64,000 bases of DNA from Bacteroidales bacterium (lineage in GTDB: Bacteria > Bacteroidota > Bacteroidia > Bacteroidales > F082). Of this stretch, positions 1 through 64,000 are shown piece after piece (positions within the stretch are counted from its first letter, which is position 1; every line of letters starts with the position of its first letter). The stretch spans positions 1 to 64,000 of the forward strand of contig JANJXG010000003.1 in assembly GCA_024709145.1 (NCBI GenBank), given 5' to 3'. The notes beneath the pieces are model-generated. The model did no database searches, had not been told where the DNA came from, and saw only the letters and a program-made list of their open reading frames with translations. Position numbers and translations under genes: made by a program.

Positions 1-951
1 CAGGTCATACACAACGCAGCTGATGCCGCCGCTGCTACGGTGGATGTGTGGATCAACGACAGCAAGGAAATTGAAAACTTTGCTTTCCGCACCGCAACTC
101 CCTTCATTGACGTAGATGCCGGAACGCCGCTCACAGTTGCCATTCAGCCTCCGGGCAGCATCAGTCCGGCCAACCCGCTCTGGTCAAATACCTATACTTT
201 GGCCAACGGAGGCACTTATGTGCTGGTAGCCAATGGTTTGGTTGATGCCAACAATTACAGCCCTTTCAAACCCTTCGATGTATACGTTTACGATATGGCC
301 CGCGAAAGCAGTGTGAGTGCAGGCAATACCGATGTGCTTGTATTCCACGGCTCAACCGACGCCCCCACTGTTGATGTAGTTGAAACAGCTGTGGGTGCAG
401 GAACAGTGATCGACAACTTTGACTACACCGAATTTGCCGGTTACCTGAGCCTCCCGACAAGCAATTATGTTCTGGAAGTACGTGACGAGACCGGAGCCGT
501 GACAGTGGCTGCATTTGCTGCCCCGCTGGCAGCCCTGAATCTGGAAGGACAGGCTCTGACAGTATTGGCTTCGGGTTTCCTCGATCCAATGGTTAACAAC
601 AATGGCCCGGAATTTGGTTTGTATGTGGCACTCGCTACTGGCGGAGAACTTGTACAATTGCCTGTGGTGACATCAGTTGAAGAAAATTCTGTTGAGCTAA
701 CGACATCAGTTTACCCAAATCCTGCACGTGAAACCATGAATCTCAGTTTCGAATTGAAGCAGCAATCAGATGTAAGGGTTGAAATGTATAATTTGGTTGG
801 AAGTATGGTGAATTCGCAGGTTTATGGAAGTTTGCAGTCGGGCAACTACCAGCGTGAAATCGATCTGCGGACTTTGACCAACGGTGTTTATTTTGTTTCG
901 ATCGTGACACCTGAAAAAAGAATTACTCAAAAAGTTGTTGTAAATCAATAG
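1..951 (+). CDS. DUF4397-domain secreted protein with T9SS sorting domain (5' partial)
   Basis: The reading frame is open to base 1, so the N-terminus lies outside the window. About 316 codons are visible. Two DUF4397 repeats can be seen: one begins at the left edge (QVIHNAADAAAATVDVW) and a second begins near visible residue 110 (DVLVFHGSTDAPTVDV). DUF4397 is a beta-sandwich domain of cell-surface proteins with no assigned catalytic role. The last ~80 residues, starting at VYPNPA, form a T9SS type A sorting domain, so the protein is probably moved across the outer membrane and then released or anchored. An internal GTG at base 40 is not the real start, because the first DUF4397 repeat already begins upstream of it. 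A strong terminator follows the stop codon. Family call is firm; function is unknown. Confidence 0.85.
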   Translation, partial: QVIHNAADAAAATVDVWINDSKEIENFAFRTATPFIDVDAGTPLTVAIQPPGSISPANPLWSNTYTLANGGTYVLVANGLVDANNYSPFKPFDVYVYDMARESSVSAGNTDVLVFHGSTDAPTVDVVETAVGAGTVIDNFDYTEFAGYLSLPTSNYVLEVRDETGAVTVAAFAAPLAALNLEGQALTVLASGFLDPMVNNNGPEFGLYVALATGGELVQLPVVTSVEENSVELTTSVYPNPARETMNLSFELKQQSDVRVEMYNLVGSMVNSQVYGSLQSGNYQREIDLRTLTNGVYFVSIVTPEKRITQKVVVNQ

Positions 952-966
952 TTTGAGTTGATACTG

Positions 967-1000
967 TAAAAAAAACCGGCTGTTTTGCCGGTTTTTTTTT
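967..1000 (+). terminator. Intrinsic terminator after the DUF4397 gene
   Basis: CCGGC (976-980), loop TGTTTT, GCCGG (987-991), then nine T. The A-run upstream of the stem extends the pairing. It separates the DUF4397 gene from the methionine leader region. Confidence 0.85.
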
Positions 1001-1031
1001 GCTCATTTAGTTCAGGAAAAAGAAAAAACTG

Positions 1032-1039
1032 TTTCTTTG
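1032..1039 (+). promoter_or_regulatory. Candidate -7 box for the methionine operon leader
   Basis: TTTCTTTG matches TAnnTTTG at all but one position. A TTTA at 1006-1009 lies 22 nt upstream and could be a weak -33 element. Transcription would then start near 1046, just ahead of the first leader peptide. This is a pattern match only. Confidence 0.35.
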
Positions 1040-1047
1040 CAGCACAA

Positions 1048-1101
1048 ATGAATGACATGAATTTTTTTCGAATGAGTAACATGATGATGATGCAGGAGTA
1101 A
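1048..1101 (+). CDS. Methionine leader peptide 1 (17 aa)
   Basis: ATG at 1048 opens a 17-codon frame with seven Met codons, four of them consecutive (1081-1092), ending Gln-Glu-stop at 1099-1101. The peptide reads MNDMNFFRMSNMMMMQE. It sits upstream of a methionine biosynthesis operon and overlaps the front of an antiterminator/terminator switch. It therefore has the architecture of a classical attenuator leader that senses charged tRNA-Met. If ribosomes stall in the Met run, bases 1104-1110 stay free. If they reach the stop codon, those bases are covered. Too short for homology support; the call rests on composition and position. Confidence 0.75.
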   Translation: MNDMNFFRMSNMMMMQE

Positions 1102-1103
1102 TC

Positions 1104-1174
1104 CTGACGGAGGCATTGTGTTTCATTTGTAAAGCATATCAGAACCCCCGTCAGATGATGACGGGGGTTTTTTT
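1104..1174 (+). promoter_or_regulatory. Attenuator 1: antiterminator strand plus intrinsic terminator
   Basis: Terminator: CCCCCGTCA (1145-1153), loop GATGA, TGACGGGGG (1159-1167), then seven T (1168-1174), a 9-bp perfect stem. Competing antiterminator: CTGACGG (1104-1110), immediately after the leader stop, is exactly complementary to CCGTCAG (1148-1154), the 5' arm of the terminator. A small protector hairpin, CAGG (1093-1096) with CCTG (1103-1106), overlaps the end of the leader. The mutually exclusive pairings fit ribosome-controlled attenuation. Confidence 0.8.
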
Positions 1175-1189
1175 GTTAAGAATCGGAAA

Positions 1190-1279
1190 ATGAAATCAGG
1201 AAATATCTTCAGTACTTCAAAGGCTATGATGCAGGCAACATCAATGATGATGTGCATGCGTATGCCTTGGCAGGAGTGA
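1190..1279 (+). CDS. Methionine leader peptide 2 (29 aa)
   Basis: ATG at 1190 opens a 29-codon frame ending in TGA at 1277-1279 with eight Met codons: two adjacent at 1226-1231, three adjacent at 1244-1252, then 1256-1258 and 1262-1264, plus the start. Like leader 1 it ends Gln-Glu-stop (CAGGAG then a stop). It starts 16 nt after the T-run of attenuator 1 and precedes a second terminator, so it looks like a second independent Met sensor in series. The two peptides are otherwise dissimilar, so if they arose by duplication they have diverged widely. Confidence 0.75.
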   Translation: MKSGNIFSTSKAMMQATSMMMCMRMPWQE

Positions 1280-1340
1280 GGATAGAACAATATTATACCA
1301 TTGCTAAACCCCTTCTGCCTGATGTAGAAGGGGTTTTTTT
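1269..1340 (+). promoter_or_regulatory. Attenuator 2: antiterminator strand plus intrinsic terminator
   Basis: Terminator: CCCCTTCT (1309-1316), loop GCCTGATGT, AGAAGGGG (1326-1333), then seven T (1334-1340). Competing strand: GGCAGGAG (1269-1276), lying over the last codons of leader 2, pairs with CTTCTGCC (1312-1319) through eight positions with one G-T wobble. That pairing removes most of the terminator's 5' arm. A ribosome finishing the leader would mask 1269-1276 and allow termination; one held in the upstream Met runs would leave it free. The terminator ends 24 nt before metY. Confidence 0.8.
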
Positions 1341-1364
1341 ATTCACTTTAAACACAATTTAAAT

Positions 1365-2642
1365 ATGCAAAATTTTCACTTTGAAACACAAGCTTTACAT
1401 TCAGGCCACGACGTTGACAAAACTGCCGGAACGAGAGCAGTACCAATTTATCAGACCACATCCTACGTTTTCAGAGACACGACACATGCGGCCAATCTGT
1501 TCTCACTGGCTGAACCCGGCTATATCTACACCCGTCTCAACAACCCTACCAACGATGTGCTTGAGCAGCGACTGACGGCGCTCGACGGCGGTATTGGTGC
1601 GGCTGTTTTTGCCAGTGGCACGGCAGCAATTGCCACCACTTTGCTCACTTTGCTGAAAACGGGTGATCACATTGTGGCTTCGTCACACCTCTATGGAGGC
1701 ACCTGGAACCTCTTGCAGGTTACGCTCAGGCGTTTTGGTATTCATACCGATTTTGTGGATCCAACGGATGTTGCCAATTTCAAAGCAGCTGTTAAGCCCC
1801 ATACCCGCGCCTTCTTTATTGAAACATTGGGCAACCCCAAATTGCAGGTGCTCGATATACAAGCCATTGCTGAAGTTGCCCATGAAGCCGGTGTTCCGCT
1901 GATTGTTGACAACACCCTGCCGACACCCTTCTTATGCCGGACTTTCGACTATGGTGCAGATATCAATGTTTATTCACTCACCAAATATATCGGAGGTCAG
2001 GGAACCTCACTGGGTGGGGCAGTGGTTGACAGTGGTCGTTTTGATTGGGCCAACGGAAAATTCCCGGAATTTACCACTCCCAATCCCGGCTATCATGGGC
2101 TCAAACTGGTTGATGCCCTTGGGAAGGCTGCATTTATCGGAAAGATCAGGCTCGAGGGTTTGCGCGACTTGGGTGCTGCGGCAAGCCCTTTCAATGTTTT
2201 CCAACTCATTCAGGGTCTGGAGACTTTGCCGCTACGACTGATTCGCCACAGCGAAAATGCCCTTGCGCTGGCTCAGTGGCTCGGAAACCATCCACAGGTG
2301 GCCTGGGTGAATTATCCGGGCTTGCCTGCCAGTCCTTCTTATGAACTTGCACAAAAGTACCTTCCTGCAGGACAGTCCGGAATGTTAACCTTTGGTGTTA
2401 TAGGTGGTTATGAAGCAGCCAAAAAAACGGTGGACAATACTAGACTTTTTTCCTTACTGGCCAATATCGGCGACACCAAATCGCTCATCATCCATCCCGC
2501 AAGCACAACACATCAACAACTGTCAGCCGAAGAACAACTGGCTTCGGGCGTCACACCCGACCTGATCAGGGTTTCGGTTGGCATCGAAAACATCCACGAT
2601 CTTATTGCTGACCTCGGGCAAGCACTGACGCAAAACCCATAG
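1365..2642 (+). CDS. metY: O-acetylhomoserine sulfhydrylase (PLP-dependent)
   Basis: A 425-aa Cys/Met-metabolism PLP enzyme that makes homocysteine directly from O-acylhomoserine and sulfide in the cytoplasm. The N-terminus (ETQALHSGHDVD) is typical of the MetY branch. The cofactor lysine is Lys207 in YSLTKYIGG, and the motif VDNTLPTPFLC is present. The length matches MetY (~425-430 aa) rather than MetB/MetC (~380-400). It is the first structural gene of an operon: metX follows after 11 nt and the aspartokinase fusion 6 nt later. The tandem Met-rich leaders upstream make control by methionine supply very likely. Confident call; the choice of MetY over MetB rests on length and N-terminus. Confidence 0.92.
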   Translation: MQNFHFETQALHSGHDVDKTAGTRAVPIYQTTSYVFRDTTHAANLFSLAEPGYIYTRLNNPTNDVLEQRLTALDGGIGAAVFASGTAAIATTLLTLLKTGDHIVASSHLYGGTWNLLQVTLRRFGIHTDFVDPTDVANFKAAVKPHTRAFFIETLGNPKLQVLDIQAIAEVAHEAGVPLIVDNTLPTPFLCRTFDYGADINVYSLTKYIGGQGTSLGGAVVDSGRFDWANGKFPEFTTPNPGYHGLKLVDALGKAAFIGKIRLEGLRDLGAAASPFNVFQLIQGLETLPLRLIRHSENALALAQWLGNHPQVAWVNYPGLPASPSYELAQKYLPAGQSGMLTFGVIGGYEAAKKTVDNTRLFSLLANIGDTKSLIIHPASTTHQQLSAEEQLASGVTPDLIRVSVGIENIHDLIADLGQALTQNP

Positions 2643-2653
2643 CCACTCACATC

Positions 2654-3697
2654 ATGAATGAGAAAAACCTGCATTACCATACCATCAACCACTTTGTAAC
2701 CTGCGAAGGCTTTCATTACGAGCGCATTCGCCTATCGTATGAGCTCTTTGGCCCGCCCCTCAGCGACCGAAAAAATGTTGTGCTTGTCTGCCATGCCCTC
2801 ACTGGCAACTCCACGGTGGCAGGTGAAAGAGGCTGGTGGAACAAATTAATCGGCCATGGCAGACTGGTCTCACTAAACGAATACACAGTGGTAGGTATTA
2901 ACATCCCCGGCAATGGTTATGACATTGAAGACAATGATGGATTCGATCATTTTCAACACCTGACAGTAAGAGATATTGCCCGGCTTTTTGTCCAGACATT
3001 GAAGGCTATTGGCATCAGTCATTTGCATGTTTCAATCGGCGGGTCGCTGGGAGGTGCCATCAGTTGGGAGATTGCTCTCAGCTTCCCCGACTTTGTGCGT
3101 GTCATTGTACCCATAGCTACTGATTGGAAGTCAAGTGATTGGGTGCTGGCATTCAACAAAGTTCAGCAGCAGATTCTGCGCAATTCCAGTCAGCCGGTTC
3201 ATGATGCACGCATGATGGCCATGATGTTTTACCGTACACCGGAATCCTTCAGCCTTCGTTTCAACCGTTCGTGGAATCAGGAGCTTGGAATGGCCAATAT
3301 TGAATCGTGGCTCCTTCATCATGGCAAGAAGCTCGAAAACCGCTTTGGTCTTGATGCCTATCTGTTGATGAATCATTACCTGAGTTCCCACGACCTGAGC
3401 AGGGGCAGAGGTAGTTTTGACGAGGCCGTGAGGCAGCTCAGGGCAAGGGTGGTGATGATCGGGATTGATTCCGACTTGTTTTTTCAGCCGGCCTGCAACC
3501 GTGAGGCTGCATCAGTGCTGCAGCGAGCCGGTTTGGATGCAGTATACAGGGAAATCAGTTCCATCCATGGTCACGATGGTTTTTTAATTGAATATGAACA
3601 GCTAAACCGTCTTTTGGAAGATGTTTTTACTGAAACAGAAATGACAGTTTCGCCCCATGGACAGGCAGTAGTGAACGATTTATCACAACATGAATAA
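2654..3697 (+). CDS. metX: Homoserine O-acetyltransferase family (alpha/beta hydrolase fold)
   Basis: A 347-aa MetX-type acyltransferase that activates homoserine by acylation to supply MetY with its substrate. The catalytic triad is visible: nucleophile Ser131 in GGSLGG (usually GGSMGG), Asp274 in IDSDLFF, and His307 in GHDGFL. The oxyanion region CHALTGNS is near residue 50. The acyl donor (acetyl- or succinyl-CoA) cannot be told from motifs alone. The gene lies between metY and the aspartokinase-homoserine dehydrogenase gene, so the operon covers activation and sulfhydrylation in adjacent steps. Confidence 0.92.
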   Translation: MNEKNLHYHTINHFVTCEGFHYERIRLSYELFGPPLSDRKNVVLVCHALTGNSTVAGERGWWNKLIGHGRLVSLNEYTVVGINIPGNGYDIEDNDGFDHFQHLTVRDIARLFVQTLKAIGISHLHVSIGGSLGGAISWEIALSFPDFVRVIVPIATDWKSSDWVLAFNKVQQQILRNSSQPVHDARMMAMMFYRTPESFSLRFNRSWNQELGMANIESWLLHHGKKLENRFGLDAYLLMNHYLSSHDLSRGRGSFDEAVRQLRARVVMIGIDSDLFFQPACNREAASVLQRAGLDAVYREISSIHGHDGFLIEYEQLNRLLEDVFTETEMTVSPHGQAVVNDLSQHE

Positions 3698-3703
3698 AGG
3701 ATT

Positions 3704-6109
3704 ATGAAAGTTTTAAAATTCGGAGGAAAGTCACTGGCGAATGGTGAGCCCTTGGAACAAGCCCTGAGGATTATTTGCAGACAATCGACAAGGGGTAAAA
3801 TTTTTGTGGTATTATCGGCACGTGCCGATGCCACTGATTTGCTCGAACAAATGTTGGAGAAGGCTGCCGCCTCAGAGGACTACAATTCCTTGCTCACACA
3901 TTTCAGGGAGTATCAGCTTCAGCCATCGGCGGGGATTGATCTGGAAATCGAAATCAGCGATATCGTCCGGCTGCTTGCAGGTGTTGCCATGTTGGGCGAA
4001 TATTCACTGAAAATCAAAGACCAGCTACTGGCTTATGGTGAGATCATTAGTTGTAAGATGGTCACCCATTTACTAAAGGAGAAAGGTTATAAAGCCAGGT
4101 TTGTAGATGCGAGATCGCTGATAAAAACTGACCTGAAATTTGGATCGGCTCAGGTGATCTGGTCTCTTTCGGAAGATAATTTCAAGCATTTTTTCCGGGA
4201 CGCTGATCCTGAAGAAATTGAAGTTGTGACCGGCTTTATAGGCTCAGCCATTAACAACCAAACCACCACCCTTGGGCGCAATGGAAGTAATTACACAGCC
4301 ACTTTGGTAGCAGGATTTCTCGGGGCCGGGGAAGTTCAGAACTGGACCAATGTCAATGGTTTGTATACTGCCAATCCGAGACTTGTAGAAAGTGCCCGCA
4401 TTATCCGGCATCTTTCGTTCAGAGAGGCTAACGAGCTGGCGAATTTTGGCACACAGGTGCTTCATGCCAAAACGATACTGCCCCTGCTTGAAAGAAAAAT
4501 CCCCATCAGAATCCTGAATTCATTCAATCCCGATGATCCTGGAACCCTGATAGATGATCAGGGAGACGGACAAGGTATCAAGGCCATTTCGGCAATTGAG
4601 GATGTGGCACTTGTCAGCATCGAAGGCAGAGGTCTTCTGGGAAAGGTTGGAATCGACGGCCGTATTTTCAGCGCACTCAGCGCCGCCAATATCAGTGTCC
4701 GGATCATCGCGCAGGCCTCTTCTGAGCGGGGTATTGGATTTATCATCGACCGAGAGCATGCAGTGGCTGCGCGGAATTGTTTATCAGAAGAGTTTGCAAA
4801 AGAATTGGAGTTATTGGATATCAGTTCGATACAAGTTGATGAGGAAGTTGCTGTGATTTCGGTTATCAGCAGAAACCTGCAGTTTCTTGACCTGGCTTAT
4901 GGTTCATTGAACCGAAACAAAATCAAGCCGGTGTTGATGACCAATACCATCAACGGCGATCACATTTCACTGGTGGTGAAAGCCGGTGACCTGAAAAAAG
5001 CCGCCAATATCATTCACGGGCATATTTTTGGCGTGTCGCGACGGTTGAATGTTTTTCTTTTTGGAAAAGGAAACGTGGGAAAAACACTCCTGCAACAATT
5101 GGCCAGGTCGAAAAACAGAATTATTGAAAGAAGGGGCGTCGACATCAATATTTTTGGGATTTGCGATACAAAAAAGCTGGCACTCGACACCCGCGATCAT
5201 GGCGAAGAATGGCTTCACCAATTGAAAATGGGCAAGACAAGTCATTCCCGGGACCAGATCTTTCAATTTATCCGTGAAAACCATCTCGAAAATGTGGTAC
5301 TGGTTGACAACACCGCAAGTCGTGAGCTGGCTTTACACTACCCTGATTTTATCAGCGAAGGCTGCGACATCGTGGCCTCCAACAAACATGCCAACACCAT
5401 GGATATGAGTCATTATCACAAAATAAGGGAGTTGTTGAATTCGGAAGGGCGACAATTTTTTTATGAAACAAATGTTGGTGCAGGGCTGCCCCTGATCGAT
5501 ACCATCAAACTGCTTCATGCTTCGGGTGATACCATTTATCGGATCCGCGGTGTTTTTTCCGGCTCCTTGAGTTATATCTTTAATCGATACTCCAAAGAGA
5601 ATTTGCCATTTCACACCGTACTCGAAGAGGCGATGCACCTGGCTCTCACAGAACCCGATCCCCGAGAAGATTTATCCGGTCGTGATGTGGCGCGTAAATT
5701 GCTGATTCTTGCCCGTGAGTTGGATATGCAGGTAGAAATGGATGATATTGAGGTGGAAAGTCTCGTTCCTGAGCAGCTGGCATCCATTGTAAGCAAGGAG
5801 GATTTTTTGGCAAATTCAGCGGCTGTCAATGCGCATTTTCAGGCTGTCAGGGACACCTTAAAGCAGGATGAAGTATTGCGGTACACAGGAGAGCTGAATG
5901 TGGACAATCCCAGGCTGGAAGTTAAACTGCAGCGCGTAGCTGCCGGTTCAGTGCTGGGTACGTTGAGCGGGTCTGATTCCCTGTTCGAGATTTATACCGA
6001 AGCTTATGGTTCACACCCACTGGTTATCCGGGGGGCAGGTGCAGGCTCGGAAGTGACAGCCCGGGGCGTTTTTTCCGATTTGCTGCGTCTGGCTGCTTCA
6101 CTTGCCTGA
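3704..6109 (+). CDS. Bifunctional aspartokinase-homoserine dehydrogenase (methionine-operon copy)
   Basis: An 801-aa fusion with the ThrA/MetL layout: an aspartokinase domain (~1-290), ACT-type regulatory segments (~300-445), and a homoserine dehydrogenase domain (~450-801) whose Rossmann loop reads FLFGKGNVGKT and which includes SNKHANT and FSGSLSYIFN. It should supply homoserine to MetX. The kinase half departs from the canonical motifs: KFGGKS instead of KFGGT/SS (residues 5-10), GRNGSN instead of GRGGSD (Asn196), and WTNVNG instead of WTDVDG (Asn216, Asn218). The aspartokinase activity may therefore be altered or lost, while the dehydrogenase half looks intact. Third gene of the operon, 6 nt after metX. 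Confidence 0.88.
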   Translation: MKVLKFGGKSLANGEPLEQALRIICRQSTRGKIFVVLSARADATDLLEQMLEKAAASEDYNSLLTHFREYQLQPSAGIDLEIEISDIVRLLAGVAMLGEYSLKIKDQLLAYGEIISCKMVTHLLKEKGYKARFVDARSLIKTDLKFGSAQVIWSLSEDNFKHFFRDADPEEIEVVTGFIGSAINNQTTTLGRNGSNYTATLVAGFLGAGEVQNWTNVNGLYTANPRLVESARIIRHLSFREANELANFGTQVLHAKTILPLLERKIPIRILNSFNPDDPGTLIDDQGDGQGIKAISAIEDVALVSIEGRGLLGKVGIDGRIFSALSAANISVRIIAQASSERGIGFIIDREHAVAARNCLSEEFAKELELLDISSIQVDEEVAVISVISRNLQFLDLAYGSLNRNKIKPVLMTNTINGDHISLVVKAGDLKKAANIIHGHIFGVSRRLNVFLFGKGNVGKTLLQQLARSKNRIIERRGVDINIFGICDTKKLALDTRDHGEEWLHQLKMGKTSHSRDQIFQFIRENHLENVVLVDNTASRELALHYPDFISEGCDIVASNKHANTMDMSHYHKIRELLNSEGRQFFYETNVGAGLPLIDTIKLLHASGDTIYRIRGVFSGSLSYIFNRYSKENLPFHTVLEEAMHLALTEPDPREDLSGRDVARKLLILARELDMQVEMDDIEVESLVPEQLASIVSKEDFLANSAAVNAHFQAVRDTLKQDEVLRYTGELNVDNPRLEVKLQRVAAGSVLGTLSGSDSLFEIYTEAYGSHPLVIRGAGAGSEVTARGVFSDLLRLAASLA

Positions 6110-6216
6110 GCTTGTTTTGGAAATGGAGTTTGCTTCCCGCCCTTATGCACACATATGAAGCAACGAATGACAGAATTATTCGTTTATTTGGCTTAAAATG
6201 GAGATTAATAGTTAAT

Positions 6217-6252
6217 AAAAAAGCCTGCGTGATTAAAACGCAGGCTTTTTTT
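6217..6252. terminator. Bidirectional terminator between the met operon and dnaA
   Basis: AAGCCTGCGT (6221-6230), loop GATTAAA, ACGCAGGCTT (from 6238), flanked by an A-run on the left and a T-run on the right. It can therefore stop transcription from both convergent genes, whose stops lie at 6109 (plus) and 6279 (minus). Confidence 0.85.
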
Positions 6253-6278
6253 GATCCTGAATGGAGGATATGATTCCT

Positions 6279-7715
6279 TTACTGGATTATTTTTTTATCG
6301 ATTTCATGGGCATAAGCCCTAAATTGTTTATCCGTATCGATCAGGTTTGCAATGGTTTTGCAGGCGTGGAGTACTGTTGCGTGATCTTTGTTGCCGCATT
6401 GCAGGCCGATGGTAGCAAGTGAGGATTTGGTGTGTTTTTTGGAAAAATACATGGCCACCTGCCTCGCCTGCACAACTTCACGCTTACGCGTTTTGGCATG
6501 AATCTGATCCACCGGAAGTCCGAAGTAATCGCATACCACTTTTTGGATGTAGTCGATACTGATTTCCTTGGTGGTGTTTTTCACAAATTTATCGATCATC
6601 TGTCTGGCAAGTTCCATAGTGATCGACTTTTTATTGAGCGATGACTGGGCGATGAGCGAAATCAGGGCACCTTCCATTTCGCGAACGCTGGAGGTAATGG
6701 CATTTGCCAGGTATTCGATCACCTCTTCAGGAACAGTGATGCCGTCGCTGTACAATTTTCGTCTGAGAATGGCTACCCTGGTGTCGAGGTCGGGCATTTG
6801 CAAATCAGCTGAAAGTCCCCATTTAAATCGGGAAAGCAAGCGGGGTTCCATTCCTTTGAGTTCAACAGGCGGCTTGTCGCTGGTGATGACAAGCTGTTTG
6901 CCACTCTGATGTAAGTGATTGAAAACATGGAAGAAAATATCCTGCGTTTTGTCTTTTCCGGCTAAAAACTGAATGTCGTCGATAATCAGCACATCGATCA
7001 TCTGGTAAAAATGAACAAAATCATTTTGGTTGCCATTGCGGGCCGATTCGATGAATTGATTGATAAACTGTTCGGTTTGAACATACAAAACGGTTTTATC
7101 AGGGTAATTGATTTTAACCTGAAGGCCGATGGCGTGTGCCAGGTGAGTTTTACCGAGACCGGTGGGGCTGAAGATGAGCAAAGGATTGAAGGCGGTTTTG
7201 CCGGGATTTTCGGCTACTGCATAGCCGGCTGAGCGTGCAAGACGGTTGCATTCACCTTCGATGAAGTTGTCGAAAGAGTAACTCTCAACCAGTTGCGATT
7301 CAACTTTGATCTTCTTCAACCCAGGGATAATAAATGGATTGGGAATATCTTTTGAGGTGCCTCTGTTTAGGTCTAGGGGCATGCTGACATAAGGGTTTTT
7401 GCTGGCTTTCTGATTGCTGGTGGGATAATTAATGGCGAGTGGTCCGGTTGGTCCATTGTAGCTGTCCATAATAATACTGTATTCCAGTCTGCCTTCCGGG
7501 CCCAGTTCTTTCTTAATTGTCTTCCGCAAAAGCACGATATAATGCTCTTCCAGCCATTCGTAAAAAAACTGACTCGGCACCTGAATGGTCAGCACATTGT
7601 TGTCCAGTTTAACAGGCACAATGGGCTCAAACCAGGTTTTGTAACTTTGTGAATGGATATTATCCCTTATCACATTCAGACAGTTCTCCCAAACTTCAAC
7701 ATACTTCTTCTTCAT
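6279..7715 (-). CDS. dnaA: Chromosomal replication initiator DnaA
   Basis: A 478-aa AAA+ initiator that binds DnaA boxes at oriC and opens the duplex. Domain I lies at the N-terminus (residues ~1-80, including SYKTWFEPI). Domain III carries Walker A FSPTGLGKTHLAHA (Lys189) and Walker B VLIIDDIQF (Asp246-Asp247). Domain IV ends with the signature CGNKDHATVLHACKTI. Domain II (~85-140) is a short linker. Full length. It is transcribed towards the met operon; the 234 bp upstream are AT-rich. Confidence 0.97.
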   Translation of the reverse strand: MKKKYVEVWENCLNVIRDNIHSQSYKTWFEPIVPVKLDNNVLTIQVPSQFFYEWLEEHYIVLLRKTIKKELGPEGRLEYSIIMDSYNGPTGPLAINYPTSNQKASKNPYVSMPLDLNRGTSKDIPNPFIIPGLKKIKVESQLVESYSFDNFIEGECNRLARSAGYAVAENPGKTAFNPLLIFSPTGLGKTHLAHAIGLQVKINYPDKTVLYVQTEQFINQFIESARNGNQNDFVHFYQMIDVLIIDDIQFLAGKDKTQDIFFHVFNHLHQSGKQLVITSDKPPVELKGMEPRLLSRFKWGLSADLQMPDLDTRVAILRRKLYSDGITVPEEVIEYLANAITSSVREMEGALISLIAQSSLNKKSITMELARQMIDKFVKNTTKEISIDYIQKVVCDYFGLPVDQIHAKTRKREVVQARQVAMYFSKKHTKSSLATIGLQCGNKDHATVLHACKTIANLIDTDKQFRAYAHEIDKKIIQ

Positions 7716-7949
7716 TCCTCTTTGAAAATCAATCAGTTAATATAAAATTAACACCAGCCCAACAAATCAATTATGCAAAGTAGCTGATTTCTACTGTTTT
7801 AAATTCACAATGATTTGCTTTTTAGTTTTCAACAAAAGTGAGTGAAAAAAAGTTTAAAAAAAAGTTTTTTACCTATTGATTTTAAAAAAAAATCGTCATA
7901 AATAATGCCAGCAAAATAATCGTTCTTCTAGGGGTTGAAAACCAGAAAT
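7716..7949. other. AT-rich gap upstream of dnaA
   Basis: Contains long A and T runs, especially 7846-7900. It must hold the dnaA promoter. Two sequences come within one mismatch of a DnaA box (TTATGCAAA near 7772 and TTTTCAACA near 7827), but no perfect TTATNCACA was seen, so an origin cannot be asserted. Confidence 0.3.
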
Positions 7950-8564
7950 TTAAAGTTCAGCGACAAATTTTGCGCTAACGCCATAAATTTTGTGCAAACG
8001 CTCGATCACGCGGTTTACCTCACTTTTTCTGCATCGCAACTCCAGCGAACAAGCAAGTTCAAAATTGGTCTTAACGGGCTGAAGGTTTTCTTCTTTCAGA
8101 ATCCGCATCACTTCATTCATCAAAGGGTAAGTGAAGTCAACCTCATATAGCGCATCAACTGTGCGTTCTGATTTGCCGGCATTGTCGAGCGCTTCTCGGG
8201 CAGCTGTTTTGTAAGCGTTAACCAATCCGCTGACTCCCAGTTTGATGCCGCCAAAATATCTAACCACTACAACCAAAACATTGGTCACTTCGGCTGAATA
8301 AATCTGATTCAGTATTGGTTTGCCTGCGCTGCCCGAAGGTTCACCGTCATCATTGGCTCTGAAAAGGTGCTTGTCGGCTCCCAATACCCATGCATAGCAA
8401 TGATGACGGGCATCAAAATACTTTTTCCGCAAAAGATTCAGCTGTTCTTTAATGTCCTCTTCCGAAAAAACAGGAACGGCGTGAGCGATGAATTTGCTGC
8501 CTTTTTCTTTGTAAAGACCTTCGGCAGCTTGTTGTATAACATAATAGGTGTCGTCGGTTTTCAT
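7950..8564 (-). CDS. YigZ/IMPACT family protein
   Basis: A 204-aa protein of the UPF0029/IMPACT family, also called YigZ. The family hallmark ANDDGEPSGSAGKPIL is intact, followed by VVVVRYFGGIKLG. The N-terminal half is the conserved IMPACT domain and the C-terminal ~60 residues form a small ferredoxin-like DUF1949 domain. The eukaryotic relative modulates Gcn2 signalling; the bacterial role is not settled. Its start overlaps the stop of the upstream EamA transporter gene by 4 nt (ATGA), so the two are probably translationally coupled. Confidence 0.9.
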   Translation of the reverse strand: MKTDDTYYVIQQAAEGLYKEKGSKFIAHAVPVFSEEDIKEQLNLLRKKYFDARHHCYAWVLGADKHLFRANDDGEPSGSAGKPILNQIYSAEVTNVLVVVVRYFGGIKLGVSGLVNAYKTAAREALDNAGKSERTVDALYEVDFTYPLMNEVMRILKEENLQPVKTNFELACSLELRCRKSEVNRVIERLHKIYGVSAKFVAEL

Positions 8565-9415
8565 CCCATTGAAATAAACATGATGGCCACGATGGCCAGG
8601 GCAATTCCCAAACGGTTGAGCAGGCTGAGACGGATTCCAAACAAGGTGAAGTCGGCCAAGGCTGCCAGCATCACAATGCCAGAATTGATCACCGGAAACA
8701 TGACTGAGCTGTCGAAATAATCCATGCTCCTGAAGAGAAAATAGGTTGAGGCGAAGTTGAAAATCCCCAGCAGGATACCGGCAGCCAGGTTCTTAACAGC
8801 CGGTTGCTGAACACCTTTGATAAACTGAATGGCAAGGATAACCGAGCCGATCATCAGCGACATGAAGAATATCACCGATAAAACAAGGTGTAAATCCTTG
8901 TCGATGTAATGGTAGTCGGTGTATTTCATAATCAGGTCGTTGCCTCCCGTGCCAAGAAAAATAGCGACCGGCAGCCAGATCGTCGATAATTGAAACTTCT
9001 GCTTGCTGTCGTTAAGAAAGGTGAGATAAATAGCCGGCAAAGCAATGAGTAAACCGATGATTTTGAAGAAAGTAAGATCTTCATTGAAAAGCAGAAATCC
9101 GCCGGTAACAGGAATGATCACCGACATACGGCTTGCTACTGCCGTAAGTGCCACACCTGCCCGTTGCGAAGAGAGGGCGAAGAGAAAAAAAGTTGCTATA
9201 AACATCATTCCCAGGATGATGGTGAGCCCGATCCAGGGTTTTCCGGCGAGGTCGTAAAGGCTGACTTTGCCCTCATACGATAGCAGGCCGATGCTGCCTG
9301 CCACAAGGTAATTCACCACAATGGCCTGAAGATTATCTATTTTCCAACGGCTGAAATAACGAAAGGCAATCAAAATGGCTGTTGAAAACAGTATGGAAAG
9401 GATTAGATAGGGCAT
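8561..9415 (-). CDS. EamA/DMT family transporter
   Basis: About 284 aa with ten predicted hydrophobic segments arranged as two EamA-like halves, a small-molecule exporter or permease of the inner membrane with unknown substrate. The ATG at 9415 (MPYLILSILFST) was chosen over an upstream in-frame TTG at 9439, because a -7 box, TATTTTTG on the minus strand (9429-9436), lies between them and would place the transcript start after the TTG. It overlaps the downstream YigZ gene by 4 nt. Confidence 0.85.
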   Translation of the reverse strand: MPYLILSILFSTAILIAFRYFSRWKIDNLQAIVVNYLVAGSIGLLSYEGKVSLYDLAGKPWIGLTIILGMMFIATFFLFALSSQRAGVALTAVASRMSVIIPVTGGFLLFNEDLTFFKIIGLLIALPAIYLTFLNDSKQKFQLSTIWLPVAIFLGTGGNDLIMKYTDYHYIDKDLHLVLSVIFFMSLMIGSVILAIQFIKGVQQPAVKNLAAGILLGIFNFASTYFLFRSMDYFDSSVMFPVINSGIVMLAALADFTLFGIRLSLLNRLGIALAIVAIMFISMG

Positions 9416-9428
9416 GAAGTCTTTTTGG

Positions 9429-9436
9429 CAAAAATA
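9429..9436 (-). promoter_or_regulatory. -7 box for the EamA-YigZ operon
   Basis: TATTTTTG on the minus strand fits TAnnTTTG, 13 nt upstream of the chosen ATG. No clear -33 TTTG was seen. Confidence 0.45.
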
Positions 9437-9551
9437 CAAATCAACAGCTTAAGACCCGATTTTGAATGGTCTGAAGGGTTATTTTTTTTATGGCTGTAAC
9501 ATTTTTGCCGGCAGCTGCGTCAAATGTCCAAATCTTTAAATCTTTAACAAC

Positions 9552-11108
9552 ATGAATGCAATAAGAACCAAACATTATCTCTTTCTCTTTGTGCTTTTAA
9601 CCTTTTTCGGGTTTACATCCCTGGCGCAGAATGCCGGAAGCGGAAAAATGACAGGCAAAACTTTTGAAGTTCCGGCTTTCACCGGTATCGAAGTAGGGGG
9701 CGCTACCAAAGTTCAATACACCCAGGCCGACGAATATAAGGTGTATGTTGAAACCGACGAAAACCTCCTGGATCAGGTTAAAGTGGTTGTTGTCAACAAT
9801 ATGCTGAGTATCTCCAATCCAAAATCAGGACAGTTGAAAGCCATCATCACATCACCGGTGCTCAATCAGGTAGAAGTAAGTGGTGCAGCTTCTTTTTCAG
9901 CCGAACATGCCATCAGAAGTGAGCAGCTTTCGTTCAATGTAAGCGGGGCATCGCGTATAAACGTCGTTTTGAATGTCAATCAACTCGATACCAAACTATC
10001 GGGTGCTTCCAAAGCCACGCTCACCGGTCAGGCACAGCTTCATCAGGTCAGCCTGAGTGGTGCATCCAATCTCAATGGCAAAGACCTCGAAACCGAGACC
10101 ACCAGCATTTCAGCCAGCGGAGCCAGTGATGCATGGATTTCGGCCAACCAGCTTCAACAGGAGCTCAGCGGTGCTGCCAGGGTTAATTATGCCAAAGAAC
10201 CCATTTCCATCGATAAAAAGATTGAAAACGTGATTGTTAGTACCTCAGAATCCTCCGATGGTGATACGGTGAATGTGAACGTCGGGTCGGTAAAAGTTCA
10301 GGTGATCGATGGCGACTCTACCGTTGTGGTTGTTGGCTCAAGAAGAATCGTCGTTGACGAGAAAGGTAGTGTCAATATCAGGCGTGATGATAAGAAACAT
10401 AAGTTCAATGGTCATTGGGCAGGTGTTGAACTTGGCATCAATGGCTTGCTGACACCTGATTTCAATATGAGTTACGACAAGGGACTTGAGTTTCTTGATC
10501 AGCGGATGGAGAAAAGCATCCACGTCAACATCAATTTTTATGAGCAAAACATCCCGCTGAATAAGAACGGAACGGTGGGTCTTGTCAGTGGTTTGGGATT
10601 GAGTTTTCACAACTACCGTTTTGCCAACAATGTGATGCTGGCAAATGAGAACAACCAATTCACCGGATATTATATGGAAGGTGTCAGCGTAAAAAAGAGT
10701 AAGCTTGTCAATTCATACCTTACCTTGCCGCTGTATCTGGAATTTCAAACCAATGCCACGCGCCGCAAGGAGAAAGCCCACCTTGCCATTGGTGCCGTAG
10801 CCGGATGGCGTTTCAGTTCTCATACCAAGATTTATTTCCTTGAATCTAACAAAGAATTTCAGCTCAGAGATCCATTGTCAGGACAGCTTTTGCCCGAAAT
10901 CATGCGCACACCTGCTGCTTCCAACCGCAACATCGTGAAGGATCACAACAGCTTTCAGCAAACTCCCTTTAAACTTGATGCCAGTGTGAGGGTTGGCTGG
11001 GGAATCGTAAACCTGTATGCCAATTACGCCTTAACACCAATGTTTATTAAAAACAGGGGTCCGGAATTGTATCCTTTCGCCGTAGGTATCACTTTAACAG
11101 GCTGGTAG
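9552..11108 (+). CDS. DUF2807 adhesin-head protein with C-terminal outer-membrane barrel-like domain
   Basis: 518 aa. A signal peptide covers residues ~1-25 (ends FTSLAQ). Residues ~35-210 hold DUF2807 (GIN domain), recognisable by repeating short beta motifs such as VSGAASF, VSGASRI, LSGASKA, LSGASNL and ASGASDA, a right-handed beta-helix-like head. The C-terminal ~220 residues (HWAGVELGINGLLTPDF onward) resemble a Bacteroidota outer-membrane beta-barrel of the PorT/OmpA-like kind and end in FAVGITLTGW. The likely location is the outer membrane. Exact role unknown. A 12-bp hairpin terminator follows. Confidence 0.8.
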   Translation: MNAIRTKHYLFLFVLLTFFGFTSLAQNAGSGKMTGKTFEVPAFTGIEVGGATKVQYTQADEYKVYVETDENLLDQVKVVVVNNMLSISNPKSGQLKAIITSPVLNQVEVSGAASFSAEHAIRSEQLSFNVSGASRINVVLNVNQLDTKLSGASKATLTGQAQLHQVSLSGASNLNGKDLETETTSISASGASDAWISANQLQQELSGAARVNYAKEPISIDKKIENVIVSTSESSDGDTVNVNVGSVKVQVIDGDSTVVVVGSRRIVVDEKGSVNIRRDDKKHKFNGHWAGVELGINGLLTPDFNMSYDKGLEFLDQRMEKSIHVNINFYEQNIPLNKNGTVGLVSGLGLSFHNYRFANNVMLANENNQFTGYYMEGVSVKKSKLVNSYLTLPLYLEFQTNATRRKEKAHLAIGAVAGWRFSSHTKIYFLESNKEFQLRDPLSGQLLPEIMRTPAASNRNIVKDHNSFQQTPFKLDASVRVGWGIVNLYANYALTPMFIKNRGPELYPFAVGITLTGW

Positions 11109-11133
11109 AATCGCTGATTGAAAGATGTTAACC

Positions 11134-11166
11134 AACAAAGGCAGGCATTCCCTGCCTTTGTTGTTT
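11134..11166 (+). terminator. Hairpin terminator after the DUF2807 gene
   Basis: A 12-bp perfect stem, AACAAAGGCAGG / CCTGCCTTTGTT (11134-11145 and 11151-11162), with a 5-nt loop. The tract after it is only weakly T-rich (GTTTG). Confidence 0.65.
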
Positions 11167-11232
11167 GCAACCCATTGCGAAGCATTTTCCTTGAAAACAA
11201 GTCCGTCGGCAAGAAAAGTGGGGAAGAATACT

Positions 11233-11240
11233 TATCTTTG
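11233..11240 (+). promoter_or_regulatory. -7 box for the GH13 gene
   Basis: TATCTTTG is an exact TAnnTTTG match 24 nt upstream of the ATG at 11265. It supports that start over a longer in-frame reading that begins at 11118. Confidence 0.5.
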
Positions 11241-11264
11241 GTAACTCAAAATCACAAGCCCGCT

Positions 11265-14087
11265 ATGAAACGCATTTTTCAATTATTCACTGTTATCCTT
11301 TTCGTCTGGCACTCAGAAGCAATGGCCCAGATCATCACTGCCGAACCGGTATTCCCAACTGATCAAAGCCAGGTTGTAATCACCTTCGATGCCACGCAGG
11401 GCAATGCAGGTCTTGCAGGTTACACAGGCGATGTGTATGCCCACACAGGAGTGATCACCACCGCCAGTCAAAGTGGTTCCGACTGGAAATATGTTGTGGC
11501 TGCCTGGACAACAAACCTGCCTAAAGCCAAGATGACACGCGTCGGTACCGATCTTTATACCCTTACCATCGGGCCGGATATCAGAGCCTATTATGGTGTT
11601 CCTGAGGGTGAAACAATCCTCCAGATGGCCTTTGTTTTCAGAAGTTCAGGGCCGGTAGGTGGTTCTGTTTTGGTTGGAAAGACCGAACAAAATGGTGACA
11701 TCTATTATGATGTGTATGCGGGTGGTTTGAATGTAGTCTTTGTTCAGCCCGATGCTTCGCAGCTTTTATCCGAGTCAGGTGAAACTGTGCCACTGGTCGT
11801 GGCCTCGATCGATGCCGATTCAACTGCCTTGTTTATCAATGGGAGCCGTGTGGCGGGAACTACGGCAGGTAGTCTGTCGTGGAATTTCACACCATCGCAA
11901 ACAGGCTCTTATGTCATTATCGCCAAAGCATTCGCTGAAAATGAGACCGTGAGCGATACGCTCGATCTTTATGTGAGACCGGCTGTTACGATCGCAGAAG
12001 TGCCCGAAGGGATGATTGACGGGGTGAATTATCTCAGTCCGACCAGCGTGCTGATTTCACTTTTTGCACCCTATAAGGAATATGTTTTTATCATTGGTGA
12101 TTTCAACAATTGGGCACTCGATCAGACGAACTACATGAAAAAGAATGCTGAAGGAACCCGTTTTTGGATTCAACTCGACAACCTTAGCCCGGGTACCGAA
12201 TATGCTTATCAGTTTCTGATTGATGGTGACCTCCGTATCGCTGACCCTTATACAGCCAAAATTCTCGATCCATGGAACGACTCCTGGATTCCATCGTTTA
12301 ATTATCCCGACCTAAAACCCTATCCAACGGGTAAAACAAGTGGCATTGTCTCCGTTTTTCAAACCAATCAGACTGCCTATGTCTGGCAGGTGAATGATTT
12401 TACCCCTCCCGCTCCAGATCAGCTGATTATCTATGAATTGCATGTGCGCGATTTTGTGGGAACAAAAAGTATCAAAACTGTGATGGATACCCTTGACTAT
12501 CTGCAACGGCTCGGTGTAAATGCCATCGAACTGATGCCTGTCAACGAATTTGAAGGCAACGATTCGTGGGGATATAACCCGTCATTTTATTTTGCCACCG
12601 ACAAAGCTTATGGAACAGTCAACGATTACAAAGCCTTCATTGATGCCTGCCACAGTCGTGGTATGGCGGTGATAATCGACATGGTTTTAAACCATTCCTT
12701 TGGTCAGTCGCCCCTCGTTCAAATGTATCTTGAAGCCAATGGCCAGGTTTCAGCCAACAGCCCCTGGTACAACCAAAGCTGTCCGCACCCTCCCTACTGC
12801 TGGGGTTATGATTTCAATCATCAAAGTCAGCACACCAAAGATTTTGTCGACAGGGTAAACCGTTACTGGCTGGAAGAGTTTAAAGTTGACGGCTTCCGTT
12901 TTGATTTCACCAAAGGTTTCACCAACACACAAGGTGATGGCAGCAATTATGATGCTTCAAGAATCGCGATCCTCAAGCGTATGGCCGATCAGATCTGGAA
13001 CGTAAACGACAATGCTTTTGTCATTCTTGAGCATTTCGCCCCCAATACTGAGGAGAAGGAACTGGCCAATTACGGCATGATGATCTGGGGAAACATGACC
13101 CATGCCTACAATCAAAGCACAATGGGCTATCTTGCCGATTCTGATTTTTCATGGGTTTCATATAAAAAGAGGGGTTGGGACAATGCACATCTTGTGGGTT
13201 ACATGGAAAGCCATGATGAAGAGCGCCAGGCTTATAAGAACATTAAATATGGTAACAACAGCAATTCTGCCCATAACCCGAGAAACCTGAATATCGGGGT
13301 GAAACGCAGTGCTGCGGCTGCTTCAATGTTTCTGTTGGTGCCCGGTCCAAAGATGATCTGGCAATTTGGTGAATTGGCTTATGATTATAGTATCAACCAT
13401 TGTCCCGACGGGAGCTACAACGAAAACTGCCGCACCAGCCAAAAACCTGTTAAATGGGACTACCAGCAGGATTGGAACAGGCGGTTGTTGTACAACTATT
13501 ACAGCAGCCTGATCGAACTCCGTAAAGCCCATGATGTTTTCCGGACGGATAATTTTACCATCAATGCCAATGCCATTACCAAAAACATGCAGCTCATCGA
13601 CGATGAGATGTCGGTGGCTGTGTTGGCAAATTTCGATGTAACAGCGAAGAATATCATCCCTCAGTTTTCGTCACCCGGCACATGGTATAACTACTACGGC
13701 GGTGATTCATTAATCGTTACCGATGTTAATGCCACTGTATTCCTCAATCCCGGTGAATTTAGGGTATACACAACAAAGCGCTTGTCAGCACCTGATTTTG
13801 TTGGGTTGGATGAAAATGGCAGCGGCCCTGAAGCAGGTATGTCTATTTTTCCGAACCCGGCCTCTTTTGAAACCGTCATTACGCTCGAACTTTTCGAATC
13901 AGCTTTTTGCCGCATCGATCTCGTGAATGCATTCGGACAGGTTGTTGAGAATGTTTATACAGGAAAACTTCATCAGGGCACCACTGAACTCAGGATTCCG
14001 GGGCTTACCGAGCATCCTTCCGGCTTATATTTCCTGCGCCTTGATACAGGACAGCGGTATGTAACACGCAAACTTATCATTGACTAA
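11265..14087 (+). CDS. Secreted GH13 alpha-amylase family enzyme with T9SS sorting domain
   Basis: 940 aa, starting with a signal peptide (MKRIFQLFTVILFVW to EAMAQ). Domains in order: an N-terminal DUF4961-like beta domain (~25-240), a CBM48/E-set module (~255-345, FIIGDFNNWALDQ), a GH13 TIM barrel (~375-800), a C-terminal beta domain, and a T9SS type A sorting domain in the last ~85 residues (SIFPNPAS). The catalytic triad is intact: nucleophile Asp547 in GFRFDF, acid/base Glu589 in VILEHF, and Asp651 in ESHDEER. It probably cleaves alpha-glucans outside the cell. The exact linkage cannot be assigned. The upstream -7 box rules out the longer reading frame starting at 11118. Confidence 0.9.
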   Translation: MKRIFQLFTVILFVWHSEAMAQIITAEPVFPTDQSQVVITFDATQGNAGLAGYTGDVYAHTGVITTASQSGSDWKYVVAAWTTNLPKAKMTRVGTDLYTLTIGPDIRAYYGVPEGETILQMAFVFRSSGPVGGSVLVGKTEQNGDIYYDVYAGGLNVVFVQPDASQLLSESGETVPLVVASIDADSTALFINGSRVAGTTAGSLSWNFTPSQTGSYVIIAKAFAENETVSDTLDLYVRPAVTIAEVPEGMIDGVNYLSPTSVLISLFAPYKEYVFIIGDFNNWALDQTNYMKKNAEGTRFWIQLDNLSPGTEYAYQFLIDGDLRIADPYTAKILDPWNDSWIPSFNYPDLKPYPTGKTSGIVSVFQTNQTAYVWQVNDFTPPAPDQLIIYELHVRDFVGTKSIKTVMDTLDYLQRLGVNAIELMPVNEFEGNDSWGYNPSFYFATDKAYGTVNDYKAFIDACHSRGMAVIIDMVLNHSFGQSPLVQMYLEANGQVSANSPWYNQSCPHPPYCWGYDFNHQSQHTKDFVDRVNRYWLEEFKVDGFRFDFTKGFTNTQGDGSNYDASRIAILKRMADQIWNVNDNAFVILEHFAPNTEEKELANYGMMIWGNMTHAYNQSTMGYLADSDFSWVSYKKRGWDNAHLVGYMESHDEERQAYKNIKYGNNSNSAHNPRNLNIGVKRSAAAASMFLLVPGPKMIWQFGELAYDYSINHCPDGSYNENCRTSQKPVKWDYQQDWNRRLLYNYYSSLIELRKAHDVFRTDNFTINANAITKNMQLIDDEMSVAVLANFDVTAKNIIPQFSSPGTWYNYYGGDSLIVTDVNATVFLNPGEFRVYTTKRLSAPDFVGLDENGSGPEAGMSIFPNPASFETVITLELFESAFCRIDLVNAFGQVVENVYTGKLHQGTTELRIPGLTEHPSGLYFLRLDTGQRYVTRKLIID

Positions 14088-14090
14088 GTT

Positions 14091-14118
14091 AAAAGAGGCT
14101 CTGAAGCCTCTTTTTTTT
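14091..14118 (+). terminator. Intrinsic terminator after the GH13 gene
   Basis: GAGGCT (14095-14100), loop CTGA, AGCCTC (14105-14110), eight T after it, and an A-run before it that extends the stem. Confidence 0.85.
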
Positions 14119-14218
14119 AAAAATACCTGGATAGTATGTCCTGAGCATTTGCCTGATTTTTTGAGGGCGGGGTGTGGTTGACGTAAGCAATCAATTCGCA
14201 GGACTTTGAAAACAAACA

Positions 14219-14605
14219 CTAGTTTATTTGCTGTTCACACTGATCGATGCCGACATAGGTAGAATCGGTTGTGATGGCTTTGTAACTAACTTTAACATAG
14301 CCTTCATTGACTTTGACGCTGGCCTTGGCACGCATTTTAGCCTGGCCGGTGAAAGTGAAATGCTGTTCAGCCGGCACTTCAGGCAACTGAATCGTAACTT
14401 CACCTTCAGGAGTGATATAGGTCCAGGAGACAACCTTGAAATCACCCTCGCCTTCGAGCTTGTAGGTCACACGGATGGTATCGGCATCAAGTGAATGCTC
14501 AACACTTTGAAGCTCACAACCCAGTTCAGTGAAGGTTATTTCATCTTCACAGCTTGTGATGCACAGCATTATTGCAGCCAGCAATGGGATCAATTGTTTT
14601 TTCAT
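14219..14605 (-). CDS. Small putative lipoprotein
   Basis: 128 aa, unrecognised family. The N-terminus MKKQLIPLLAAIMLCITSC is a lipoprotein signal with the lipid-attachment Cys at residue 19, followed by an acidic, beta-rich domain of ~105 residues. Its start overlaps the stop of the upstream thioesterase gene by 4 nt (ATGA), so the two are probably coupled, and it is the last gene of a three-gene minus-strand operon with OsmC. It may be a small envelope protein; nothing in it points to a catalytic role. Confidence 0.7.
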   Translation of the reverse strand: MKKQLIPLLAAIMLCITSCEDEITFTELGCELQSVEHSLDADTIRVTYKLEGEGDFKVVSWTYITPEGEVTIQLPEVPAEQHFTFTGQAKMRAKASVKVNEGYVKVSYKAITTDSTYVGIDQCEQQIN

Positions 14606-14988
14606 GTGTTGAGCTGAGCCATAAATTTTGCTTCGTCCACAATGAATCGGGTGTGTGTTCCATGTCCGATCAGCAGCTCATCGTCCCAGACTGAGACTTC
14701 AAAAACGACTTTCCTGCCCTGTACTTCGGTTACACGGCTCTCACAGCGCATTAATTCTCCTATGGCTGAAGCCCTCAGGTGCTTCACATTAACTTCTGTT
14801 CCAACGCTGGTCATGCCATTGGGGAGCAAAGGATGGATGCTGCGCATGGCTGTTGTTTCCATCAGTGCGATCATGGCGGGAGTGGCATAAACATCTACCA
14901 GGCCGGAGCCATAACGCTTCGCTGTATTTTCGTGACTCACAGTTTCAAAACCTTCGCCCCTGATGCCGGTGCTTATAATTGATTCCAT
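14602..14988 (-). CDS. Hotdog-fold thioesterase, FlK-like
   Basis: 128 aa, the usual size for a single hotdog domain. It resembles the fluoroacetyl-CoA thioesterase/FlK group: a Thr and a Glu lie on the central helix (TPAMIALMETTAM), with a His in TEVNVKHLRAS, giving the Thr-Glu-His pattern of that group. It probably hydrolyses an acyl-CoA in the cytoplasm; the substrate is unknown. The gene is 6 nt downstream of an OsmC gene and overlaps the lipoprotein gene after it. Confidence 0.8.
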   Translation of the reverse strand: MESIISTGIRGEGFETVSHENTAKRYGSGLVDVYATPAMIALMETTAMRSIHPLLPNGMTSVGTEVNVKHLRASAIGELMRCESRVTEVQGRKVVFEVSVWDDELLIGHGTHTRFIVDEAKFMAQLNT

Positions 14989-14994
14989 TGTTCG

Positions 14995-15405
14995 TCAGTC
15001 TTTAAAAATAAGCGTCACATCCTGTTTAAGCTCAGGATGCAGACTTAGCGCTACAGGACAGGTTTTGGAGATGATTTCCAGTATTTTTTTATGTTTCTGG
15101 CTGTAAGAAACCTCAGGAAATTCGATGATAATGGTGATGCCGGCAATACGACGCGGATCGGAAGCCATTGTTTTTGTTACGGAGGCTTTGGCTCCGTCGA
15201 TGCTGAATCCATGCTCCCGTGCAGCGATGCCCATAATGGTGAGCATACAGCTCGACAAAGAAGCCGAAACAAGGTCGGTAGGGGAAAACACCTCGCCTTT
15301 GCCGTTGTTGTCGACAGGAGCATCAGTTAAGACTTTCGTTCCCGAGGCCAAATGTGTCATCTCGGTGCGAAGGCCGGTTGTATAAAGAACTTCGAAATTT
15401 GCCAT
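14995..15405 (-). CDS. OsmC family protein
   Basis: 136 aa, typical OsmC/Ohr length. The two redox cysteines of the family are visible at Cys53 (SLSSCMLT) and Cys116 (ISKTCPVALSLHP). Members act as thiol-dependent peroxidases on organic hydroperoxides in the cytoplasm; this one belongs to the OsmC/YhfA-like side. First gene of a minus-strand operon with the thioesterase and lipoprotein. A -7 box, TAGTTTTG, lies just upstream. Confidence 0.9.
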   Translation of the reverse strand: MANFEVLYTTGLRTEMTHLASGTKVLTDAPVDNNGKGEVFSPTDLVSASLSSCMLTIMGIAAREHGFSIDGAKASVTKTMASDPRRIAGITIIIEFPEVSYSQKHKKILEIISKTCPVALSLHPELKQDVTLIFKD

Positions 15406-15418
15406 GTGATTTTTTTTG

Positions 15419-15426
15419 CAAAACTA
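15419..15426 (-). promoter_or_regulatory. -7 box for the OsmC operon
   Basis: TAGTTTTG on the minus strand, 13 nt upstream of the OsmC ATG, fits TAnnTTTG. No convincing -33 element. Confidence 0.45.
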
Positions 15427-15448
15427 AGGAGTTTGGACTTAGGAAAAT

Positions 15449-15482
15449 TAAAAAAAGCCCCCCGATTCACATCGGAAGGCCC
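15449..15482 (-). terminator. Terminator of the Cys/Lys-rich small gene
   Basis: On the minus strand GCCTTCCGAT pairs with ATCGGGGGGC (two G-T wobbles) around a GTGA loop and is followed by seven T. It lies 34 nt past the stop of the 75-aa gene and isolates that gene from the OsmC operon. Confidence 0.8.
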
Positions 15483-15515
15483 AAACCAAATTAAAACAAA
15501 ACGTTAGGATGAGTA

Positions 15516-15743
15516 TTATTTCTTTTCTTCAGATTTTTTTTCATCGCATTTGGCTGACTTTTCTTCGCTGCAGCATTTTTTCTTTGTTGTGCAATCAGAT
15601 TTTTTCTTGTCGTCAGCTTTCTTCTTGTCGTCGTCCATACGAACCATTTCTACACCGGTGGTAGCGGCGATAACTGATTGAAGACTGCCTGTTCCCAGGG
15701 CAACGAAAGTGAAGAGGGCGATGGTGAGAGCTAATTTTTTCAT
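15516..15743 (-). CDS. Small exported Lys/Asp/Cys-rich protein
   Basis: 75 aa, no recognised family. Residues 1-26 form a signal peptide (MKKLALTIALFTFVALGTG to SVIAA). The mature ~48 residues are almost all Lys, Asp, Glu and Ser, with four Cys (SDCTTKKKCCSEEKSAKC), suggesting a disordered polyelectrolyte that could bind metal or form disulfides; this is inference. It has its own -7 box (TACTTTTG, 15772-15779 minus) and its own terminator, and shares a control region with the divergent RprXY-like operon. The phased GTTAA repeats lie about 37-73 bp upstream of its predicted transcript start, a typical activator position, so it may be a target of that system. Confidence 0.75.
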   Translation of the reverse strand: MKKLALTIALFTFVALGTGSLQSVIAATTGVEMVRMDDDKKKADDKKKSDCTTKKKCCSEEKSAKCDEKKSEEKK

Positions 15744-15771
15744 ATTGTTTATGTCTTTAAATTTTGTTCAC

Positions 15772-15779
15772 CAAAAGTA
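15772..15779 (-). promoter_or_regulatory. -7 box for the Cys/Lys-rich small gene
   Basis: TACTTTTG on the minus strand, an exact consensus match 28 nt upstream of the ATG. The direct repeats at 15802-15838 lie immediately upstream of this promoter. Confidence 0.5.
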
Positions 15780-15801
15780 TGTCAAGCTGCGGGCCAATGT
15801 T

Positions 15802-15838
15802 GTTAATGTGTCGTTAAATCCTGTTAATGATACGTTAA
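15802..15838. promoter_or_regulatory. Phased GTTAA direct repeats, candidate response-regulator operator
   Basis: GTTAA occurs at 15802, 15813, 15823 and 15834, spacings of 11, 10 and 11 bp, with a weaker fifth unit GTTTT at 15843. The larger unit TGTTAATGnnnCGTTAAA is repeated exactly 21 bp apart. Direct half-sites about one helical turn apart are the binding pattern of OmpR/PhoB-family regulators, and the neighbouring operon encodes one. The block lies between divergent promoters, roughly 37-78 bp upstream of both predicted transcript starts. Confidence 0.6.
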
Positions 15839-15890
15839 AACTGTTTTATTCGATCTTTACTGTGTATTTTTACAGTCTAAAACCCTGATA

Positions 15891-17198
15891 ATGACAGGAA
15901 AAAAACTGAACATATTGGTCATAACAGCACTTCTCTCCTTGTTAGGGGTGGTTGTGATGCAGGTTTATTGGGTGAGAAATGCTGTTCAGCTCAAAGAAGA
16001 GCAGTTCAACCGCTCCGTTGGCATCGCCATGAAAACTGTTTTAAACCGTATTTTGGAGTTGAATACGGATGAAGCTTTGCGTCAGATTGCGCGAAATGAA
16101 CCCTGCATGGACGAAAAGACTGATATCAGCGATGTGATTTCACCGCGCCTGCTCGATTCACTGATCAGGATGGAATTCAAATGTCTGAAAGTGACCAGAG
16201 GGTTTGAGTATGCCATATACAACAAGGTGAACAACCGCTTTGCGATGGGTAGTTTTGCCACATTCAGGCAGGAAATCCTCGACTCGGAATATCAACAAAG
16301 TGTTGAGGCATTGTTTAAGCCGGGATCTTATTATTTCTCCATTTATTTTCCACAAAAACGATCGGGTGTATTCATGCAACTGCTGGGTTGGATGCTTTTG
16401 TCGGCTGCTTTCTTACTGGCCATGGCGGCAAGCTTCTGGTTAACGATCCGTACGGTTTACCTTCAGAAAAAATGGTCGGAAATGAAAACCGATTTCATGA
16501 ACAACATGACCCACGAGTTTAAAACACCCATTTCCACCATTGCTGTTGCTGCCGAAATGCTTATGAAACAGGAAGTAAATGCCGACAGCAGCCGTATCCG
16601 GAAATATGCCGGCGTTATCCTTAGTGAAAAAAACAGACTCCAAAATCAGGTTGAACAGGTGTTGCAAAGTGCCATGCTCGAAAAAGGGGACATCAACCTG
16701 CGTTTTCGCGAAACGGATATGAACCGGCTGATCCTGCAAATTGCAGATAGTTTTCAGTTCAGGGTGCTGGAAGCCAAGGGCAGCTTGCAATTAAGTCTTG
16801 CTGAAAACCCTCCGCTGATGCAGCTCGACAGGCATCATTTTGCCAATGTACTGGCCAATCTGATCGACAATGCCATCAAATACAGCAGGGAGGCACCTGT
16901 CATCGCGCTACAGACTAAGGTTACACCTGAGGCCTTTATTCTTGAGGTATCAGACAAAGGGATTGGGATCAGCAAGGAGAATCAAAAACTCGTTTTTAAA
17001 AACCTTTTCCGTGTTCACACCGGTAATCTTCACAATGTGAAGGGTTTTGGTATCGGGCTGTTTTATGTAAAACGTATTGTCGAAATGCATGGCGGGCGCA
17101 TTGATCTTGAAAGCGAAGTTGGTCAAGGTACTGTTTTTCGTTTATTTTTGCCACGTCATTTTACCCTTAAAACCAAGGCCGAATATGAAAACAACTGA
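15891..17198 (+). CDS. RprX-like sensor histidine kinase
   Basis: 435 aa. One membrane segment lies near residues 8-26 and a second near 160-183, enclosing a periplasmic sensor of ~130 residues with the QVYWVRNAVQLKEEQFN start typical of Bacteroidota RprX kinases. The HisKA phosphoacceptor is His208 in MTHEFKTP. The ATPase domain has the N box LANLIDNAIKYS, the G1 motif VSDKGIGIS and the G2 motif GFGIGLFYV. The stop overlaps the response regulator start by 14 nt. The phased repeats upstream suggest autoregulation. The signal sensed is unknown. Confidence 0.9.
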   Translation: MTGKKLNILVITALLSLLGVVVMQVYWVRNAVQLKEEQFNRSVGIAMKTVLNRILELNTDEALRQIARNEPCMDEKTDISDVISPRLLDSLIRMEFKCLKVTRGFEYAIYNKVNNRFAMGSFATFRQEILDSEYQQSVEALFKPGSYYFSIYFPQKRSGVFMQLLGWMLLSAAFLLAMAASFWLTIRTVYLQKKWSEMKTDFMNNMTHEFKTPISTIAVAAEMLMKQEVNADSSRIRKYAGVILSEKNRLQNQVEQVLQSAMLEKGDINLRFRETDMNRLILQIADSFQFRVLEAKGSLQLSLAENPPLMQLDRHHFANVLANLIDNAIKYSREAPVIALQTKVTPEAFILEVSDKGIGISKENQKLVFKNLFRVHTGNLHNVKGFGIGLFYVKRIVEMHGGRIDLESEVGQGTVFRLFLPRHFTLKTKAEYENN

Positions 17199-17904
17199 AA
17201 GCTTAACCATCCTTTTGGTCGAAGACGATGCCAATCTTTGCATGGTTTTGCAAGACTACCTCGAATTGATGAATTATCAGGTTCTTGTGGCCCATGATGG
17301 TGAAAAAGGACTGGAGACTTTCAAGTCGGCCAAAATAGACTTGTGTGTTCTCGATGTGATGATGCCCCGGCTCGACGGGTTTAACCTGGCATCAGCCATC
17401 AGGGAAATCAATGCCCAGATGCCGATAATCTTTCTCACCGCCAAATCGCTCAAGGAAGACAGGTTGAAAGGTTTTGCCCTGGGTTGTGATGATTACATGA
17501 CCAAACCCTTCAGCACCGATGAGCTCAATCTCAGGATTAAAGCCATTCTTCGTAGGTGTATACGAAATGGCTCCCTGACTGAATGGAGTGACCCCAAGAT
17601 TTTTTCTTTCGGTGGATTTTCACTTGACACCCATAACCTGACGCTTAGCTATGAAAACAACGTTCAGAACCTGACAAAGAAAGAAGCCTCACTGCTCAAA
17701 GTGCTCTGTCTGAACAAAAACAAAGTGCTGGCCCGCGACATGGTTCAAAAATCGATCTGGGGCGAAACAGATTATTTCGTTTCACGCAGCATGGATGTTT
17801 TTATTGCACGGTTGCGAAAGTATCTCAAAGACAATCCAAAAGTGAATATTGTCAATGTTCATGGTGTTGGGTTTATGCTCGAAGTACCTGAAACAAAAGA
17901 CTGA
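17185..17904 (+). CDS. RprY-like OmpR-family response regulator
   Basis: 239 aa: receiver domain (~8-125; phosphoacceptor Asp57 in VLDVMMPRLDG; conserved Lys in MTKPF) and a C-terminal winged-helix DNA-binding domain (~145-236). The ATG at 17185 is preferred to an in-frame upstream ATG at 17077, because the receiver begins right after it (TILLVEDDANL) and the 36 extra residues would be a translation of kinase-coding sequence. It is the partner of the overlapping kinase gene. Regulators of this fold bind direct repeats ~11 bp apart, as found at 15802-15838. Confidence 0.93.
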   Translation: MKTTESLTILLVEDDANLCMVLQDYLELMNYQVLVAHDGEKGLETFKSAKIDLCVLDVMMPRLDGFNLASAIREINAQMPIIFLTAKSLKEDRLKGFALGCDDYMTKPFSTDELNLRIKAILRRCIRNGSLTEWSDPKIFSFGGFSLDTHNLTLSYENNVQNLTKKEASLLKVLCLNKNKVLARDMVQKSIWGETDYFVSRSMDVFIARLRKYLKDNPKVNIVNVHGVGFMLEVPETKD

Positions 17905-17934
17905 TCTCAACATTTATTTCAATACACCACTGCA

Positions 17935-18348
17935 ATGACACGAGAAACCCGACAAATGACAGGTATCATCCTGCTCACAGTACCTACCATTATCTATGGT
18001 GGCAACTTTTTACTTGGATTGATCAGCGGCCAATATCCAGAGCTGTCTTTGACACCTTTTCAGCAGGCAATGTTCAGGGCCGGACATGCCCATGCCGGTG
18101 TTCTGGTGATTTTGGCTTTGCTGGCGCAACTTTTCGCTGATCATGCCCTGCTTTCTGTTAAAGTTCGTTGGTTTGTCCGTGGCGGATTTCCTTTGGCTGC
18201 AATACTGGTCAGCGGTGGATTTTTCGCAGCCGCTGCCGGGCCGGGCCGTACCGAACCCAATGCTTTTATCGCTGTTCTTTATGCAGGTATGCTTTTGCTT
18301 ACCGCATCGCTGATCATTTTAGGAATTGGGTTATTGCGTAAAAAATAA
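17935..18348 (+). CDS. Small polytopic membrane protein
   Basis: 137 aa with four hydrophobic segments, unrecognised family. The second segment carries the notable motif FRAGHAHAGVLVILAL; paired His residues of this kind are seen in membrane proteins that bind heme or metal, but no family is assigned. The last segment ends in a basic tail (GLLRKK). The gene lies 30 nt after the RprY-like gene on the same strand and is followed by a terminator, so it probably belongs to the two-component operon. Confidence 0.6.
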   Translation: MTRETRQMTGIILLTVPTIIYGGNFLLGLISGQYPELSLTPFQQAMFRAGHAHAGVLVILALLAQLFADHALLSVKVRWFVRGGFPLAAILVSGGFFAAAAGPGRTEPNAFIAVLYAGMLLLTASLIILGIGLLRKK

Positions 18349-18379
18349 CAAGAGGCCTTGAAACAAAGCCTCTTGTTTT
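18347..18379. terminator. Convergent hairpin terminator
   Basis: AACAAGAGGC (18347-18356) pairs with GCCTCTTGTT (18368-18377) around an 11-nt loop, between the membrane protein gene (plus) and the glucokinase gene (minus). T-rich on the plus side and, read from the minus strand, on the other side too. Confidence 0.7.
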
Positions 18380-18412
18380 GAAACAGGATCAGGATCCCCC
18401 TCCTGAACAGGG

Positions 18413-19399
18413 TTAGCTTAATTGCTTCTCCAACTCTTTATAAACCAATGCACTTGCACCAACGATAGCAGCATCGCCGGCTTTAAGTTGTGAGGGCAAG
18501 ACTTTGACTTTATTTTTGAAAATGGGTAACAGATGTTGTTCCATGCTGTCGATGGTGGGCCTGAAGATGTAATTGCCTGCAGCGGTAGGGCCTCCAAACA
18601 GGAAAATAGCTTCGGGACTCAGGTGGTGAATGGTGTTTGCAAGGCCAAGACCAAGCCACTGCCCCGTGAGGTCGAAGACTTCTTTGGCGATGGGATCACC
18701 CAATTCGGCCGCATCGAAAATAAGCTTGGAATCAAGTTCGCCAAACGACCTGGAGGCCAGAGGACTATTAACTCCATTGTACTTAGCAAGCAGCTCAAAT
18801 GCCGTCCGCTTCATGCCGGGGGCTGAGCAGTAGGCTTCGAGATGACCATGACCGCCGCAACCACACAGGCGACCTCCGCTCACAATGGTGGTATGACCAC
18901 ATTCGCCCGCAAAGCCATCAGCACCGTACACAAGGTCTCCATTGACAACAATACCGCTGCCGACACCTGTTCCAAGGGTGTAAACAACAAAATTTTTCAT
19001 ACCTTTTGCTCCACCGTAAATCATTTCACCGATGGCAGCAGCGTTGGCATCGTTAGTGATGGCAATGGCTTTCAAATCCGGGAAGTTCGCTTCCAAAAGC
19101 TTTACGAGTGGTATGACACCTTTGAACGAAAGGTTTGGCGCATGCTCAATATTTCCGGTATAGTAGTTTGCGTTGGGAGCGCCAATGCCGATTCCAAGTA
19201 TTTCGATTTCCGGATTGAGCTTTTTTACCGAGCCGATCAGATCTCTGACCGATCCTGTCATTTCATCAATAAAAAGGGCTACATTTCCATGTGATGGCGT
19301 TGATATACTGTCTTTTACCAGAACATTCCCTTCGCGGTCAACCACACCGATCACGGTGTTTGTTCCGCCAATATCAATGCCAATTGCAACTTTTTTCAT
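18413..19399 (-). CDS. ROK family glucokinase
   Basis: 328 aa. An N-terminal phosphate-binding loop, GIDIGGTNTVIGV, and VYTLGTGVGSGIV mark a ROK sugar kinase. GECGHTTI followed by the zinc-binding segment LCGCGGHGHLEAYCS places it in the kinase rather than the repressor branch, and no helix-turn-helix is present. In the zinc motif the usual third Cys (GCLE) is His (GHLE). It likely phosphorylates glucose, or another hexose, imported by the permease encoded 21 nt upstream. Cytoplasmic. Confidence 0.88.
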   Translation of the reverse strand: MKKVAIGIDIGGTNTVIGVVDREGNVLVKDSISTPSHGNVALFIDEMTGSVRDLIGSVKKLNPEIEILGIGIGAPNANYYTGNIEHAPNLSFKGVIPLVKLLEANFPDLKAIAITNDANAAAIGEMIYGGAKGMKNFVVYTLGTGVGSGIVVNGDLVYGADGFAGECGHTTIVSGGRLCGCGGHGHLEAYCSAPGMKRTAFELLAKYNGVNSPLASRSFGELDSKLIFDAAELGDPIAKEVFDLTGQWLGLGLANTIHHLSPEAIFLFGGPTAAGNYIFRPTIDSMEQHLLPIFKNKVKVLPSQLKAGDAAIVGASALVYKELEKQLS

Positions 19400-19420
19400 A
19401 AATTATTCTGTGTGTTGATT

Positions 19421-20764
19421 TCAGGCTTTACGAATACTGCTGCCATGAACGGCATAGTAGAAAATATAAAGGTAACACAGAGCCGGCACGATAAAGGCCC
19501 AGGTGTAACCCATGCTGTCGGCCACATAGCCCATAATCGGCGGGATGATGGCGCCACCGAGAATAAGGGCGTTGATGAGGCCCGAGGCTCCGCTAAGTTC
19601 TCCTTTATCAAGGTCTTTGACAGCTAGGGAGAAGATGTTGGGGAACATAATCGAGTTGAAAAGTCCGATAGAGATAATGGTCCACAACGCGATGTTGCCG
19701 GTTGTGAAAATGGTGGCCAGGTCGAGAAGGGCTGCAACGAGGGCGAAAATTGCCAGGGTTTTGGCAGCCTTGCCCTGACCGATCTGCATGATAATGAAAT
19801 TCACCAGTGCAATACCAGTAAAAATCAATCCGATATTCCAGTTCCAGTCAGTTACAAAGGAGCCCGAAATCGCTGCAAGCAGGAGGACCGGGGCAGCATA
19901 GGTAAGTTTTTTAGACGAAGGCATGTCGCTAAACATGAAAGAGCCAAAGAAACGGCCAACCATCGCGCCGCCCCAATAAATGGCTGCGTATGTTGAAGCC
20001 TCCTGAGGCAACATCCCAAGATTGTTTTTCAGGTAGTTGACGATCAATCCGGCATTTCCGACTTCAGCGCCAACATAGGTGAAAATGGCAAAAGCACCGA
20101 GTACGACATGTGGTCTGTTCCAGATGCTTTTCTTTTCGCTTTTTTCTGACTGTATGGTTGGAAGTTTAATCGTGAAAATAGCAACAGCTACCAGGAGCAC
20201 AATCAGACCCATGATAATGAAAGGGAGCGGAACACGCTCAGCGGCAACGGCAGCATCTGCCGGGAATTGTAATCCTTTAAAAATAGCAACCGAAATAAGC
20301 CAGGGAGCAATCATGGTGGCTATGGAGTTGAGTGCCTGTGTAAGGTTCAAGCGGCTCGAAGCTGTTGCGTCGGGTCCAATGGCAGTAACATAAGGGTTGG
20401 CTGCAACCTGAAGAAAAACAACACCGGTTGCCAAAACAAAGGTGCCGATCAGGAAAATAGGAAACGATGGCATATTGGCAGCAGGAATGTAGATAAAACT
20501 GCCTAAAGCCATCAGGATTAAGCCGGCAATAACAGTCCATTTATAGCCTATTCTGTCAATCAGTTTGCCTGTTGGTATCGACATAAGGGGATAAGCGATA
20601 AAAAATGCCGATGAAAGCAACTGGGCATTAAATTCCGACAATCCGAAAATCTCTTTCACGGGAGCGCTCAAGGTTACGATAAACGTGGTAGCAAACCCGA
20701 AAATGAAAAAAATGGCACCGAAAACCGACATGCCAACAACCAGATTATTGTTCTTCTGACTCAT
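19421..20764 (-). CDS. FucP-type MFS sugar permease
   Basis: 447 aa with twelve hydrophobic segments. The N-terminus (FFIFGFATTFIVTLSAPVKEIFGLSEFNAQLLSSAFFIAYP region) is that of the FucP/GluP family of proton-sugar symporters, followed by the MFS loop GKLIDRIGYKWT. First gene of an operon with the ROK glucokinase, so glucose or a similar hexose is the likely substrate. A -7 box, TATTTTTG (minus), lies 50 nt upstream, and a small CCCTC/GAGGG hairpin is present in the leader. Confidence 0.88.
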   Translation of the reverse strand: MSQKNNNLVVGMSVFGAIFFIFGFATTFIVTLSAPVKEIFGLSEFNAQLLSSAFFIAYPLMSIPTGKLIDRIGYKWTVIAGLILMALGSFIYIPAANMPSFPIFLIGTFVLATGVVFLQVAANPYVTAIGPDATASSRLNLTQALNSIATMIAPWLISVAIFKGLQFPADAAVAAERVPLPFIIMGLIVLLVAVAIFTIKLPTIQSEKSEKKSIWNRPHVVLGAFAIFTYVGAEVGNAGLIVNYLKNNLGMLPQEASTYAAIYWGGAMVGRFFGSFMFSDMPSSKKLTYAAPVLLLAAISGSFVTDWNWNIGLIFTGIALVNFIIMQIGQGKAAKTLAIFALVAALLDLATIFTTGNIALWTIISIGLFNSIMFPNIFSLAVKDLDKGELSGASGLINALILGGAIIPPIMGYVADSMGYTWAFIVPALCYLYIFYYAVHGSSIRKA

Positions 20765-20814
20765 AAAAAGTAGTTTAGGTGTGATTAAAATATCAGCCCT
20801 CTCTGAGGGGCAAA

Positions 20815-20822
20815 CAAAAATA
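20815..20822 (-). promoter_or_regulatory. -7 box for the sugar permease-glucokinase operon
   Basis: TATTTTTG on the minus strand, exact TAnnTTTG match. The implied leader of ~45 nt includes a short hairpin (CCCTC...GAGGG near 20797-20810). Confidence 0.45.
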
Positions 20823-20948
20823 CAAATTAATCAAAACCATCACCTGTTTTCTGAAAAATCAATTCAGGATTGAAGAATTTCGTAAAATGTTCATAAACAA
20901 CATGATGTGAAACATCGTCAGGCTTTTTTTTACACTTGGTTTCCGTAC

Positions 20949-20981
20949 TTTGTTGTCTGACTGATTAAGTCACTACTTTTG
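20949..20981 (+). promoter_or_regulatory. Promoter of the flippase gene (-33 and -7)
   Basis: TTTG at 20949-20952 and TACTTTTG at 20974-20981, 21 nt apart, match both elements of the Bacteroidota housekeeping promoter. This fixes the start of the flippase gene at 20997, because an in-frame TTG at 20979 falls inside the -7 box. Confidence 0.65.
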
Positions 20982-20996
20982 TCGCACGACAGTATT

Positions 20997-22484
20997 ATGG
21001 GAAAAATAAAAGACCAGGCCATCAAAGGGTCTGTTTACAGCTATCTGGGGGTTTTGCTGGGATTTGCCATTTCGGGGCTGATCCTTCCAAGGCTTTTTTC
21101 TACAGCTGAAAATGGCCTGATCAATTTGCTGATAGCCTGGTCGAGCCTCTTTGCTCAGTTTGCCACACTTGGATTTGGAAACGCAACCGGAAGGCTGTTT
21201 TCCTGGTTCAGGGACGAGAAGAGCAATCATCATGGATTTATTGGTTTGTTGTTCCTCGTCGTCTTAACAGGGTTTGGATTGGCTATGATCGCGTTTGCAC
21301 TTTTTCAGCCGGCGATCGTGCGCGAGAACATGAGCAAATCAAGTCTTTTTGCGCCATACATCTACTTCGTAATACCGCTCATCTTCTTTAACTTATTGTA
21401 TCTGTTGCTCGATGTCTATTTTAAAATGCTCTTTAAGACCATCATAGGAACTTTTCTTAAGGAATTTCTGTTACGCATCCTGATTTTACTGACGCTGTTG
21501 TTTTATTTTCTTGAGTGGATTACGTTCAATGAGTTTATTATCGCCTACGTGGTTGCAAACTGTATTCCGGCTGCCATTTTACTTGTGATACTGATGCTCC
21601 AGGAAGGTGTGCGCTGGCGACCTGACTGGAAATTCATCGACCCCAAACTGGCTCGTTTGCTTGTCAATATGAGCTTCTACGGCATTATTGTCGGCTTTTC
21701 GAGTGTGATGGTTTTGTATATCGACCGCATCATGATTGAGCGCATGGTTGGCATTGAGGCAGTTGGAATTTATTCGATCACTTTCTTTTTCGGCACTCTT
21801 GTCGTGATCCCATCCCGTTCATTGCGCAAAATTGCCGGAACAATGCTTGCCGAAGCCTGGAAGGTCAATGATTTAAAAACCATTGCGGAAATCTATTCCA
21901 AAAGTATTGTCAATCAATTAATTTTAGGCGTTTTAATCTTCGTTGGCTTGTGGGCTAACATCGGAAATGTGTTCAATATTTTACCCGAAGAATATGCGTC
22001 AGGTAAATGGGTTATCTTTTTTGTCGGCCTGGCCGGATTAATTGAAATGAGCTCCGGAGTGAGTGAAATCCTGGTTCAAACTTCACCTTATTATCGCTTC
22101 AGCGCTTTGCTCAATACGTTGTTTTTGATTTTTGTGGTGGTCTTCAATTATCTCTTCATCAGTTTTTTTGGACTTACAGGTGCAGCCATTGCCAATGTGA
22201 TTGCGTTTGTGCTTAGCAACACCATCAGGTATCTGTTTATCTATTACAAATACCGCTTTGTGCCTTTTAAACTTAATCATGTTTTCATTTTGATGACAGG
22301 CGTGCTGACGTATGCATTGATAAACTTACTGCCTGAATTGCAACCTTATCTGCTCGATATTGCAGTAAGAAGTTCACTAATTATTCTAGTCTATATCCCG
22401 GTTGTTTATTGGTTAAAAGTTTCACCCGAACTTAACCAAACAATCGAATCAGTGCTGGGAAAATTGTTTGGAAGGCTTGTTTAA
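20997..22484 (+). CDS. Oligosaccharide flippase (Wzx/MATE-like)
   Basis: 495 aa with about 14 hydrophobic segments, starting MGKIKDQAIKGSVYSYLGVLLGF, the standard N-terminus of polysaccharide-biosynthesis flippases. It should turn lipid-linked oligosaccharides over the inner membrane. Convergent to it lie a glycosyltransferase and an FkbM methyltransferase, consistent with a surface-glycan function, though they are not in the same operon. The promoter at 20949-20981 sets the start. Confidence 0.88.
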   Translation: MGKIKDQAIKGSVYSYLGVLLGFAISGLILPRLFSTAENGLINLLIAWSSLFAQFATLGFGNATGRLFSWFRDEKSNHHGFIGLLFLVVLTGFGLAMIAFALFQPAIVRENMSKSSLFAPYIYFVIPLIFFNLLYLLLDVYFKMLFKTIIGTFLKEFLLRILILLTLLFYFLEWITFNEFIIAYVVANCIPAAILLVILMLQEGVRWRPDWKFIDPKLARLLVNMSFYGIIVGFSSVMVLYIDRIMIERMVGIEAVGIYSITFFFGTLVVIPSRSLRKIAGTMLAEAWKVNDLKTIAEIYSKSIVNQLILGVLIFVGLWANIGNVFNILPEEYASGKWVIFFVGLAGLIEMSSGVSEILVQTSPYYRFSALLNTLFLIFVVVFNYLFISFFGLTGAAIANVIAFVLSNTIRYLFIYYKYRFVPFKLNHVFILMTGVLTYALINLLPELQPYLLDIAVRSSLIILVYIPVVYWLKVSPELNQTIESVLGKLFGRLV

Positions 22485-22589
22485 TGAAATACTTTAAGTG
22501 TTTGATGATAAAAAAACTAAACCATAATAAATCAAATGTTTCACGACAAAATAGATAACTTACACCTTAAAAACAGTTTTTCTATTTTG

Positions 22590-23339
22590 CTAGCTTTTTA
22601 GGTGAATAAATGATATTTCTTCAAACGAAATCGAGCTTGCAAAAATGGCATATCCATGCAGTTTCATTAGTTCAACGAGATCTTTTGAGTTTTTAGAGCT
22701 GGTTCCTAACATTCGGTCATGAAATTCAACGATAAACTGCTTAGGATAAATGTTACATTCCAATATCTGCGGAATAGTATCATATTCAGCACCTTCAATA
22801 TCCATTTTGAGTAAATCAATCTTCTCATGATTGAGTTTTTTCATGATTGAATTTAAAGTATTCATTTGTACTTTAATTACATCATAATCCTCTCCTTTTA
22901 ATGGAAGAAGACTTCCACTAATCCTCTTCTTCTTGCTTGGAATGTTAAAGTCAGTGTACCCATCTGTATTGCTTAGACCGATTGGATAAATATGCATATT
23001 TTCATTTTTCTTTTGTCTATTTACCCATTCAATCGAATTTGGTGTTGGATCAAATGCAAAAACTTTGCAATGATGTTTTTTTAGAATCTTATTATCAAAT
23101 GACAAATCCTTACCAATTCCAAAACTATAAATGATGCTTTGACCATTGAGTAAATCCGGATTAAGAAAGAATCCACCATAACTATTTCCATACCATTCCT
23201 TTTTTATTTTTACGGTTGGAAGTAGGTGTGAAACATCTGAAGAATTAATTGAGCGATGGATTAATTTTTTTCTTTTTTTTGATTGAATGTTCAACCGCAT
23301 TGAATTAATCCAATCCTTTAACATTTGTATTTGAAACAT
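22590..23339 (-). CDS. FkbM family methyltransferase
   Basis: About 249 aa. Recognisable FkbM features: IIYSFGIGKDLSFD (SAM-binding GxG-type loop), VFAFDPTPNSIEWV, and IDLLKMDIEGAEYDTIPQIL, the diagnostic acidic motif. FkbM enzymes O-methylate sugars or small molecules, often in glycan clusters. The ATG at 23339 was chosen because an in-frame TTG at 23384 lies inside the upstream glycosyltransferase gene, while 23339 leaves a 13-nt gap. The sequence is visibly more AT-rich than most of the window, like its glycosyltransferase partner. Confidence 0.82.
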   Translation of the reverse strand: MFQIQMLKDWINSMRLNIQSKKRKKLIHRSINSSDVSHLLPTVKIKKEWYGNSYGGFFLNPDLLNGQSIIYSFGIGKDLSFDNKILKKHHCKVFAFDPTPNSIEWVNRQKKNENMHIYPIGLSNTDGYTDFNIPSKKKRISGSLLPLKGEDYDVIKVQMNTLNSIMKKLNHEKIDLLKMDIEGAEYDTIPQILECNIYPKQFIVEFHDRMLGTSSKNSKDLVELMKLHGYAIFASSISFEEISFIHLKS

Positions 23340-23352
23340 TACGCTAATAGTA

Positions 23353-24264
23353 TTAACCGAAAATTTTAAAATTATTTCGAACAAAATTTGGACAACAATA
23401 AGAAGTTACCATATATAATATGTTGATAAATGATAGGCCAGAATTTTTAAAGTATTGCCTGGACTTTTTCATGTCTCCCGCTAAATAATAATATTTGCCC
23501 ATTGTTCCAAATAAACGTTGTGTGCCTTTTTTTACGTGTTTAGGGAAAGTTTTTTCATATGATCTCAAACAATTTATCGAAAATTCGAAGTCCTGAATTC
23601 TGTACTTCTCGGATAATGAAAGGTTGGTTTGATAAACATGCCTTACATAAGAAGGGTGACAAATTTCCTGAGACGATTTGTTTTGAAATAGATTTAAAAG
23701 CCAATCAAAATCGATAGAACCTACTTGAACTTCAAATTTGAGGTGCTTCAGATTTTTATGAAAAACAATACTTCCAAGATAACAGTTTTGTCCGGTCTTG
23801 GATTTTGAGAGACGCTTCAGAAAAGTCTCGTTCTTTGAATAATAGTTTACCTTCTTACTAAAACTACTACAGCCAATAGTGGTCAGTCTTTTTTTATGAT
23901 GATCATTCAGAATGTAAGAGCTGGTAAGTATTTGTGCTTTTCCAATAAATGGAATTACGGTTATGAGTCTGTCAGTTAACCACTCATCATCGTGATCGGC
24001 AATTATAATGTAATCACCTGTACTTTTTTCCAAACCAAGATTTCGGCCTTTATTAGGGCCGCCTGAATTTTCTTCATTTAGATAGGGTTTTATCTCAAAG
24101 TCTCCTATTATTTTTAGAGTGTTATCATTGGAATGATCATCAACAACAATAAGTTCAATTTCAAATAATTCTCCCAATCCTTTCTGGTTTAAAATTGAAG
24201 ATATTGTTCTGGCTATATAGTCTTCTGAATTATAAGTCGTTAAGATTATAGAAAATTTTACCAT
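23353..24264 (-). CDS. Family 2 glycosyltransferase
   Basis: 303 aa. A GT-A domain at the N-terminus: FSIILTTYNSEDYIARTI, then ELIVVDDHSNDNT, and the metal-binding stretch ADHDDEWLTDR. It transfers a sugar from a nucleotide donor; acceptor unknown. The C-terminal ~90 residues are helical and basic. It begins 12 nt after the YihY gene and is followed by FkbM, so the three may be one transcript. Marked AT-richness compared with yihY and nadC suggests the GT-FkbM pair was acquired. Confidence 0.85.
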   Translation of the reverse strand: MVKFSIILTTYNSEDYIARTISSILNQKGLGELFEIELIVVDDHSNDNTLKIIGDFEIKPYLNEENSGGPNKGRNLGLEKSTGDYIIIADHDDEWLTDRLITVIPFIGKAQILTSSYILNDHHKKRLTTIGCSSFSKKVNYYSKNETFLKRLSKSKTGQNCYLGSIVFHKNLKHLKFEVQVGSIDFDWLLNLFQNKSSQEICHPSYVRHVYQTNLSLSEKYRIQDFEFSINCLRSYEKTFPKHVKKGTQRLFGTMGKYYYLAGDMKKSRQYFKNSGLSFINILYMVTSYCCPNFVRNNFKIFG

Positions 24265-24276
24265 GAAAATTTATAT

Positions 24277-25209
24277 TTAGATTTTTCCAGAAATTCTTGC
24301 CCTCGCTATACTGGCGTTTAGTTCAAAACCGATCAGAAGAATAAAAGCATTGAAAAACAACCAGATCATAAAAATTATCAGTGTGCCAATCGAGCCGTAG
24401 AGGGCATTGTAATTGGAAAAATTGGCGATATAATAATTGAAACCGAGTGTCCCTGCAATCAGCAGAAAGGTTGCCAGGATTGAACCCGGACTGATAATGT
24501 GGTATTTCTTTCGGTTGGCAGGCCCCAGATAATACAGGAGTGAAACACTGAAAAATGTAAGTGCCAGGGTTGCAAGCCACTGGATGAGTTCGAGCATGAT
24601 CACGGTAAAATCACCCGAAATAATGTTATTGTCAATCATGAAGTTAATCAGTGTTCCTCCCATGGTGATCATGGCGATGGCCAATACAACAAAAACCGAT
24701 AGAATAATCAGCAGGATAATGGCAATGAGCCGTTGCTGCAGCCATGGTTTGGTCTGCGTGATGTGTGTCGACCCGTTGAATCCCTCCATGATGGCGCTCA
24801 GTCCGTTAGTGCTGAAAATGAAAGTTAGAACAAAGCTGAGTGAAAGTAAACCTGTATTTTGCTTGGTGACAATTTCAAAAATGGTTTTCTCAACCATGGC
24901 ATAGGTGTCAGCAGGAATTACCTCTGCGAATAAATTTAAAAGGCTGGCTTGAAAATTTTCGATGGGAATATAAGGGATTAACGTGAAGATGAAGATGATA
25001 AATGGAAATATCGCCAAAAAGAAACTGAAAGCAACCGCGGCAGCCCTCACCGAGAGTGCTCCTTTAAAGAGTCCGTTGAGAAAAAAAACAAGGACATCAT
25101 ACAAGGGTATTTGTTCGAAACCCGGTACAATGATCCTGCGAAGCAAGCCAATCATCTTTTCTTTGGCTGTGAGGTACCTTCTGAAATATTTATGACGAAT
25201 CCGGTTCAT
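24277..25209 (-). CDS. YihY/BrkB family membrane protein
   Basis: 310 aa with six hydrophobic segments and the YihY/virulence-factor-BrkB features ALSVRAAAVAFSFFLAIFP near the first segment and GSIGTLIIFMIWLF in the last. An inner-membrane protein of uncertain function; the historical ribonuclease BN label for this family is not supported. It lies 35 nt downstream of nadC on the same strand, so it may share that operon. Confidence 0.88.
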   Translation of the reverse strand: MNRIRHKYFRRYLTAKEKMIGLLRRIIVPGFEQIPLYDVLVFFLNGLFKGALSVRAAAVAFSFFLAIFPFIIFIFTLIPYIPIENFQASLLNLFAEVIPADTYAMVEKTIFEIVTKQNTGLLSLSFVLTFIFSTNGLSAIMEGFNGSTHITQTKPWLQQRLIAIILLIILSVFVVLAIAMITMGGTLINFMIDNNIISGDFTVIMLELIQWLATLALTFFSVSLLYYLGPANRKKYHIISPGSILATFLLIAGTLGFNYYIANFSNYNALYGSIGTLIIFMIWLFFNAFILLIGFELNASIARARISGKI

Positions 25210-25244
25210 CGATTGTGATTGCGTTGAAAGAGAGAAGCTGGTGG

Positions 25245-26090
25245 TCAGACGGCTCTCAGGCTCATGTCCAGGCTTTTGATTTGATGCGTTAAAGCCCCTA
25301 CACTGATAAAATCAACCCCTGTTTCGGCATATTTCCTCAAGGTATGGTGGTTGATACCCCCGGAGGCTTCTGTTTCAAAACGACCTCCAATCAATTTAAC
25401 GGCCCGGGCAAGTGCTTCAGGGTCAAAATTATCGAGCATCACACGATCAACACCGCCAACTTGCATCACTTCATCCAGCTCGGCGAAATTTCTAACCTCA
25501 ACTTCAATTTGCAGGCGCTTACCGGTTCTTTTTAAGTAGAGTCTGGTGTTTTCGATGGCAGTTGTTATACTTCCTGCATGGTCGACATGATTATTTTTTA
25601 TCAGGATCATGTCGAAAAGCCCAAACCGATGGTTAAAAGCTCCGCCAATGCGTACGGCCATTTTCTCGAAAATGCGCATATTGGGGGTGGTTTTTCGCGT
25701 GTCGAGCAGACGTGTATTCAATCCATCGAGCAGCTTTACCATCTGATGGGTATAGGTGGCGATTCCGCTCATACGTTGCATATAGTTGAGTACAAGACGC
25801 TCGGCAGTGAGAAGGGTTTGAACACGACCACTGACTTCGAATGCAATGTCTCCGGGGTAGACAGCTGTTCCATCTTCGATAAAAACCTGAAAAGTAACGG
25901 ATGGGTCGAACTCGCGAAAAACGATTCTGGCCACTTCCACACCGGCTAAGATCCCCTCTTCTTTGATGAGAAGTCGGGCTTTCCCTGTGGCCGTATCAGG
26001 TATACTTGCCAGCGAAGTGTGATCACCATCACCAACATCTTCTCTGATTGCCAGTCTGATGAGTTCTTCAGGTGTAATCAATTCGTTCAT
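25245..26090 (-). CDS. nadC: Nicotinate-nucleotide pyrophosphorylase (carboxylating)
   Basis: 281 aa, usual length. QPRTase converts quinolinate and PRPP to nicotinate mononucleotide in de novo NAD synthesis. Visible motifs: LNYMQRMSGIAT, LDTRKTTPNMR (substrate-binding Arg/Lys), GGAFNHRFGLFDMILIKNNH, and the C-terminal EASGGINHHTLRKYAETGVDFIS. The start overlaps the stop of the upstream small exported-protein gene by 4 nt. No nadA or nadB is visible in the window. Confidence 0.95.
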   Translation of the reverse strand: MNELITPEELIRLAIREDVGDGDHTSLASIPDTATGKARLLIKEEGILAGVEVARIVFREFDPSVTFQVFIEDGTAVYPGDIAFEVSGRVQTLLTAERLVLNYMQRMSGIATYTHQMVKLLDGLNTRLLDTRKTTPNMRIFEKMAVRIGGAFNHRFGLFDMILIKNNHVDHAGSITTAIENTRLYLKRTGKRLQIEVEVRNFAELDEVMQVGGVDRVMLDNFDPEALARAVKLIGGRFETEASGGINHHTLRKYAETGVDFISVGALTHQIKSLDMSLRAV

Positions 26091-26503
26091 TTCTTTTTAA
26101 TATTGAATACATGGATGAGATCGTTTCCATTCTTTTGATTCACAACAACATAGATGTAGTATGAAACCGACTTGCTGTAATAGTCGCCGATATAAAACCG
26201 GCTCTTGGATCCGGTATTGCCTTGCTGTCGGATCACGATGCTGTCGGCAGGCCAATTCTCAAAAAAATCACGTGTCAGCATGATGGTGTGGCTTTTGCTG
26301 AAATTTCCGGTTGCAGAAGGTAATTCCAGTGCAACCAGCTCATCAAGGTAGGCTCCTAATTTTTGAGCATCGCCATTTCTAGCTGGATTTAACCATAAAC
26401 CAGCCTGATCATACTTCTCTTGCGCAGGAGCCAGAAGGTTGACCGTCAATAAAATAAATAAGACCAAAGGCATCAGAATACGGGAGTTGACGACAGTTTT
26501 CAT
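26087..26503 (-). CDS. Small exported protein, DUF4783-like
   Basis: 138 aa. Signal peptide MKTVVNSRILMPLVLFILLTV to APAQ; the mature domain (~110 aa) has the NTF2-like layout of the DUF4783 group: a helical start (GDAQKLGAYLD), MLTRDFFENWPADS, and a strand-rich end (DLIHVFNIKKK). Function unknown. The ATG at 26503 was chosen over a longer reading to 26668 because it begins a clean signal peptide and lies 20 nt downstream of a -7 box (26524-26531). Overlaps nadC by 4 nt. The family assignment is from memory of pattern, hence moderate. Confidence 0.65.
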   Translation of the reverse strand: MKTVVNSRILMPLVLFILLTVNLLAPAQEKYDQAGLWLNPARNGDAQKLGAYLDELVALELPSATGNFSKSHTIMLTRDFFENWPADSIVIRQQGNTGSKSRFYIGDYYSKSVSYYIYVVVNQKNGNDLIHVFNIKKK

Positions 26504-26523
26504 TCCTTCATGATAATGAAGGC

Positions 26524-26531
26524 CAAAAATA
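26524..26531 (-). promoter_or_regulatory. -7 box for the DUF4783-like gene and nadC
   Basis: TATTTTTG on the minus strand, exact match to TAnnTTTG, 20 nt before the ATG. Confidence 0.45.
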
Positions 26532-26705
26532 CGATTAAATCCGTTGTCTTCTGCTGTTAGGTGCCGACAATCCTGCCATCCTTTGAAGCAACGATTAATA
26601 ATTCGAATCAGCCATAAGGCTATGTATGCCACATCTTTTATTAGGATGCGATAAAAATGTAAGATCAATTCTCATGTTTATGGAAATGACCTTTCAAATA
26701 TTGCC

Positions 26706-26713
26706 TATCTTTG
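26706..26713 (+). promoter_or_regulatory. -7 box for the coiled-coil lipoprotein gene
   Basis: TATCTTTG, exact match, 27 nt before the ATG at 26741. It overlaps an in-frame TTG at 26711 and so excludes it as the start. Confidence 0.5.
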
Positions 26714-26740
26714 ATGCAGTACTTTTTGGATTGTAAAACA

Positions 26741-27460
26741 ATGAAAACATTCATATCTTTCTGTTTCTCACCATTATTCTGGTCTTTTCTGTTCGTTTTT
26801 TTGCTCGCTTCGTGTGAGGCGCCCAAAGAAGAATCACAAACTGAAAAGTTTGAGCGTGACCTTCAAAGTTTCAACAAGCGGATGAATAACATCGGGCAGA
26901 CGATGGATATTCTGGATGCGATGCAATCGGAACTTGACAAACTTGAAATACAGCGGGCTGAAGGGAAAATTTCGGAGGCTGAGTTCAACGAAAGGTCAAA
27001 TGAGGTCAAAGACACCTATGGCAGAGCTTTGGCAAAAAAAGATAATCTTCAGCCTGCCAATGGTTTGCCTCAATGGGCAGCCAGATTAGGACTCTCAGAG
27101 CCGACCGGATTGGTTCTCGACGCCTCTTTTTCGCAGATAACTTCCGTTGATAACAGCGAAGAAGGCTTCAATTCTGTTCTGCTTGTGTATACTGGTGCAT
27201 ACGAAGTTTCGATGAAGGAGGCTGCACGCATCGCCCGTCAGGCCGGAATTCCTTTAAGCAAGGATTTTATTCAGGCAAAGGAGCTTTCCGAAACTTATAA
27301 TACAACGCCTGTCAAAGGTGTAGCTTATATGAATTTTGACCCTTTCATCAAAGATGCTCCCATCAATATTTCGATCACAGTGGATGAAACAGGCATGCTC
27401 ACAATCAGTGCCGTGGATGTGGAGCAAATGCGGAGGCAGTTTGATGAAACAGCTAGATAG
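26741..27460 (+). CDS. Putative lipoprotein with N-terminal coiled coil
   Basis: 239 aa, unrecognised. Residues 1-27 are a lipoprotein signal ending in the lipobox LLASC. Residues ~35-105 are highly charged and heptad-like, suggesting a coiled coil. The C-terminal ~130 residues form a compact domain (FNSVLLVYTGAYEVSMKEAARIA) of unknown type. Probably envelope-attached. Followed after 37 nt by the GLUG protein gene on the same strand. Confidence 0.7.
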   Translation: MKTFISFCFSPLFWSFLFVFLLASCEAPKEESQTEKFERDLQSFNKRMNNIGQTMDILDAMQSELDKLEIQRAEGKISEAEFNERSNEVKDTYGRALAKKDNLQPANGLPQWAARLGLSEPTGLVLDASFSQITSVDNSEEGFNSVLLVYTGAYEVSMKEAARIARQAGIPLSKDFIQAKELSETYNTTPVKGVAYMNFDPFIKDAPINISITVDETGMLTISAVDVEQMRRQFDETAR

Positions 27461-27497
27461 TTTATCTTTTTTTATAATCAACCAATCAATTTGTACC

Positions 27498-29795
27498 ATG
27501 AAAAAACAGTTAAAAAAATCTGAGAACTTTAAAAGCCTCCTTAAATCATTTTCCAGAGTTGGTTTTTTTGTAAGTTTTTTTCTACTCTTATATTCTTCAA
27601 TTCTCAAAGGAAGTGAATCCCATCAGTCAAGAATTCTGGACTTTCGCGAAATTTTTATAATTTCCTCCAATAATAATACTGAAGTACCAGATAATGAAAG
27701 CAATAAATCTCAGTTTGCAGGTGGTTCTGGGATGCCCGATGATCCGTATCTGATTGAAAATGCACACCAGCTTAACCAGGTAAGAAATTATTTGGGTGCG
27801 TCCTTTAAGTTGATTAGTGACATTGACCTGTATGTTTTTCCCTGGAATCAAGATCAGGGTTGGCTACCAATTGGAACAATTGTTCATCCTTTTACGGGAA
27901 GTTTTGATGGTGATATGTTTTCTATTTCGAATTTGTTTATTAACAGGCCAAATACTGAGTATGTTGGTGTTTTCGGATTTCTCACAGGAGCTATTGTTAA
28001 GAATGTTTTTATTACAAATACAAATGTAAAAGGATCATTAATGGTGGGTAGTATTGGCGGTAAAGGAAATTTTGGGACCCTTTTCGAGAATATTCATGTA
28101 ACCAATGCACATATCCAAGTGACCTATAGGTATAGCGGTGGTTTAATAGGGGGAATGGATGATTGTACGGTGAGAAAGTGTTCGAGTAATGGGGTAAACA
28201 TTTATACTGGATATGATTGGAATTTCATTGGAGGATTAATTGGAGGGGTAACGTCAACTACAACAAATCAAGGTAATTTAATTGAGGAATCATACAGTAA
28301 AACGAATGTGCAGAGCTTTGATCATAATTCATATGGTGGGTTGCTTGGAGTTACCTGGATTAAAACAACAATAAGAAATTGTTACTCTATGGGTGATGTT
28401 TTGGGTTCAGGAGATTTTGTGGGCGGTTTTCTTGGAGAAGTTGGATCAGGTTATTCGGATTTAGTTCTCGAGAATAATTATTCAACTTCAAAAGTTATTT
28501 CACCTGGTGGACAGGTCAATGGATTCCTGGGGAAGTCCGGACAAGGAATATTTGTTGGTAACTTTTGGGATTACGAGACCTCAGGACAGAATTATGATCC
28601 AATTGCTATCCCAAAGAATACTGCGCAAATGAAGATGATCGAAACTTATCAATATTTGGGCTGGGATTTTGATAATATTTGGTCAATTGATACTATCGGC
28701 AATTACAATAACGGATACCCTTTTTTGAAGTTTGAGTTGGAACTTTTAAATGATTGTTTACCTCCACAAACAATTACCGTTAGTTCTTTAACTGATAAAT
28801 CCTGTGTTATTCAATGGATTAATCCTAGCTTAGAAAGTAGTTATTGTCAGTTGATATGGGGGCCTAAAGGCTTCAATCCATCAACTGAAGGCACACTAGT
28901 TGATTCTATTTCAACACAATATTATTTTCTTGACTCTTTAACCCCGGTAACAGCATATGATGTTTATTTTCGATCAAAATGCAATGGAGGTTTTTTTAGT
29001 AATTGGTCAAAGAAATATTCGTTTAAAACATTTGGGATATTTAGCGTTTCAGGTGTTGGTACATATTGTTCAAACGAAAATCTAAGTCGTGTTAAATTGT
29101 TACTATCTGAATCACAGCCTGATGTAAATTATGTATTAGTTAAAAATGGTATTTCTCAAAGCGATACCTTAACAGGTACAGGTAATTTGTTGATGTGGAA
29201 TAATTTGACTGAGGGTATATATAGAGTGAAAGCTATAAATGCAGAGGCCTCGATTTTTATGCGTGATAGTGTGGTGGTGAAAACTATTTATCCTCCCGCT
29301 GTCATCTTTGATTTGCAAAAAGACACTTTAAGTGTTGCCCTGGACTCATTCGAACTTTCCGGAGGATTTCCTAAAGGCGGAGTGTATTCAGGCTTAAATG
29401 TTAGCTCAGGTTTGTTTTATCCTTCTTTAGCAGGTGTTGGTAGGCACGAATTGTTTTATACATTTACTGATGATTACGGTTGTCGTGATATTGCTTCTGT
29501 TCATCTTTCTGTAGTAAATTATATTGACCTTCTTGATATTGAAGCATCTGATCTGGTGGGTGTTTATCCAAACCCTGTGAAAGATATTTTACAAATTGAA
29601 TTTTTTGATCATAGTGTTTCAGCGGCTGAAATTAAGATATTTAGTGCAGATTATAGATTAGTATATTCAAACACCTACTTTAATAAAGGTAATAAGGTAA
29701 TTATTAATGTTTCAGATTTCAATAATGGAATTTACCATTTGGAAATTGATATGCGTGGGCAAGGTACCGTCAAAAATAGGTTCATTAAGCTTTAA
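27498..29795 (+). CDS. GLUG-repeat surface protein with fibronectin-like and T9SS sorting domains
   Basis: 765 aa. A signal/TM segment near residues 18-35; a GLUG-type beta-helix region (~75-300) with repeats such as GGLIGGMDDCTV, GGLIGGVTST and VGGFLGEVGS; a fibronectin type III-like domain (~425-515, SLTDKSCVIQW); an Ig-like domain; and a C-terminal T9SS type A sorting domain (YPNPVKDILQIEFF). Likely an adhesin or surface protein. The ATG at 27498 is preferred to a longer frame from 27336 that would overlap the upstream lipoprotein gene. Strikingly AT-rich compared with neighbours. Confidence 0.8.
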   Translation: MKKQLKKSENFKSLLKSFSRVGFFVSFFLLLYSSILKGSESHQSRILDFREIFIISSNNNTEVPDNESNKSQFAGGSGMPDDPYLIENAHQLNQVRNYLGASFKLISDIDLYVFPWNQDQGWLPIGTIVHPFTGSFDGDMFSISNLFINRPNTEYVGVFGFLTGAIVKNVFITNTNVKGSLMVGSIGGKGNFGTLFENIHVTNAHIQVTYRYSGGLIGGMDDCTVRKCSSNGVNIYTGYDWNFIGGLIGGVTSTTTNQGNLIEESYSKTNVQSFDHNSYGGLLGVTWIKTTIRNCYSMGDVLGSGDFVGGFLGEVGSGYSDLVLENNYSTSKVISPGGQVNGFLGKSGQGIFVGNFWDYETSGQNYDPIAIPKNTAQMKMIETYQYLGWDFDNIWSIDTIGNYNNGYPFLKFELELLNDCLPPQTITVSSLTDKSCVIQWINPSLESSYCQLIWGPKGFNPSTEGTLVDSISTQYYFLDSLTPVTAYDVYFRSKCNGGFFSNWSKKYSFKTFGIFSVSGVGTYCSNENLSRVKLLLSESQPDVNYVLVKNGISQSDTLTGTGNLLMWNNLTEGIYRVKAINAEASIFMRDSVVVKTIYPPAVIFDLQKDTLSVALDSFELSGGFPKGGVYSGLNVSSGLFYPSLAGVGRHELFYTFTDDYGCRDIASVHLSVVNYIDLLDIEASDLVGVYPNPVKDILQIEFFDHSVSAAEIKIFSADYRLVYSNTYFNKGNKVIINVSDFNNGIYHLEIDMRGQGTVKNRFIKL

Positions 29796-29809
29796 ATCCC
29801 AGGAAGAGA

Positions 29810-30499
29810 ATGGATGTTATCATTACAGGTTGTAGCAGAGGTATCGGCTTCGAATTGGTGAAAGCTTTTCTGGCTGCATCCGACAGCAGGGTGCTGGCAA
29901 TTTCCCGGAATGTGAATTCGCTCGAAAAACTATCTGCTGATCATGCCGGAAAACTTTTTCCTGTATCACTGGATCTTGCAGTGGAAGGATTTACAAAGCA
30001 ATTGGGTGAGCTCATTCACCAGCTTGAATTTCGGCCCACTGTCCTGATTAACAATGCAGGATTGCTCGTCAATAAACCCTTTGATGCCATGCAAAACAAT
30101 GATTTTGATCAGATGTTTGGCATCAATGTTAAAGCACCATTTCAGCTGATTCGCTTTTTATTGCCTCATTTTGTGCCGGGCGCCCATATTGTCAACATTG
30201 GCAGCATGGGTGGATTTCAGGGGAGTGTAAAATTTCCAGGGCTCTCGCTCTACAGCGCAAGCAAAGCTGCGTTGGCAGTTTTGACAGAGTGTCTGGCGGC
30301 CGAATTGAATGTTTATAATATAAGGTGTAATTGCCTGGCTCTCGGGGCTGCTCAAACCGAAATGCTTGAACAGGCTTTTCCTGGTTACAATGCGCCGGTT
30401 TCGGCGAATGACATGGCTGAATTTATCCTTCATTTTGCGCTTGAATCCCACCATTTTATCAATGGTAAAATAATCCCCGTTTCGTTATCAACTCCTTAA
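29810..30499 (+). CDS. Short-chain dehydrogenase/reductase
   Basis: 229 aa classical SDR. NAD(P)-binding TGCSRGIG at residues 6-13, NNAG at 81-84, catalytic Ser132, Tyr148 and Lys152 (YSASK). The substrate cannot be inferred. The gene begins 15 nt after the GLUG protein and is followed after 9 nt by the RseC-like gene; base composition returns to that of the rest of the window here. Confidence 0.85.
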   Translation: MDVIITGCSRGIGFELVKAFLAASDSRVLAISRNVNSLEKLSADHAGKLFPVSLDLAVEGFTKQLGELIHQLEFRPTVLINNAGLLVNKPFDAMQNNDFDQMFGINVKAPFQLIRFLLPHFVPGAHIVNIGSMGGFQGSVKFPGLSLYSASKAALAVLTECLAAELNVYNIRCNCLALGAAQTEMLEQAFPGYNAPVSANDMAEFILHFALESHHFINGKIIPVSLSTP

Positions 30500-30508
30500 T
30501 TTATACAG

Positions 30509-30943
30509 ATGGCTGATTCGATGCAAGTTATTGAACATCCCGGTGTTGTAATCAAAATTTTTGACAAGAGGCTCGAAGTAATGATCCTGAGTCAATCGGC
30601 TTGTTCAAGCTGTCATGCCAAAGGAGCATGCACTGCCGCTGATATGGAAGAGAAAATTGTTGAAGTTGCAGATCCGGCTGCACATAATTATGTTGTCGGA
30701 CAGCAGGTAACTGTTTTTATGCAACAGCGATTGGGAACCCGGGCTGTTTTTTTTGGTTACATCCTGCCTTTTCTACTCATGGTGCTTACCCTTATTGTGC
30801 TCATTAGCAATGAAGTATCAGAGCCCTTCGCCGGATTATCGGCTTTGCTTGTATTGGTTCCTTATTATATCGGGCTTTATTTCCTGCGGGACAGACTTGA
30901 TAAAACATTTCTGTTTGCTGTAAAACCAATTTCAACCAATTAA
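30509..30943 (+). CDS. RseC/MucC family protein
   Basis: 144 aa. An N-terminal soluble part with Cys32, Cys35 and Cys41 (SACSSCHAKGAC), then two membrane segments (~75-95 and ~102-120), matching the SoxR-reducing-system RseC/MucC family. Members of this family are repeatedly found beside rnf genes and are thought to work with the Rnf complex in electron transfer. The rnf operon here starts 324 nt downstream on the same strand, but with its own promoter. Confidence 0.85.
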   Translation: MADSMQVIEHPGVVIKIFDKRLEVMILSQSACSSCHAKGACTAADMEEKIVEVADPAAHNYVVGQQVTVFMQQRLGTRAVFFGYILPFLLMVLTLIVLISNEVSEPFAGLSALLVLVPYYIGLYFLRDRLDKTFLFAVKPISTN

Positions 30944-31195
30944 GTCGCTGCCGCAGTTGAAAGTCTTGTTCATCCAACCGATAGCCGGTGTATTCTTTGA
31001 ACAAGTCTAAATTACTGATAATCTGTTAATTTAGAAGGTTTCTAAACTAAACCGAAACCTCACTGAGTATCAGCTTGTTTTCATGATGAGAAGAGGACTA
31101 TAATGATGTCGTTATATCGTTATCATCTTGATATAATGCATTTTAGCCAATAATCATGCTTTTCGGCTTAAAGTTTTGTTTCCGACCAATTATTT
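30944..31195. other. Hairpin-rich intergenic region before rnf
   Basis: No gene is visible. Consecutive inverted repeats occupy most of it: CTTGTTCA/TGAACAAG (30965-30972, 30998-31005), CTAAATTA/TAATTTAG (31007-31014, 31027-31034), AGGTTTC/GAAACCT (31036-31042, 31054-31060), CTGA/TCAG near 31063-31073, and TTATATC/GATATAA (31112-31118, 31130-31136). The first encloses ACCG/CGGT. None has a terminator-type T-run. It could be a structured 3' end, a small RNA or a protein-binding region. Confidence 0.4.
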
Positions 31196-31203
31196 TACTT
31201 TTG
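31175..31203 (+). promoter_or_regulatory. Candidate promoter of the rnf operon
   Basis: TACTTTTG (31196-31203) is an exact -7 match, with TTTG at 31175-31178, 17 nt upstream. The implied leader to the rnfB start at 31268 is about 57 nt. Confidence 0.55.
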
Positions 31204-31267
31204 TATTGTTGTTTATTTATTAACAACAAACGGAATAGCTTGTGAATCAACATTAAAAGCTCTTAAC

Positions 31268-32200
31268 GTGAACGATATTTTGCTTTTTACCATTCTTACG
31301 CTGGGCATACTTGGAACAGTGCTGGCGGTAATCCTGTATTTTGTTGCCCAAAAATTCAAAGTGATAGAAGATCCACGCATCGACCTTGTCGAAGAGGTCT
31401 TGCCAAAGGCCAATTGCGGAGGTTGCGGCTATCCCGGCTGTCGGAATTTTGCAGAGGTCTCTGTGAATGCTGCCAACGAGAAACAAAGTCTCGAAGGATT
31501 GAACTGTCCGGTTGGCGGCAACGATGTAATGAAGCAGGTGGCTGCCATTCTCGGGCTGGAAGTTGCTGATCAGGAGCCCATGATAGCGGTGGTACGCTGC
31601 AATGGGTCGCATGTCAACTCACCTGCACGGGTGAAATACGATGGGCCGGCCTCCTGTGCTTTTGCGCATCAGCTGTTTGCAGGAGAAGGCGGATGCCAGT
31701 TTGGCTGTCTGGGCCTGGGCGATTGTGTTGTTTCCTGCGATTTTGATGCTATTCACATGAACCCGGAAACAGGATTGCCTGTCGTAAACGACCTTTGTGT
31801 GGCTTGTGGTGCTTGTGTAAAGGCTTGTCCAAGAGGTATAATCGAGCTTCGGCACAAGGGTAAAAAAGACCGAAGGATTTTTGTAAGCTGCGTTAACAAG
31901 GAAAAAGGTGGCCCAGCCAGGAAAAACTGCCAGGTTGCCTGCATTGGGTGCAGTAAGTGTCAGCAGGTATGCCCTTACGATGCCATTGTTATGGCAAATA
32001 ATCTGGCTTACATCGATTTTGCAAAGTGCAAACTCTGCCGCAAATGTGTGGAAGTATGCCCGACCGATGCCATTCACGAAATCAATTTCCCATTGCGGAA
32101 ACCAAAAGCTGAACCGGCACCAGCCGACCCGGAAAGGGTGGATTCTCTTCATGTTGCCGGCAACAAAGAAAATGATATTCAATCAGACAGCAAAGCATAA
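31268..32200 (+). CDS. rnfB: Rnf complex subunit B (ferredoxin-type iron-sulfur protein)
   Basis: 310 aa. One N-terminal membrane helix (~5-25) followed by the Fe-S motif NCGGCGYPGC and several ferredoxin-like clusters: CQFGCLGLGDCVVSC, CVACGACVKACP, CIGCSKCQQVCP and CKLCRKCVEVCP. It accepts electrons from reduced ferredoxin on the cytoplasmic side. GTG start at 31268; no in-frame ATG precedes the membrane helix. First gene of the rnfBCDGEA operon, 12 nt ahead of rnfC. Longer than many RnfB proteins because of the extra cluster domain. Confidence 0.95.
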   Translation: MNDILLFTILTLGILGTVLAVILYFVAQKFKVIEDPRIDLVEEVLPKANCGGCGYPGCRNFAEVSVNAANEKQSLEGLNCPVGGNDVMKQVAAILGLEVADQEPMIAVVRCNGSHVNSPARVKYDGPASCAFAHQLFAGEGGCQFGCLGLGDCVVSCDFDAIHMNPETGLPVVNDLCVACGACVKACPRGIIELRHKGKKDRRIFVSCVNKEKGGPARKNCQVACIGCSKCQQVCPYDAIVMANNLAYIDFAKCKLCRKCVEVCPTDAIHEINFPLRKPKAEPAPADPERVDSLHVAGNKENDIQSDSKA

Positions 32201-32212
32201 GCAATCTTTGGT

Positions 32213-33550
32213 ATGAGTAATCTAAAGACATTTATTATTGGTGGTGTTCATCCGCCCGAGCAAAAATTGTCAGCCACTGCCGCAATCAGGCCTCTTCCAT
32301 TATCAAAACAATTGATCATTCCGCTTGGTCAGAACCTGGGAGCTCCTCCCAGGGTGATCGTAAAGAAAGGCGATGAGGTTAAGACAGGTCAGTTAATCGC
32401 GCAGGCTGACTCATTTATATCAGCCAACCTCCATTCGCCTGCCAGCGGGAAAATTGCCAAAATTGATGAGGCTGTCGATGCTTCCGGATTTCGCCGCCCT
32501 GCTATCTTTATCGATGTCACCGGCGATGAATGGGTTGATGACGTTGACACCAGTCCTGAGATTGTACGCGGGTTCTCTTTTTCAAAATCAGAAATTGTTT
32601 CCAGAATCAAAGCTGCCGGCCTCGTTGGATTGGGTGGTGCTACTTTCCCTACTCATGTTAAAATGATGGTTCCTGACGGGAAGAAAGCTACGCACCTTAT
32701 TATCAACGGGGTTGAATGCGAGCCTTATCTTACCTCTGACCATCGACTGATGCTTGAGAGAGGGGAGGAGATGCTTGTTGGCATTCAGCTGATGATGCAG
32801 GCACTTGAGGTTGATAAGGCTATTATCGGCATTGAAAACAACAAACCCGACGCCATTAGTCACCTTCAGCTGCATTGCAAAAGCTTTCAGGGAATCAGTG
32901 TTCAACCATTGAAAGTGAAATACCCTCAGGGGGGTGAAAAACAGCTGATCAAAGCTGCTGTTAACCGCGAAGTACCCTCAGGGAAATTGCCCATCGAAGT
33001 GGGTTGTGTTGTTTCCAATGTTGGCACTGCACTGGCGGTATATGAAGCTGTTCAGAAACGTAAACCTTTGATTGAAAGAGTTGTAACAGTAACAGGTAAA
33101 TCATTATCTAATCCATCCAACTTCCTTGTCAGGATTGGTACACCTGTTAACGAACTTATCGCTGCTGCAGGCGGCTTGCCAGGGGACACCGGAAAAATCA
33201 TCAATGGGGGGCCAATGATGGGAAAAGCTGTTTCGAGTCCCGATATTCCCGTTGTAAAAGGCTCATCAGGTATTTTATTGATACCTGAAAAAGAAAGCCG
33301 GCGCAAGAAACCAATAACTTGTATTCGCTGCTCAAAATGTACGGTGGCATGTCCGATGGGACTGGAGCCCTATTTATTAGCAAAATTATCGAAGCTTGGC
33401 ATGTTCGATCGCACTGAGGGAGGGCACATCATGGATTGTATTGAGTGTGGTTCGTGTCAGTACACCTGTCCATCGGGCCTGCCTTTGCTCGATTTCCTTC
33501 GCCTGGGAAAACAAAAAACCGCCCATTTAATCAGAACCAGAAAATCATAA
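32213..33550 (+). CDS. rnfC: Rnf complex subunit C (NADH-binding)
   Basis: 445 aa. Peripheral subunit that exchanges electrons with NAD(H). Visible: the glycine-rich nucleotide/FMN-binding segment GLVGLGGATFPTHVKM (~residue 137-152), INGVECEPYLTSDHRLM, and two C-terminal 4Fe-4S motifs, CIRCSKCTVACP and CIECGSCQYTCP. Standard RnfC length without the long alanine-rich tail of enterobacterial versions. 4 nt before rnfD. Confidence 0.95.
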   Translation: MSNLKTFIIGGVHPPEQKLSATAAIRPLPLSKQLIIPLGQNLGAPPRVIVKKGDEVKTGQLIAQADSFISANLHSPASGKIAKIDEAVDASGFRRPAIFIDVTGDEWVDDVDTSPEIVRGFSFSKSEIVSRIKAAGLVGLGGATFPTHVKMMVPDGKKATHLIINGVECEPYLTSDHRLMLERGEEMLVGIQLMMQALEVDKAIIGIENNKPDAISHLQLHCKSFQGISVQPLKVKYPQGGEKQLIKAAVNREVPSGKLPIEVGCVVSNVGTALAVYEAVQKRKPLIERVVTVTGKSLSNPSNFLVRIGTPVNELIAAAGGLPGDTGKIINGGPMMGKAVSSPDIPVVKGSSGILLIPEKESRRKKPITCIRCSKCTVACPMGLEPYLLAKLSKLGMFDRTEGGHIMDCIECGSCQYTCPSGLPLLDFLRLGKQKTAHLIRTRKS

Positions 33551-33554
33551 AACC

Positions 33555-34559
33555 ATGGCTTTATTCACTGTTTCAGGTTCTCCGCACGTTCATGGAGAAG
33601 AAAATGTCCAAAAGATTATGCTCACGGTTATATATGCCATGGTTCCGGCTATGGCTGTTTCCGTTTGGTTTTTTGGCCTGGATGCACTCAGGGTGATGTT
33701 AATTTCTGTGGCTTCCTGTATGTTTTTTGAGTGGGTGATTCAGAAGTACTTACTCAAAGGTTCGGTAACGATCACCGACGGCTCTGCGGCTGTAGCCGGT
33801 ATCTTACTGGCTTTTAACGTACCGGCCAATCTTCCAGCCTGGATGTTGATCGCTGGTGCACTTGTTACGATTGGAGTAGCCAAAATGTCGTTTGGTGGTT
33901 TGGGAAAGAATCCTTTCAACCCTGCTTTGGTGGGTCGTGTATTTATGCTGATTTCTTTTCCGGTACAAATGACAAGCTGGCCTGTAGCTAAGCCACTTTT
34001 TGCACCGGCAATCACTGATGCAATCACCGGCCCTACAGCCTTGGGTCTGCTCAAAGAAGGTATCGATGCAGGAAAAACGGTGGAACAGGTATTGGCCGAT
34101 CCGCAAATGCCACAGTATCTTGACAGGTTGATTGGAAATATGGGTGGTTCGCTGGGTGAAATTTCAGCATTGGCCCTCATACTGGGCGGTATCTATATGG
34201 TAATCAGAAAGGTGATCGACTGGCAATTGCCTGTTTCAATCATCATGACTGTTTTTGTCATTGCAGGTATTTTTCATTTGATCGATCCTTCGCATTATGT
34301 CAATCCTGATTTTCATCTTTTTTCGGGTGGTTTGATGCTGGGTGCCATTTTTATGGCAACCGATATGGTCAGTTCACCCATGAATATGTCGGGAAAAGTA
34401 ATCTATGGAATTGGAATTGGATTGCTTACCATCATCATCAGATTGTGGGGAGCATATCCCGAAGGCATTTCATTTGCAATTTTGATCATGAATGCATTCA
34501 CACCATTGATTAACAATGCCTTCAAGCCAAAGAGATTTGGATTAGTGGTTAGAAAATAA
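33555..34559 (+). CDS. rnfD: Rnf complex subunit D
   Basis: 334 aa, multi-spanning membrane subunit of the ion channel, NqrB/RnfD family. FGGLGKNPFNPALVGRVF is the family signature. The site normally covalently carrying FMN (S/TGAT) appears here as DAITGPTALG, with Pro replacing Ala, so flavinylation by the canonical motif is uncertain. Begins 4 nt after rnfC and is followed after 27 nt by rnfG. Confidence 0.95.
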   Translation: MALFTVSGSPHVHGEENVQKIMLTVIYAMVPAMAVSVWFFGLDALRVMLISVASCMFFEWVIQKYLLKGSVTITDGSAAVAGILLAFNVPANLPAWMLIAGALVTIGVAKMSFGGLGKNPFNPALVGRVFMLISFPVQMTSWPVAKPLFAPAITDAITGPTALGLLKEGIDAGKTVEQVLADPQMPQYLDRLIGNMGGSLGEISALALILGGIYMVIRKVIDWQLPVSIIMTVFVIAGIFHLIDPSHYVNPDFHLFSGGLMLGAIFMATDMVSSPMNMSGKVIYGIGIGLLTIIIRLWGAYPEGISFAILIMNAFTPLINNAFKPKRFGLVVRK

Positions 34560-34586
34560 ATCAGCAACTTTATCAAGCGCATCGTC

Positions 34587-35174
34587 ATGGCAGCTAAACG
34601 TGAATCGAATTTTTTCAATATGCTAATCACTTTATTGGTGATTTCGCTGGTTTCGGCAGTCGCATTGGGAAGTGTTTATAACCTTACCAAGGAACCGATC
34701 GAAATGGCTAAACAAAAAAAGCAGGAAGATGCGATCAAGCAGGTTCTTCCTGCATTTGACCGGGTTGTTACTTTTAATGTAAAGTCAGCTTTTGGTGATG
34801 ATTCATTGCAGTTCAATGCAGCCTATCAAGCCGAAGCATTGGTAGGACTGGCCGTAAAAACATACTCAAAAAATGGATTTGGGGGGCAAATCAACCTGAT
34901 GGCTGGTTTATTGCCTGATGGGACCATTAACAACGTTTCTGTTTTAGATCATAAAGAAACCCCAGGACTTGGAGATAAAATGCAGAAAACGAAATCAGAC
35001 TGGTCTGATCAGTTCAATGGCAAGAATCCAGCAGAGTACAGGTTACTTGTTAAGAAGGATGGAGGTGATGTGGATGCTATTACAGCAGCAACGATCAGCT
35101 CCCGTGCTTATGTTGATGCTTTGCAGCACGCTTATGATACTTATATGCAAAATAAGGAAGGGTTAAAGAAATGA
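34587..35174 (+). CDS. rnfG: Rnf complex subunit G (FMN-binding)
   Basis: 195 aa. One N-terminal membrane helix (~10-30), then a periplasmic FMN-binding domain (NqrC/RnfG family) with GFGGQINLMAGL and HKETPGLGDKM. The flavinylation motif reads DAITAATISS, consistent with covalent FMN on the second Thr (Thr-Ala-Ala-Thr). The stop overlaps the rnfE start by 4 nt. Confidence 0.95.
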   Translation: MAAKRESNFFNMLITLLVISLVSAVALGSVYNLTKEPIEMAKQKKQEDAIKQVLPAFDRVVTFNVKSAFGDDSLQFNAAYQAEALVGLAVKTYSKNGFGGQINLMAGLLPDGTINNVSVLDHKETPGLGDKMQKTKSDWSDQFNGKNPAEYRLLVKKDGGDVDAITAATISSRAYVDALQHAYDTYMQNKEGLKK

Positions 35175-35752
35175 ATCAGTTACAAAATTTTACCAAAGGA
35201 CTGCTGAAAGAAAATCCGATCCTGGTTCTGGTATTGGGTACGTGTCCGACACTGGGTGTAACTACCTCAGCTATGAATGGTTTGGGAATGGGCCTGGCAA
35301 CAACTTTTGTTTTGATTATGTCAAACCTGGTGATCAGCCTTGTCAAAGACTTTATCCCAGATAAAGTGAGAATCCCTTCCTTTATCGTGATCATCGCTTC
35401 TTTTGTGACGGTAGTCGAGCTGGTAATGCAAGGATTTATGCCTGCCTTGTTTGAACAGTTGGGTCTTTTTATACCGCTTATTGTGGTTAACTGCATCGTG
35501 CTGGGCAGAGCCGAAGCGTTTGCTTCAAAAAATGGGGTTTTGTCATCTGTTGTTGACGGATTTGGCATGGGTTTGGGTTTTGCATTGGCTCTGACAGTTT
35601 TGGGCTCTGTTCGTGAACTACTTGGCAGTGGTGCCATTTTTAGCCTGAAGCTTATTCCGGGCGATCTTATGCTGGTGTTTGTACTTGCTCCGGGCGCCTT
35701 TATTGCCCTGGGTTACCTGATTGCCATTACAAAGAAACTTAACAGTAAATAA
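35171..35752 (+). CDS. rnfE: Rnf complex subunit E
   Basis: 193 aa, six membrane segments, NqrD/RnfE family. Starts NQLQNFTKGLLKENPILVLV and contains the conserved LGTCPTLGVT, which includes a membrane-embedded Cys, and VNCIVLGRAEAFAS. Forms the symmetric membrane core with RnfA. Overlaps rnfG by 4 nt; 17 nt before rnfA. Confidence 0.95.
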   Translation: MNQLQNFTKGLLKENPILVLVLGTCPTLGVTTSAMNGLGMGLATTFVLIMSNLVISLVKDFIPDKVRIPSFIVIIASFVTVVELVMQGFMPALFEQLGLFIPLIVVNCIVLGRAEAFASKNGVLSSVVDGFGMGLGFALALTVLGSVRELLGSGAIFSLKLIPGDLMLVFVLAPGAFIALGYLIAITKKLNSK

Positions 35753-35769
35753 TATTATCACTGATAGTC

Positions 35770-36342
35770 ATGGAATACATTATCATCATTATATCAGCCA
35801 TTTTTGTTAACAACATTGTTCTGGCTCAGTTCTTGGGTATTTGTCCGTTTATCGGGGTATCTAATAAAATATCTACTTCTTTGGGAATGGGTGGCGCTGT
35901 GTTGTTCGTTATCACGCTCGCAACTATTGTAACATGGCTGGTTCAATATTATATTTTGCAACCGCTCGGAATACAGTTTCTTCAAACAATAGCGTTTATT
36001 CTCATCATTGCAGGGCTTGTTCAAATGGTTGAAATAATACTCAAAAAAGTGAGCCCGGGCTTATATGCTGCCCTCGGTGTTTTTTTACCACTGATCACTA
36101 CCAATTGTGCTGTTTTGGGGGTTGCCATCCTGACAATTCAAAAGGAATTTAGTCTGATGGAAGGGGTTGTTTTCGCCATTGCCAACTCAGTTGGCTTTTC
36201 ATTCGCCCTCGTCATTTTTGCCGGCATTCGGGAGCATCTCGATTTGATGGAAGTGCCTGCAGGCATGCGGGGCGTGCCGATTGCACTTGTGACTGCCGGT
36301 ATTTTGGCTCTCGCTTTCATGGGATTTACCGGATTGGTATAG
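35770..36342 (+). CDS. rnfA: Rnf complex subunit A
   Basis: 190 aa, six membrane segments, NqrE/RnfA family: NNIVLAQFLGICPFIGVS and TTNCAVLGVAIL carry the conserved Cys residues thought to hold a membrane Fe-S cluster with RnfE. Last gene of the operon. The complete set B-C-D-G-E-A implies ferredoxin:NAD oxidoreduction coupled to Na+ or H+ pumping. Confidence 0.95.
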   Translation: MEYIIIIISAIFVNNIVLAQFLGICPFIGVSNKISTSLGMGGAVLFVITLATIVTWLVQYYILQPLGIQFLQTIAFILIIAGLVQMVEIILKKVSPGLYAALGVFLPLITTNCAVLGVAILTIQKEFSLMEGVVFAIANSVGFSFALVIFAGIREHLDLMEVPAGMRGVPIALVTAGILALAFMGFTGLV

Positions 36343-36362
36343 CGAACATATACCCATCAACC

Positions 36363-36404
36363 AATCATTTTCCTGCGAAATCAGGGCATCTTATGAAAAT
36401 GATT
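36363..36404 (+). repeat. 10-bp inverted repeat downstream of rnfA
   Basis: AATCATTTTC (36363-36372) and GAAAATGATT (36395-36404) are perfectly complementary around 22 nt. No T-run follows, so it is only a weak terminator candidate; a second imperfect hairpin (36430-36455) follows. Confidence 0.45.
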
Positions 36405-36542
36405 CATCCGGGATATATCTAAAATTTAGAATTATTTCCGTTTTTTGGAATAATTTCCTATAGCTATAAAATTAAACATTTGAATATCAATGGGGTTATT
36501 TTGGCATGATTTATGAATTGTTTAATTACCAATTTTAGATTT

Positions 36543-39029
36543 ATGAGAATTACCCGCTTTTTGAGCATTGGCATATTATTGTTATCAGCAGTAGCTTTTA
36601 ACTCTTGCAGAAAAGATTTTGTTGTAAATCCGGATGAGATGGACAATATGCTGGATTTGGTTGTCAGCTCCGATTTTAAATGGGAAACTACACAGGATAT
36701 TGACGTGACTGTCAGTATTGGCGAGGGGATCTTCCTTCCAATCAAATCCAAGGTAAGTATTTATGGTGGTGATCCTGCCACTGGAAGTCCGGTAATCAGC
36801 AGTGGCAGTTTGAGTCAATCTCAGGCATACTCAGTTCGCATGAGGGCCCCATCCTATCTACGCGATTTGTATATAACCCTCGAATCGTCGACCGGTGCCA
36901 CAATGACCACCAAGGCAGCCATTGTCGGTGGTAAAGTAAATCATGTTTTTTCAGGTATGAAGGAAGGTGATATGGATTTTGTACCCTTTAAATCGGTGGC
37001 AGATCCGGGCCCTGAATGTGATAATTGCGATGTCCTCGTTTCTGGTTCCGGAAACGTAACCATCAAAGAAGGAAAAACCTATTGCATTACAGACACCTTT
37101 AATGGAAGCATTACCTATGAAACCTGGAATGGAGGCGGAACGCTGAAAGTTTGCGGAACAGCCACTCTCAGTGGTACTACCACGCTTGGAACCAACAGCC
37201 ACATCGTTGTGACACAGAATGGCAGCTTGACAATCAACAGCTTGTCCATCTGGGGTTCCAATCCAAGCATCACTGTTTATGCCAATGCCAGTCTGCGTGT
37301 CAATTCAGGTTTCAGTACCAGTGGTCATTTCCTGAATCACGGAACAGTAACAGTTGATGGAGGTCTTGTTATACAACAACTTGGTAGCGAGATGATTAAC
37401 AACGGAACAATCACGCTTTTGAAAAACTCTCTTCAGCTTAACTCAGTCACAATGACTAACAATGGTACAATAACAGTACCCGCCTACATACACCTGAATA
37501 CTAATAGTTCGCTTACGAACAATGGTGATATCACTGCCGGAAACAAGATGGAAATCAACGGGTCAAATTTTTTCAACAATGTCTCATTGGTTGTAACCAG
37601 TGGTTACTTTAATATGAATTCTGGCAGCAAAATCATTAACCAGGGAAGTATTGAAGTGCAAAATGGCGACATTGCCTTCAACTCCAATATTATTGTAGAG
37701 AACAGAGGTAGCATGACGACAGGTAAAGATATCGACCTCAACTCAGCCAGCAATGTAAAAAACTATTGCAAAATGATTGCCGCTGATAAGGTTGAAATCA
37801 ATTCGGGACAGTTTACGATGATCAATGGCTATCTTAGTGCCGGACAACGTGTTACGCTGAATGGTTCGGGTAGTATGAGTTTGCAGGATGCCAGTATGGT
37901 AAGCACCGATTTGCTCACAATGAATGCCAGTATTTATGGTGTTGGTGCTATGAACACAGTTCTGGCTACCACAAAAATTCATATCAACTCAAACAATGTA
38001 TTTTCAGGAAATGTGGAAGCTGCCTCAAACCAGCTGTTTATCTCACAGAATACTCCTCCGTCGCAACATTTGTTGAATGGAGCCACCTATGTAACCCCTG
38101 ATAATATGCAGAACTTCATTCCGATCACAGCATGTAACCCTGAAGGGGTTGGCTCTGAAGGAATTGTTGACACCGACAATGATGGGGTGCCTGATGATCT
38201 TGATGCCTTCCCCGCTGATCCCGAGCGTGCATTCCGTTCTTGGTATCCCAATGAAACAACATTTGCCACGCTCGCTTTTGAAGATTTATGGCCAGGATTG
38301 GGCGATTTCGACTTCAATGATGTCGTTATTGAATTTCAATATGAAATGATAACAAATGCCCAAAACGAATTAAAAGACCTTAATGGACTTTTCAGGTTGA
38401 TGGCAGCCGGTGCCAGTCTGAACAATGGCTTTGCAATCGCTATGCCCTTTGCTTCCAACAAGGTTGAAAGTGTTACTGGTGGTCAAGTCGTAGGCGAAGC
38501 CGTAAATGTAGCTGCCAATGGGACCGAAAGTGGTCATTCCAACGAAACAGTGATTCTGGTTCTTGACGCTATCGGAAGCATCTATGGCGAGTTTATCAAT
38601 ACCCAGCCTGATAAAGCTTATGTTGAAACAGATACTTTGGAGGTAAAAATGATCTTAAGCGATCCGGTTGTCAATTATGGAACTGCACCTTTTAATCCGT
38701 TTATCTTTGTGGATCAGGAGCGTGGAAAAGAGGTTCATATGATCGACCATCAGCCCACCGAACTGGTTAATAATGCTTTCTTTGGAACATGGGAAGACCG
38801 TTCGGATATTAATGCTGGCAAATTTTATCAAACATCGGGTCGTTTGCCCTGGGCAATTGAAATCCCTGTCTCGTTTGATTATCCAATCGAAACCGTTGAC
38901 ATATTATTAACACACCTGAAATTTGCCGAATGGGCTATGTCGTCTGGAACGCAGTATCAGGACTGGTACATGGATAAATCCGGTTACCGCAATACCGGCA
39001 ATATCTATGTAAAACCCGATCAGGAATAA
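36543..39029 (+). CDS. LruC-domain lipoprotein with beta-helix-like repeats
   Basis: 828 aa. The ATG at 36543 opens a lipoprotein signal (FLSIGILLLSAVAFNSC), so it is preferred to the in-frame ATG at 36513. Residues ~130-500 hold many short repeats of the form NNGTITV, NNGDITAG and NQGSIEVQNG, which probably stack as a right-handed beta-helix. A calcium-type aspartate loop, DTDNDGVPDDLDAFP, leads into the C-terminal LruC domain (DFDFNDVVIEFQYEM onward). LruC-domain proteins are surface or secreted proteins of Bacteroidota and other bacteria without known enzymatic role. Confidence 0.85.
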   Translation: MRITRFLSIGILLLSAVAFNSCRKDFVVNPDEMDNMLDLVVSSDFKWETTQDIDVTVSIGEGIFLPIKSKVSIYGGDPATGSPVISSGSLSQSQAYSVRMRAPSYLRDLYITLESSTGATMTTKAAIVGGKVNHVFSGMKEGDMDFVPFKSVADPGPECDNCDVLVSGSGNVTIKEGKTYCITDTFNGSITYETWNGGGTLKVCGTATLSGTTTLGTNSHIVVTQNGSLTINSLSIWGSNPSITVYANASLRVNSGFSTSGHFLNHGTVTVDGGLVIQQLGSEMINNGTITLLKNSLQLNSVTMTNNGTITVPAYIHLNTNSSLTNNGDITAGNKMEINGSNFFNNVSLVVTSGYFNMNSGSKIINQGSIEVQNGDIAFNSNIIVENRGSMTTGKDIDLNSASNVKNYCKMIAADKVEINSGQFTMINGYLSAGQRVTLNGSGSMSLQDASMVSTDLLTMNASIYGVGAMNTVLATTKIHINSNNVFSGNVEAASNQLFISQNTPPSQHLLNGATYVTPDNMQNFIPITACNPEGVGSEGIVDTDNDGVPDDLDAFPADPERAFRSWYPNETTFATLAFEDLWPGLGDFDFNDVVIEFQYEMITNAQNELKDLNGLFRLMAAGASLNNGFAIAMPFASNKVESVTGGQVVGEAVNVAANGTESGHSNETVILVLDAIGSIYGEFINTQPDKAYVETDTLEVKMILSDPVVNYGTAPFNPFIFVDQERGKEVHMIDHQPTELVNNAFFGTWEDRSDINAGKFYQTSGRLPWAIEIPVSFDYPIETVDILLTHLKFAEWAMSSGTQYQDWYMDKSGYRNTGNIYVKPDQE

Positions 39030-39058
39030 CAGACAGCTTGTTTTATGTTAGAATACTG

Positions 39059-39094
39059 ACCGCTTTTGGCATCTTTGTTAAAAGCGGTTTTTTT
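39059..39094 (+). terminator. Intrinsic terminator after the LruC gene
   Basis: ACCGCTTTT (39059-39067) and AAAAGCGGT (39080-39088) form a 9-bp stem followed by a T-run. Confidence 0.85.
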
Positions 39095-39185
39095 ATTATG
39101 CATTTATAAAACTCAGAATACCACTATTGATCAGATGATTTTTACCACATCGGCACCTATTCGGTCGTTGCTTTGGCTTTTCAAT

Positions 39186-39193
39186 TATTTTTG
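39186..39193 (+). promoter_or_regulatory. -7 box for the SO_0444-type exporter gene
   Basis: TATTTTTG, exact TAnnTTTG match, 19 nt upstream of the GTG start at 39213. Confidence 0.5.
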
Positions 39194-39212
39194 CAGGCAG
39201 TAAATTAATGTT

Positions 39213-40466
39213 GTGGAATATATCACATTGTATTTTAAGGAGTTGATAAGTTTGGCAAATGAGATGTCACCTTATTTGCTGTTTGGATTCTTTTTTGCCG
39301 GATTATTGAAGGTGTTTTTTCCGCAAAGAATGCTCACCCGTTATATGGGAAGTTCAACTGCTTCGTCAGCGTTTTTTGCCAGTTTATTGGGAGTCCCCAT
39401 GCCCTTGTGTTCCTGCGGGGTGTTACCCACAGGCATAAGTTTATTTAAAAATGGCGCTTCCAAAGGGGCAACTACCTCATTTTTAATCAGCACTCCTCAA
39501 ACAGGAGTAGATTCTATACTCGTGACCTATTCGATGTTGGGACTGCCTTTTGCCATTATCAGACCTTTGGCTGCCTTGCTTACAGGATTTTTAGGAGGGA
39601 TCTTAACCAATCAATTTGTTCCTTCGACGAAAAATAAAAGGCCTGCCGCATACGAATCCGGCGGAAAAAAGGATCCGAGGACTATTGGCTTTATGTTGAA
39701 ATATGCCTTTGTTGATTTTCTTCAGGATATCTCCAAATGGCTGATCATTGGATTGTTGCTTGCAGCGATGATCTCAGTTTTGATTCCTGACGACTTTTTT
39801 GCAACCTCCTACACTTATCCGTTTGTTGGCATGTTATTCGTTTTACTGGCAAGTGTTCCCATGTATATCTGTGCGACAGCTTCGGTGCCACTGGCGGCTG
39901 TTTTGCTGGCAAAAGGTCTCGCGCCCGGTGCCGTGTTTGTTCTGTTGATGGCCGGCCCTGCAACAAATGCTGCCACGATCACAGTTTTGTTTAAAACCAT
40001 TGGTAAAATTGCCACTATCATTTATCTTGTCACCATTGTTGTTGGCGCGTTGCTTACAGGCTTTATCCTCAATTTTTTACCAACCGAATGGTTTCAAACC
40101 ACACATCTTCATCATGGTCACGACCACAGTACAGTTTTGCCTCACTGGCTTGGGGTAGGGTCGTCTGTCATTTTAGGATTGCTTATTGTCAATGCCTTAT
40201 ATAAGAAATATCAATCACATAAAATCGTAAGTATGAATCCTGATTTCTCAATCGATCCGTCCAGCGTGCTGATTAAAGTCGAAGGAATGGAATGCAACCA
40301 TTGCAAACGCAGTGTTGAGACCAATTTGTTAAAAGTTAAAGACATTCAAGAGGTTACAGCTGATATTAACTCAGGTATTGTTCATATCAAAGGGGCTGAT
40401 GTTGACCTTATTGCCGTGAAGACAATGGTTGAAGATCTGGGTTACTCGTTTAAGGGCAAGGTTTAA
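39213..40466 (+). CDS. SO_0444-type Cu/Zn efflux permease fused to an HMA domain
   Basis: 417 aa. A permease with about nine membrane segments; a metal-binding pair, Cys66 and Cys68, in VPMPLCSCGVLPTG near the second segment; a cytoplasmic His-rich loop (HLHHGHDHS); and a C-terminal heavy-metal-associated domain with Cys361 and Cys364 (GMECNHCKRSVE). This is the layout of SO_0444-family copper/zinc exporters. GTG start: the nearby ATG at 39208 is out of frame. The metal is not determined by sequence. It stands alone, 44 nt before the next gene. Confidence 0.85.
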   Translation: MEYITLYFKELISLANEMSPYLLFGFFFAGLLKVFFPQRMLTRYMGSSTASSAFFASLLGVPMPLCSCGVLPTGISLFKNGASKGATTSFLISTPQTGVDSILVTYSMLGLPFAIIRPLAALLTGFLGGILTNQFVPSTKNKRPAAYESGGKKDPRTIGFMLKYAFVDFLQDISKWLIIGLLLAAMISVLIPDDFFATSYTYPFVGMLFVLLASVPMYICATASVPLAAVLLAKGLAPGAVFVLLMAGPATNAATITVLFKTIGKIATIIYLVTIVVGALLTGFILNFLPTEWFQTTHLHHGHDHSTVLPHWLGVGSSVILGLLIVNALYKKYQSHKIVSMNPDFSIDPSSVLIKVEGMECNHCKRSVETNLLKVKDIQEVTADINSGIVHIKGADVDLIAVKTMVEDLGYSFKGKV

Positions 40467-40510
40467 ACCGCTTTGGGTTATTCTTATTTTTTTAAAATAT
40501 TTATTTATCC

Positions 40511-41611
40511 ATGAAACAATTCTTACGAACCCTGATTTTGGTGTTGCTTGGTATCGGGGCTCCAATTCTTCAGGCACAGGTGATTGATATAAAACAATAT
40601 AAGTCAAGTGGCAGCACCGGTAAAAATTGGTTGATGCTTCAGGAAACCAACAAAAAATATGTTGCGACTTTGTATCAAAACCCTGTTGTTCAAAGCGATT
40701 CTATCCAGGAAACTGTGATCGACCTTGAAGGTGAACGTCAGGCTGACGGGCAAATCCGACTTCATTCTGTTGAAGGAGATCAGGTGGTAATTGAAGGGAA
40801 ATTAGTGGATAAAGCCATGAAGGCGGTCCTTTTTCCAGGCAAATCATCCGCTCAAACCATTGAATTTGAAGAAGTTGTTTTGGATAGGCTGGTCACCTAC
40901 AACCAAGCTTACTTAAATGCGTCTCAAAAGCTGATCGCAAAAGATAAAAATTCCCCCGAGGCTATCATTGAAATGCGCCTGACCTTTCCTGATTCAATCA
41001 CAGGCAAGGCTCTCAGCCGGGAATTCAACCTGTTTTATGAACTGGTTGAAGATAGTCTTAGGCATTTAAATCCAACGGATCAAATGGAGCTCGCAATGGC
41101 TGAATTTCTTGGTCAGTACACACAGATGGGATCATTTGAAGGGGAGAAGGGTCCTTCCTTTCAGTGGTTTAAAAGCTTGGATGCAAAAATTATCTGGATT
41201 GACCATCAATATGTTGTCCTAAAAAAGCAAGCTTATGTGTTCACGGGAGGCGCTCATGGGATGCAGCATGAATCTTTTGCTGTGATTGGTTTGAATGACT
41301 TGAAAAGGATTGAGTTGGAGGATGTTTTTCTTCCGGAGAATGACGAAGCCCTTTCCCAAATGCTTACCCGTAAGCTGAGGTCGTCAGTTAATTGTGAACT
41401 GGATCTTCCGCTGACGGCTTGTGGATTTTTTCAGGATACAGTTCATCTGACCGAAAACTTCTTTCTCAGTCCGCTGGGAATTACCTTTTGCTACAATGTT
41501 TATGAAATTGCCCCCTATGTATATGGCCGAACCTATATCACGCTTCGGTTCAATGAATTGATGCCTTTTTTAAAAGAGGAGTTTCAACTTTATTCCGGCA
41601 ATTTCCGTTGA
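40511..41611 (+). CDS. Exported DUF3298/DUF4163-type protein
   Basis: 366 aa. Signal peptide (residues ~1-22, ends PILQA). The C-terminal half resembles the DUF4163 plus DUF3298 pair found in RsiV-like proteins: YVFTGGAHGMQHESFAVIGL and later YEIAPYVYGRTYITLRF. In other bacteria such domains bind lysozyme or occur in anti-sigma factors; here there is no membrane anchor or sigma-binding part, so the role is unknown. It is followed after 21 nt by the phosphate cotransporter gene. Confidence 0.75.
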   Translation: MKQFLRTLILVLLGIGAPILQAQVIDIKQYKSSGSTGKNWLMLQETNKKYVATLYQNPVVQSDSIQETVIDLEGERQADGQIRLHSVEGDQVVIEGKLVDKAMKAVLFPGKSSAQTIEFEEVVLDRLVTYNQAYLNASQKLIAKDKNSPEAIIEMRLTFPDSITGKALSREFNLFYELVEDSLRHLNPTDQMELAMAEFLGQYTQMGSFEGEKGPSFQWFKSLDAKIIWIDHQYVVLKKQAYVFTGGAHGMQHESFAVIGLNDLKRIELEDVFLPENDEALSQMLTRKLRSSVNCELDLPLTACGFFQDTVHLTENFFLSPLGITFCYNVYEIAPYVYGRTYITLRFNELMPFLKEEFQLYSGNFR

Positions 41612-41632
41612 TCAATCTTTAAGATAGAACGC

Positions 41633-43327
41633 ATGACATTCTTCATTCACACCGTTTTGTCGATTCTTGGGGCACTTGCAATCTTCATTTTTGGCATGAA
41701 GCTGCTAAGTGAATCCCTTCAAAAATTGGCAGGTGAACGTATGAGGTATTATTTATCTACCCTGACATCCAGCCGCTGGAAAGGATTGTTTACAGGATTT
41801 GCAATCACAGCCACCATTCAATCGTCATCGGCCGCCACGGTTATGTTAATCGGATTTGTGAACGCAGGCCTTATCAGCGTGGCCGACTCAATCGGTTTGG
41901 TCCTGGGTGCCAACATTGGTACAACCGTAACCAGTTGGTTATTAACCTTTTTTGGTTTTTCCTACAATATTTTGATGATTGTTTTGCCTTTGCTGGCCTT
42001 TACATTTCCGCTTTATTTTTCTTCCAAATCGCATCATAAGTCGCTGGCCGAGTTTGCATTTGGCTTTGCAATTCTATTTATAGGACTTAATTTCCTCAGG
42101 GAGGCACTGCCTGTTGTTGATCCACAAAATCCTTTACTCCAATATCTGAGCAATTTAACGAATGAGAACCCCTTTTCGCTTCTGTTGATCGCTTTGGTCG
42201 GTATCCTGATTACATTGCTCATTCAATCATCTACAGCAACAATCGCACTGACCGCAGTTCTCCTGAGTGATGGATTTATTGATTTCGAAATGGCAGCAGC
42301 CTTGATTGTTGGCGAAAATATTGGAACTACAGCCACTGCAAATATTGCTGCATTGTTTGCAAACAGGAACGCAAAACGTACTGCTCTCATTCATTTGATG
42401 TTCAATATAGCAGGCGCCTTGCTCATTTTGCCATTTTTTAACTATGCTGTTTACTTTGTGGAATGGTTGAGCAGCATTTTGATGCAACACATCGACAATC
42501 GAATCATTGCAGCACCGCTGAAGGTGAGTTTGTTTCACAGTCTGTTTAATATTGTCAACGCATTGATCTGGATCAATTTAACTTCCTATTTGGAGAAAAT
42601 GTCGAAAATTTTAATCAGGCCGGCAGAAAACGAGGCTGAGAAGAACATTCTGAAATACAATGACAATTTCATTACACCTGTTTCAGAGATTTCTATTGTT
42701 CAGGCATTGAAAGAATTACAACTGATCAGTATTACAATTGAAAGAATGTTTGACCTGATTCCAAGAATGCTCATGGAAAAGGATGCAGAAAAGTTCAGGC
42801 TTTTATCTCAGGAAATGGACAGCAAGGAGGAAGTAATCGATAAAGTGGAAGGTGAGGTGAATAAATACATCTCAAAAATCAGCGAAAATAACCTGAGTGA
42901 GGAAGGGTCAAAACTAATCAATGCCATCGCCATCAGTGTAAACAATCTTGAGAGCATGGCGGATGTGTGCTACAAACTGGCACGAACAATTGAGAAGAAA
43001 AATGAACACAAAGCCTGGTTTACGCAGGAGCAGCGCAATAATATTCAAGAATTGGCACAACTGGTCTTTCAGTCACTTACATTCATGCAATGGCATTTGT
43101 CAGCCAATAAGTCACTGAGCATCGAAGAGGCGGAGAAGAATGAGGCTGCTATTAATATCCTAAGGATCAAATTGATAGAGGATAATATGAAGGATTTGCA
43201 TGAAAAGAAATATCCAGTAATTTCAGGCAATTATTATCAGCAGATGGTTGTTTATTACGAAAAACTCGGTGATCACGCCATCAACGTGATAGAGGCAATT
43301 CACAAGAGCCGCAAGGCTTCAAATTGA
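41633..43327 (+). CDS. Na/phosphate cotransporter family protein with PhoU-like tail
   Basis: 564 aa. Two repeats of the Na/Pi cotransporter (NptA/SLC34-like) domain in the N-terminal ~310 residues, each with a QSSSA or QSSTA motif (ATIQSSSAATVM near residue 60, LIQSSTATIAL near 200). The C-terminal ~220 residues form a helical PhoU-like cytoplasmic domain. It imports phosphate with sodium, or may export it. The gene is convergent with the LutA-like gene, with only 5 nt between the two stops and no visible terminator. Confidence 0.88.
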   Translation: MTFFIHTVLSILGALAIFIFGMKLLSESLQKLAGERMRYYLSTLTSSRWKGLFTGFAITATIQSSSAATVMLIGFVNAGLISVADSIGLVLGANIGTTVTSWLLTFFGFSYNILMIVLPLLAFTFPLYFSSKSHHKSLAEFAFGFAILFIGLNFLREALPVVDPQNPLLQYLSNLTNENPFSLLLIALVGILITLLIQSSTATIALTAVLLSDGFIDFEMAAALIVGENIGTTATANIAALFANRNAKRTALIHLMFNIAGALLILPFFNYAVYFVEWLSSILMQHIDNRIIAAPLKVSLFHSLFNIVNALIWINLTSYLEKMSKILIRPAENEAEKNILKYNDNFITPVSEISIVQALKELQLISITIERMFDLIPRMLMEKDAEKFRLLSQEMDSKEEVIDKVEGEVNKYISKISENNLSEEGSKLINAIAISVNNLESMADVCYKLARTIEKKNEHKAWFTQEQRNNIQELAQLVFQSLTFMQWHLSANKSLSIEEAEKNEAAINILRIKLIEDNMKDLHEKKYPVISGNYYQQMVVYYEKLGDHAINVIEAIHKSRKASN

Positions 43328-43332
43328 AACAA

Positions 43333-44052
43333 TCACCAGCCAGAGGCCAGAATATCAACAATGTGAATGGTTCGAATGGGAAGTTTTTGCTTGTTGATGT
43401 AGGCTTGCTGATGCATCAGACAGGAGAGATCGGTTGAAACAATGTATTCGGCTTCAGTGTCGAGGGCATGTTGAACTTTTTGCTCGGCCATAGCTACAGA
43501 AATGGCTTCATTTTTAACAGAGAAAGTGCCGCCAAAGCCACAGCAAACATGTCTGTTTTCCATTTCAACAAGCTCCAGACCATTCACTTTTGAAAGAAGC
43601 ATGCGTGCTTCGGTTTTGAGTCCGTATTCCCTTAAACCGGCGCAACTGTCGTGAAAGGTAACTTTGTGTGGAAAGCTGGCGCCGAGATCAATCACTCCAA
43701 GCTGATTTACAAGAAAGTCGGTAATTTCATACATGTTTTTCACCAACCTTTTATATTCCAGATGATTGGATGTGTTGTGAAACAGTTCCTGATAAGAATT
43801 TCTTACAAAGCCTGCGCATGAAGCCGAAGGGCCGACTACAGGTCTGTCATTAGGGAAATCTTTCAGAAACTTACCACCCAGTTTTTTCGCTTCATCCCAG
43901 AATCCACTGTTGAAAGCCATTTGTCCGCAGCAGGTCTGTTCGGGGTTGTATTGCACATCGACGCCGGCTTTACGCAATATTTTGACCAGATTCATGCCAG
44001 TTTCGGGATAAACCTGATCAACAAAGCAGGGGATAAAGAGATCAACCGTCAT
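43333..44052 (-). CDS. LutA/YkgE-type Fe-S protein (CCG domains)
   Basis: 239 aa. Two CCG (DUF3390-adjacent cysteine-rich) domains: QTCCGQMAFNSGFW (Cys41-Cys42) and HVCCGFGGTFSVK (~residue 173), the pattern of LutA, the Fe-S subunit of the L-lactate oxidation system and a relative of heterodisulfide reductase subunit HdrB. The start MTVDLFIPCFVDQVYPETG is typical. No lutB or lutC is visible nearby, so it may pair with partners elsewhere. Own -7 box at 44072-44079. Confidence 0.85.
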   Translation of the reverse strand: MTVDLFIPCFVDQVYPETGMNLVKILRKAGVDVQYNPEQTCCGQMAFNSGFWDEAKKLGGKFLKDFPNDRPVVGPSASCAGFVRNSYQELFHNTSNHLEYKRLVKNMYEITDFLVNQLGVIDLGASFPHKVTFHDSCAGLREYGLKTEARMLLSKVNGLELVEMENRHVCCGFGGTFSVKNEAISVAMAEQKVQHALDTEAEYIVSTDLSCLMHQQAYINKQKLPIRTIHIVDILASGW

Positions 44053-44071
44053 AATATTCAGCTATAAAATG

Positions 44072-44104
44072 CAAATATAGATCAAATGATTTATGTTTGG
44101 CCAA
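44072..44104 (-). promoter_or_regulatory. Candidate promoter of the LutA-like gene
   Basis: On the minus strand TTG (44102-44104), 22 nt spacer, TATATTTG (44072-44079), 19 nt ahead of the ATG. Fits the Bacteroidota pattern. Confidence 0.5.
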
Positions 44105-44135
44105 CGACTTTTGTTATTTCTGCTTGCATGCCCTG

Positions 44136-45386
44136 TCAAATCTCACCATGTGCAGCCTGAACTGATAAAAACTGCTGCCAGAAATCTGGATAGGATTTCA
44201 CCACCACCCGGGGATTTTCAATGTTGATCGAATCCAATACAAGCACTAGCGGGGCAAAGGCCATTGCCATCCTGTGATCATGGTATGTTTGAAAGGTAAT
44301 GTGCTTTCCTGACGGCAATTGAGAAGCAGGTCGGAACCGGTAACTCCCTTCTGAAAGTTTTTCAAACTGACACCCGAGTTGCAGAACCTGTTCCTGAAGG
44401 GCAGCCGTACGATCCGATTCTTTGAACCGAAGGTTTTCGAGCCCCTCGAACCTGGCTTCTAACCGGAGACCGGCACAGCAGGCAACGAGTGACGGCAACA
44501 TATCAGGATAATCTTGCAAATTAAATTCCGGATTGTGACTTAGCTTAGCTGTTTTAAATATTAAAAGCCCATCAGGCTCCTGAAATGATTCGACTCCCAA
44601 CATCGAAAACATCCCAACCATGGCTTTATCTCCTTGCAAACTGTTCAGCGATAAGTTTTTGAGCAACAATTCGCCTCCATCACTTAAAGCAACCATTTCG
44701 TACCAGAAGGCTGCACCGCTCCAATCGGGTTCAATGTCGAGATCAGCTTTGTGATAAGCGACAGGCAACACATGGATTTCTCTTTCCTTCACAAGCACAT
44801 TTGCGCCATAATGCCTCATGAGCTGAAGGCTCATATTCAGGTAAGGCATCGAGCTGAGGTTGTCGGTGAGCTTCAAAACGAGTCCGTTTTTCCAGGTTGG
44901 AGCAGCCAAAACCAGTGATGAGGCAAACTGGCTGCTTTTTTCCATGCTCACGGTTGTTTTGCCGCCTTCGAGTTTTTTGCCCTGAATGATCAGTGGAGGG
45001 AAGTCTTTATTTTCGGCATATTCGATTTGGGCACCTAAATCGCGCAGGCTGTAAACGAGGTCGGCTACGGGACGAAGCTTCATTCGGTCGGTTCCGGTTA
45101 GCAGCCATTTTCCCGGCGTGGTGGCAAGGTAGGTGACTAAAAAGCGAAAAACAGTGCCTGCGTTGCCACAATCAACGACTGTGGGAATATCTGTTTTGGC
45201 GCAATTTTGTATAAGGTCAAGGTTTTTTATCAACATTTGTGTGTCGTCGGCTTCCGAAAGCCGGCCGATAGGCATTTGCTTGAAACCAGCATACGCCTTG
45301 ATCATCAAGGCTCTGTTGCTGAGGCTTTTGCTACCTGGCAGCGATACCTGTGCTTTGAATTTTTTATGCTGAAGGGTCAGTTTCAT
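44136..45386 (-). CDS. aroA: 3-phosphoshikimate 1-carboxyvinyltransferase (EPSP synthase)
   Basis: 416 aa. Shikimate pathway enzyme joining shikimate-3-phosphate and PEP. Conserved residues: LPGSKSLSNRAL (Lys20, Arg25), GNAGTVFRFL, TGTDRMKLRPVADL, SSQFASSLVLAAP, DYPDMLPSLVACC, RFKESDR and DHRMAMAFAP. The sequence is of the shorter, divergent Bacteroidota type. Starts 3 nt after aroB on the same strand, so the two shikimate genes are co-transcribed. Confidence 0.93.
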   Translation of the reverse strand: MKLTLQHKKFKAQVSLPGSKSLSNRALMIKAYAGFKQMPIGRLSEADDTQMLIKNLDLIQNCAKTDIPTVVDCGNAGTVFRFLVTYLATTPGKWLLTGTDRMKLRPVADLVYSLRDLGAQIEYAENKDFPPLIIQGKKLEGGKTTVSMEKSSQFASSLVLAAPTWKNGLVLKLTDNLSSMPYLNMSLQLMRHYGANVLVKEREIHVLPVAYHKADLDIEPDWSGAAFWYEMVALSDGGELLLKNLSLNSLQGDKAMVGMFSMLGVESFQEPDGLLIFKTAKLSHNPEFNLQDYPDMLPSLVACCAGLRLEARFEGLENLRFKESDRTAALQEQVLQLGCQFEKLSEGSYRFRPASQLPSGKHITFQTYHDHRMAMAFAPLVLVLDSINIENPRVVVKSYPDFWQQFLSVQAAHGEI

Positions 45387-45389
45387 TTT

Positions 45390-46469
45390 TTAAAGGATTA
45401 GTTTCAGGTATTCCAGCAGGCTTGCTTCAACTGCCTGAACTGGTACACTCACATCGTAATGTGCCTTACCAGGCTCAGAAATCAACACAAATTTGAGCTG
45501 ATTTCCCGTATTTTTTTTGTCTTGTGCCATTCGGCCAATCAACTGCGGAATGATATTTTTATCAAATAAGTATGGTTTAAACCACGTCTTATAAATAGTA
45601 ATATATTGATATATGTAACTATAGGAAAGACCCATTTGTTTGTTTGAAATTAACATCTCTGTTAATATACCGGCTGCAACTGCTTCACCATGAAGCAATG
45701 GAAATGACATTTGCAAGGCTTCTGATTCAAAGGCATGACCGATCGTGTGGCCGAAGTTGAGAATTTTACGCAAGCCATTTTCGGTTGGGTCGAGCGAAGT
45801 GACAGATGTTTTTATTTTGACACAGCTTTCGATCATGGTTTTCCAGCGGGAAAAATCCACTTTTTGATTGAGGGCTTCCCTGAGTAAGTTTGGCTCAGAA
45901 ATATATGCGTATTTCAAAACTTCGCCCCATCCGGAAATAATTTGTTGATGGTCAAGAGATTGCAAGAAATCCGGAAAAATCAAAACAAATTCAGGAAGAT
46001 AAAAAGTGCCTATGTGGTTTTTGTAAAAGTCAAAATCGATCCCTGTCTTTCCGCCGATGGCAGCGTCAGTCATTGCCAGCAAGGTGGTTGGGATATGCAA
46101 GGTGCGAATCCCTCTTTTGTAGCAGGAAGCGGCAAAACCTCCTATATCGGTAATGACACCTCCTCCAAGATTAATCAATAATGCATCGCGGCCTGCTTGT
46201 TGTTCGGTGAGTTTTTCCCAGATGATAGCTGTAGTAGCAAGGTTTTTGTGGTTTTCTCCGGATGGAATCTGAATAAGATGCCAATGTGGTTGTGCTTGCC
46301 GAAGCATTTTTTCAAGCAAGGGAAGACAATGCGTGTAACAATTTTCATCCGTAAGTAAAAAAACTTTTAGATTTCTTTGATTGCTGTCAATAAGCATGCT
46401 TTCAAGCATTTGCAAAGCATCTTGCTCAAAAAGTACATGTCCTTTCGTTGTCATTGGATCCATTTTCAT
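45390..46469 (-). CDS. aroB: 3-dehydroquinate synthase
   Basis: 359 aa. NAD-dependent second step of the shikimate pathway. The NAD-binding region reads LINLGGGVITDIGGFAASCYKRGI, the metal/substrate region GWGEVLKYAYI, and the metal-binding NFGHTIGHAFES is present, with HGEAVAAGI after it. First gene of the aroBA pair. A -7 box (TATTTTTG, minus, 46507-46514) lies 37 nt upstream. Confidence 0.94.
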   Translation of the reverse strand: MKMDPMTTKGHVLFEQDALQMLESMLIDSNQRNLKVFLLTDENCYTHCLPLLEKMLRQAQPHWHLIQIPSGENHKNLATTAIIWEKLTEQQAGRDALLINLGGGVITDIGGFAASCYKRGIRTLHIPTTLLAMTDAAIGGKTGIDFDFYKNHIGTFYLPEFVLIFPDFLQSLDHQQIISGWGEVLKYAYISEPNLLREALNQKVDFSRWKTMIESCVKIKTSVTSLDPTENGLRKILNFGHTIGHAFESEALQMSFPLLHGEAVAAGILTEMLISNKQMGLSYSYIYQYITIYKTWFKPYLFDKNIIPQLIGRMAQDKKNTGNQLKFVLISEPGKAHYDVSVPVQAVEASLLEYLKLIL

Positions 46470-46506
46470 TGTGCAGGTCGAAATATTTTTCTTAGCCTTT
46501 CAGCTG

Positions 46507-46514
46507 CAAAAATA
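46507..46514 (-). promoter_or_regulatory. -7 box for aroBA
   Basis: TATTTTTG on the minus strand, exact match, implying a leader of about 30 nt. Confidence 0.45.
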
Positions 46515-46591
46515 ATCGTTAAGCCCGAATAGTGGCCAAATATTGATTGGATTCGGTCAAAGAGCAGCTTTGCAGCTGATGCAAATGAAGG

Positions 46592-47812
46592 TTAGTAGAA
46601 GGCAGCCAGCAATAAGTCGAGATGTTGAAACGGGATGTCGTGTAACTTGCTGATTTGTTGATTAGTAAGGATTCCGTTGAAAATATAGGCTCCTTTTGAG
46701 AAGGCTCTGTTTGCTTTCAGTGTATTGTCAACACCACCATTTTCAGCGATTTCGAGCAGGAGAGAGCTGAAAAAGTTGCTAAAAGAAGTAGAAGCGGTAT
46801 TGGGAACTTTAGATGCTATGTTGGGAACGCAATAATGCGTCACACCATGCACCTGATACACCGGATTTTGATGATTCGTGGGGCGTGAGGTCTCAAAACA
46901 TCCACCCTGATCGATACTCACATCAATGATTACCGAACCTGGTTTCATTTTACTTACCATATTTTCCGGGATGAAGCAAGGCGAAGTGCCCACCGGTGCA
47001 TGTTTGGCTGCAATTACTACATCTGCTGTCAGCAAAGCTTTTTCAATTTCATCGGGCTGAAAGACCGAAGTGTAGATACGTGAACCAAGGTTGTTTTGCA
47101 GTGTGCGAAGTTTATACATCGAATTGTCAAAAACTTTCACAAGGGCTCCAAGACCGAGGGCTGCCCTTGAGGCGTATTCGGATACAGTGCCTGAACCAAT
47201 TATTACAACTTCAGTTGAGGGAACTCCCGGAAATCCTCCCAGCATAATTCCTTTCCCGTATTGGGGATGGCAAAGGTATTCGGCTGCAATAAGCATGGAG
47301 GCGTTGCCGATGATTTCGCTCATTGAACGTACAAGCGGCAAAGCACCAGTTTTATCCTGAATGTGCTCAAAAGCAATGGCATTGATTTTTTTCGCCATCA
47401 ACAAATTGAAATATTCCTTGGAGCGTGTTGGCAGTTGAAGTACCGACATCAGGCAGCGGCGCTTATCCAGCATTTCAATCTCTTCTCTGATGGGCGGAGC
47501 GATTTTCAATATGATGTCGGTGCCAAACACTGTGGCATGGTCGCCCACAATTTCGGCACCTGCTTCAGCATATTCGTGATCGGTAAAATGGGCTTTTTCG
47601 CCGGCGTTTTGTTCAATCAAAATGCGATGACCATGATTGGTAAGCAATTTCACGGCGGAAGGCACCAATCCAACCCTGTTTTCGTTGGCTGAAAGTTCAC
47701 GGGGAATACCGATGGTCAAAGAGCTGGATTTTTTTGTCGTCTCGAGCATTTCCTCTTTGGGCAAAAGCCCGGCGGCGCTGGCAAACTGAACAAATTGGCG
47801 TGTGTCGGACAT
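46592..47812 (-). CDS. ald: Alanine dehydrogenase
   Basis: 406 aa. NAD-dependent interconversion of alanine with pyruvate and ammonia. N-terminal catalytic domain TIGIPRELSANENRVGLVPSAV, then GVTHYCVPNIASKVPNTAS near the C-terminus; Rossmann motif VVIIGSGTVSEYASRAALGLGA. About 30 residues precede the usual start of the catalytic domain. The gene is third in a tight minus-strand run porX-tsaE-ald (7 nt after tsaE). Confidence 0.92.
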   Translation of the reverse strand: MSDTRQFVQFASAAGLLPKEEMLETTKKSSSLTIGIPRELSANENRVGLVPSAVKLLTNHGHRILIEQNAGEKAHFTDHEYAEAGAEIVGDHATVFGTDIILKIAPPIREEIEMLDKRRCLMSVLQLPTRSKEYFNLLMAKKINAIAFEHIQDKTGALPLVRSMSEIIGNASMLIAAEYLCHPQYGKGIMLGGFPGVPSTEVVIIGSGTVSEYASRAALGLGALVKVFDNSMYKLRTLQNNLGSRIYTSVFQPDEIEKALLTADVVIAAKHAPVGTSPCFIPENMVSKMKPGSVIIDVSIDQGGCFETSRPTNHQNPVYQVHGVTHYCVPNIASKVPNTASTSFSNFFSSLLLEIAENGGVDNTLKANRAFSKGAYIFNGILTNQQISKLHDIPFQHLDLLLAAFY

Positions 47813-47819
47813 GAAACAA

Positions 47820-48260
47820 TTACGGATTAGCGTGAATTACTTCGGCTTCAACGTTTCTTTCTTCTTTTGTTCCGGCCAAAGTTATGGACACTTTTACGTA
47901 CTTCTCAGGCAAAAGTTCCTCAATTTTTTCAGGCCATTCCAAGAGGCAGGGGTAGCCGCTGTAGAAATAGTTTTCGTAACCAATATCAAAGACCTCTCTG
48001 ATTTGGTTGATGCGATAAAAATCAAAATGATAGACAACGAAATCCTGGTCACCGGCATATTCATTCACGATGGAGAAACTCGGGCTGCTCACTTCATCCA
48101 TGATGTTGAGCTGACGACAAATTTCTTTGATGAGCGTGGTTTTTCCTGCACCCATTTCGCCATAAAAAGCCATGATTTTGGCTTCTGCAAGCATGGGAAT
48201 CAGGGCCTGGGCCAGTTCAGGGAGCTGACTTTTCGCTTTGAGATGATAGGTTAGTTTCAT
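47820..48260 (-). CDS. tsaE: tRNA threonylcarbamoyladenosine biosynthesis ATPase TsaE
   Basis: 146 aa, standard length. P-loop GEMGAGKTTLIKEI, followed by SSPSFSIVNEY, VYHFDFYRI and CLLEWPEKIEELLP, the TsaE (YjeE) signature set. It powers the TsaBDE complex that adds t6A37 to ANN-decoding tRNAs. Overlaps porX by 4 nt. Confidence 0.95.
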   Translation of the reverse strand: MKLTYHLKAKSQLPELAQALIPMLAEAKIMAFYGEMGAGKTTLIKEICRQLNIMDEVSSPSFSIVNEYAGDQDFVVYHFDFYRINQIREVFDIGYENYFYSGYPCLLEWPEKIEELLPEKYVKVSITLAGTKEERNVEAEVIHANP

Positions 48261-49813
48261 TTGGCTTTCAGATAGGCAACAGGGATCAGCATTTCATGCA
48301 TTGATATGCCTCCATGCTGAAAGGTATTTCGGTAGTAATTCACATAATGGTTGTAATTATTCGGATACGCGAAAAAATCATTGGCTCTGGTGAATACATA
48401 GGCTGTACTCACATTGATTCTTGGGAGAAATATTTCTTCGGGATCTCTGATCTCAAACACTTCCTTCGAATTGTATTTCAGGCTTTTGCCATACTTATAG
48501 CGCAAATTGGTGTTTACAGTCCTGTCGCCCAGAATTTTCACAGGATCCTTTACATACACCGATCCGTGATCGGTAGTTACGATCATATCGCATTTTTTCT
48601 GACTGATAAATTTGATGATGTCGAAAAGTGAGGAGTGTTTGAACCATGAAAGCATCAGCGAGCGGTAGGCAGCTTCATCCTCAGCAAGTTCACGAATCAT
48701 TTCCATTTCTGTACGGGCATGTGAGAGCATGTCGACAAAATTGTAAACAATCACATTAAGTTTGTTACTCATCAAATTTGAAATATTTTCAGCGAGTTTT
48801 TTGCCACTATTGAGATTCAATACTTTATTGTAGGAATACCTGATATCTTTGCCAAATCGCCTCAATTGTTCGCCCAGCAGTTCGGATTCAAACTGATTCT
48901 TTGTTCCTTCATCTTCTTCATCCACCCAATATTTTGGAAACTTACGCCGGATTTCGGAAGGCATCAGTCCGGCAAAAAGAGCATTGCGGGCATATTGTGT
49001 GGTCGTAGGCAGGATGCTGTAATAGATATCATCCGCTTCAATCCGGAAATATTCTTCAATCAGTGGCTGAATGGCTTTCCACTGATCATACCGTAGGTTA
49101 TCGATCAGGATGACGAAGAGCGGCCTGTCGCTGCCGTCGATCCTTGGAAGTATTTTATCCCGGATCAGGGTGTGAGACAATACGGGTTTTTCCTGGCTTT
49201 TATTGTTGATCCAGCTCACATAGTTTCTTTCGATGAAGCGGGAGAAAACAGTATTGGCCTCATCTTGCTGCATACTTAGCACCTGCCTGATGCCATTGTC
49301 CTGTGATTGTTCAAGCTCCAGTTCCCAGCGTACAAGTTTTTTGTAGACCTCCACCCATTCAGTATGGTTAAGCTGGTTGCTCAATTCCAGACCGATCTGC
49401 CTGAACTCCTGCTGGTAGCTCATGGTAGTTTTTTCACTGACAAGTTTTTGATTGTCGAGGTTGCGTTTGAGTGAAAGCAAAATTTGGTTGGGCTTCACAG
49501 GCTTGATCAGGTAATCTGCGATTTTGCTGCCAATGGCATCCTCCATGATGGCCTCTTCCTCGCTTTTGGTAATCATCACGACCGGCAAATTAGGGTAGTC
49601 TTTTTTGATTTGTTCGAGCGTTTCGATTCCCGACATACCGGGCATGTTTTCATCTAAAAAGACAATGTCAAAAACTTCGTTCTGAAGCAGATCAATGGCT
49701 TCATCGCCATTGTTGGTTGTTGCTACTTCATAACCTTTGTGTTCGAGAAAAATGATGTGTGGCTTCAACATATCAATTTCATCATCTGCCCAGAGTATCC
49801 TGACTTTTTCCAT
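48257..49813 (-). CDS. porX: PorX-type response regulator with PglZ/alkaline-phosphatase-like domain
   Basis: 518 aa. A receiver domain (~1-120; ILWADDEIDM; phosphoacceptor Asp54 in VFLDENMPGMSG; TKSEEE; IKPVKPNQI) joined through a helical linker to a PglZ/alkaline-phosphatase superfamily domain (~205-518) with PLFVILIDNLRYDQW and VTTDHGSVYVKDP. This is the architecture of PorX, which with PorY controls type IX secretion genes. It fits the several T9SS sorting domains in this window. First gene of porX-tsaE-ald. Confidence 0.93.
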   Translation of the reverse strand: MEKVRILWADDEIDMLKPHIIFLEHKGYEVATTNNGDEAIDLLQNEVFDIVFLDENMPGMSGIETLEQIKKDYPNLPVVMITKSEEEAIMEDAIGSKIADYLIKPVKPNQILLSLKRNLDNQKLVSEKTTMSYQQEFRQIGLELSNQLNHTEWVEVYKKLVRWELELEQSQDNGIRQVLSMQQDEANTVFSRFIERNYVSWINNKSQEKPVLSHTLIRDKILPRIDGSDRPLFVILIDNLRYDQWKAIQPLIEEYFRIEADDIYYSILPTTTQYARNALFAGLMPSEIRRKFPKYWVDEEDEGTKNQFESELLGEQLRRFGKDIRYSYNKVLNLNSGKKLAENISNLMSNKLNVIVYNFVDMLSHARTEMEMIRELAEDEAAYRSLMLSWFKHSSLFDIIKFISQKKCDMIVTTDHGSVYVKDPVKILGDRTVNTNLRYKYGKSLKYNSKEVFEIRDPEEIFLPRINVSTAYVFTRANDFFAYPNNYNHYVNYYRNTFQHGGISMHEMLIPVAYLKAK

Positions 49814-49867
49814 GTTATTTATTTTCAGTTTGTTAAATTGTGGGTAAACGTGTTATCAATATGTGAT

Positions 49868-49875
49868 TACTTTTG
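49868..49875 (+). promoter_or_regulatory. -7 box for the HD phosphohydrolase gene
   Basis: TACTTTTG, exact match. It overlaps an in-frame TTG at 49873 and thereby excludes it as a start. Confidence 0.5.
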
Positions 49876-49947
49876 CAGCCTATAATGCGGTTTTCAATGG
49901 TTTATTGTTTCAAAAACGATGCCATTCGCACAAAATTAACTTTTTTT

Positions 49948-51189
49948 ATGGCTCTAGGTGTTCATTCAAAAAAGAAGATATTAAACGATCCTGTTTACGG
50001 ATTTATTCAAATACCTGATAATCTACATTTTGCAATCATTGAACATCCGTATTTTCAGCGTTTGCGAAGAATAAAACAGCTTGGTTTGACGCATCTTGTC
50101 TACCCCGGAGCCTTGCACACCAGGTTTCAGCATTCTCTTGGCGCTATGCACCTGATGCGTCAGGCAATCGAACTGCTCAGGTCTAAAGGTCATGAGATCA
50201 GTGATGCTGAACTGCAGGCCGGTTCGCTGGCGATATTGCTTCACGACATAGGACACGGTCCTTATTCTCATACCCTCGAAAAAACGATTGTCACCGGACT
50301 GAACCATGAACAACTTTCATCCATACTGATGCAAAAGCTAAATCAGGAGTTCGATGGCAAACTAAATGAGACGATCAGGGTTTTTCAGGGAACACATGAG
50401 AAGAAATTCCTCTGTCAACTTGTTTCAGGTCAGCTCGATATGGATAGGATGGACTATCTGAAGCGGGATAGTTTTTTCTCGGGTGTGGCTGAAGGTACCA
50501 TCAATGCTGACCGATTGCTGGCGATGCTTAACGTTGTTGAGGATAGTCTCGTGATTGAGGCAAAGGGTATTTATTCGGTTGAAAAGTTTTTGGGTGCGAG
50601 ACGACTCATGTACTGGCAGGTTTATCTGCACAAAACAGTCCTTGCAGCAGAATACATGCTGATGAATTGCCTCCGCCGGGCAAAATGGCTCAGCCGGGAA
50701 GGTCGTCAGTTGCCTGCAACACCTGCTCTGTCGTGGTTTTTAAACAACGAACCTTCGGAAGATGATTTTCTTCAACAGGATACTCCTTTGAAGATGTTTA
50801 CACAACTCGATGATTTTGATGTGTTTACATCATTGAAGTTATGGCAGCACGATTCCGACCTGGTGCTCGCATGGTTGAGTTCGGCTATCGTTAACAGGCA
50901 ACTTTTCAAGGTAGAATTGTCAAATGAACCTTTTTTACCCGAAAGGACGTTGGATTTACACCAGCGAATCATCAAGTATTTTAGTGTGTCGGCTGAAGAT
51001 GCCGGTTTTTTGTTCATCGACGAATCAACATCCAATCACGCCTACCATCCTTTGCAACCCAGCATTCAGATTTTATACAAAGACGGACAACAAAAAGACA
51101 TCTCCCAGGCTTCGGACCAAATCACCATATCAGTTCTCACTAAACCTGTAACAAAATATTTTCTTTGTTATCCCAAAGAGATTTGTTGA
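49948..51189 (+). CDS. HD-domain phosphohydrolase (dNTPase-like)
   Basis: About 413 aa. The metal-binding HD pattern is clear: RFQHSLGAMHL, then ILLHDIGHGPYSH (His99-Asp100), and SGQLDMDRMDYLKRD, as in the SAMHD1/dGTPase-like family. It probably hydrolyses dNTPs or related phosphoesters. The start was placed at ATG 49948 because family members begin just ahead of KKILNDPVYGFI; ATG codons at 49885 and 49897 are also possible, while TTG 49873 falls in the -7 box. Confidence 0.88.
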   Translation: MALGVHSKKKILNDPVYGFIQIPDNLHFAIIEHPYFQRLRRIKQLGLTHLVYPGALHTRFQHSLGAMHLMRQAIELLRSKGHEISDAELQAGSLAILLHDIGHGPYSHTLEKTIVTGLNHEQLSSILMQKLNQEFDGKLNETIRVFQGTHEKKFLCQLVSGQLDMDRMDYLKRDSFFSGVAEGTINADRLLAMLNVVEDSLVIEAKGIYSVEKFLGARRLMYWQVYLHKTVLAAEYMLMNCLRRAKWLSREGRQLPATPALSWFLNNEPSEDDFLQQDTPLKMFTQLDDFDVFTSLKLWQHDSDLVLAWLSSAIVNRQLFKVELSNEPFLPERTLDLHQRIIKYFSVSAEDAGFLFIDESTSNHAYHPLQPSIQILYKDGQQKDISQASDQITISVLTKPVTKYFLCYPKEIC

Positions 51190-51307
51190 ATGTTGTGAAT
51201 TTGATAACATCCCTCGATGAATTTCTTCCATTAAAGATTAAACAACCTGATTGCGGACTTCGTTTTCTACTTCAAAACTTACACACTTATTATATAAATA
51301 TTTGTTA

Positions 51308-51348
51308 ATCAGTCATTATTCATCGGTTGTGAAAAAAGTATGACTGAT
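51308..51348. promoter_or_regulatory. Inverted repeat upstream of the keto-glycoside operon
   Basis: ATCAGTCAT (51308-51316) and ATGACTGAT (51340-51348) are perfectly complementary, with centres 32 bp apart, and end 25 bp before the -7 box of the operon. A candidate operator, or a weak hairpin; no T-run follows. Confidence 0.4.
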
Positions 51349-51373
51349 CGGGCAAAGCAACGCCTAAAAAAAA

Positions 51374-51381
51374 TAACTTTG
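51374..51381 (+). promoter_or_regulatory. -7 box for the DoxX/keto-glycoside operon
   Basis: TAACTTTG, exact TAnnTTTG match, 22 nt before the DoxX ATG. Confidence 0.5.
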
Positions 51382-51403
51382 AGGCTTGCAATATGTGTGA
51401 CGC

Positions 51404-51868
51404 ATGAAACAAAGCAAAAAGTCAGATTTTTCCATTGCCATACTTCGGGTTTTGATTGGTTGGCACTTTCTCTATGAGGGACTGGTAAAAGTTTTTCAGC
51501 CTGCCTGGACTTCGAAGGCGTATTTATTGGATTCGGCCGGATGGTTCCGCAATTTCTACTTTTGGCTTGCGGGTCACGATAAGGTTTTGACCTTCACGGA
51601 TGCACTGAATGCCTGGGGTCTTACCCTGATCGGTTTTTCGCTTGTGATTGGTTTGATGAGTCGGTGGGCTGCTCTGGGGGGCATGTTTATCCTTTCCTTG
51701 TACTACCTCTCGCACCCGCCATTTCCGGGTCTCAGTTACCTTTTTCCCTCGGACGGAAGCTATTTCATCGTCAATAAAACGCTGATCGAGCTATTCTGCA
51801 TGTTCTTGTTGTATCGCAATCCTACCGACAATCAATTGGGACTTCAGCGATTGTTTAACCGTAAATGA
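51404..51868 (+). CDS. DoxX family membrane protein
   Basis: 154 aa with four hydrophobic segments. The DoxX family start is ILRVLIGWHFLYEGLVKVFQP, with LSLYYLSHPPFPGL later. DoxX-like proteins often sit beside membrane or periplasmic oxidoreductases and are suspected of linking them to quinones. First gene of a six-gene operon with three Gfo/Idh/MocA oxidoreductases; 10 nt before the next gene. A role passing electrons from the exported oxidoreductases is inference. Confidence 0.82.
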   Translation: MKQSKKSDFSIAILRVLIGWHFLYEGLVKVFQPAWTSKAYLLDSAGWFRNFYFWLAGHDKVLTFTDALNAWGLTLIGFSLVIGLMSRWAALGGMFILSLYYLSHPPFPGLSYLFPSDGSYFIVNKTLIELFCMFLLYRNPTDNQLGLQRLFNRK

Positions 51869-51878
51869 TGATAATTGA

Positions 51879-53444
51879 ATGAGTTCTTATAACAAAGACG
51901 GAAAAAAAGGTATTTCCCGACGTGATATGATTGCCGGATTGGCAGCAGTGCCTGTTTTGGGTGTCATCGGATATGGATTGTTGAAACACGAACAGGAAAA
52001 GGGTAAGCAACAGGCAGCCGGTTTGAAAGAATTACGTCTGACGGCTCCTGCCGGGGTGCCACCACTTGTTGAAGGACCTGTGATCAGAATTGGCGTTGTC
52101 GGCTGTGGCGGACGCGGTGGTTACCTGATGAAAGCGCTTGGTTTTGTCCATCCCGACAGGATTGATGATTGGGAGAATAAAGCGAAAACAGATCCCAATA
52201 TGGCTGACTACCTCCATGAGTTCCGACAACAGGAAGCTCTCAATGTTCAAATCACGGCTGTGTGTGATGTGTTTGAAAAAAATGCGAAAAGGGCTGTAAA
52301 AACAGGTGCCAATGCGCATCGAAATGGTCAGCAGGGAACAATGGGCCGGGAACCCAAAAGTTATCATACTTATGCTGAATTGGTGGCCGATCCCGAAGTT
52401 GATGCTGTGATAGTTGCAACCCCCGACCATTTGCATGTGCCTGTTGCTTTGGCAGCTGCCCGATTCGGAAAACATGTTTATTGTGAAAAGCCACTTTCAT
52501 GGACTGTTGCCGAAACTTTTGAGGTGAGAAAGGTTGTGAAAGATACCGGAATTGTTTTTCAGTTAGGTCATCAGGGCCGTCAAACTGAGAGTTATCAGGT
52601 GGCAAAAATGCTTATCGATCAGGATGTGATCGGGAAAGTTTCGCTCATTGAAGTGTGTACCAACAGAAACGATCCCAACGGTGCTTGGGTCTATGATATT
52701 GACCCTGAGGCAAATGAACAAACTATCGATTGGAAACAATTCATTGGACCTGCACCCTGGCACGATTTCAGCCTGGAGCGTTTTTTTCGGTGGCGTTGCT
52801 GGTGGGATTACAGCACGGGCTTGAGCGGCGATTTATTTACGCACGAATATGATGCCATGAATCAAATCTTTGGATTAGGTATCCCACATTCGGCAATGGC
52901 TTCGGGCGGCATTTACTTTTACAAAGACGGTAGAACAGTGCCGGATGTGCTGAATATGGCTTTTGAATATCCCGGTCGCGACCTCACCCTGCTCTACAGC
53001 GCCACCCTGAGCAGCGAAAAAAACAGGGGGAAAGCAATTATGGGCCACGATGCATGGATTGAACTGGATGAAAAACTAACGGTTTACCTTGATCCGCGCT
53101 CCACCCGCTACAAAGATCAGATTGACAAGGGACTGCTCGAACCTTTCAAACCGATATATGCCTATACCCCGGGACAAGGCAGTGTTGATGCCATTACCAC
53201 ACCTACTGAAAAATATTTTGCCGGTCGAGGTTTACTCTACACGTACCGTGATGGAAAAGCTGTTGATACCACTCACCTTCATTTGAGGGAATGGCTCAAC
53301 TGCATTCGCCTCAACAACCAAAGCCAGCCCAGCTGCAACATCGACCAGGCATTCGAAGAAGCTATCACGGCTCACATGGGCACCATTTCCTACCAGGAAG
53401 GTAGAAGGGCCTTTTGGGATCCGGCCAATGAAAAAATCATGTAA
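51879..53444 (+). CDS. Tat-exported Gfo/Idh/MocA family oxidoreductase (1)
   Basis: 521 aa. N-terminal twin-arginine signal (ISRRDMIAGLAAVPVLG). Rossmann domain with GVVGCGGRGGYLMKAL, and the family motif YCEKPLSW (Lys204). C-terminal alpha/beta domain with WRCWWDYSTGLSGD. Such exported, tightly NAD(P)-holding enzymes oxidise or reduce sugars in the envelope; in this context it is likely a glycoside 3-oxidoreductase. Second gene of the operon, 11 nt before the next. Confidence 0.88.
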   Translation: MSSYNKDGKKGISRRDMIAGLAAVPVLGVIGYGLLKHEQEKGKQQAAGLKELRLTAPAGVPPLVEGPVIRIGVVGCGGRGGYLMKALGFVHPDRIDDWENKAKTDPNMADYLHEFRQQEALNVQITAVCDVFEKNAKRAVKTGANAHRNGQQGTMGREPKSYHTYAELVADPEVDAVIVATPDHLHVPVALAAARFGKHVYCEKPLSWTVAETFEVRKVVKDTGIVFQLGHQGRQTESYQVAKMLIDQDVIGKVSLIEVCTNRNDPNGAWVYDIDPEANEQTIDWKQFIGPAPWHDFSLERFFRWRCWWDYSTGLSGDLFTHEYDAMNQIFGLGIPHSAMASGGIYFYKDGRTVPDVLNMAFEYPGRDLTLLYSATLSSEKNRGKAIMGHDAWIELDEKLTVYLDPRSTRYKDQIDKGLLEPFKPIYAYTPGQGSVDAITTPTEKYFAGRGLLYTYRDGKAVDTTHLHLREWLNCIRLNNQSQPSCNIDQAFEEAITAHMGTISYQEGRRAFWDPANEKIM

Positions 53445-53455
53445 TTAAACTGCCT

Positions 53456-54541
53456 ATGAAAGAACACATCCCTCAGGGGCATTATACGCATTTTCCTGCA
53501 ATCAACACCGCCATCGTTGGTTTTGGGTTGTCCGGACGTGTTTTTCATGCGCCGCTGATTGCTTTTCACAAAGGTTTCAGCTTACATACTGTCATGACAA
53601 GCGGAAAGGAAGCCGGTCAGTTGTATCCCGGCGTCAGGATTGCGGCCAGTTTTCACCAGGTAATCCAGGATAGTGCTGTTGAATTGGTTGTGTTGTGCAG
53701 CCCGCATCAATTGCATGCTCAGCAGGCCATCGATGCCATGAAAGCGGGAAAGGATGTGGTAATTGAAAAACCTGTTGCATTGAACAGTAAGGAGTTACGA
53801 AAAGTCATTAAAGTAAGCCACGAAACCGGACGCAGTTTTTTCCCTTTTCACAACAGACGATGGGACGGTGATTTTTTAACAGTAAAGCACCTCTTCAGGG
53901 AGGGATATCTGGGCGACATTGTTGAATTTGAATCTCGCTTCGACCGCTTCAGTCCGGAGGTGAACAGAGCTGAATGGCGATACACCGACGAGCGAAACGG
54001 TGGTACACTTTTCGATCTGGGACCTCACCTTGTTGATCAGGCCATTCATCTGTTCGGGCATCCCGCTGCTGTTCATGCCCTGCTGTTTCAGCAACGAAAG
54101 GGAAGTCAGACCAACGATGCTTTCGATCTCAGATTGTTATACAAAAACACGGTTGTCAGCCTTAAAGCAGGTATTTTTATCCCGATGCCGGGTCCGCGCT
54201 TTCAGGTTCACGGGAAGAAGGGTTCTTACATTAAATATGGTCTCGATATGCAGGAATCAAGACTCAAGGAAGGGAAGCTGCCCAACAGCAGTGGCTTTGG
54301 TGCCGACCTTGTTAAGAACCACGGGATGGTGCAGTCGGAAATGCTCGATGGAGGCAGTAAAATCAAGTTTCCTACTTTTGATGGGAATTATTTGCAATTT
54401 TATGAAGAGGTTTATGCTGCCTTGCGGCTGAAGAAACCTGCGCCTGTTTCGGCCATCGATGCCATTGCAGGCCTACGTGTTCTCGAAATAGCACTCGAAA
54501 GCCACAAACAAGGAAAGGTTATGCAATTTACAATGGATTAA
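53456..54541 (+). CDS. Cytoplasmic Gfo/Idh/MocA family oxidoreductase (2)
   Basis: 361 aa, without a signal peptide, unlike the other two copies in the operon. Rossmann loop IVGFGLSGRVFHAPLI, EKP motif VVIEKPVAL (Lys105) and substrate-domain motif GGTLFDLGPHLVDQAIHLFG. It resembles the YdgJ-like branch. It may reduce the keto-sugar product after uptake. 9 nt before the isomerase gene. Confidence 0.88.
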   Translation: MKEHIPQGHYTHFPAINTAIVGFGLSGRVFHAPLIAFHKGFSLHTVMTSGKEAGQLYPGVRIAASFHQVIQDSAVELVVLCSPHQLHAQQAIDAMKAGKDVVIEKPVALNSKELRKVIKVSHETGRSFFPFHNRRWDGDFLTVKHLFREGYLGDIVEFESRFDRFSPEVNRAEWRYTDERNGGTLFDLGPHLVDQAIHLFGHPAAVHALLFQQRKGSQTNDAFDLRLLYKNTVVSLKAGIFIPMPGPRFQVHGKKGSYIKYGLDMQESRLKEGKLPNSSGFGADLVKNHGMVQSEMLDGGSKIKFPTFDGNYLQFYEEVYAALRLKKPAPVSAIDAIAGLRVLEIALESHKQGKVMQFTMD

Positions 54542-54550
54542 TACTTTCAG

Positions 54551-55408
54551 ATGATGCAAACAAGAAGAGATTTTTTAAAAAACATTCCACTCGTTTCAGG
54601 AACTGTGATGATGACACAATTGTCAACGAATGAAGCATTTGGTTCAAATTTTTTGATCAAAGAAGCCGGCATACAGCTTTGGACCCTTCGTGATGATATG
54701 CAAAAAAATGTGAATGAAACACTGAGGAAAGTTGCTGAGCTGGGATATAAAAGCTTGGAAACCTATGGCTTCGATGGGAATTTTTACGGTAAAAAAGCCA
54801 GGGAGTTCAGTGATTTCTGCAGGGGTTTGGGAATGAATGTTCACAGTAGCCATACAGGAATCACAGCCGATACAGCAGCTTCGTTTGCAAATCAGGCAGC
54901 CGAGGCAGGGTTGAGTTTTCTCGTTTTGCCATCGATGATGGGCAGACCAGAAAAATCCCTCGATGACTTCAAAAAAACAGCCGAAGAAATGAATGTTATC
55001 GGGGAGCAATGTCTCAAGAGTGGTATTCGATTTGCCTATCATAACCACGATTTTGAATTTCGTACGATGGAAGGGAAACTTCCTTACGATATTTTACTTC
55101 AATATACTGATCCTAAACTTGTTTCATTTCAAATGGATTTGTATTGGGTGACCAGGGCAGGTCACGATCCCTTTAAATATTTTGATCTGCATCCCGGAAG
55201 GTTTACCACCTGGCACATCAAAGATATGGCAGTCGATGGCAAAAGTTGCATTGTGGGCAATGGCAGGATCGATTTTAAAAATCTGCTTGAAAAGGCAGGT
55301 CAGGCAGGTTTGGAAAGGTTATTTGTTGAGCAGGAGCAATACGACGAGGGTACTCCGCTCTACTGTGCCGGCAAAAGCCTCCAATACATTCAAAAGAAAC
55401 TTTTTTAA
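54551..55408 (+). CDS. Exported sugar phosphate isomerase/epimerase family protein
   Basis: 285 aa. N-terminal Tat-type signal (TRRDFLKNIPLVSGTVM). TIM-barrel of the xylose-isomerase-like (IolE/AP endonuclease 2) family: IQLWTLRDDM, FAYHNHDFEF, SFQMDLYWVTRAG, TTWHIKDM and FVEQEQYD supply the metal-binding Glu, Asp and His. In described keto-glycoside clusters enzymes of this fold act on 3-keto sugars. 19 nt before the third oxidoreductase gene. Confidence 0.87.
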   Translation: MMQTRRDFLKNIPLVSGTVMMTQLSTNEAFGSNFLIKEAGIQLWTLRDDMQKNVNETLRKVAELGYKSLETYGFDGNFYGKKAREFSDFCRGLGMNVHSSHTGITADTAASFANQAAEAGLSFLVLPSMMGRPEKSLDDFKKTAEEMNVIGEQCLKSGIRFAYHNHDFEFRTMEGKLPYDILLQYTDPKLVSFQMDLYWVTRAGHDPFKYFDLHPGRFTTWHIKDMAVDGKSCIVGNGRIDFKNLLEKAGQAGLERLFVEQEQYDEGTPLYCAGKSLQYIQKKLF

Positions 55409-55427
55409 CCAATAAATATCATCTTTT

Positions 55428-56912
55428 ATGGAAGATCAAGCCAATAACAGCAGTGGCATGGACAGACGATCATTTTTGCGGAACTCTGCATTGACAGCGG
55501 CCGGCTTTATGATCCTGCCTAGCCAGGTAATCTCAGGATTAGGCCACAAAGCACCCAGCGACAAACTGAATATCGTCGGCGTGGGCGTGGGAGGCCGCGG
55601 CGGCGGTGTGATTCGTGCCGTCAGTAGCGAAAACATCATTGGACTTTGTGATGTTGACTGGAAGTATTCCAGAAAAATTTTCAACGAATATCCGGATGCC
55701 AAAAAGTATTATGATTGGCGTAAAATGTTTGATGAACTTGGCAAAAGCATTGATGCTGTGGTGGTTGGAACGCCTGATCATACACATGCCATCATCAGCA
55801 TCAACGCCATGAAAATGGGAAAGCATGTTTATTGTGAAAAGCCTTTAACCCATTCAGTTTGGGAGTCGCGTCAGATGACCGAAGTTGCCCGGCAATATAA
55901 AGTAGCTACCCAAATGGGTAACCAGGGTAACTCGGGTGAAGGCATCAGACAAGTGTGCGAGTGGGTGTGGGATGGTGCAATTGGTGAGGTAAAAGAAGCG
56001 CATGCATGGACCAACCGACCCATTTGGCCGCAAGGTTTGCAAAGACCAGCCGATACGCCTCCGGTTCCGGAGACATTGAACTGGGATCTCTTCCTCGGAC
56101 CTGCTAAAGACAGACCTTACAATCCGATCTACACACCCTGGAATTGGCGTGGATGGTGGGATTTCGGCACAGGTGCACTCGGTGATATGGCCTGCCACAT
56201 CATGGATCCGATATTTATGTCGCTCAATCTGAAATATCCAAGTAAGGTTCAGGGAACATCTTCCCAATTCAACACTGAATCGCCTCCACTGGCAGAGGTG
56301 GTGAAATATGTTTTCCCGAAAAGGGATAATTACAAAGGCATCGCCATGCCGGAGGTTAATGTCACCTGGTGGGATGGTGGTTTGTTACCGCCTCGTCCGG
56401 AAGAATTGCCCGACGGTGAAGTGATGGGCCGAGACCCCAATGGTGGATGCCTGCTGATCGGTTCCAAAGGAAAAATCATGACAGGCTGTTATGGAAGAGA
56501 GCCATTCCTTTTGCCACTTGATTACGACAAGGAATACAAACGTCCTGCTCCCAGCATGCGCCGTGTTGAAACAAGTCATGAAATGGATTGGGTGCGGGCT
56601 TGCAAGGAAAACCCAGAAAGCCGCACTGAGGCAAGCTCCTATTTTGGGTATTCAGGACCAATGAATGAAATGGTGGTAATGGGCGTAGTTGCTGTGCGCT
56701 TGCAGGATCTCAAACGCGAACTTTTATGGGATGGTGCCAAAATGGAGTTTACCAATATCGGTGCAGATGATGAAATCAGGGTAGTGAAGAGTGATAAATT
56801 TGAGGTCATCGATGGTCATCCTCATTTCGATACCCAACACGAAACGATGAATGCCCTGGCCGCTGCAAATGAGTACATCCGGCATACTTACCGTAAAGGC
56901 TGGTCGTTGTAA
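55428..56912 (+). CDS. Tat-exported Gfo/Idh/MocA family oxidoreductase (3)
   Basis: 494 aa. Tat-like signal MDRRSFLRNSALTAAGF. Rossmann motif VGVGVGGRGGGVI, EKP motif YCEKPLTH (Lys138), and the long aromatic-rich substrate region (NPIYTPWNWRGWWDFGTGALGDMACHIMDP) seen in Bacteroidota and Planctomycetota members. Probably envelope-located. 42 nt before the DUF1080 gene. Confidence 0.88.
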   Translation: MEDQANNSSGMDRRSFLRNSALTAAGFMILPSQVISGLGHKAPSDKLNIVGVGVGGRGGGVIRAVSSENIIGLCDVDWKYSRKIFNEYPDAKKYYDWRKMFDELGKSIDAVVVGTPDHTHAIISINAMKMGKHVYCEKPLTHSVWESRQMTEVARQYKVATQMGNQGNSGEGIRQVCEWVWDGAIGEVKEAHAWTNRPIWPQGLQRPADTPPVPETLNWDLFLGPAKDRPYNPIYTPWNWRGWWDFGTGALGDMACHIMDPIFMSLNLKYPSKVQGTSSQFNTESPPLAEVVKYVFPKRDNYKGIAMPEVNVTWWDGGLLPPRPEELPDGEVMGRDPNGGCLLIGSKGKIMTGCYGREPFLLPLDYDKEYKRPAPSMRRVETSHEMDWVRACKENPESRTEASSYFGYSGPMNEMVVMGVVAVRLQDLKRELLWDGAKMEFTNIGADDEIRVVKSDKFEVIDGHPHFDTQHETMNALAAANEYIRHTYRKGWSL

Positions 56913-56954
56913 TTTGTTATTAATCCATTTAAAATCAATTTAATAAGTGAAATT

Positions 56955-57725
56955 ATGAAGAAAATTATCATTCTATCACTGCTGGCTTTGGCAGTGATTT
57001 CATGCCAGAACGCAGCACAGAAAACGAACGAAAGCAAGGCTGAACAAAAATCAGCCGTTGTGGCTGACAATACGCTGTCAGCCGATGAAGCCGCTGCCGG
57101 TTGGATGCTCATGTTTGATGGCACAACACCCGGCAAATGGCGGGGCTATGGAAAAGATCATTTCCCTGCAGGATGGAAAATCGAAAACGGCACCTTGCAG
57201 TGTATTGGTTCAGGCCGCGGAGAAGCTGGCTCTCAAGATGGAGGTGACATCATTTTTGATGAAAAATTCAGCAATTTTGAGCTTACACTCGAGTGGAAAA
57301 TCTCTGAAGGTGGCAATAGCGGGATTCTTTACCTGGCGCAGGAACTGCCTGACAAAACTATCTGGCAAACTGCTCCCGAAATGCAGGTACTCGACAATAC
57401 CAAGCATCCCGACGGGCGTGATGGTTTGCACAGTGCCGGTGCTCTTTATGATATGATTGGAGTGGCTGCCGACAAAGTGAAACCTGTTGGTGAATGGAAT
57501 CAGGTTAAATTGCTCATCTACAAAGGTCTTGTCGAACATTGGCTGAATGGTGAAAAAGTGGTTGAGTACCATCTTTGGACTCCCGAATGGAATGAAATGG
57601 TTGCCAAAAGCAAGTTTCCGCAATACAATCCCGATTGGGCAAATGTAGCTCAGGAAGGTTTCATCGGATTGCAGGATCATGGTGATGATGTTTGGTATAA
57701 GAACATCAAAATCAGAAAACTGTAA
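56955..57725 (+). CDS. DUF1080 (3-keto-disaccharide hydrolase-type) lipoprotein
   Basis: 256 aa. Lipoprotein signal MKKIIILSLLALAVISC. One DUF1080 concanavalin-like domain: GWMLMFDGTTPGKWRGYG, FELTLEWKISEGGNSGILYL, PEMQVLDNTKHPDG, VEHWLNGEKVVEYHL and GFIGLQDHGDDVWYKNIKIRKL. DUF1080 enzymes cleave 3-keto-glycosides by elimination or hydrolysis. Last gene of the operon; it completes an oxidise-cleave-isomerise-reduce set. A strong terminator follows. Confidence 0.88.
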   Translation: MKKIIILSLLALAVISCQNAAQKTNESKAEQKSAVVADNTLSADEAAAGWMLMFDGTTPGKWRGYGKDHFPAGWKIENGTLQCIGSGRGEAGSQDGGDIIFDEKFSNFELTLEWKISEGGNSGILYLAQELPDKTIWQTAPEMQVLDNTKHPDGRDGLHSAGALYDMIGVAADKVKPVGEWNQVKLLIYKGLVEHWLNGEKVVEYHLWTPEWNEMVAKSKFPQYNPDWANVAQEGFIGLQDHGDDVWYKNIKIRKL

Positions 57726-57744
57726 GTACTTATTGATTTAGTCC

Positions 57745-57800
57745 AAACCGCTTTTTTGGCTTCAATCATTAACGGATGAGCCGAAAAGGCGGTTTTTTTT
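57745..57800 (+). terminator. Terminator after the DUF1080 gene
   Basis: Arms 57745-57760 and 57780-57795 pair over 16 positions with two G-T wobbles (AAACCGC...GCGGTTT at the base), followed by T's to 57800. Confidence 0.85.
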
Positions 57801-57867
57801 GCTTGATGGCACGTCTGTAGGGCATCTGTTTGGCTCAAATACTTAATTTCGTGCAAAATTAAAAAGG

Positions 57868-58665
57868 GTGATTGAAGCGCAGAACCTGAAGATCGGAATA
57901 GCAGGAACAGGACGATTGGCCTGGAACCTATGCAATGCTTTGATGGCCTGTGGATTTCGTATTGCTGAAGTGACGGGGCGGTCTTCCCATAAAATCAGTC
58001 AGTTAGCAACCCACTGTTTGGCAGAAGCCGTGGAGAGCCCCTCGGCATTGAGCCCCGGTAACGACCTTTTTGTGTTGGCTGTAAACGATGATGCTGTTGA
58101 AACGGTTGCAGCCCTTTTGCCTGAAACGAAAGGACTCGTTGTTCACACCTCAGGAATGAAAACCCTTGGCAGCCTCAAAGGGAAGTTTACGAAATCCGGC
58201 GTTTTTTACCCCCTTCAGAGCTTCAGCTTCGAGCGTCAACCTGATTTCTCCAGTATCCCGGTTATCATTCAGGCTTCTGATGGTGATTCGGCTGATCTGC
58301 TCCTTTTCATCGGGAATAGATTGAGCCAAAGCGTCGTCAGTTCTACTGATGAGCAGCGACAAACATTACACCTGGCAGCGGTTTTTGTCAATAATTTTTC
58401 GAATGCCCTTTATACTATGGCTCAGGAAATTTTGCATGACAAACAATTATCAATCAGTATCCTACATCCTCTGATGCTGGAAACTGTCCTGAAAGTTGGT
58501 AGTCAGAATCCCCTGGATGCACAAACCGGACCGGCAAGACGCAACGATTCCGGAACAATTGAGAGGCATTTGCTGATGCTTGCCGGGAAACCTGATTTGC
58601 TCCAAACCTATCAATTAATGACTGACTTTATTCTGAAGAAATATCACCACAAAAAAGATGAGTAA
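57868..58665 (+). CDS. Rossmann-like DUF2520 protein
   Basis: 265 aa. An N-terminal NAD(P)-binding fold related to pyrroline-5-carboxylate reductase (IGIAGTGRLAWNLCNAL), then DUF2520 with HTSGMKTLGSL and GVFYPLQSFS. Function unsettled. GTG start; no earlier in-frame start is available close by. Its stop overlaps the next gene by 8 nt. The trio DUF2520-KdsC-like-UbiA seems to be a conserved Bacteroidota arrangement (from memory). Confidence 0.88.
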   Translation: MIEAQNLKIGIAGTGRLAWNLCNALMACGFRIAEVTGRSSHKISQLATHCLAEAVESPSALSPGNDLFVLAVNDDAVETVAALLPETKGLVVHTSGMKTLGSLKGKFTKSGVFYPLQSFSFERQPDFSSIPVIIQASDGDSADLLLFIGNRLSQSVVSSTDEQRQTLHLAAVFVNNFSNALYTMAQEILHDKQLSISILHPLMLETVLKVGSQNPLDAQTGPARRNDSGTIERHLLMLAGKPDLLQTYQLMTDFILKKYHHKKDE

Positions 58666-59179
58666 TTACAAGACAAAATTACTGAGCGTAAACACTTTCA
58701 TTTTTGATTATGATGGCGTAATGACAGATGGCGTGATCGTGCTCAACAATGAAGGTGAGCCATTGCGAACTGCCAATGTGAAAGATGGTTATGCACTTCA
58801 ATTGATACGGAAGCTAGGTTACAACATTGCCATCATTTCGGGAGGTTATTCGCCGAGCATGCAAAAAAGGTTTGACGCCCTCAGCATCACAGATGTTTTT
58901 TTAGGAGTGAGCGACAAATTGCAGGTGTATGAAAAGTATCGTGACGATAAAGGACTTACCGATGCTGAGATTGTTTATATGGGCGATGACATACCTGACT
59001 ATCGCTGTATGAAAATTGTTGGTGTGCCTACCTGTCCTGCGGATGCTGCTGAAGAAATCAAGCGTATCAGTGTTTATATCAGTCACTACAAAGGCGGTCA
59101 TGGCTGTGTTCGTGATATTATCGAACAGGTGTTGAAGGTTCAGGGAAAATGGATGACAGATCATGCCCATCACTGGTAA
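58658..59179 (+). CDS. KdsC-like HAD phosphatase
   Basis: 173 aa. C0-type HAD phosphatase of the KdsC (YrbI) group: nucleophile Asp17 and Asp19 in FIFDYDGVMTDG, IISGGYS, and VYMGDDIPDYRCM. The canonical substrate is 3-deoxy-manno-octulosonate 8-phosphate in lipopolysaccharide core synthesis; here the specificity is presumed. No kdsA or kdsB is in the window. Confidence 0.85.
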   Translation: MSNYKTKLLSVNTFIFDYDGVMTDGVIVLNNEGEPLRTANVKDGYALQLIRKLGYNIAIISGGYSPSMQKRFDALSITDVFLGVSDKLQVYEKYRDDKGLTDAEIVYMGDDIPDYRCMKIVGVPTCPADAAEEIKRISVYISHYKGGHGCVRDIIEQVLKVQGKWMTDHAHHW

Positions 59180-59189
59180 AAAATTTATA

Positions 59190-60116
59190 ATGAATTTTCT
59201 TCGACTTATACGCTGGCCGAATCTACTCATCATTGCAGCAACGATGTTTTTGGTGAGGTATTCGATCGTTTGGCCGGGTCTCAGCCCTTTCGGGCCCGAG
59301 GCGATCACACCGATGCCCCTATTCATTTTGCTTGTTGGCGCGTTTATGCTCATTGCGGCTGCCGGTTACATAATCAACGACCTTAGTGATACAGATGTGG
59401 ACAGCATCAACAAACCGGACAAAATGATGATTGGAAAAATGATCAGCTTCCGCAATGCTAACAGTCTGTATTTGATTTTAAACGGGTTTGTGGTGCTGAT
59501 TGCAGCCTTCCTTGGGTATAAACTGCAAAGTTGGCGGCTGACTTTGATCCTGTTGATGATGATCGGTTTGCTTTATTTTTATTCAAGGCGCTACAAGCGC
59601 ATGAATCTTATTGGAAACATCGTTGTTGCTGTTGCCAGCTCCATGTCCCTGATCATCGTTTGGCTGACCGATTTTTTCTATCTTTCAAGGCGCGAAGGGC
59701 TTTTTGAGGAAGCGTCAGTCTCCTTCCCGGCCATAACAGCTTTGCTGATGGCTTATACTTTGTTTTCTTTTCTGACAAGCATGATCCGCGAGATGGTGAA
59801 AGATGTTGAGGACGTTCAAGGTGATACCCGTTACGGGTGCCAAACTTTTCCGGTTGTTGCAGGGGTTAGAGCTGCCAGAATCTTCTTATTATTAATGAGT
59901 GTTATCTTATTGGTATTGATGTTCTTATGGCAATATAATCTTTATCTGAAAACATTTTATACTGCAGCAATCGTTTTATTTGTATCGGATTTTCTGGCTG
60001 TTTACCTGATCATTTTATTGGCAAGAGCCCGGGAAAAGCAACAGTTTCATTATATCTCAGGTGTTGTTAAGTTGCTGATGGTTAGTGGATTGATATCTCT
60101 GTTATTCCTCAGGTAG
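59190..60116 (+). CDS. UbiA family prenyltransferase (geranylgeranylglycerol-phosphate synthase-like)
   Basis: About 308 aa, nine hydrophobic segments. First Asp-rich motif NDLSDTDVD (NDxxDxxxD), second REMVKDVEDVQGD. In Bacteroidota such genes are usually annotated as geranylgeranylglycerol-phosphate geranylgeranyltransferase; the true substrate may be a quinone precursor. The ATG at 59190 (MNFLRLIRWPNL) is preferred to one at 59163 that would overlap the phosphatase gene by 17 nt. Confidence 0.85.
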   Translation: MNFLRLIRWPNLLIIAATMFLVRYSIVWPGLSPFGPEAITPMPLFILLVGAFMLIAAAGYIINDLSDTDVDSINKPDKMMIGKMISFRNANSLYLILNGFVVLIAAFLGYKLQSWRLTLILLMMIGLLYFYSRRYKRMNLIGNIVVAVASSMSLIIVWLTDFFYLSRREGLFEEASVSFPAITALLMAYTLFSFLTSMIREMVKDVEDVQGDTRYGCQTFPVVAGVRAARIFLLLMSVILLVLMFLWQYNLYLKTFYTAAIVLFVSDFLAVYLIILLARAREKQQFHYISGVVKLLMVSGLISLLFLR

Positions 60117-60214
60117 ATCTATTTTCTGACGCTGATCTATGTCTTAGGGCGATTTTCGAGCATTTAATCAGAGAAGACCTGAAAATTATCTTTTATTTTC
60201 TTAGCTATTTCTTC

Positions 60215-60222
60215 CATCTTTG
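60215..60222 (+). promoter_or_regulatory. Candidate -7 box for the aldose epimerase gene
   Basis: CATCTTTG, one mismatch to TAnnTTTG. It supports the start at 60276 over an in-frame TTG at 60228. Confidence 0.35.
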
Positions 60223-60275
60223 CATCATTGCATGTGTGTGCACAATTATTGGTTAAACTATTCAATTACAAAAAT

Positions 60276-61313
60276 ATGCAATGTAAAGAACGTGAGTTTG
60301 GCAGGCTGACGGATGGCAGGTCTGTTCGCTTGTTCTCCTTTGAATGCAGTGATGGGATGCAGCTTGAGATCACGAATTATGGAGGCATTATTACCTCCGT
60401 CAGGCTATCTGATAAGAATGGTATTTTCGACGAACTTTGCTGTGGTTTTCCTGATCTTTCAAATTATCTGAAACCACATCCTTATTTTGGAGCTTTGGTT
60501 GGTCGCTATGCAGGACGGATTGGCGGTGGGCGATTGCCTGTCGGGGATGAAGTTTACCAACTTCAGCTGCACGACAGACATTGCCATCTGCATGGCGTAA
60601 ATACCGGTTTTCACACACGACTCTGGTCAGCCTTGCTTGAGTCTGATGACACAAAAGCAGTGCTGAAGCTTACTTACATGAGTCCTCATCTCGAAGAAAA
60701 TTATCCCGGAAATCTCAATGTTACAGCCACTTATACCATTTTCGACAATAACCGGATCGACTTGTGTTTTGAAGCTGAAACGGATCGTCCGACCCATTTG
60801 AACCTTACCAACCATGCCTATTTTAACCTTAATGGCTTCAGATCGTCAGTTGGTGATCATTGGTTGAAAGTCGATGCAGATCAGGTTGTTGAACTGAATG
60901 AAGCGATGTTACCCACAGGAATGCTAAAACCGGTCAAAGGCAGCATATTTGATTTTTCTGAGCTTATACTGCTATCTTCAAGATTAGTACCTCAGACTCA
61001 TGAACTGGATCATTGTTTTGTGCTAAATCAAAGCAGGAAAGATACACCGGCGGTGGAGTTATTTCATAATGAAACCGGCCGCAGTTTAAAGGTGTATACC
61101 GATCAGCCCGGAGTTCAGGTATACAGTGGTAATTTCTTAGATGGTTCACTCACGGGAAACGACTCAAAAACTTATCACAAGCATGGCGCCATTTGTTTCG
61201 AGACGCAGCATTTTGCCGATAGTCCCAATCAGCCTTCGTTTCCATCAACTTTGCTTCAGCCCGGTCAAGCGTTTCGGGCCTCGACAACCTATTTATTTGA
61301 AGTGAGGTCCTAA
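60276..61313 (+). CDS. galM: Aldose 1-epimerase
   Basis: 345 aa mutarotase that interconverts alpha and beta anomers of hexoses. Visible: ITNYGGIITSVRLSDKNG, VGRYAGRIGGG, HLHGVNTGFHTRLW (His), THLNLTNHAYFNLNG (His), ELDHCFVLN (Asp) and CFETQHFADSPNQPSFPS (general-base Glu). No signal peptide, so cytoplasmic. First of three sugar genes running to the end of the window, followed by a sugar nucleotidyltransferase and a Na/sugar symporter. Confidence 0.93.
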   Translation: MQCKEREFGRLTDGRSVRLFSFECSDGMQLEITNYGGIITSVRLSDKNGIFDELCCGFPDLSNYLKPHPYFGALVGRYAGRIGGGRLPVGDEVYQLQLHDRHCHLHGVNTGFHTRLWSALLESDDTKAVLKLTYMSPHLEENYPGNLNVTATYTIFDNNRIDLCFEAETDRPTHLNLTNHAYFNLNGFRSSVGDHWLKVDADQVVELNEAMLPTGMLKPVKGSIFDFSELILLSSRLVPQTHELDHCFVLNQSRKDTPAVELFHNETGRSLKVYTDQPGVQVYSGNFLDGSLTGNDSKTYHKHGAICFETQHFADSPNQPSFPSTLLQPGQAFRASTTYLFEVRS

Positions 61314-61355
61314 CATCGAAGTCAAACATACAAACAGAATGTGAACCAAAACAAT

Positions 61356-62300
61356 ATGAAAAAAGAAGCCCCGACACTTCTCATTTTGGCTGCCGGCATG
61401 GGCAGCAGGTATGGCGGTTTGAAGCAGGTTGATCGCCTGGGACCCTCAGGTGAAACCATCATCGACTATGCTGTTTATGACGCCATCAGAGCCGGATTTG
61501 GAAAAGTGGTGCTCGTAATCAGAAAAAGTACCGAGCACGACTTTTTGGAGACTTATGGAAATGGCTTTCTTAACAATATTCCGTATGAATTTGTTTACCA
61601 GGATCTTGATATGCTTCCGGATGGATTTCAATTGCCGGAGGGACGAACAAAACCCTGGGGTACTGCACATGCTATCTGGGTGGCTCGTCACACGATCAAA
61701 ACTGATTTTGTGGTGATTAATGCAGATGATTTTTATGATGCACCTTCTTATCAGGCACTGGCCGGTTTTATCTCAGAGACAGAAAGACCCCTGAATAGCT
61801 TCGCCATGTGCGGCTATAAGCTTAGCAACACCCTTTCACCACATGGTACGGTTTCGAGGGGAGTGTGCCGGATCAGCCTGGATAACAGTCTGCATAGTGT
61901 GGAAGAACACACCAAAATCGGCTACGATGAGGCTGGCAGAATTATCAGTGATATTAACGGAAAAAGTGTTGAATTGAAGCCTGATACAATTGTATCAATG
62001 AATATCTGGGCTTTTAATCCCATCATTTTTGAATTCATTGGACAGTATTTCAGTCTTTTTCTGCAAGAACATGCCGGCGATTTAAAGTCGGAATTATATA
62101 CCCCCCGTCTTGTTGATCAGCTCTTGCGTGATGGCAAAGCGGAGGTCAGGGTATTGAATACAAATTCGCAATGGTTTGGGGTTACTTATGCCGATGATAA
62201 AACTTTTGTAGTGGATCGGATTGCCCGGCTTGTTGAAAACAATCAATATCCAACGCCATTGTGGCGGCCAAATGATGATAAACCAGTTTTTAACGTTTAA
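61356..62300 (+). CDS. Sugar nucleotidyltransferase family protein
   Basis: 314 aa. Nucleotide-binding LAAGMGSRYGGLKQVD near the N-terminus, metal-binding INADDFYDAPSY, and WNAFNP-like SMNIWAFNPIIFEF later. A sugar-1-phosphate NTP transferase; donor and sugar unknown. The ATG at 61356 is preferred to an in-frame GTG at 61341, because the domain begins almost at once. Between galM and a sugar symporter, so the substrate is probably the imported hexose after phosphorylation. Confidence 0.85.
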   Translation: MKKEAPTLLILAAGMGSRYGGLKQVDRLGPSGETIIDYAVYDAIRAGFGKVVLVIRKSTEHDFLETYGNGFLNNIPYEFVYQDLDMLPDGFQLPEGRTKPWGTAHAIWVARHTIKTDFVVINADDFYDAPSYQALAGFISETERPLNSFAMCGYKLSNTLSPHGTVSRGVCRISLDNSLHSVEEHTKIGYDEAGRIISDINGKSVELKPDTIVSMNIWAFNPIIFEFIGQYFSLFLQEHAGDLKSELYTPRLVDQLLRDGKAEVRVLNTNSQWFGVTYADDKTFVVDRIARLVENNQYPTPLWRPNDDKPVFNV

Positions 62301-62312
62301 TCTTTACTAATT

Positions 62313-63953
62313 ATGGAAGCCTTCCAAATGCTCGACTATGTGATTTTCAGTCTTTATGCCCTTCTTATTCTGGGTGTTGGACTTTGGGTCTCCAGAAGTA
62401 AAACCGGATCAAAGAAGAGTGCTGAAGAGTATTTTCTGGCAGGAAAAAGCCTTCCTTTCTGGGCAATAGGTGCCTCCTTGATTGCTGCCAATATTTCAGC
62501 AGAGCAATTTATCGGGATGTCTGGTTCCGGCTTTGCCATTGGCTTAGCCATTGCCTCCTATGAATGGATGGGAGCCCTCACGCTGATTATTGTTGCAAAA
62601 TTCTTTTTGCCGGTTTTTATCAGGCAAGGACTTTTCACTATTCCCGAATTCATCGAAAGGAGGTTTAATACCAACCTCAAAACCATCCTGGCAGTGTTTT
62701 GGGTTTCACTCTTTATTTTTGTTAACCTTACATCGGTGCTTTTTCTGGGTGCCAAAGCACTGGATACCGTGCTTGGCACCGGCGATGGCAGCATGATTTT
62801 TCCGCTAATAATCGGGTTGGCACTTTTTGCTGCAGCCTATTCCATCTGGGGCGGTCTTTCGGCTGTTGCCTGGACGGATGTGATTCAGGTTGTGTTGCTG
62901 GTTTTGGGTGGCTTAATCACCACCTTTATCGCTCTCGACAAAGTTACACCTGATGGTGGTGTATTTGCGGGCTTTTCACATGTTTATCAGCAAGCCGGCG
63001 ATAAGTTCCACATGATTTTGCACCGCGACCATGAGCAGTTTATGAACCTGCCCGGAATCGGCGTAATTATCGGGGGACTTTGGGTAGCCAACCTTTATTA
63101 TTTTGGTTTTAATCAATACATCATTCAACGTGCTCTGGCGGCCAAATCGCTTCGTGAAGCGCAAAAAGGTCTCGCATTTGCTGCATTTTTGAAGTTATTA
63201 CTCCCGCTTCTGGTTGTGATTCCGGGTATTATTGCCTGGGTGTTTTTTATGCAAAACGATGGTACAATGGTAGTTGAAGGCGTGAAGGAAGTGTTTATAA
63301 GGACTGACGGAAGTCTCAACTACGACCTTGCCTATCCCTGGCTTATCAAGACATTTATTCCAACAGGTGTTAAAGGGCTCGTGGTAGCTGCACTCACTGC
63401 TGCAATCCTTTCTTCGCTGGCATCGATGCTCAACTCAACAGCTACGATTTTTACGATGGATATCTATAAACCTTATTTTTCCAAAAAGACCGATGGCTCC
63501 GACCTTGTTGGTGTGGGTCGCATTTCCGTGCTCATAGCCCTGGCCATTGCTGTGGTTCTCGCACCGGCACTTGAAACAATGCCGCAGATGTTTCAGTACA
63601 TCCAGGAATATACCGGCGTGGTAAGCCCTGGTGTGTTGGCAGTCTTTTTAATGGGCCTTTTTTGGAAGAAAACGAATGCCAAAGCGGCCATTATTGGCGT
63701 AATAAGCTCCATACCAATTGCTTTGGCACTAAAACTGTTGCCTGTCGAATTGCCATTCCTCGATCAGATGTTGTATACTTGCTTGCTCACGGTGGTTGTT
63801 ATCCTGATGGTTAGTTTGGTGAGTGCTGAAACCGATGACGATCCGAAAGCGATCGCATTGCCAAAGGAAATATTCAAAACGGAAAAAAACTTCAACATTG
63901 CTGCATATCTGGTCATGCTGATTCTGGTTGTTATTTATGCCGCCTTTTGGTGA
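62313..63953 (+). CDS. Sodium/sugar symporter (SSS family, SGLT-like)
   Basis: 546 aa with about 14 hydrophobic segments. Sodium:solute symporter features: EEYFLAGKSLPFWAIGASLIAANISAEQFIGMSGSGFA, then FWVSLFIFVNLTSVLFLGAKAL and AALTAAILSSLASMLNSTATIF, the sodium-site region. It resembles the sodium/glucose-galactose cotransporters. 12 nt after the nucleotidyltransferase gene. The last 47 nt of the window hold no feature. Confidence 0.9.
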   Translation: MEAFQMLDYVIFSLYALLILGVGLWVSRSKTGSKKSAEEYFLAGKSLPFWAIGASLIAANISAEQFIGMSGSGFAIGLAIASYEWMGALTLIIVAKFFLPVFIRQGLFTIPEFIERRFNTNLKTILAVFWVSLFIFVNLTSVLFLGAKALDTVLGTGDGSMIFPLIIGLALFAAAYSIWGGLSAVAWTDVIQVVLLVLGGLITTFIALDKVTPDGGVFAGFSHVYQQAGDKFHMILHRDHEQFMNLPGIGVIIGGLWVANLYYFGFNQYIIQRALAAKSLREAQKGLAFAAFLKLLLPLLVVIPGIIAWVFFMQNDGTMVVEGVKEVFIRTDGSLNYDLAYPWLIKTFIPTGVKGLVVAALTAAILSSLASMLNSTATIFTMDIYKPYFSKKTDGSDLVGVGRISVLIALAIAVVLAPALETMPQMFQYIQEYTGVVSPGVLAVFLMGLFWKKTNAKAAIIGVISSIPIALALKLLPVELPFLDQMLYTCLLTVVVILMVSLVSAETDDDPKAIALPKEIFKTEKNFNIAAYLVMLILVVIYAAFW

Positions 63954-64000
63954 GAAATTTCACCATTTTGCTGCATTGAGTTTAATTTGAGGTTAAAACC

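Follow-up and report, generated by a model that had tools for sequence, protein, structure and literature searches.

Two tandem Met-codon leaders upstream of metY in a Bacteroidales bacterium, a probable pair of ribosome-mediated attenuators

What is the role of two short reading frames, rich in Met codons and each followed by an intrinsic terminator, in front of a methionine operon of a Bacteroidales bacterium? Bacteria are known to regulate their methionine genes through SAM riboswitches, Met T-boxes, MetJ and MetR, and the leader-peptide attenuators of the trp, his, leu, thr and ilv operons belong to the Proteobacteria. The window analysed here is a stretch of 64,000 nucleotides, of which metY, a metX-like gene and thrA occupy the first 6.1 kb, 3' of both leader modules. 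Our reading, to which we assign a probability of about 0.86, is that the region contains two ribosome-mediated attenuators of the trp/his type in series, sensing the charging of Met-tRNA and probably served by one promoter. What computation shows is the anatomy, its conservation and covariation, the ribosome geometry, a promoter box that precedes the first module but not the second, and exchange with the SAM-I riboswitch. The genes of the operon are as follows.

1365–2642, + strand: metY, O-acetylhomoserine sulfhydrylase (TIGR01326, 638.8 bits, above the cut-off of 495.1)
2654–3697, + strand: metX-like gene (best match TIGR01392, 223.3 bits, below the cut-off of 500)
3704–6109, + strand: thrA, bifunctional aspartate kinase/homoserine dehydrogenase (NF006959, 775.9 bits, above the cut-off of 726)

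MetY and ThrA pass their NCBIfam cut-offs, and the metX-like protein remains below (223 bits versus 500). With metY assigned in this way, the Met codons of the leader match the amino acid that the operon makes, as had been proposed. The first module, which was the subject of the initial annotation, has the following parts.

1048–1101, + strand: leader ORF 1, MNDMNFFRMSNMMMMQE and stop, 17 codons with 7 Met, four consecutive Met codons at 1081–1092
1093–1106, + strand: regions 1:2, a pause-type hairpin CAGGA-GTAA-TCCTG directly 3' of the Met run
1104–1110, + strand: region 2, antiterminator 5' arm CTGACGG, pairing with 1148–1154
1141–1174, + strand: regions 3:4, intrinsic terminator 1, stem 1141–1171 with a loop of 5, T run to 1174
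1148–1154, + strand: region 3, CCGTCAG, the exact complement of CTGACGG, inside the 5' arm of terminator 1

The initial annotation had described a 17-codon frame with seven Met codons, four of them consecutive, ending at 1101, and an exact complementarity between CTGACGG directly behind it and the 5' arm of a terminator; coordinates and content of both were confirmed. It had also given the terminator 9 bp and seven T residues. Nine base pairs is correct for the core, CCCCCGTCA/TGACGGGGG, but the stem found by the terminator scan has 13 pairs, and some of the seven T residues (1168–1174) are themselves paired. A start of ORF 1 at 1057 is also possible, because 1048 lies only 8 nt 3' of the promoter-like box. 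Bacteroidota ribosomes make hardly any use of Shine-Dalgarno pairing. The 1:2 hairpin of this module has a folding energy of -6.6 kcal/mol, and none of 200 shuffles folded that low. The antiterminator complementarity exceeds that of shuffles (p = 0.005). If terminator 1 is deprived of its 3' arm, the module folds into the antiterminator (-17.9 kcal/mol); with the 3' arm present, the 1:2 hairpin and the terminator are obtained.

A second complete module (1190–1341), missed by the initial annotation, which was right about the first, follows directly behind it. The two tandem modules and the promoter-like box in front of them occupy 1032–1342, ahead of metY.

1032–1039, + strand: promoter -7-like box TTTCTTTG, 5 of 6 matches to the consensus TANNTTTG
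1190–1279, + strand: leader ORF 2, MKSGNIFSTSKAMMQATSMMMCMRMPWQE and stop, 8 Met and 1 Cys
1269–1276, + strand: region 2 of module 2, GGCAGGAG, pairing with CTTCTGCC at 1312–1319, with one G-U pair
1306–1340, + strand: intrinsic terminator 2, stem 1306–1336 plus T run

In both window modules the terminator 5' arm is complementary to the sequence just 3' of the Met run, and the antiterminator duplex of module 2 is likewise stronger than in shuffles (p = 0.010). The structure is larger than first noted, being tandem and widely kept, and a shortage of methionine at the ribosome probably activates the operon. Among the 27 loci that have two modules, the second ORF is the richer on average, with 7.5 Met and 2.7 Cys residues against 4.9 and 1.9 in the first.

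The consensus TANNTTTG is one that we take to be the Bacteroidota promoter -7 element. In 20 of 58 loci a perfect copy is found no more than 45 nt ahead of the first module, where 1.3 would be expected; the second module has one at this distance in 1 of 27 loci (0.5 expected). Since the box is enriched before the first module and not before the second, both modules likely share a single transcript from one promoter. Against this, a sigma-70 scan places two overlapping sites at 1267–1296, inside module 2 (1.3 expected). Further upstream, at about 969–1000, a GC hairpin with a long T run is visible by eye 3' of the preceding gene and was not returned by the terminator scan; it is probably the terminator of that gene.

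The modules were then sought in relatives. Among 100 genomes from the same GTDB family, 7, the window's own included, have MetY at E <=1e-150. Five of the six other family genomes (L007–L011) have two modules each; the sixth, L012, from the same GTDB genus with 54% MetY identity and with metY close behind a coding gene, has no 4-Met frame. Named loci are the best 80 of 587 metY loci, mostly from Flavobacteriaceae, and 50 of these best 80 have an ORF with at least 4 Met codons within 600 nt upstream of metY. One of them, L052, is an apparent duplicate of L009 and was left out of later counts. The scanned set therefore comprises 85 metY upstream regions: the window, the five family genomes and 79 named loci, with L012 not counted. 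A Met ORF (at least 3 Met) with a terminator occurs in 58 of these 85 regions, two modules being present in 27 loci, and this gives 85 modules in all. The loss of the Met-rich frame or of its complement in relatives that keep the terminator had been set beforehand as one observation that would refute the attenuator; in these 58 regions frame, complement and terminator are kept together.

Two broader samples were also taken. MetY was present at 1e-150 in 80 of 296 genomes across the phylum, from which 33 upstream stretches were chosen for family and genus spread, and in 8 of 247 genomes of the order, the window's own included, from which all 7 others were taken. One stretch, of 34 bases, was unreadable. 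Of the 39 readable ones, seven have leaders, as judged by reading (L102, L108, L109, L113, L114, L115 and L128), and 32 have none; 4-Met frames that a mechanical count gave for L116, L118 and L129 were taken as weak or due to chance. A genome search with a covariance model built on module 1 gave 18 matches in 13 of 296 genomes, all from one genus and close relatives only. A stricter run misses the window itself, so the model says little about spread. In the window's own genome, the first-type model scores E <0.09 at the window site only (150 of 2427 candidates scored). A plasmid search covered 28 records, and all five matches listed are annotated metY-type genes.

For the chance test, a Met-rich ORF was defined as one of 8–45 amino acids with at least 4 Met codons and a terminator. 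Such an ORF is present in 55 of the 85 metY upstream regions, 25 of which have two or more. None of the 85 reverse complements has one, and dinucleotide shuffling produced a single case in 425; for the remaining 600-nt tiles of the metY loci the count is 11 of 1640. Among these 11 control tiles, those of L027 and L068 are read as further leaders and that of L091 looks like chance; the other eight contain similar frames with Cys codons at the end, of which only L026 was read as sequence.

The switching arms were examined by the duplex energy between the stretch 3' of the last Met codon and the terminator 5' arm plus loop. Over the 85 modules the mean is -12.8 kcal/mol versus -7.3 in shuffles. 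The antiterminator is significant at p <=0.05 in 66 of the 85 modules and at p <=0.005 in 34; among the 19 with p >0.05, a late Met codon 3' of region 2 spoiled the cut in L028, L054 and L081. By motif, 98 modules were divided into 47 of a first type and 51 of a second type. In an arm swap among divergent modules, a module's own arm was better on average by 3.15 kcal/mol for the first type (32 representatives of 47) and by 4.35 kcal/mol for the second type (25 representatives of 51), values reached in 0 of 20000 permutations in either case; the own arm outranked every other arm in only 6 of the 32 and 7 of the 25 modules, respectively. Shuffled stretches had no own-arm advantage (-0.6 to +0.5).

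Alignments made from sequence alone, with 39 of the 47 first-type modules, have standard 2:3 pairs in 87–90% of cells. The pair types include A-T, G-C, C-G and G-U. As a control, sliding one arm by 1–3 columns reduced standard pairs to 29–60%; terminator pairs in the same alignments are standard in 96–98% of cells. By eye, the arm pairs include CTGACGG/CCGTCAG, GCAAAGG/CCTTTGC, GCAGAGG/CCTCTGC and GCAGCG/CGCTGC. A plain alignment with default gap costs was discarded: 18 of its 39 rows had at most 4 of 6 antiterminator pairs, partly through one-base shifts. The repeat used lower gap penalties and again sequence alone, with the pair columns taken from one row, L087. The near-copies L019, L063 and L078, both modules of L102, those of L108 and L109, and the extra L027 module were excluded. 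The duplex energies, the arm swap and the alignments satisfy our criterion for the switch, an antiterminator that shares the terminator 5' arm and is conserved by covariation.

These data bear on the simplest alternative, that the region contains plain terminators behind short frames that arose by chance. In its favour, the upstream gene does have a hairpin with a T run behind it at about 969–1000, as seen by eye. The shuffle, tile and reverse-complement controls, the covariation of the arms and the promoter-like box before the first module all speak against chance frames, and we give this explanation practically no credence.

For a ribosome-mediated switch, the position of the ribosome has to decide whether region 2 is available. 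We assumed that a ribosome reaches 12 nt beyond the first position of the codon in its A site. The median distance from the start of the last Met codon to that of region 2 is 16 nt. With the last Met codon in the A site, this geometry leaves region 2 entirely free in 67 of the 85 modules, and a ribosome at the stop codon covers half of region 2 or more in 84 of 85. A fold model was computed as a partition function for the transcript as it is ahead of region 4 synthesis. In it the arm is sequestered with a mean probability of 0.72 for a ribosome at a middle Met codon and 0.69 for one at the last; at the stop codon the value is 0.11, and without a ribosome it is 0.57. The difference between Met and stop exceeds 0.3 in 83 of 85 modules, versus 31% of shuffles. 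Geometry and fold model, and these only, suggest that a ribosome at the Met codons would free region 2 and one at the stop codon would cover it. With region 4 present at equilibrium, the terminator wins in every state (mean P_term 0.86–0.93), so the switch must act co-transcriptionally. The 1:2 hairpin reaches p <=0.05 in 12 and p <=0.1 in 23 of 33 first-type modules, and second-type modules were not scored. The ribosome logic of the trp and his operons, which the initial annotation had invoked, fits geometry and fold model, with only partial support for the 1:2 hairpin.

We propose that the ribosome would translate leader 1 while RNA polymerase is transcribing it. When charged elongator Met-tRNA is ample, the ribosome would reach the stop codon and cover region 2 (1104–1110), leaving region 3 free, and the 3:4 terminator would form. 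When charged Met-tRNA is short, the ribosome would wait in the Met run with region 2 open to pair with region 3. This 2:3 pairing would allow transcription to enter leader 2, where the choice would be repeated before metY-metX-thrA. Translation of the frames, ribosome stalling, Met-dependent termination and the serial logic are inferred, without data on expression, ribosome footprints or transcript ends. Judged on its sequence features, the locus works like an attenuator of the trp/his type, with the 1:2 hairpin only partly supported; its dependence on methionine is an inference. Because methionine is also the initiator residue, hard starvation should reduce initiation as well and may block entry into the leader.

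The codon content of the leaders is not restricted to methionine. Without the start Met, 20.7% of leader residues are Met and 11.6% are Cys, in ORFs that were chosen for Met. At least 2 Cys codons are present in 65 of the 85 modules, with a maximum of 7. The first reading had concerned methionine, which stands, and had passed over these Cys codons of many flavobacterial leaders, on account of which the signal there is probably the supply of sulfur amino acids. The position of the ribosome might then not be set by Met-tRNA alone, but by the nascent peptide, a lack of Cys, scarce initiator tRNA or a general slowing of translation. Such a reading would account for the Cys-containing modules and for the leaders found at cysteine genes, and it can draw on the initiator role of Met. 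However, the Met-rich leaders of the window, L007, L008 and L114 contain 0–1 Cys, and the peptides diverge between lineages except for Met and Cys. We regard stalling on these other grounds as unlikely and retain Met-tRNA charging as the signal at the window.

The leader is exchanged for a SAM-I riboswitch at the same gene, a swap that went unnoticed when the attenuator was first recognized. Within 600 nt upstream of metY, the 80 named loci contain a leader only in 50 cases, SAM-I only in 22, both in 0 and neither in 8 (Fisher p = 2e-13, uncorrected for kinship). The eight with neither include 3-Met leaders (L030, L035 and L045), a locus that is cut short (L073), one with SAM-II (L076), two with a coding gene directly upstream (L072 and L092) and one with nothing (L075). 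In the further 39 readable stretches, SAM-I is present in 26, two of them with a leader, and 8 have neither. Those two, L108 and L109, have a Met/Cys leader with a terminator and then SAM-I in one 5' region before metY, which rules out absolute exclusion. On a MetY tree of 86 rows, with the three 3-Met loci labelled as leader, the leader label changes 6 times and the SAM-I label 7 times; supported branches force at least 4 changes of each. The MetY proteins of L009–L011, from the window's GTDB family, nest with that of a Lutibacter. This placement, which rests on the protein tree, suggests horizontal transfer of metY between lineages, and the leader probably moved with it. The window's own genome has SAM-I before an open-ended MetH-like ORF; an earlier assignment of that ORF to metK was dropped.

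Exchange with SAM-I would also fit an undescribed riboswitch, in which the RNA between Met run and terminator binds methionine, SAM, homocysteine or a similar ligand and the frames are incidental. Some bases 3' of region 2 are moreover kept in many first-type modules (CTATTG..ATAA). However, no Rfam match to the leader above the gathering threshold was obtained in the window, the 80 named loci, L001, L007–L012 or the 39 further stretches. The spacers are short, AT-rich and variable, and it is mainly the switching arms and the Met codons that recur between lineages. ATG occurs 431 times in-frame versus 23 times off-frame in the 85 ORFs, in part by construction, as in-frame Met was selected. We consider a ligand-binding RNA very unlikely. 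The Rfam scans list SAM-I, SAM-II, Flavo-1 (two loci) and one tRNA; the SAM-I and SAM-II matches stand where a leader would otherwise be, accompany one in series (L108 and L109) or belong to other genes, and there is no match to either aptamer in the window, L001 or L007–L012. RNA sensing of uncharged tRNA-Met in the manner of a T-box would have the identical signal and the identical terminator/antiterminator output, but no T-box was matched at the Rfam gathering threshold in the window or the loci scanned, and the antiterminator here is a plain short helix. We attach almost no weight to it, and the ribosome-mediated attenuator remains the preferred reading.

With the attenuators of Proteobacteria, the locus shares a run of regulatory codons, the 1:2, 2:3 and 3:4 hairpins, a terminator before biosynthetic genes and the geometry. 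It differs in the codon, Met, which is also the initiator, often joined by Cys, in its occurrence in Bacteroidota, and in that 27 of 58 loci have one complete attenuator followed by another. It also differs from super-attenuation: in the fold model without a ribosome, 67 of 85 modules are closer to the stalled state. Module 1 of the window is not among them, its ribosome-free value of 0.16 being like that at the stop codon (0.17; stalled, 0.69).

The polycysteine leaders of mycobacteria are said, in work of 2020 associated with the name Canestrari, to be Cys-codon attenuators. These share with our leaders the codons of a sulfur amino acid in the leader ORF; the amino acid is Cys and not Met, and the phyla are others. 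Bacteroid-trp RNA, within Bacteroidota, is presumably a leader peptide element too. It has been presented as a cis-regulatory RNA candidate of Bacteroidetes (RF01692; PMC2864571) and, unlike the metY leader, concerns trp genes, to judge from the portion of that source available. SAM-I (RF00162) shares the position before metY in sister lineages; it senses SAM by an aptamer, which is absent from the window leader.

The uORFC-8-2 leader at cysS of Rhodobacterales has traits of ribosome-mediated attenuation with transcriptional read-through and uses Cys codons, according to the accessible part of PMC8632094. For Actinobacteria, the sections available of PMC1262725 report neither conserved terminator hairpins at cys leader peptides nor conserved RNA structure at met operons. 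The nearest Met case is the metL leader peptide proposed upstream of metNIQ in Streptomyces lividans; as far as the available text goes, it has two Met codons besides the start, lacks a typical Rho-independent terminator, and is known from one species at a transporter gene (PMC8079986). For Flavobacterium psychrophilum (Flavobacteriaceae), a study of 2021 reports, in general terms, strong indications that leader peptides attenuate amino-acid operons, together with some conserved structured 5' elements without an Rfam match; pheA, hisG and others are named among such elements and not Met, and the section concerned gives no Met leader mechanism (PMC9723704). Small ORFs reminiscent of attenuation are mentioned for Bacteroides thetaiotaomicron in the part available of PMC7366714, and what is available of PMC2965389 does not show a Met leader. 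No described Met attenuator with a terminator was found in the literature searched, which leaves out most subscription journals. The earlier statement that such a switch is not known as described holds for the searchable literature, with the caveat of the general F. psychrophilum claim, whose supplementary table was not read (PMC9723704).

A leader-peptide attenuator for methionine would add to the list of attenuated amino acids the one that starts proteins, and it would imply coupling of transcription and translation at such operons in Bacteroidota. That leader and SAM-I have replaced each other repeatedly at one orthologous gene offers a natural experiment on whether a cell reads charged tRNA or SAM as its signal for methionine supply. 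In a wider reading, which we hold only tentatively and at somewhat less than even odds, Bacteroidota have a sulfur-amino-acid attenuation regulon, in which Met/Cys leaders, often tandem, replace SAM-I at metY in many lineages, stand in series with it in few and also control cysteine synthesis genes. On this reading, because Met is also the initiator, most modules, module 1 of the window excepted, would allow read-through when no ribosome is on the leader, just as when one is stalled there, and the tandem arrangement would give a graded or two-threshold response.

Leaders before sulfur genes other than metY had not been noticed at first, the one at metY having been correctly placed. In one genus a similar Met/Cys leader precedes part of a Cys/Met PLP enzyme gene that is possibly broken (L137, 1471–1539). 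A leader at 1471–1539 is also found before serine acetyltransferase and cysteine synthase genes, in L142 by the family search and in L143 by likeness, and one near 1470 before a TonB receptor gene, in L146 by the family search and in L147 and L149 by likeness.

Two further features were seen by eye. A small ORF ending in a sequence like SLLF.MY.KENETLFI occurs in L068 (2698–2889, where the ending is EEEDLFI), L027 (6435–6644) and L026 (6256–6459); it lies in the gap between leader and metY in L068, and between the leader and a SAM-I/metX-like gene in L026 and L027. L027 also contains, at 5622–6314, a second Met/Cys leader pair before an apparent C-terminal metY fragment, followed by SAM-I and another metX-like gene, which we read as a decayed duplicate cluster.
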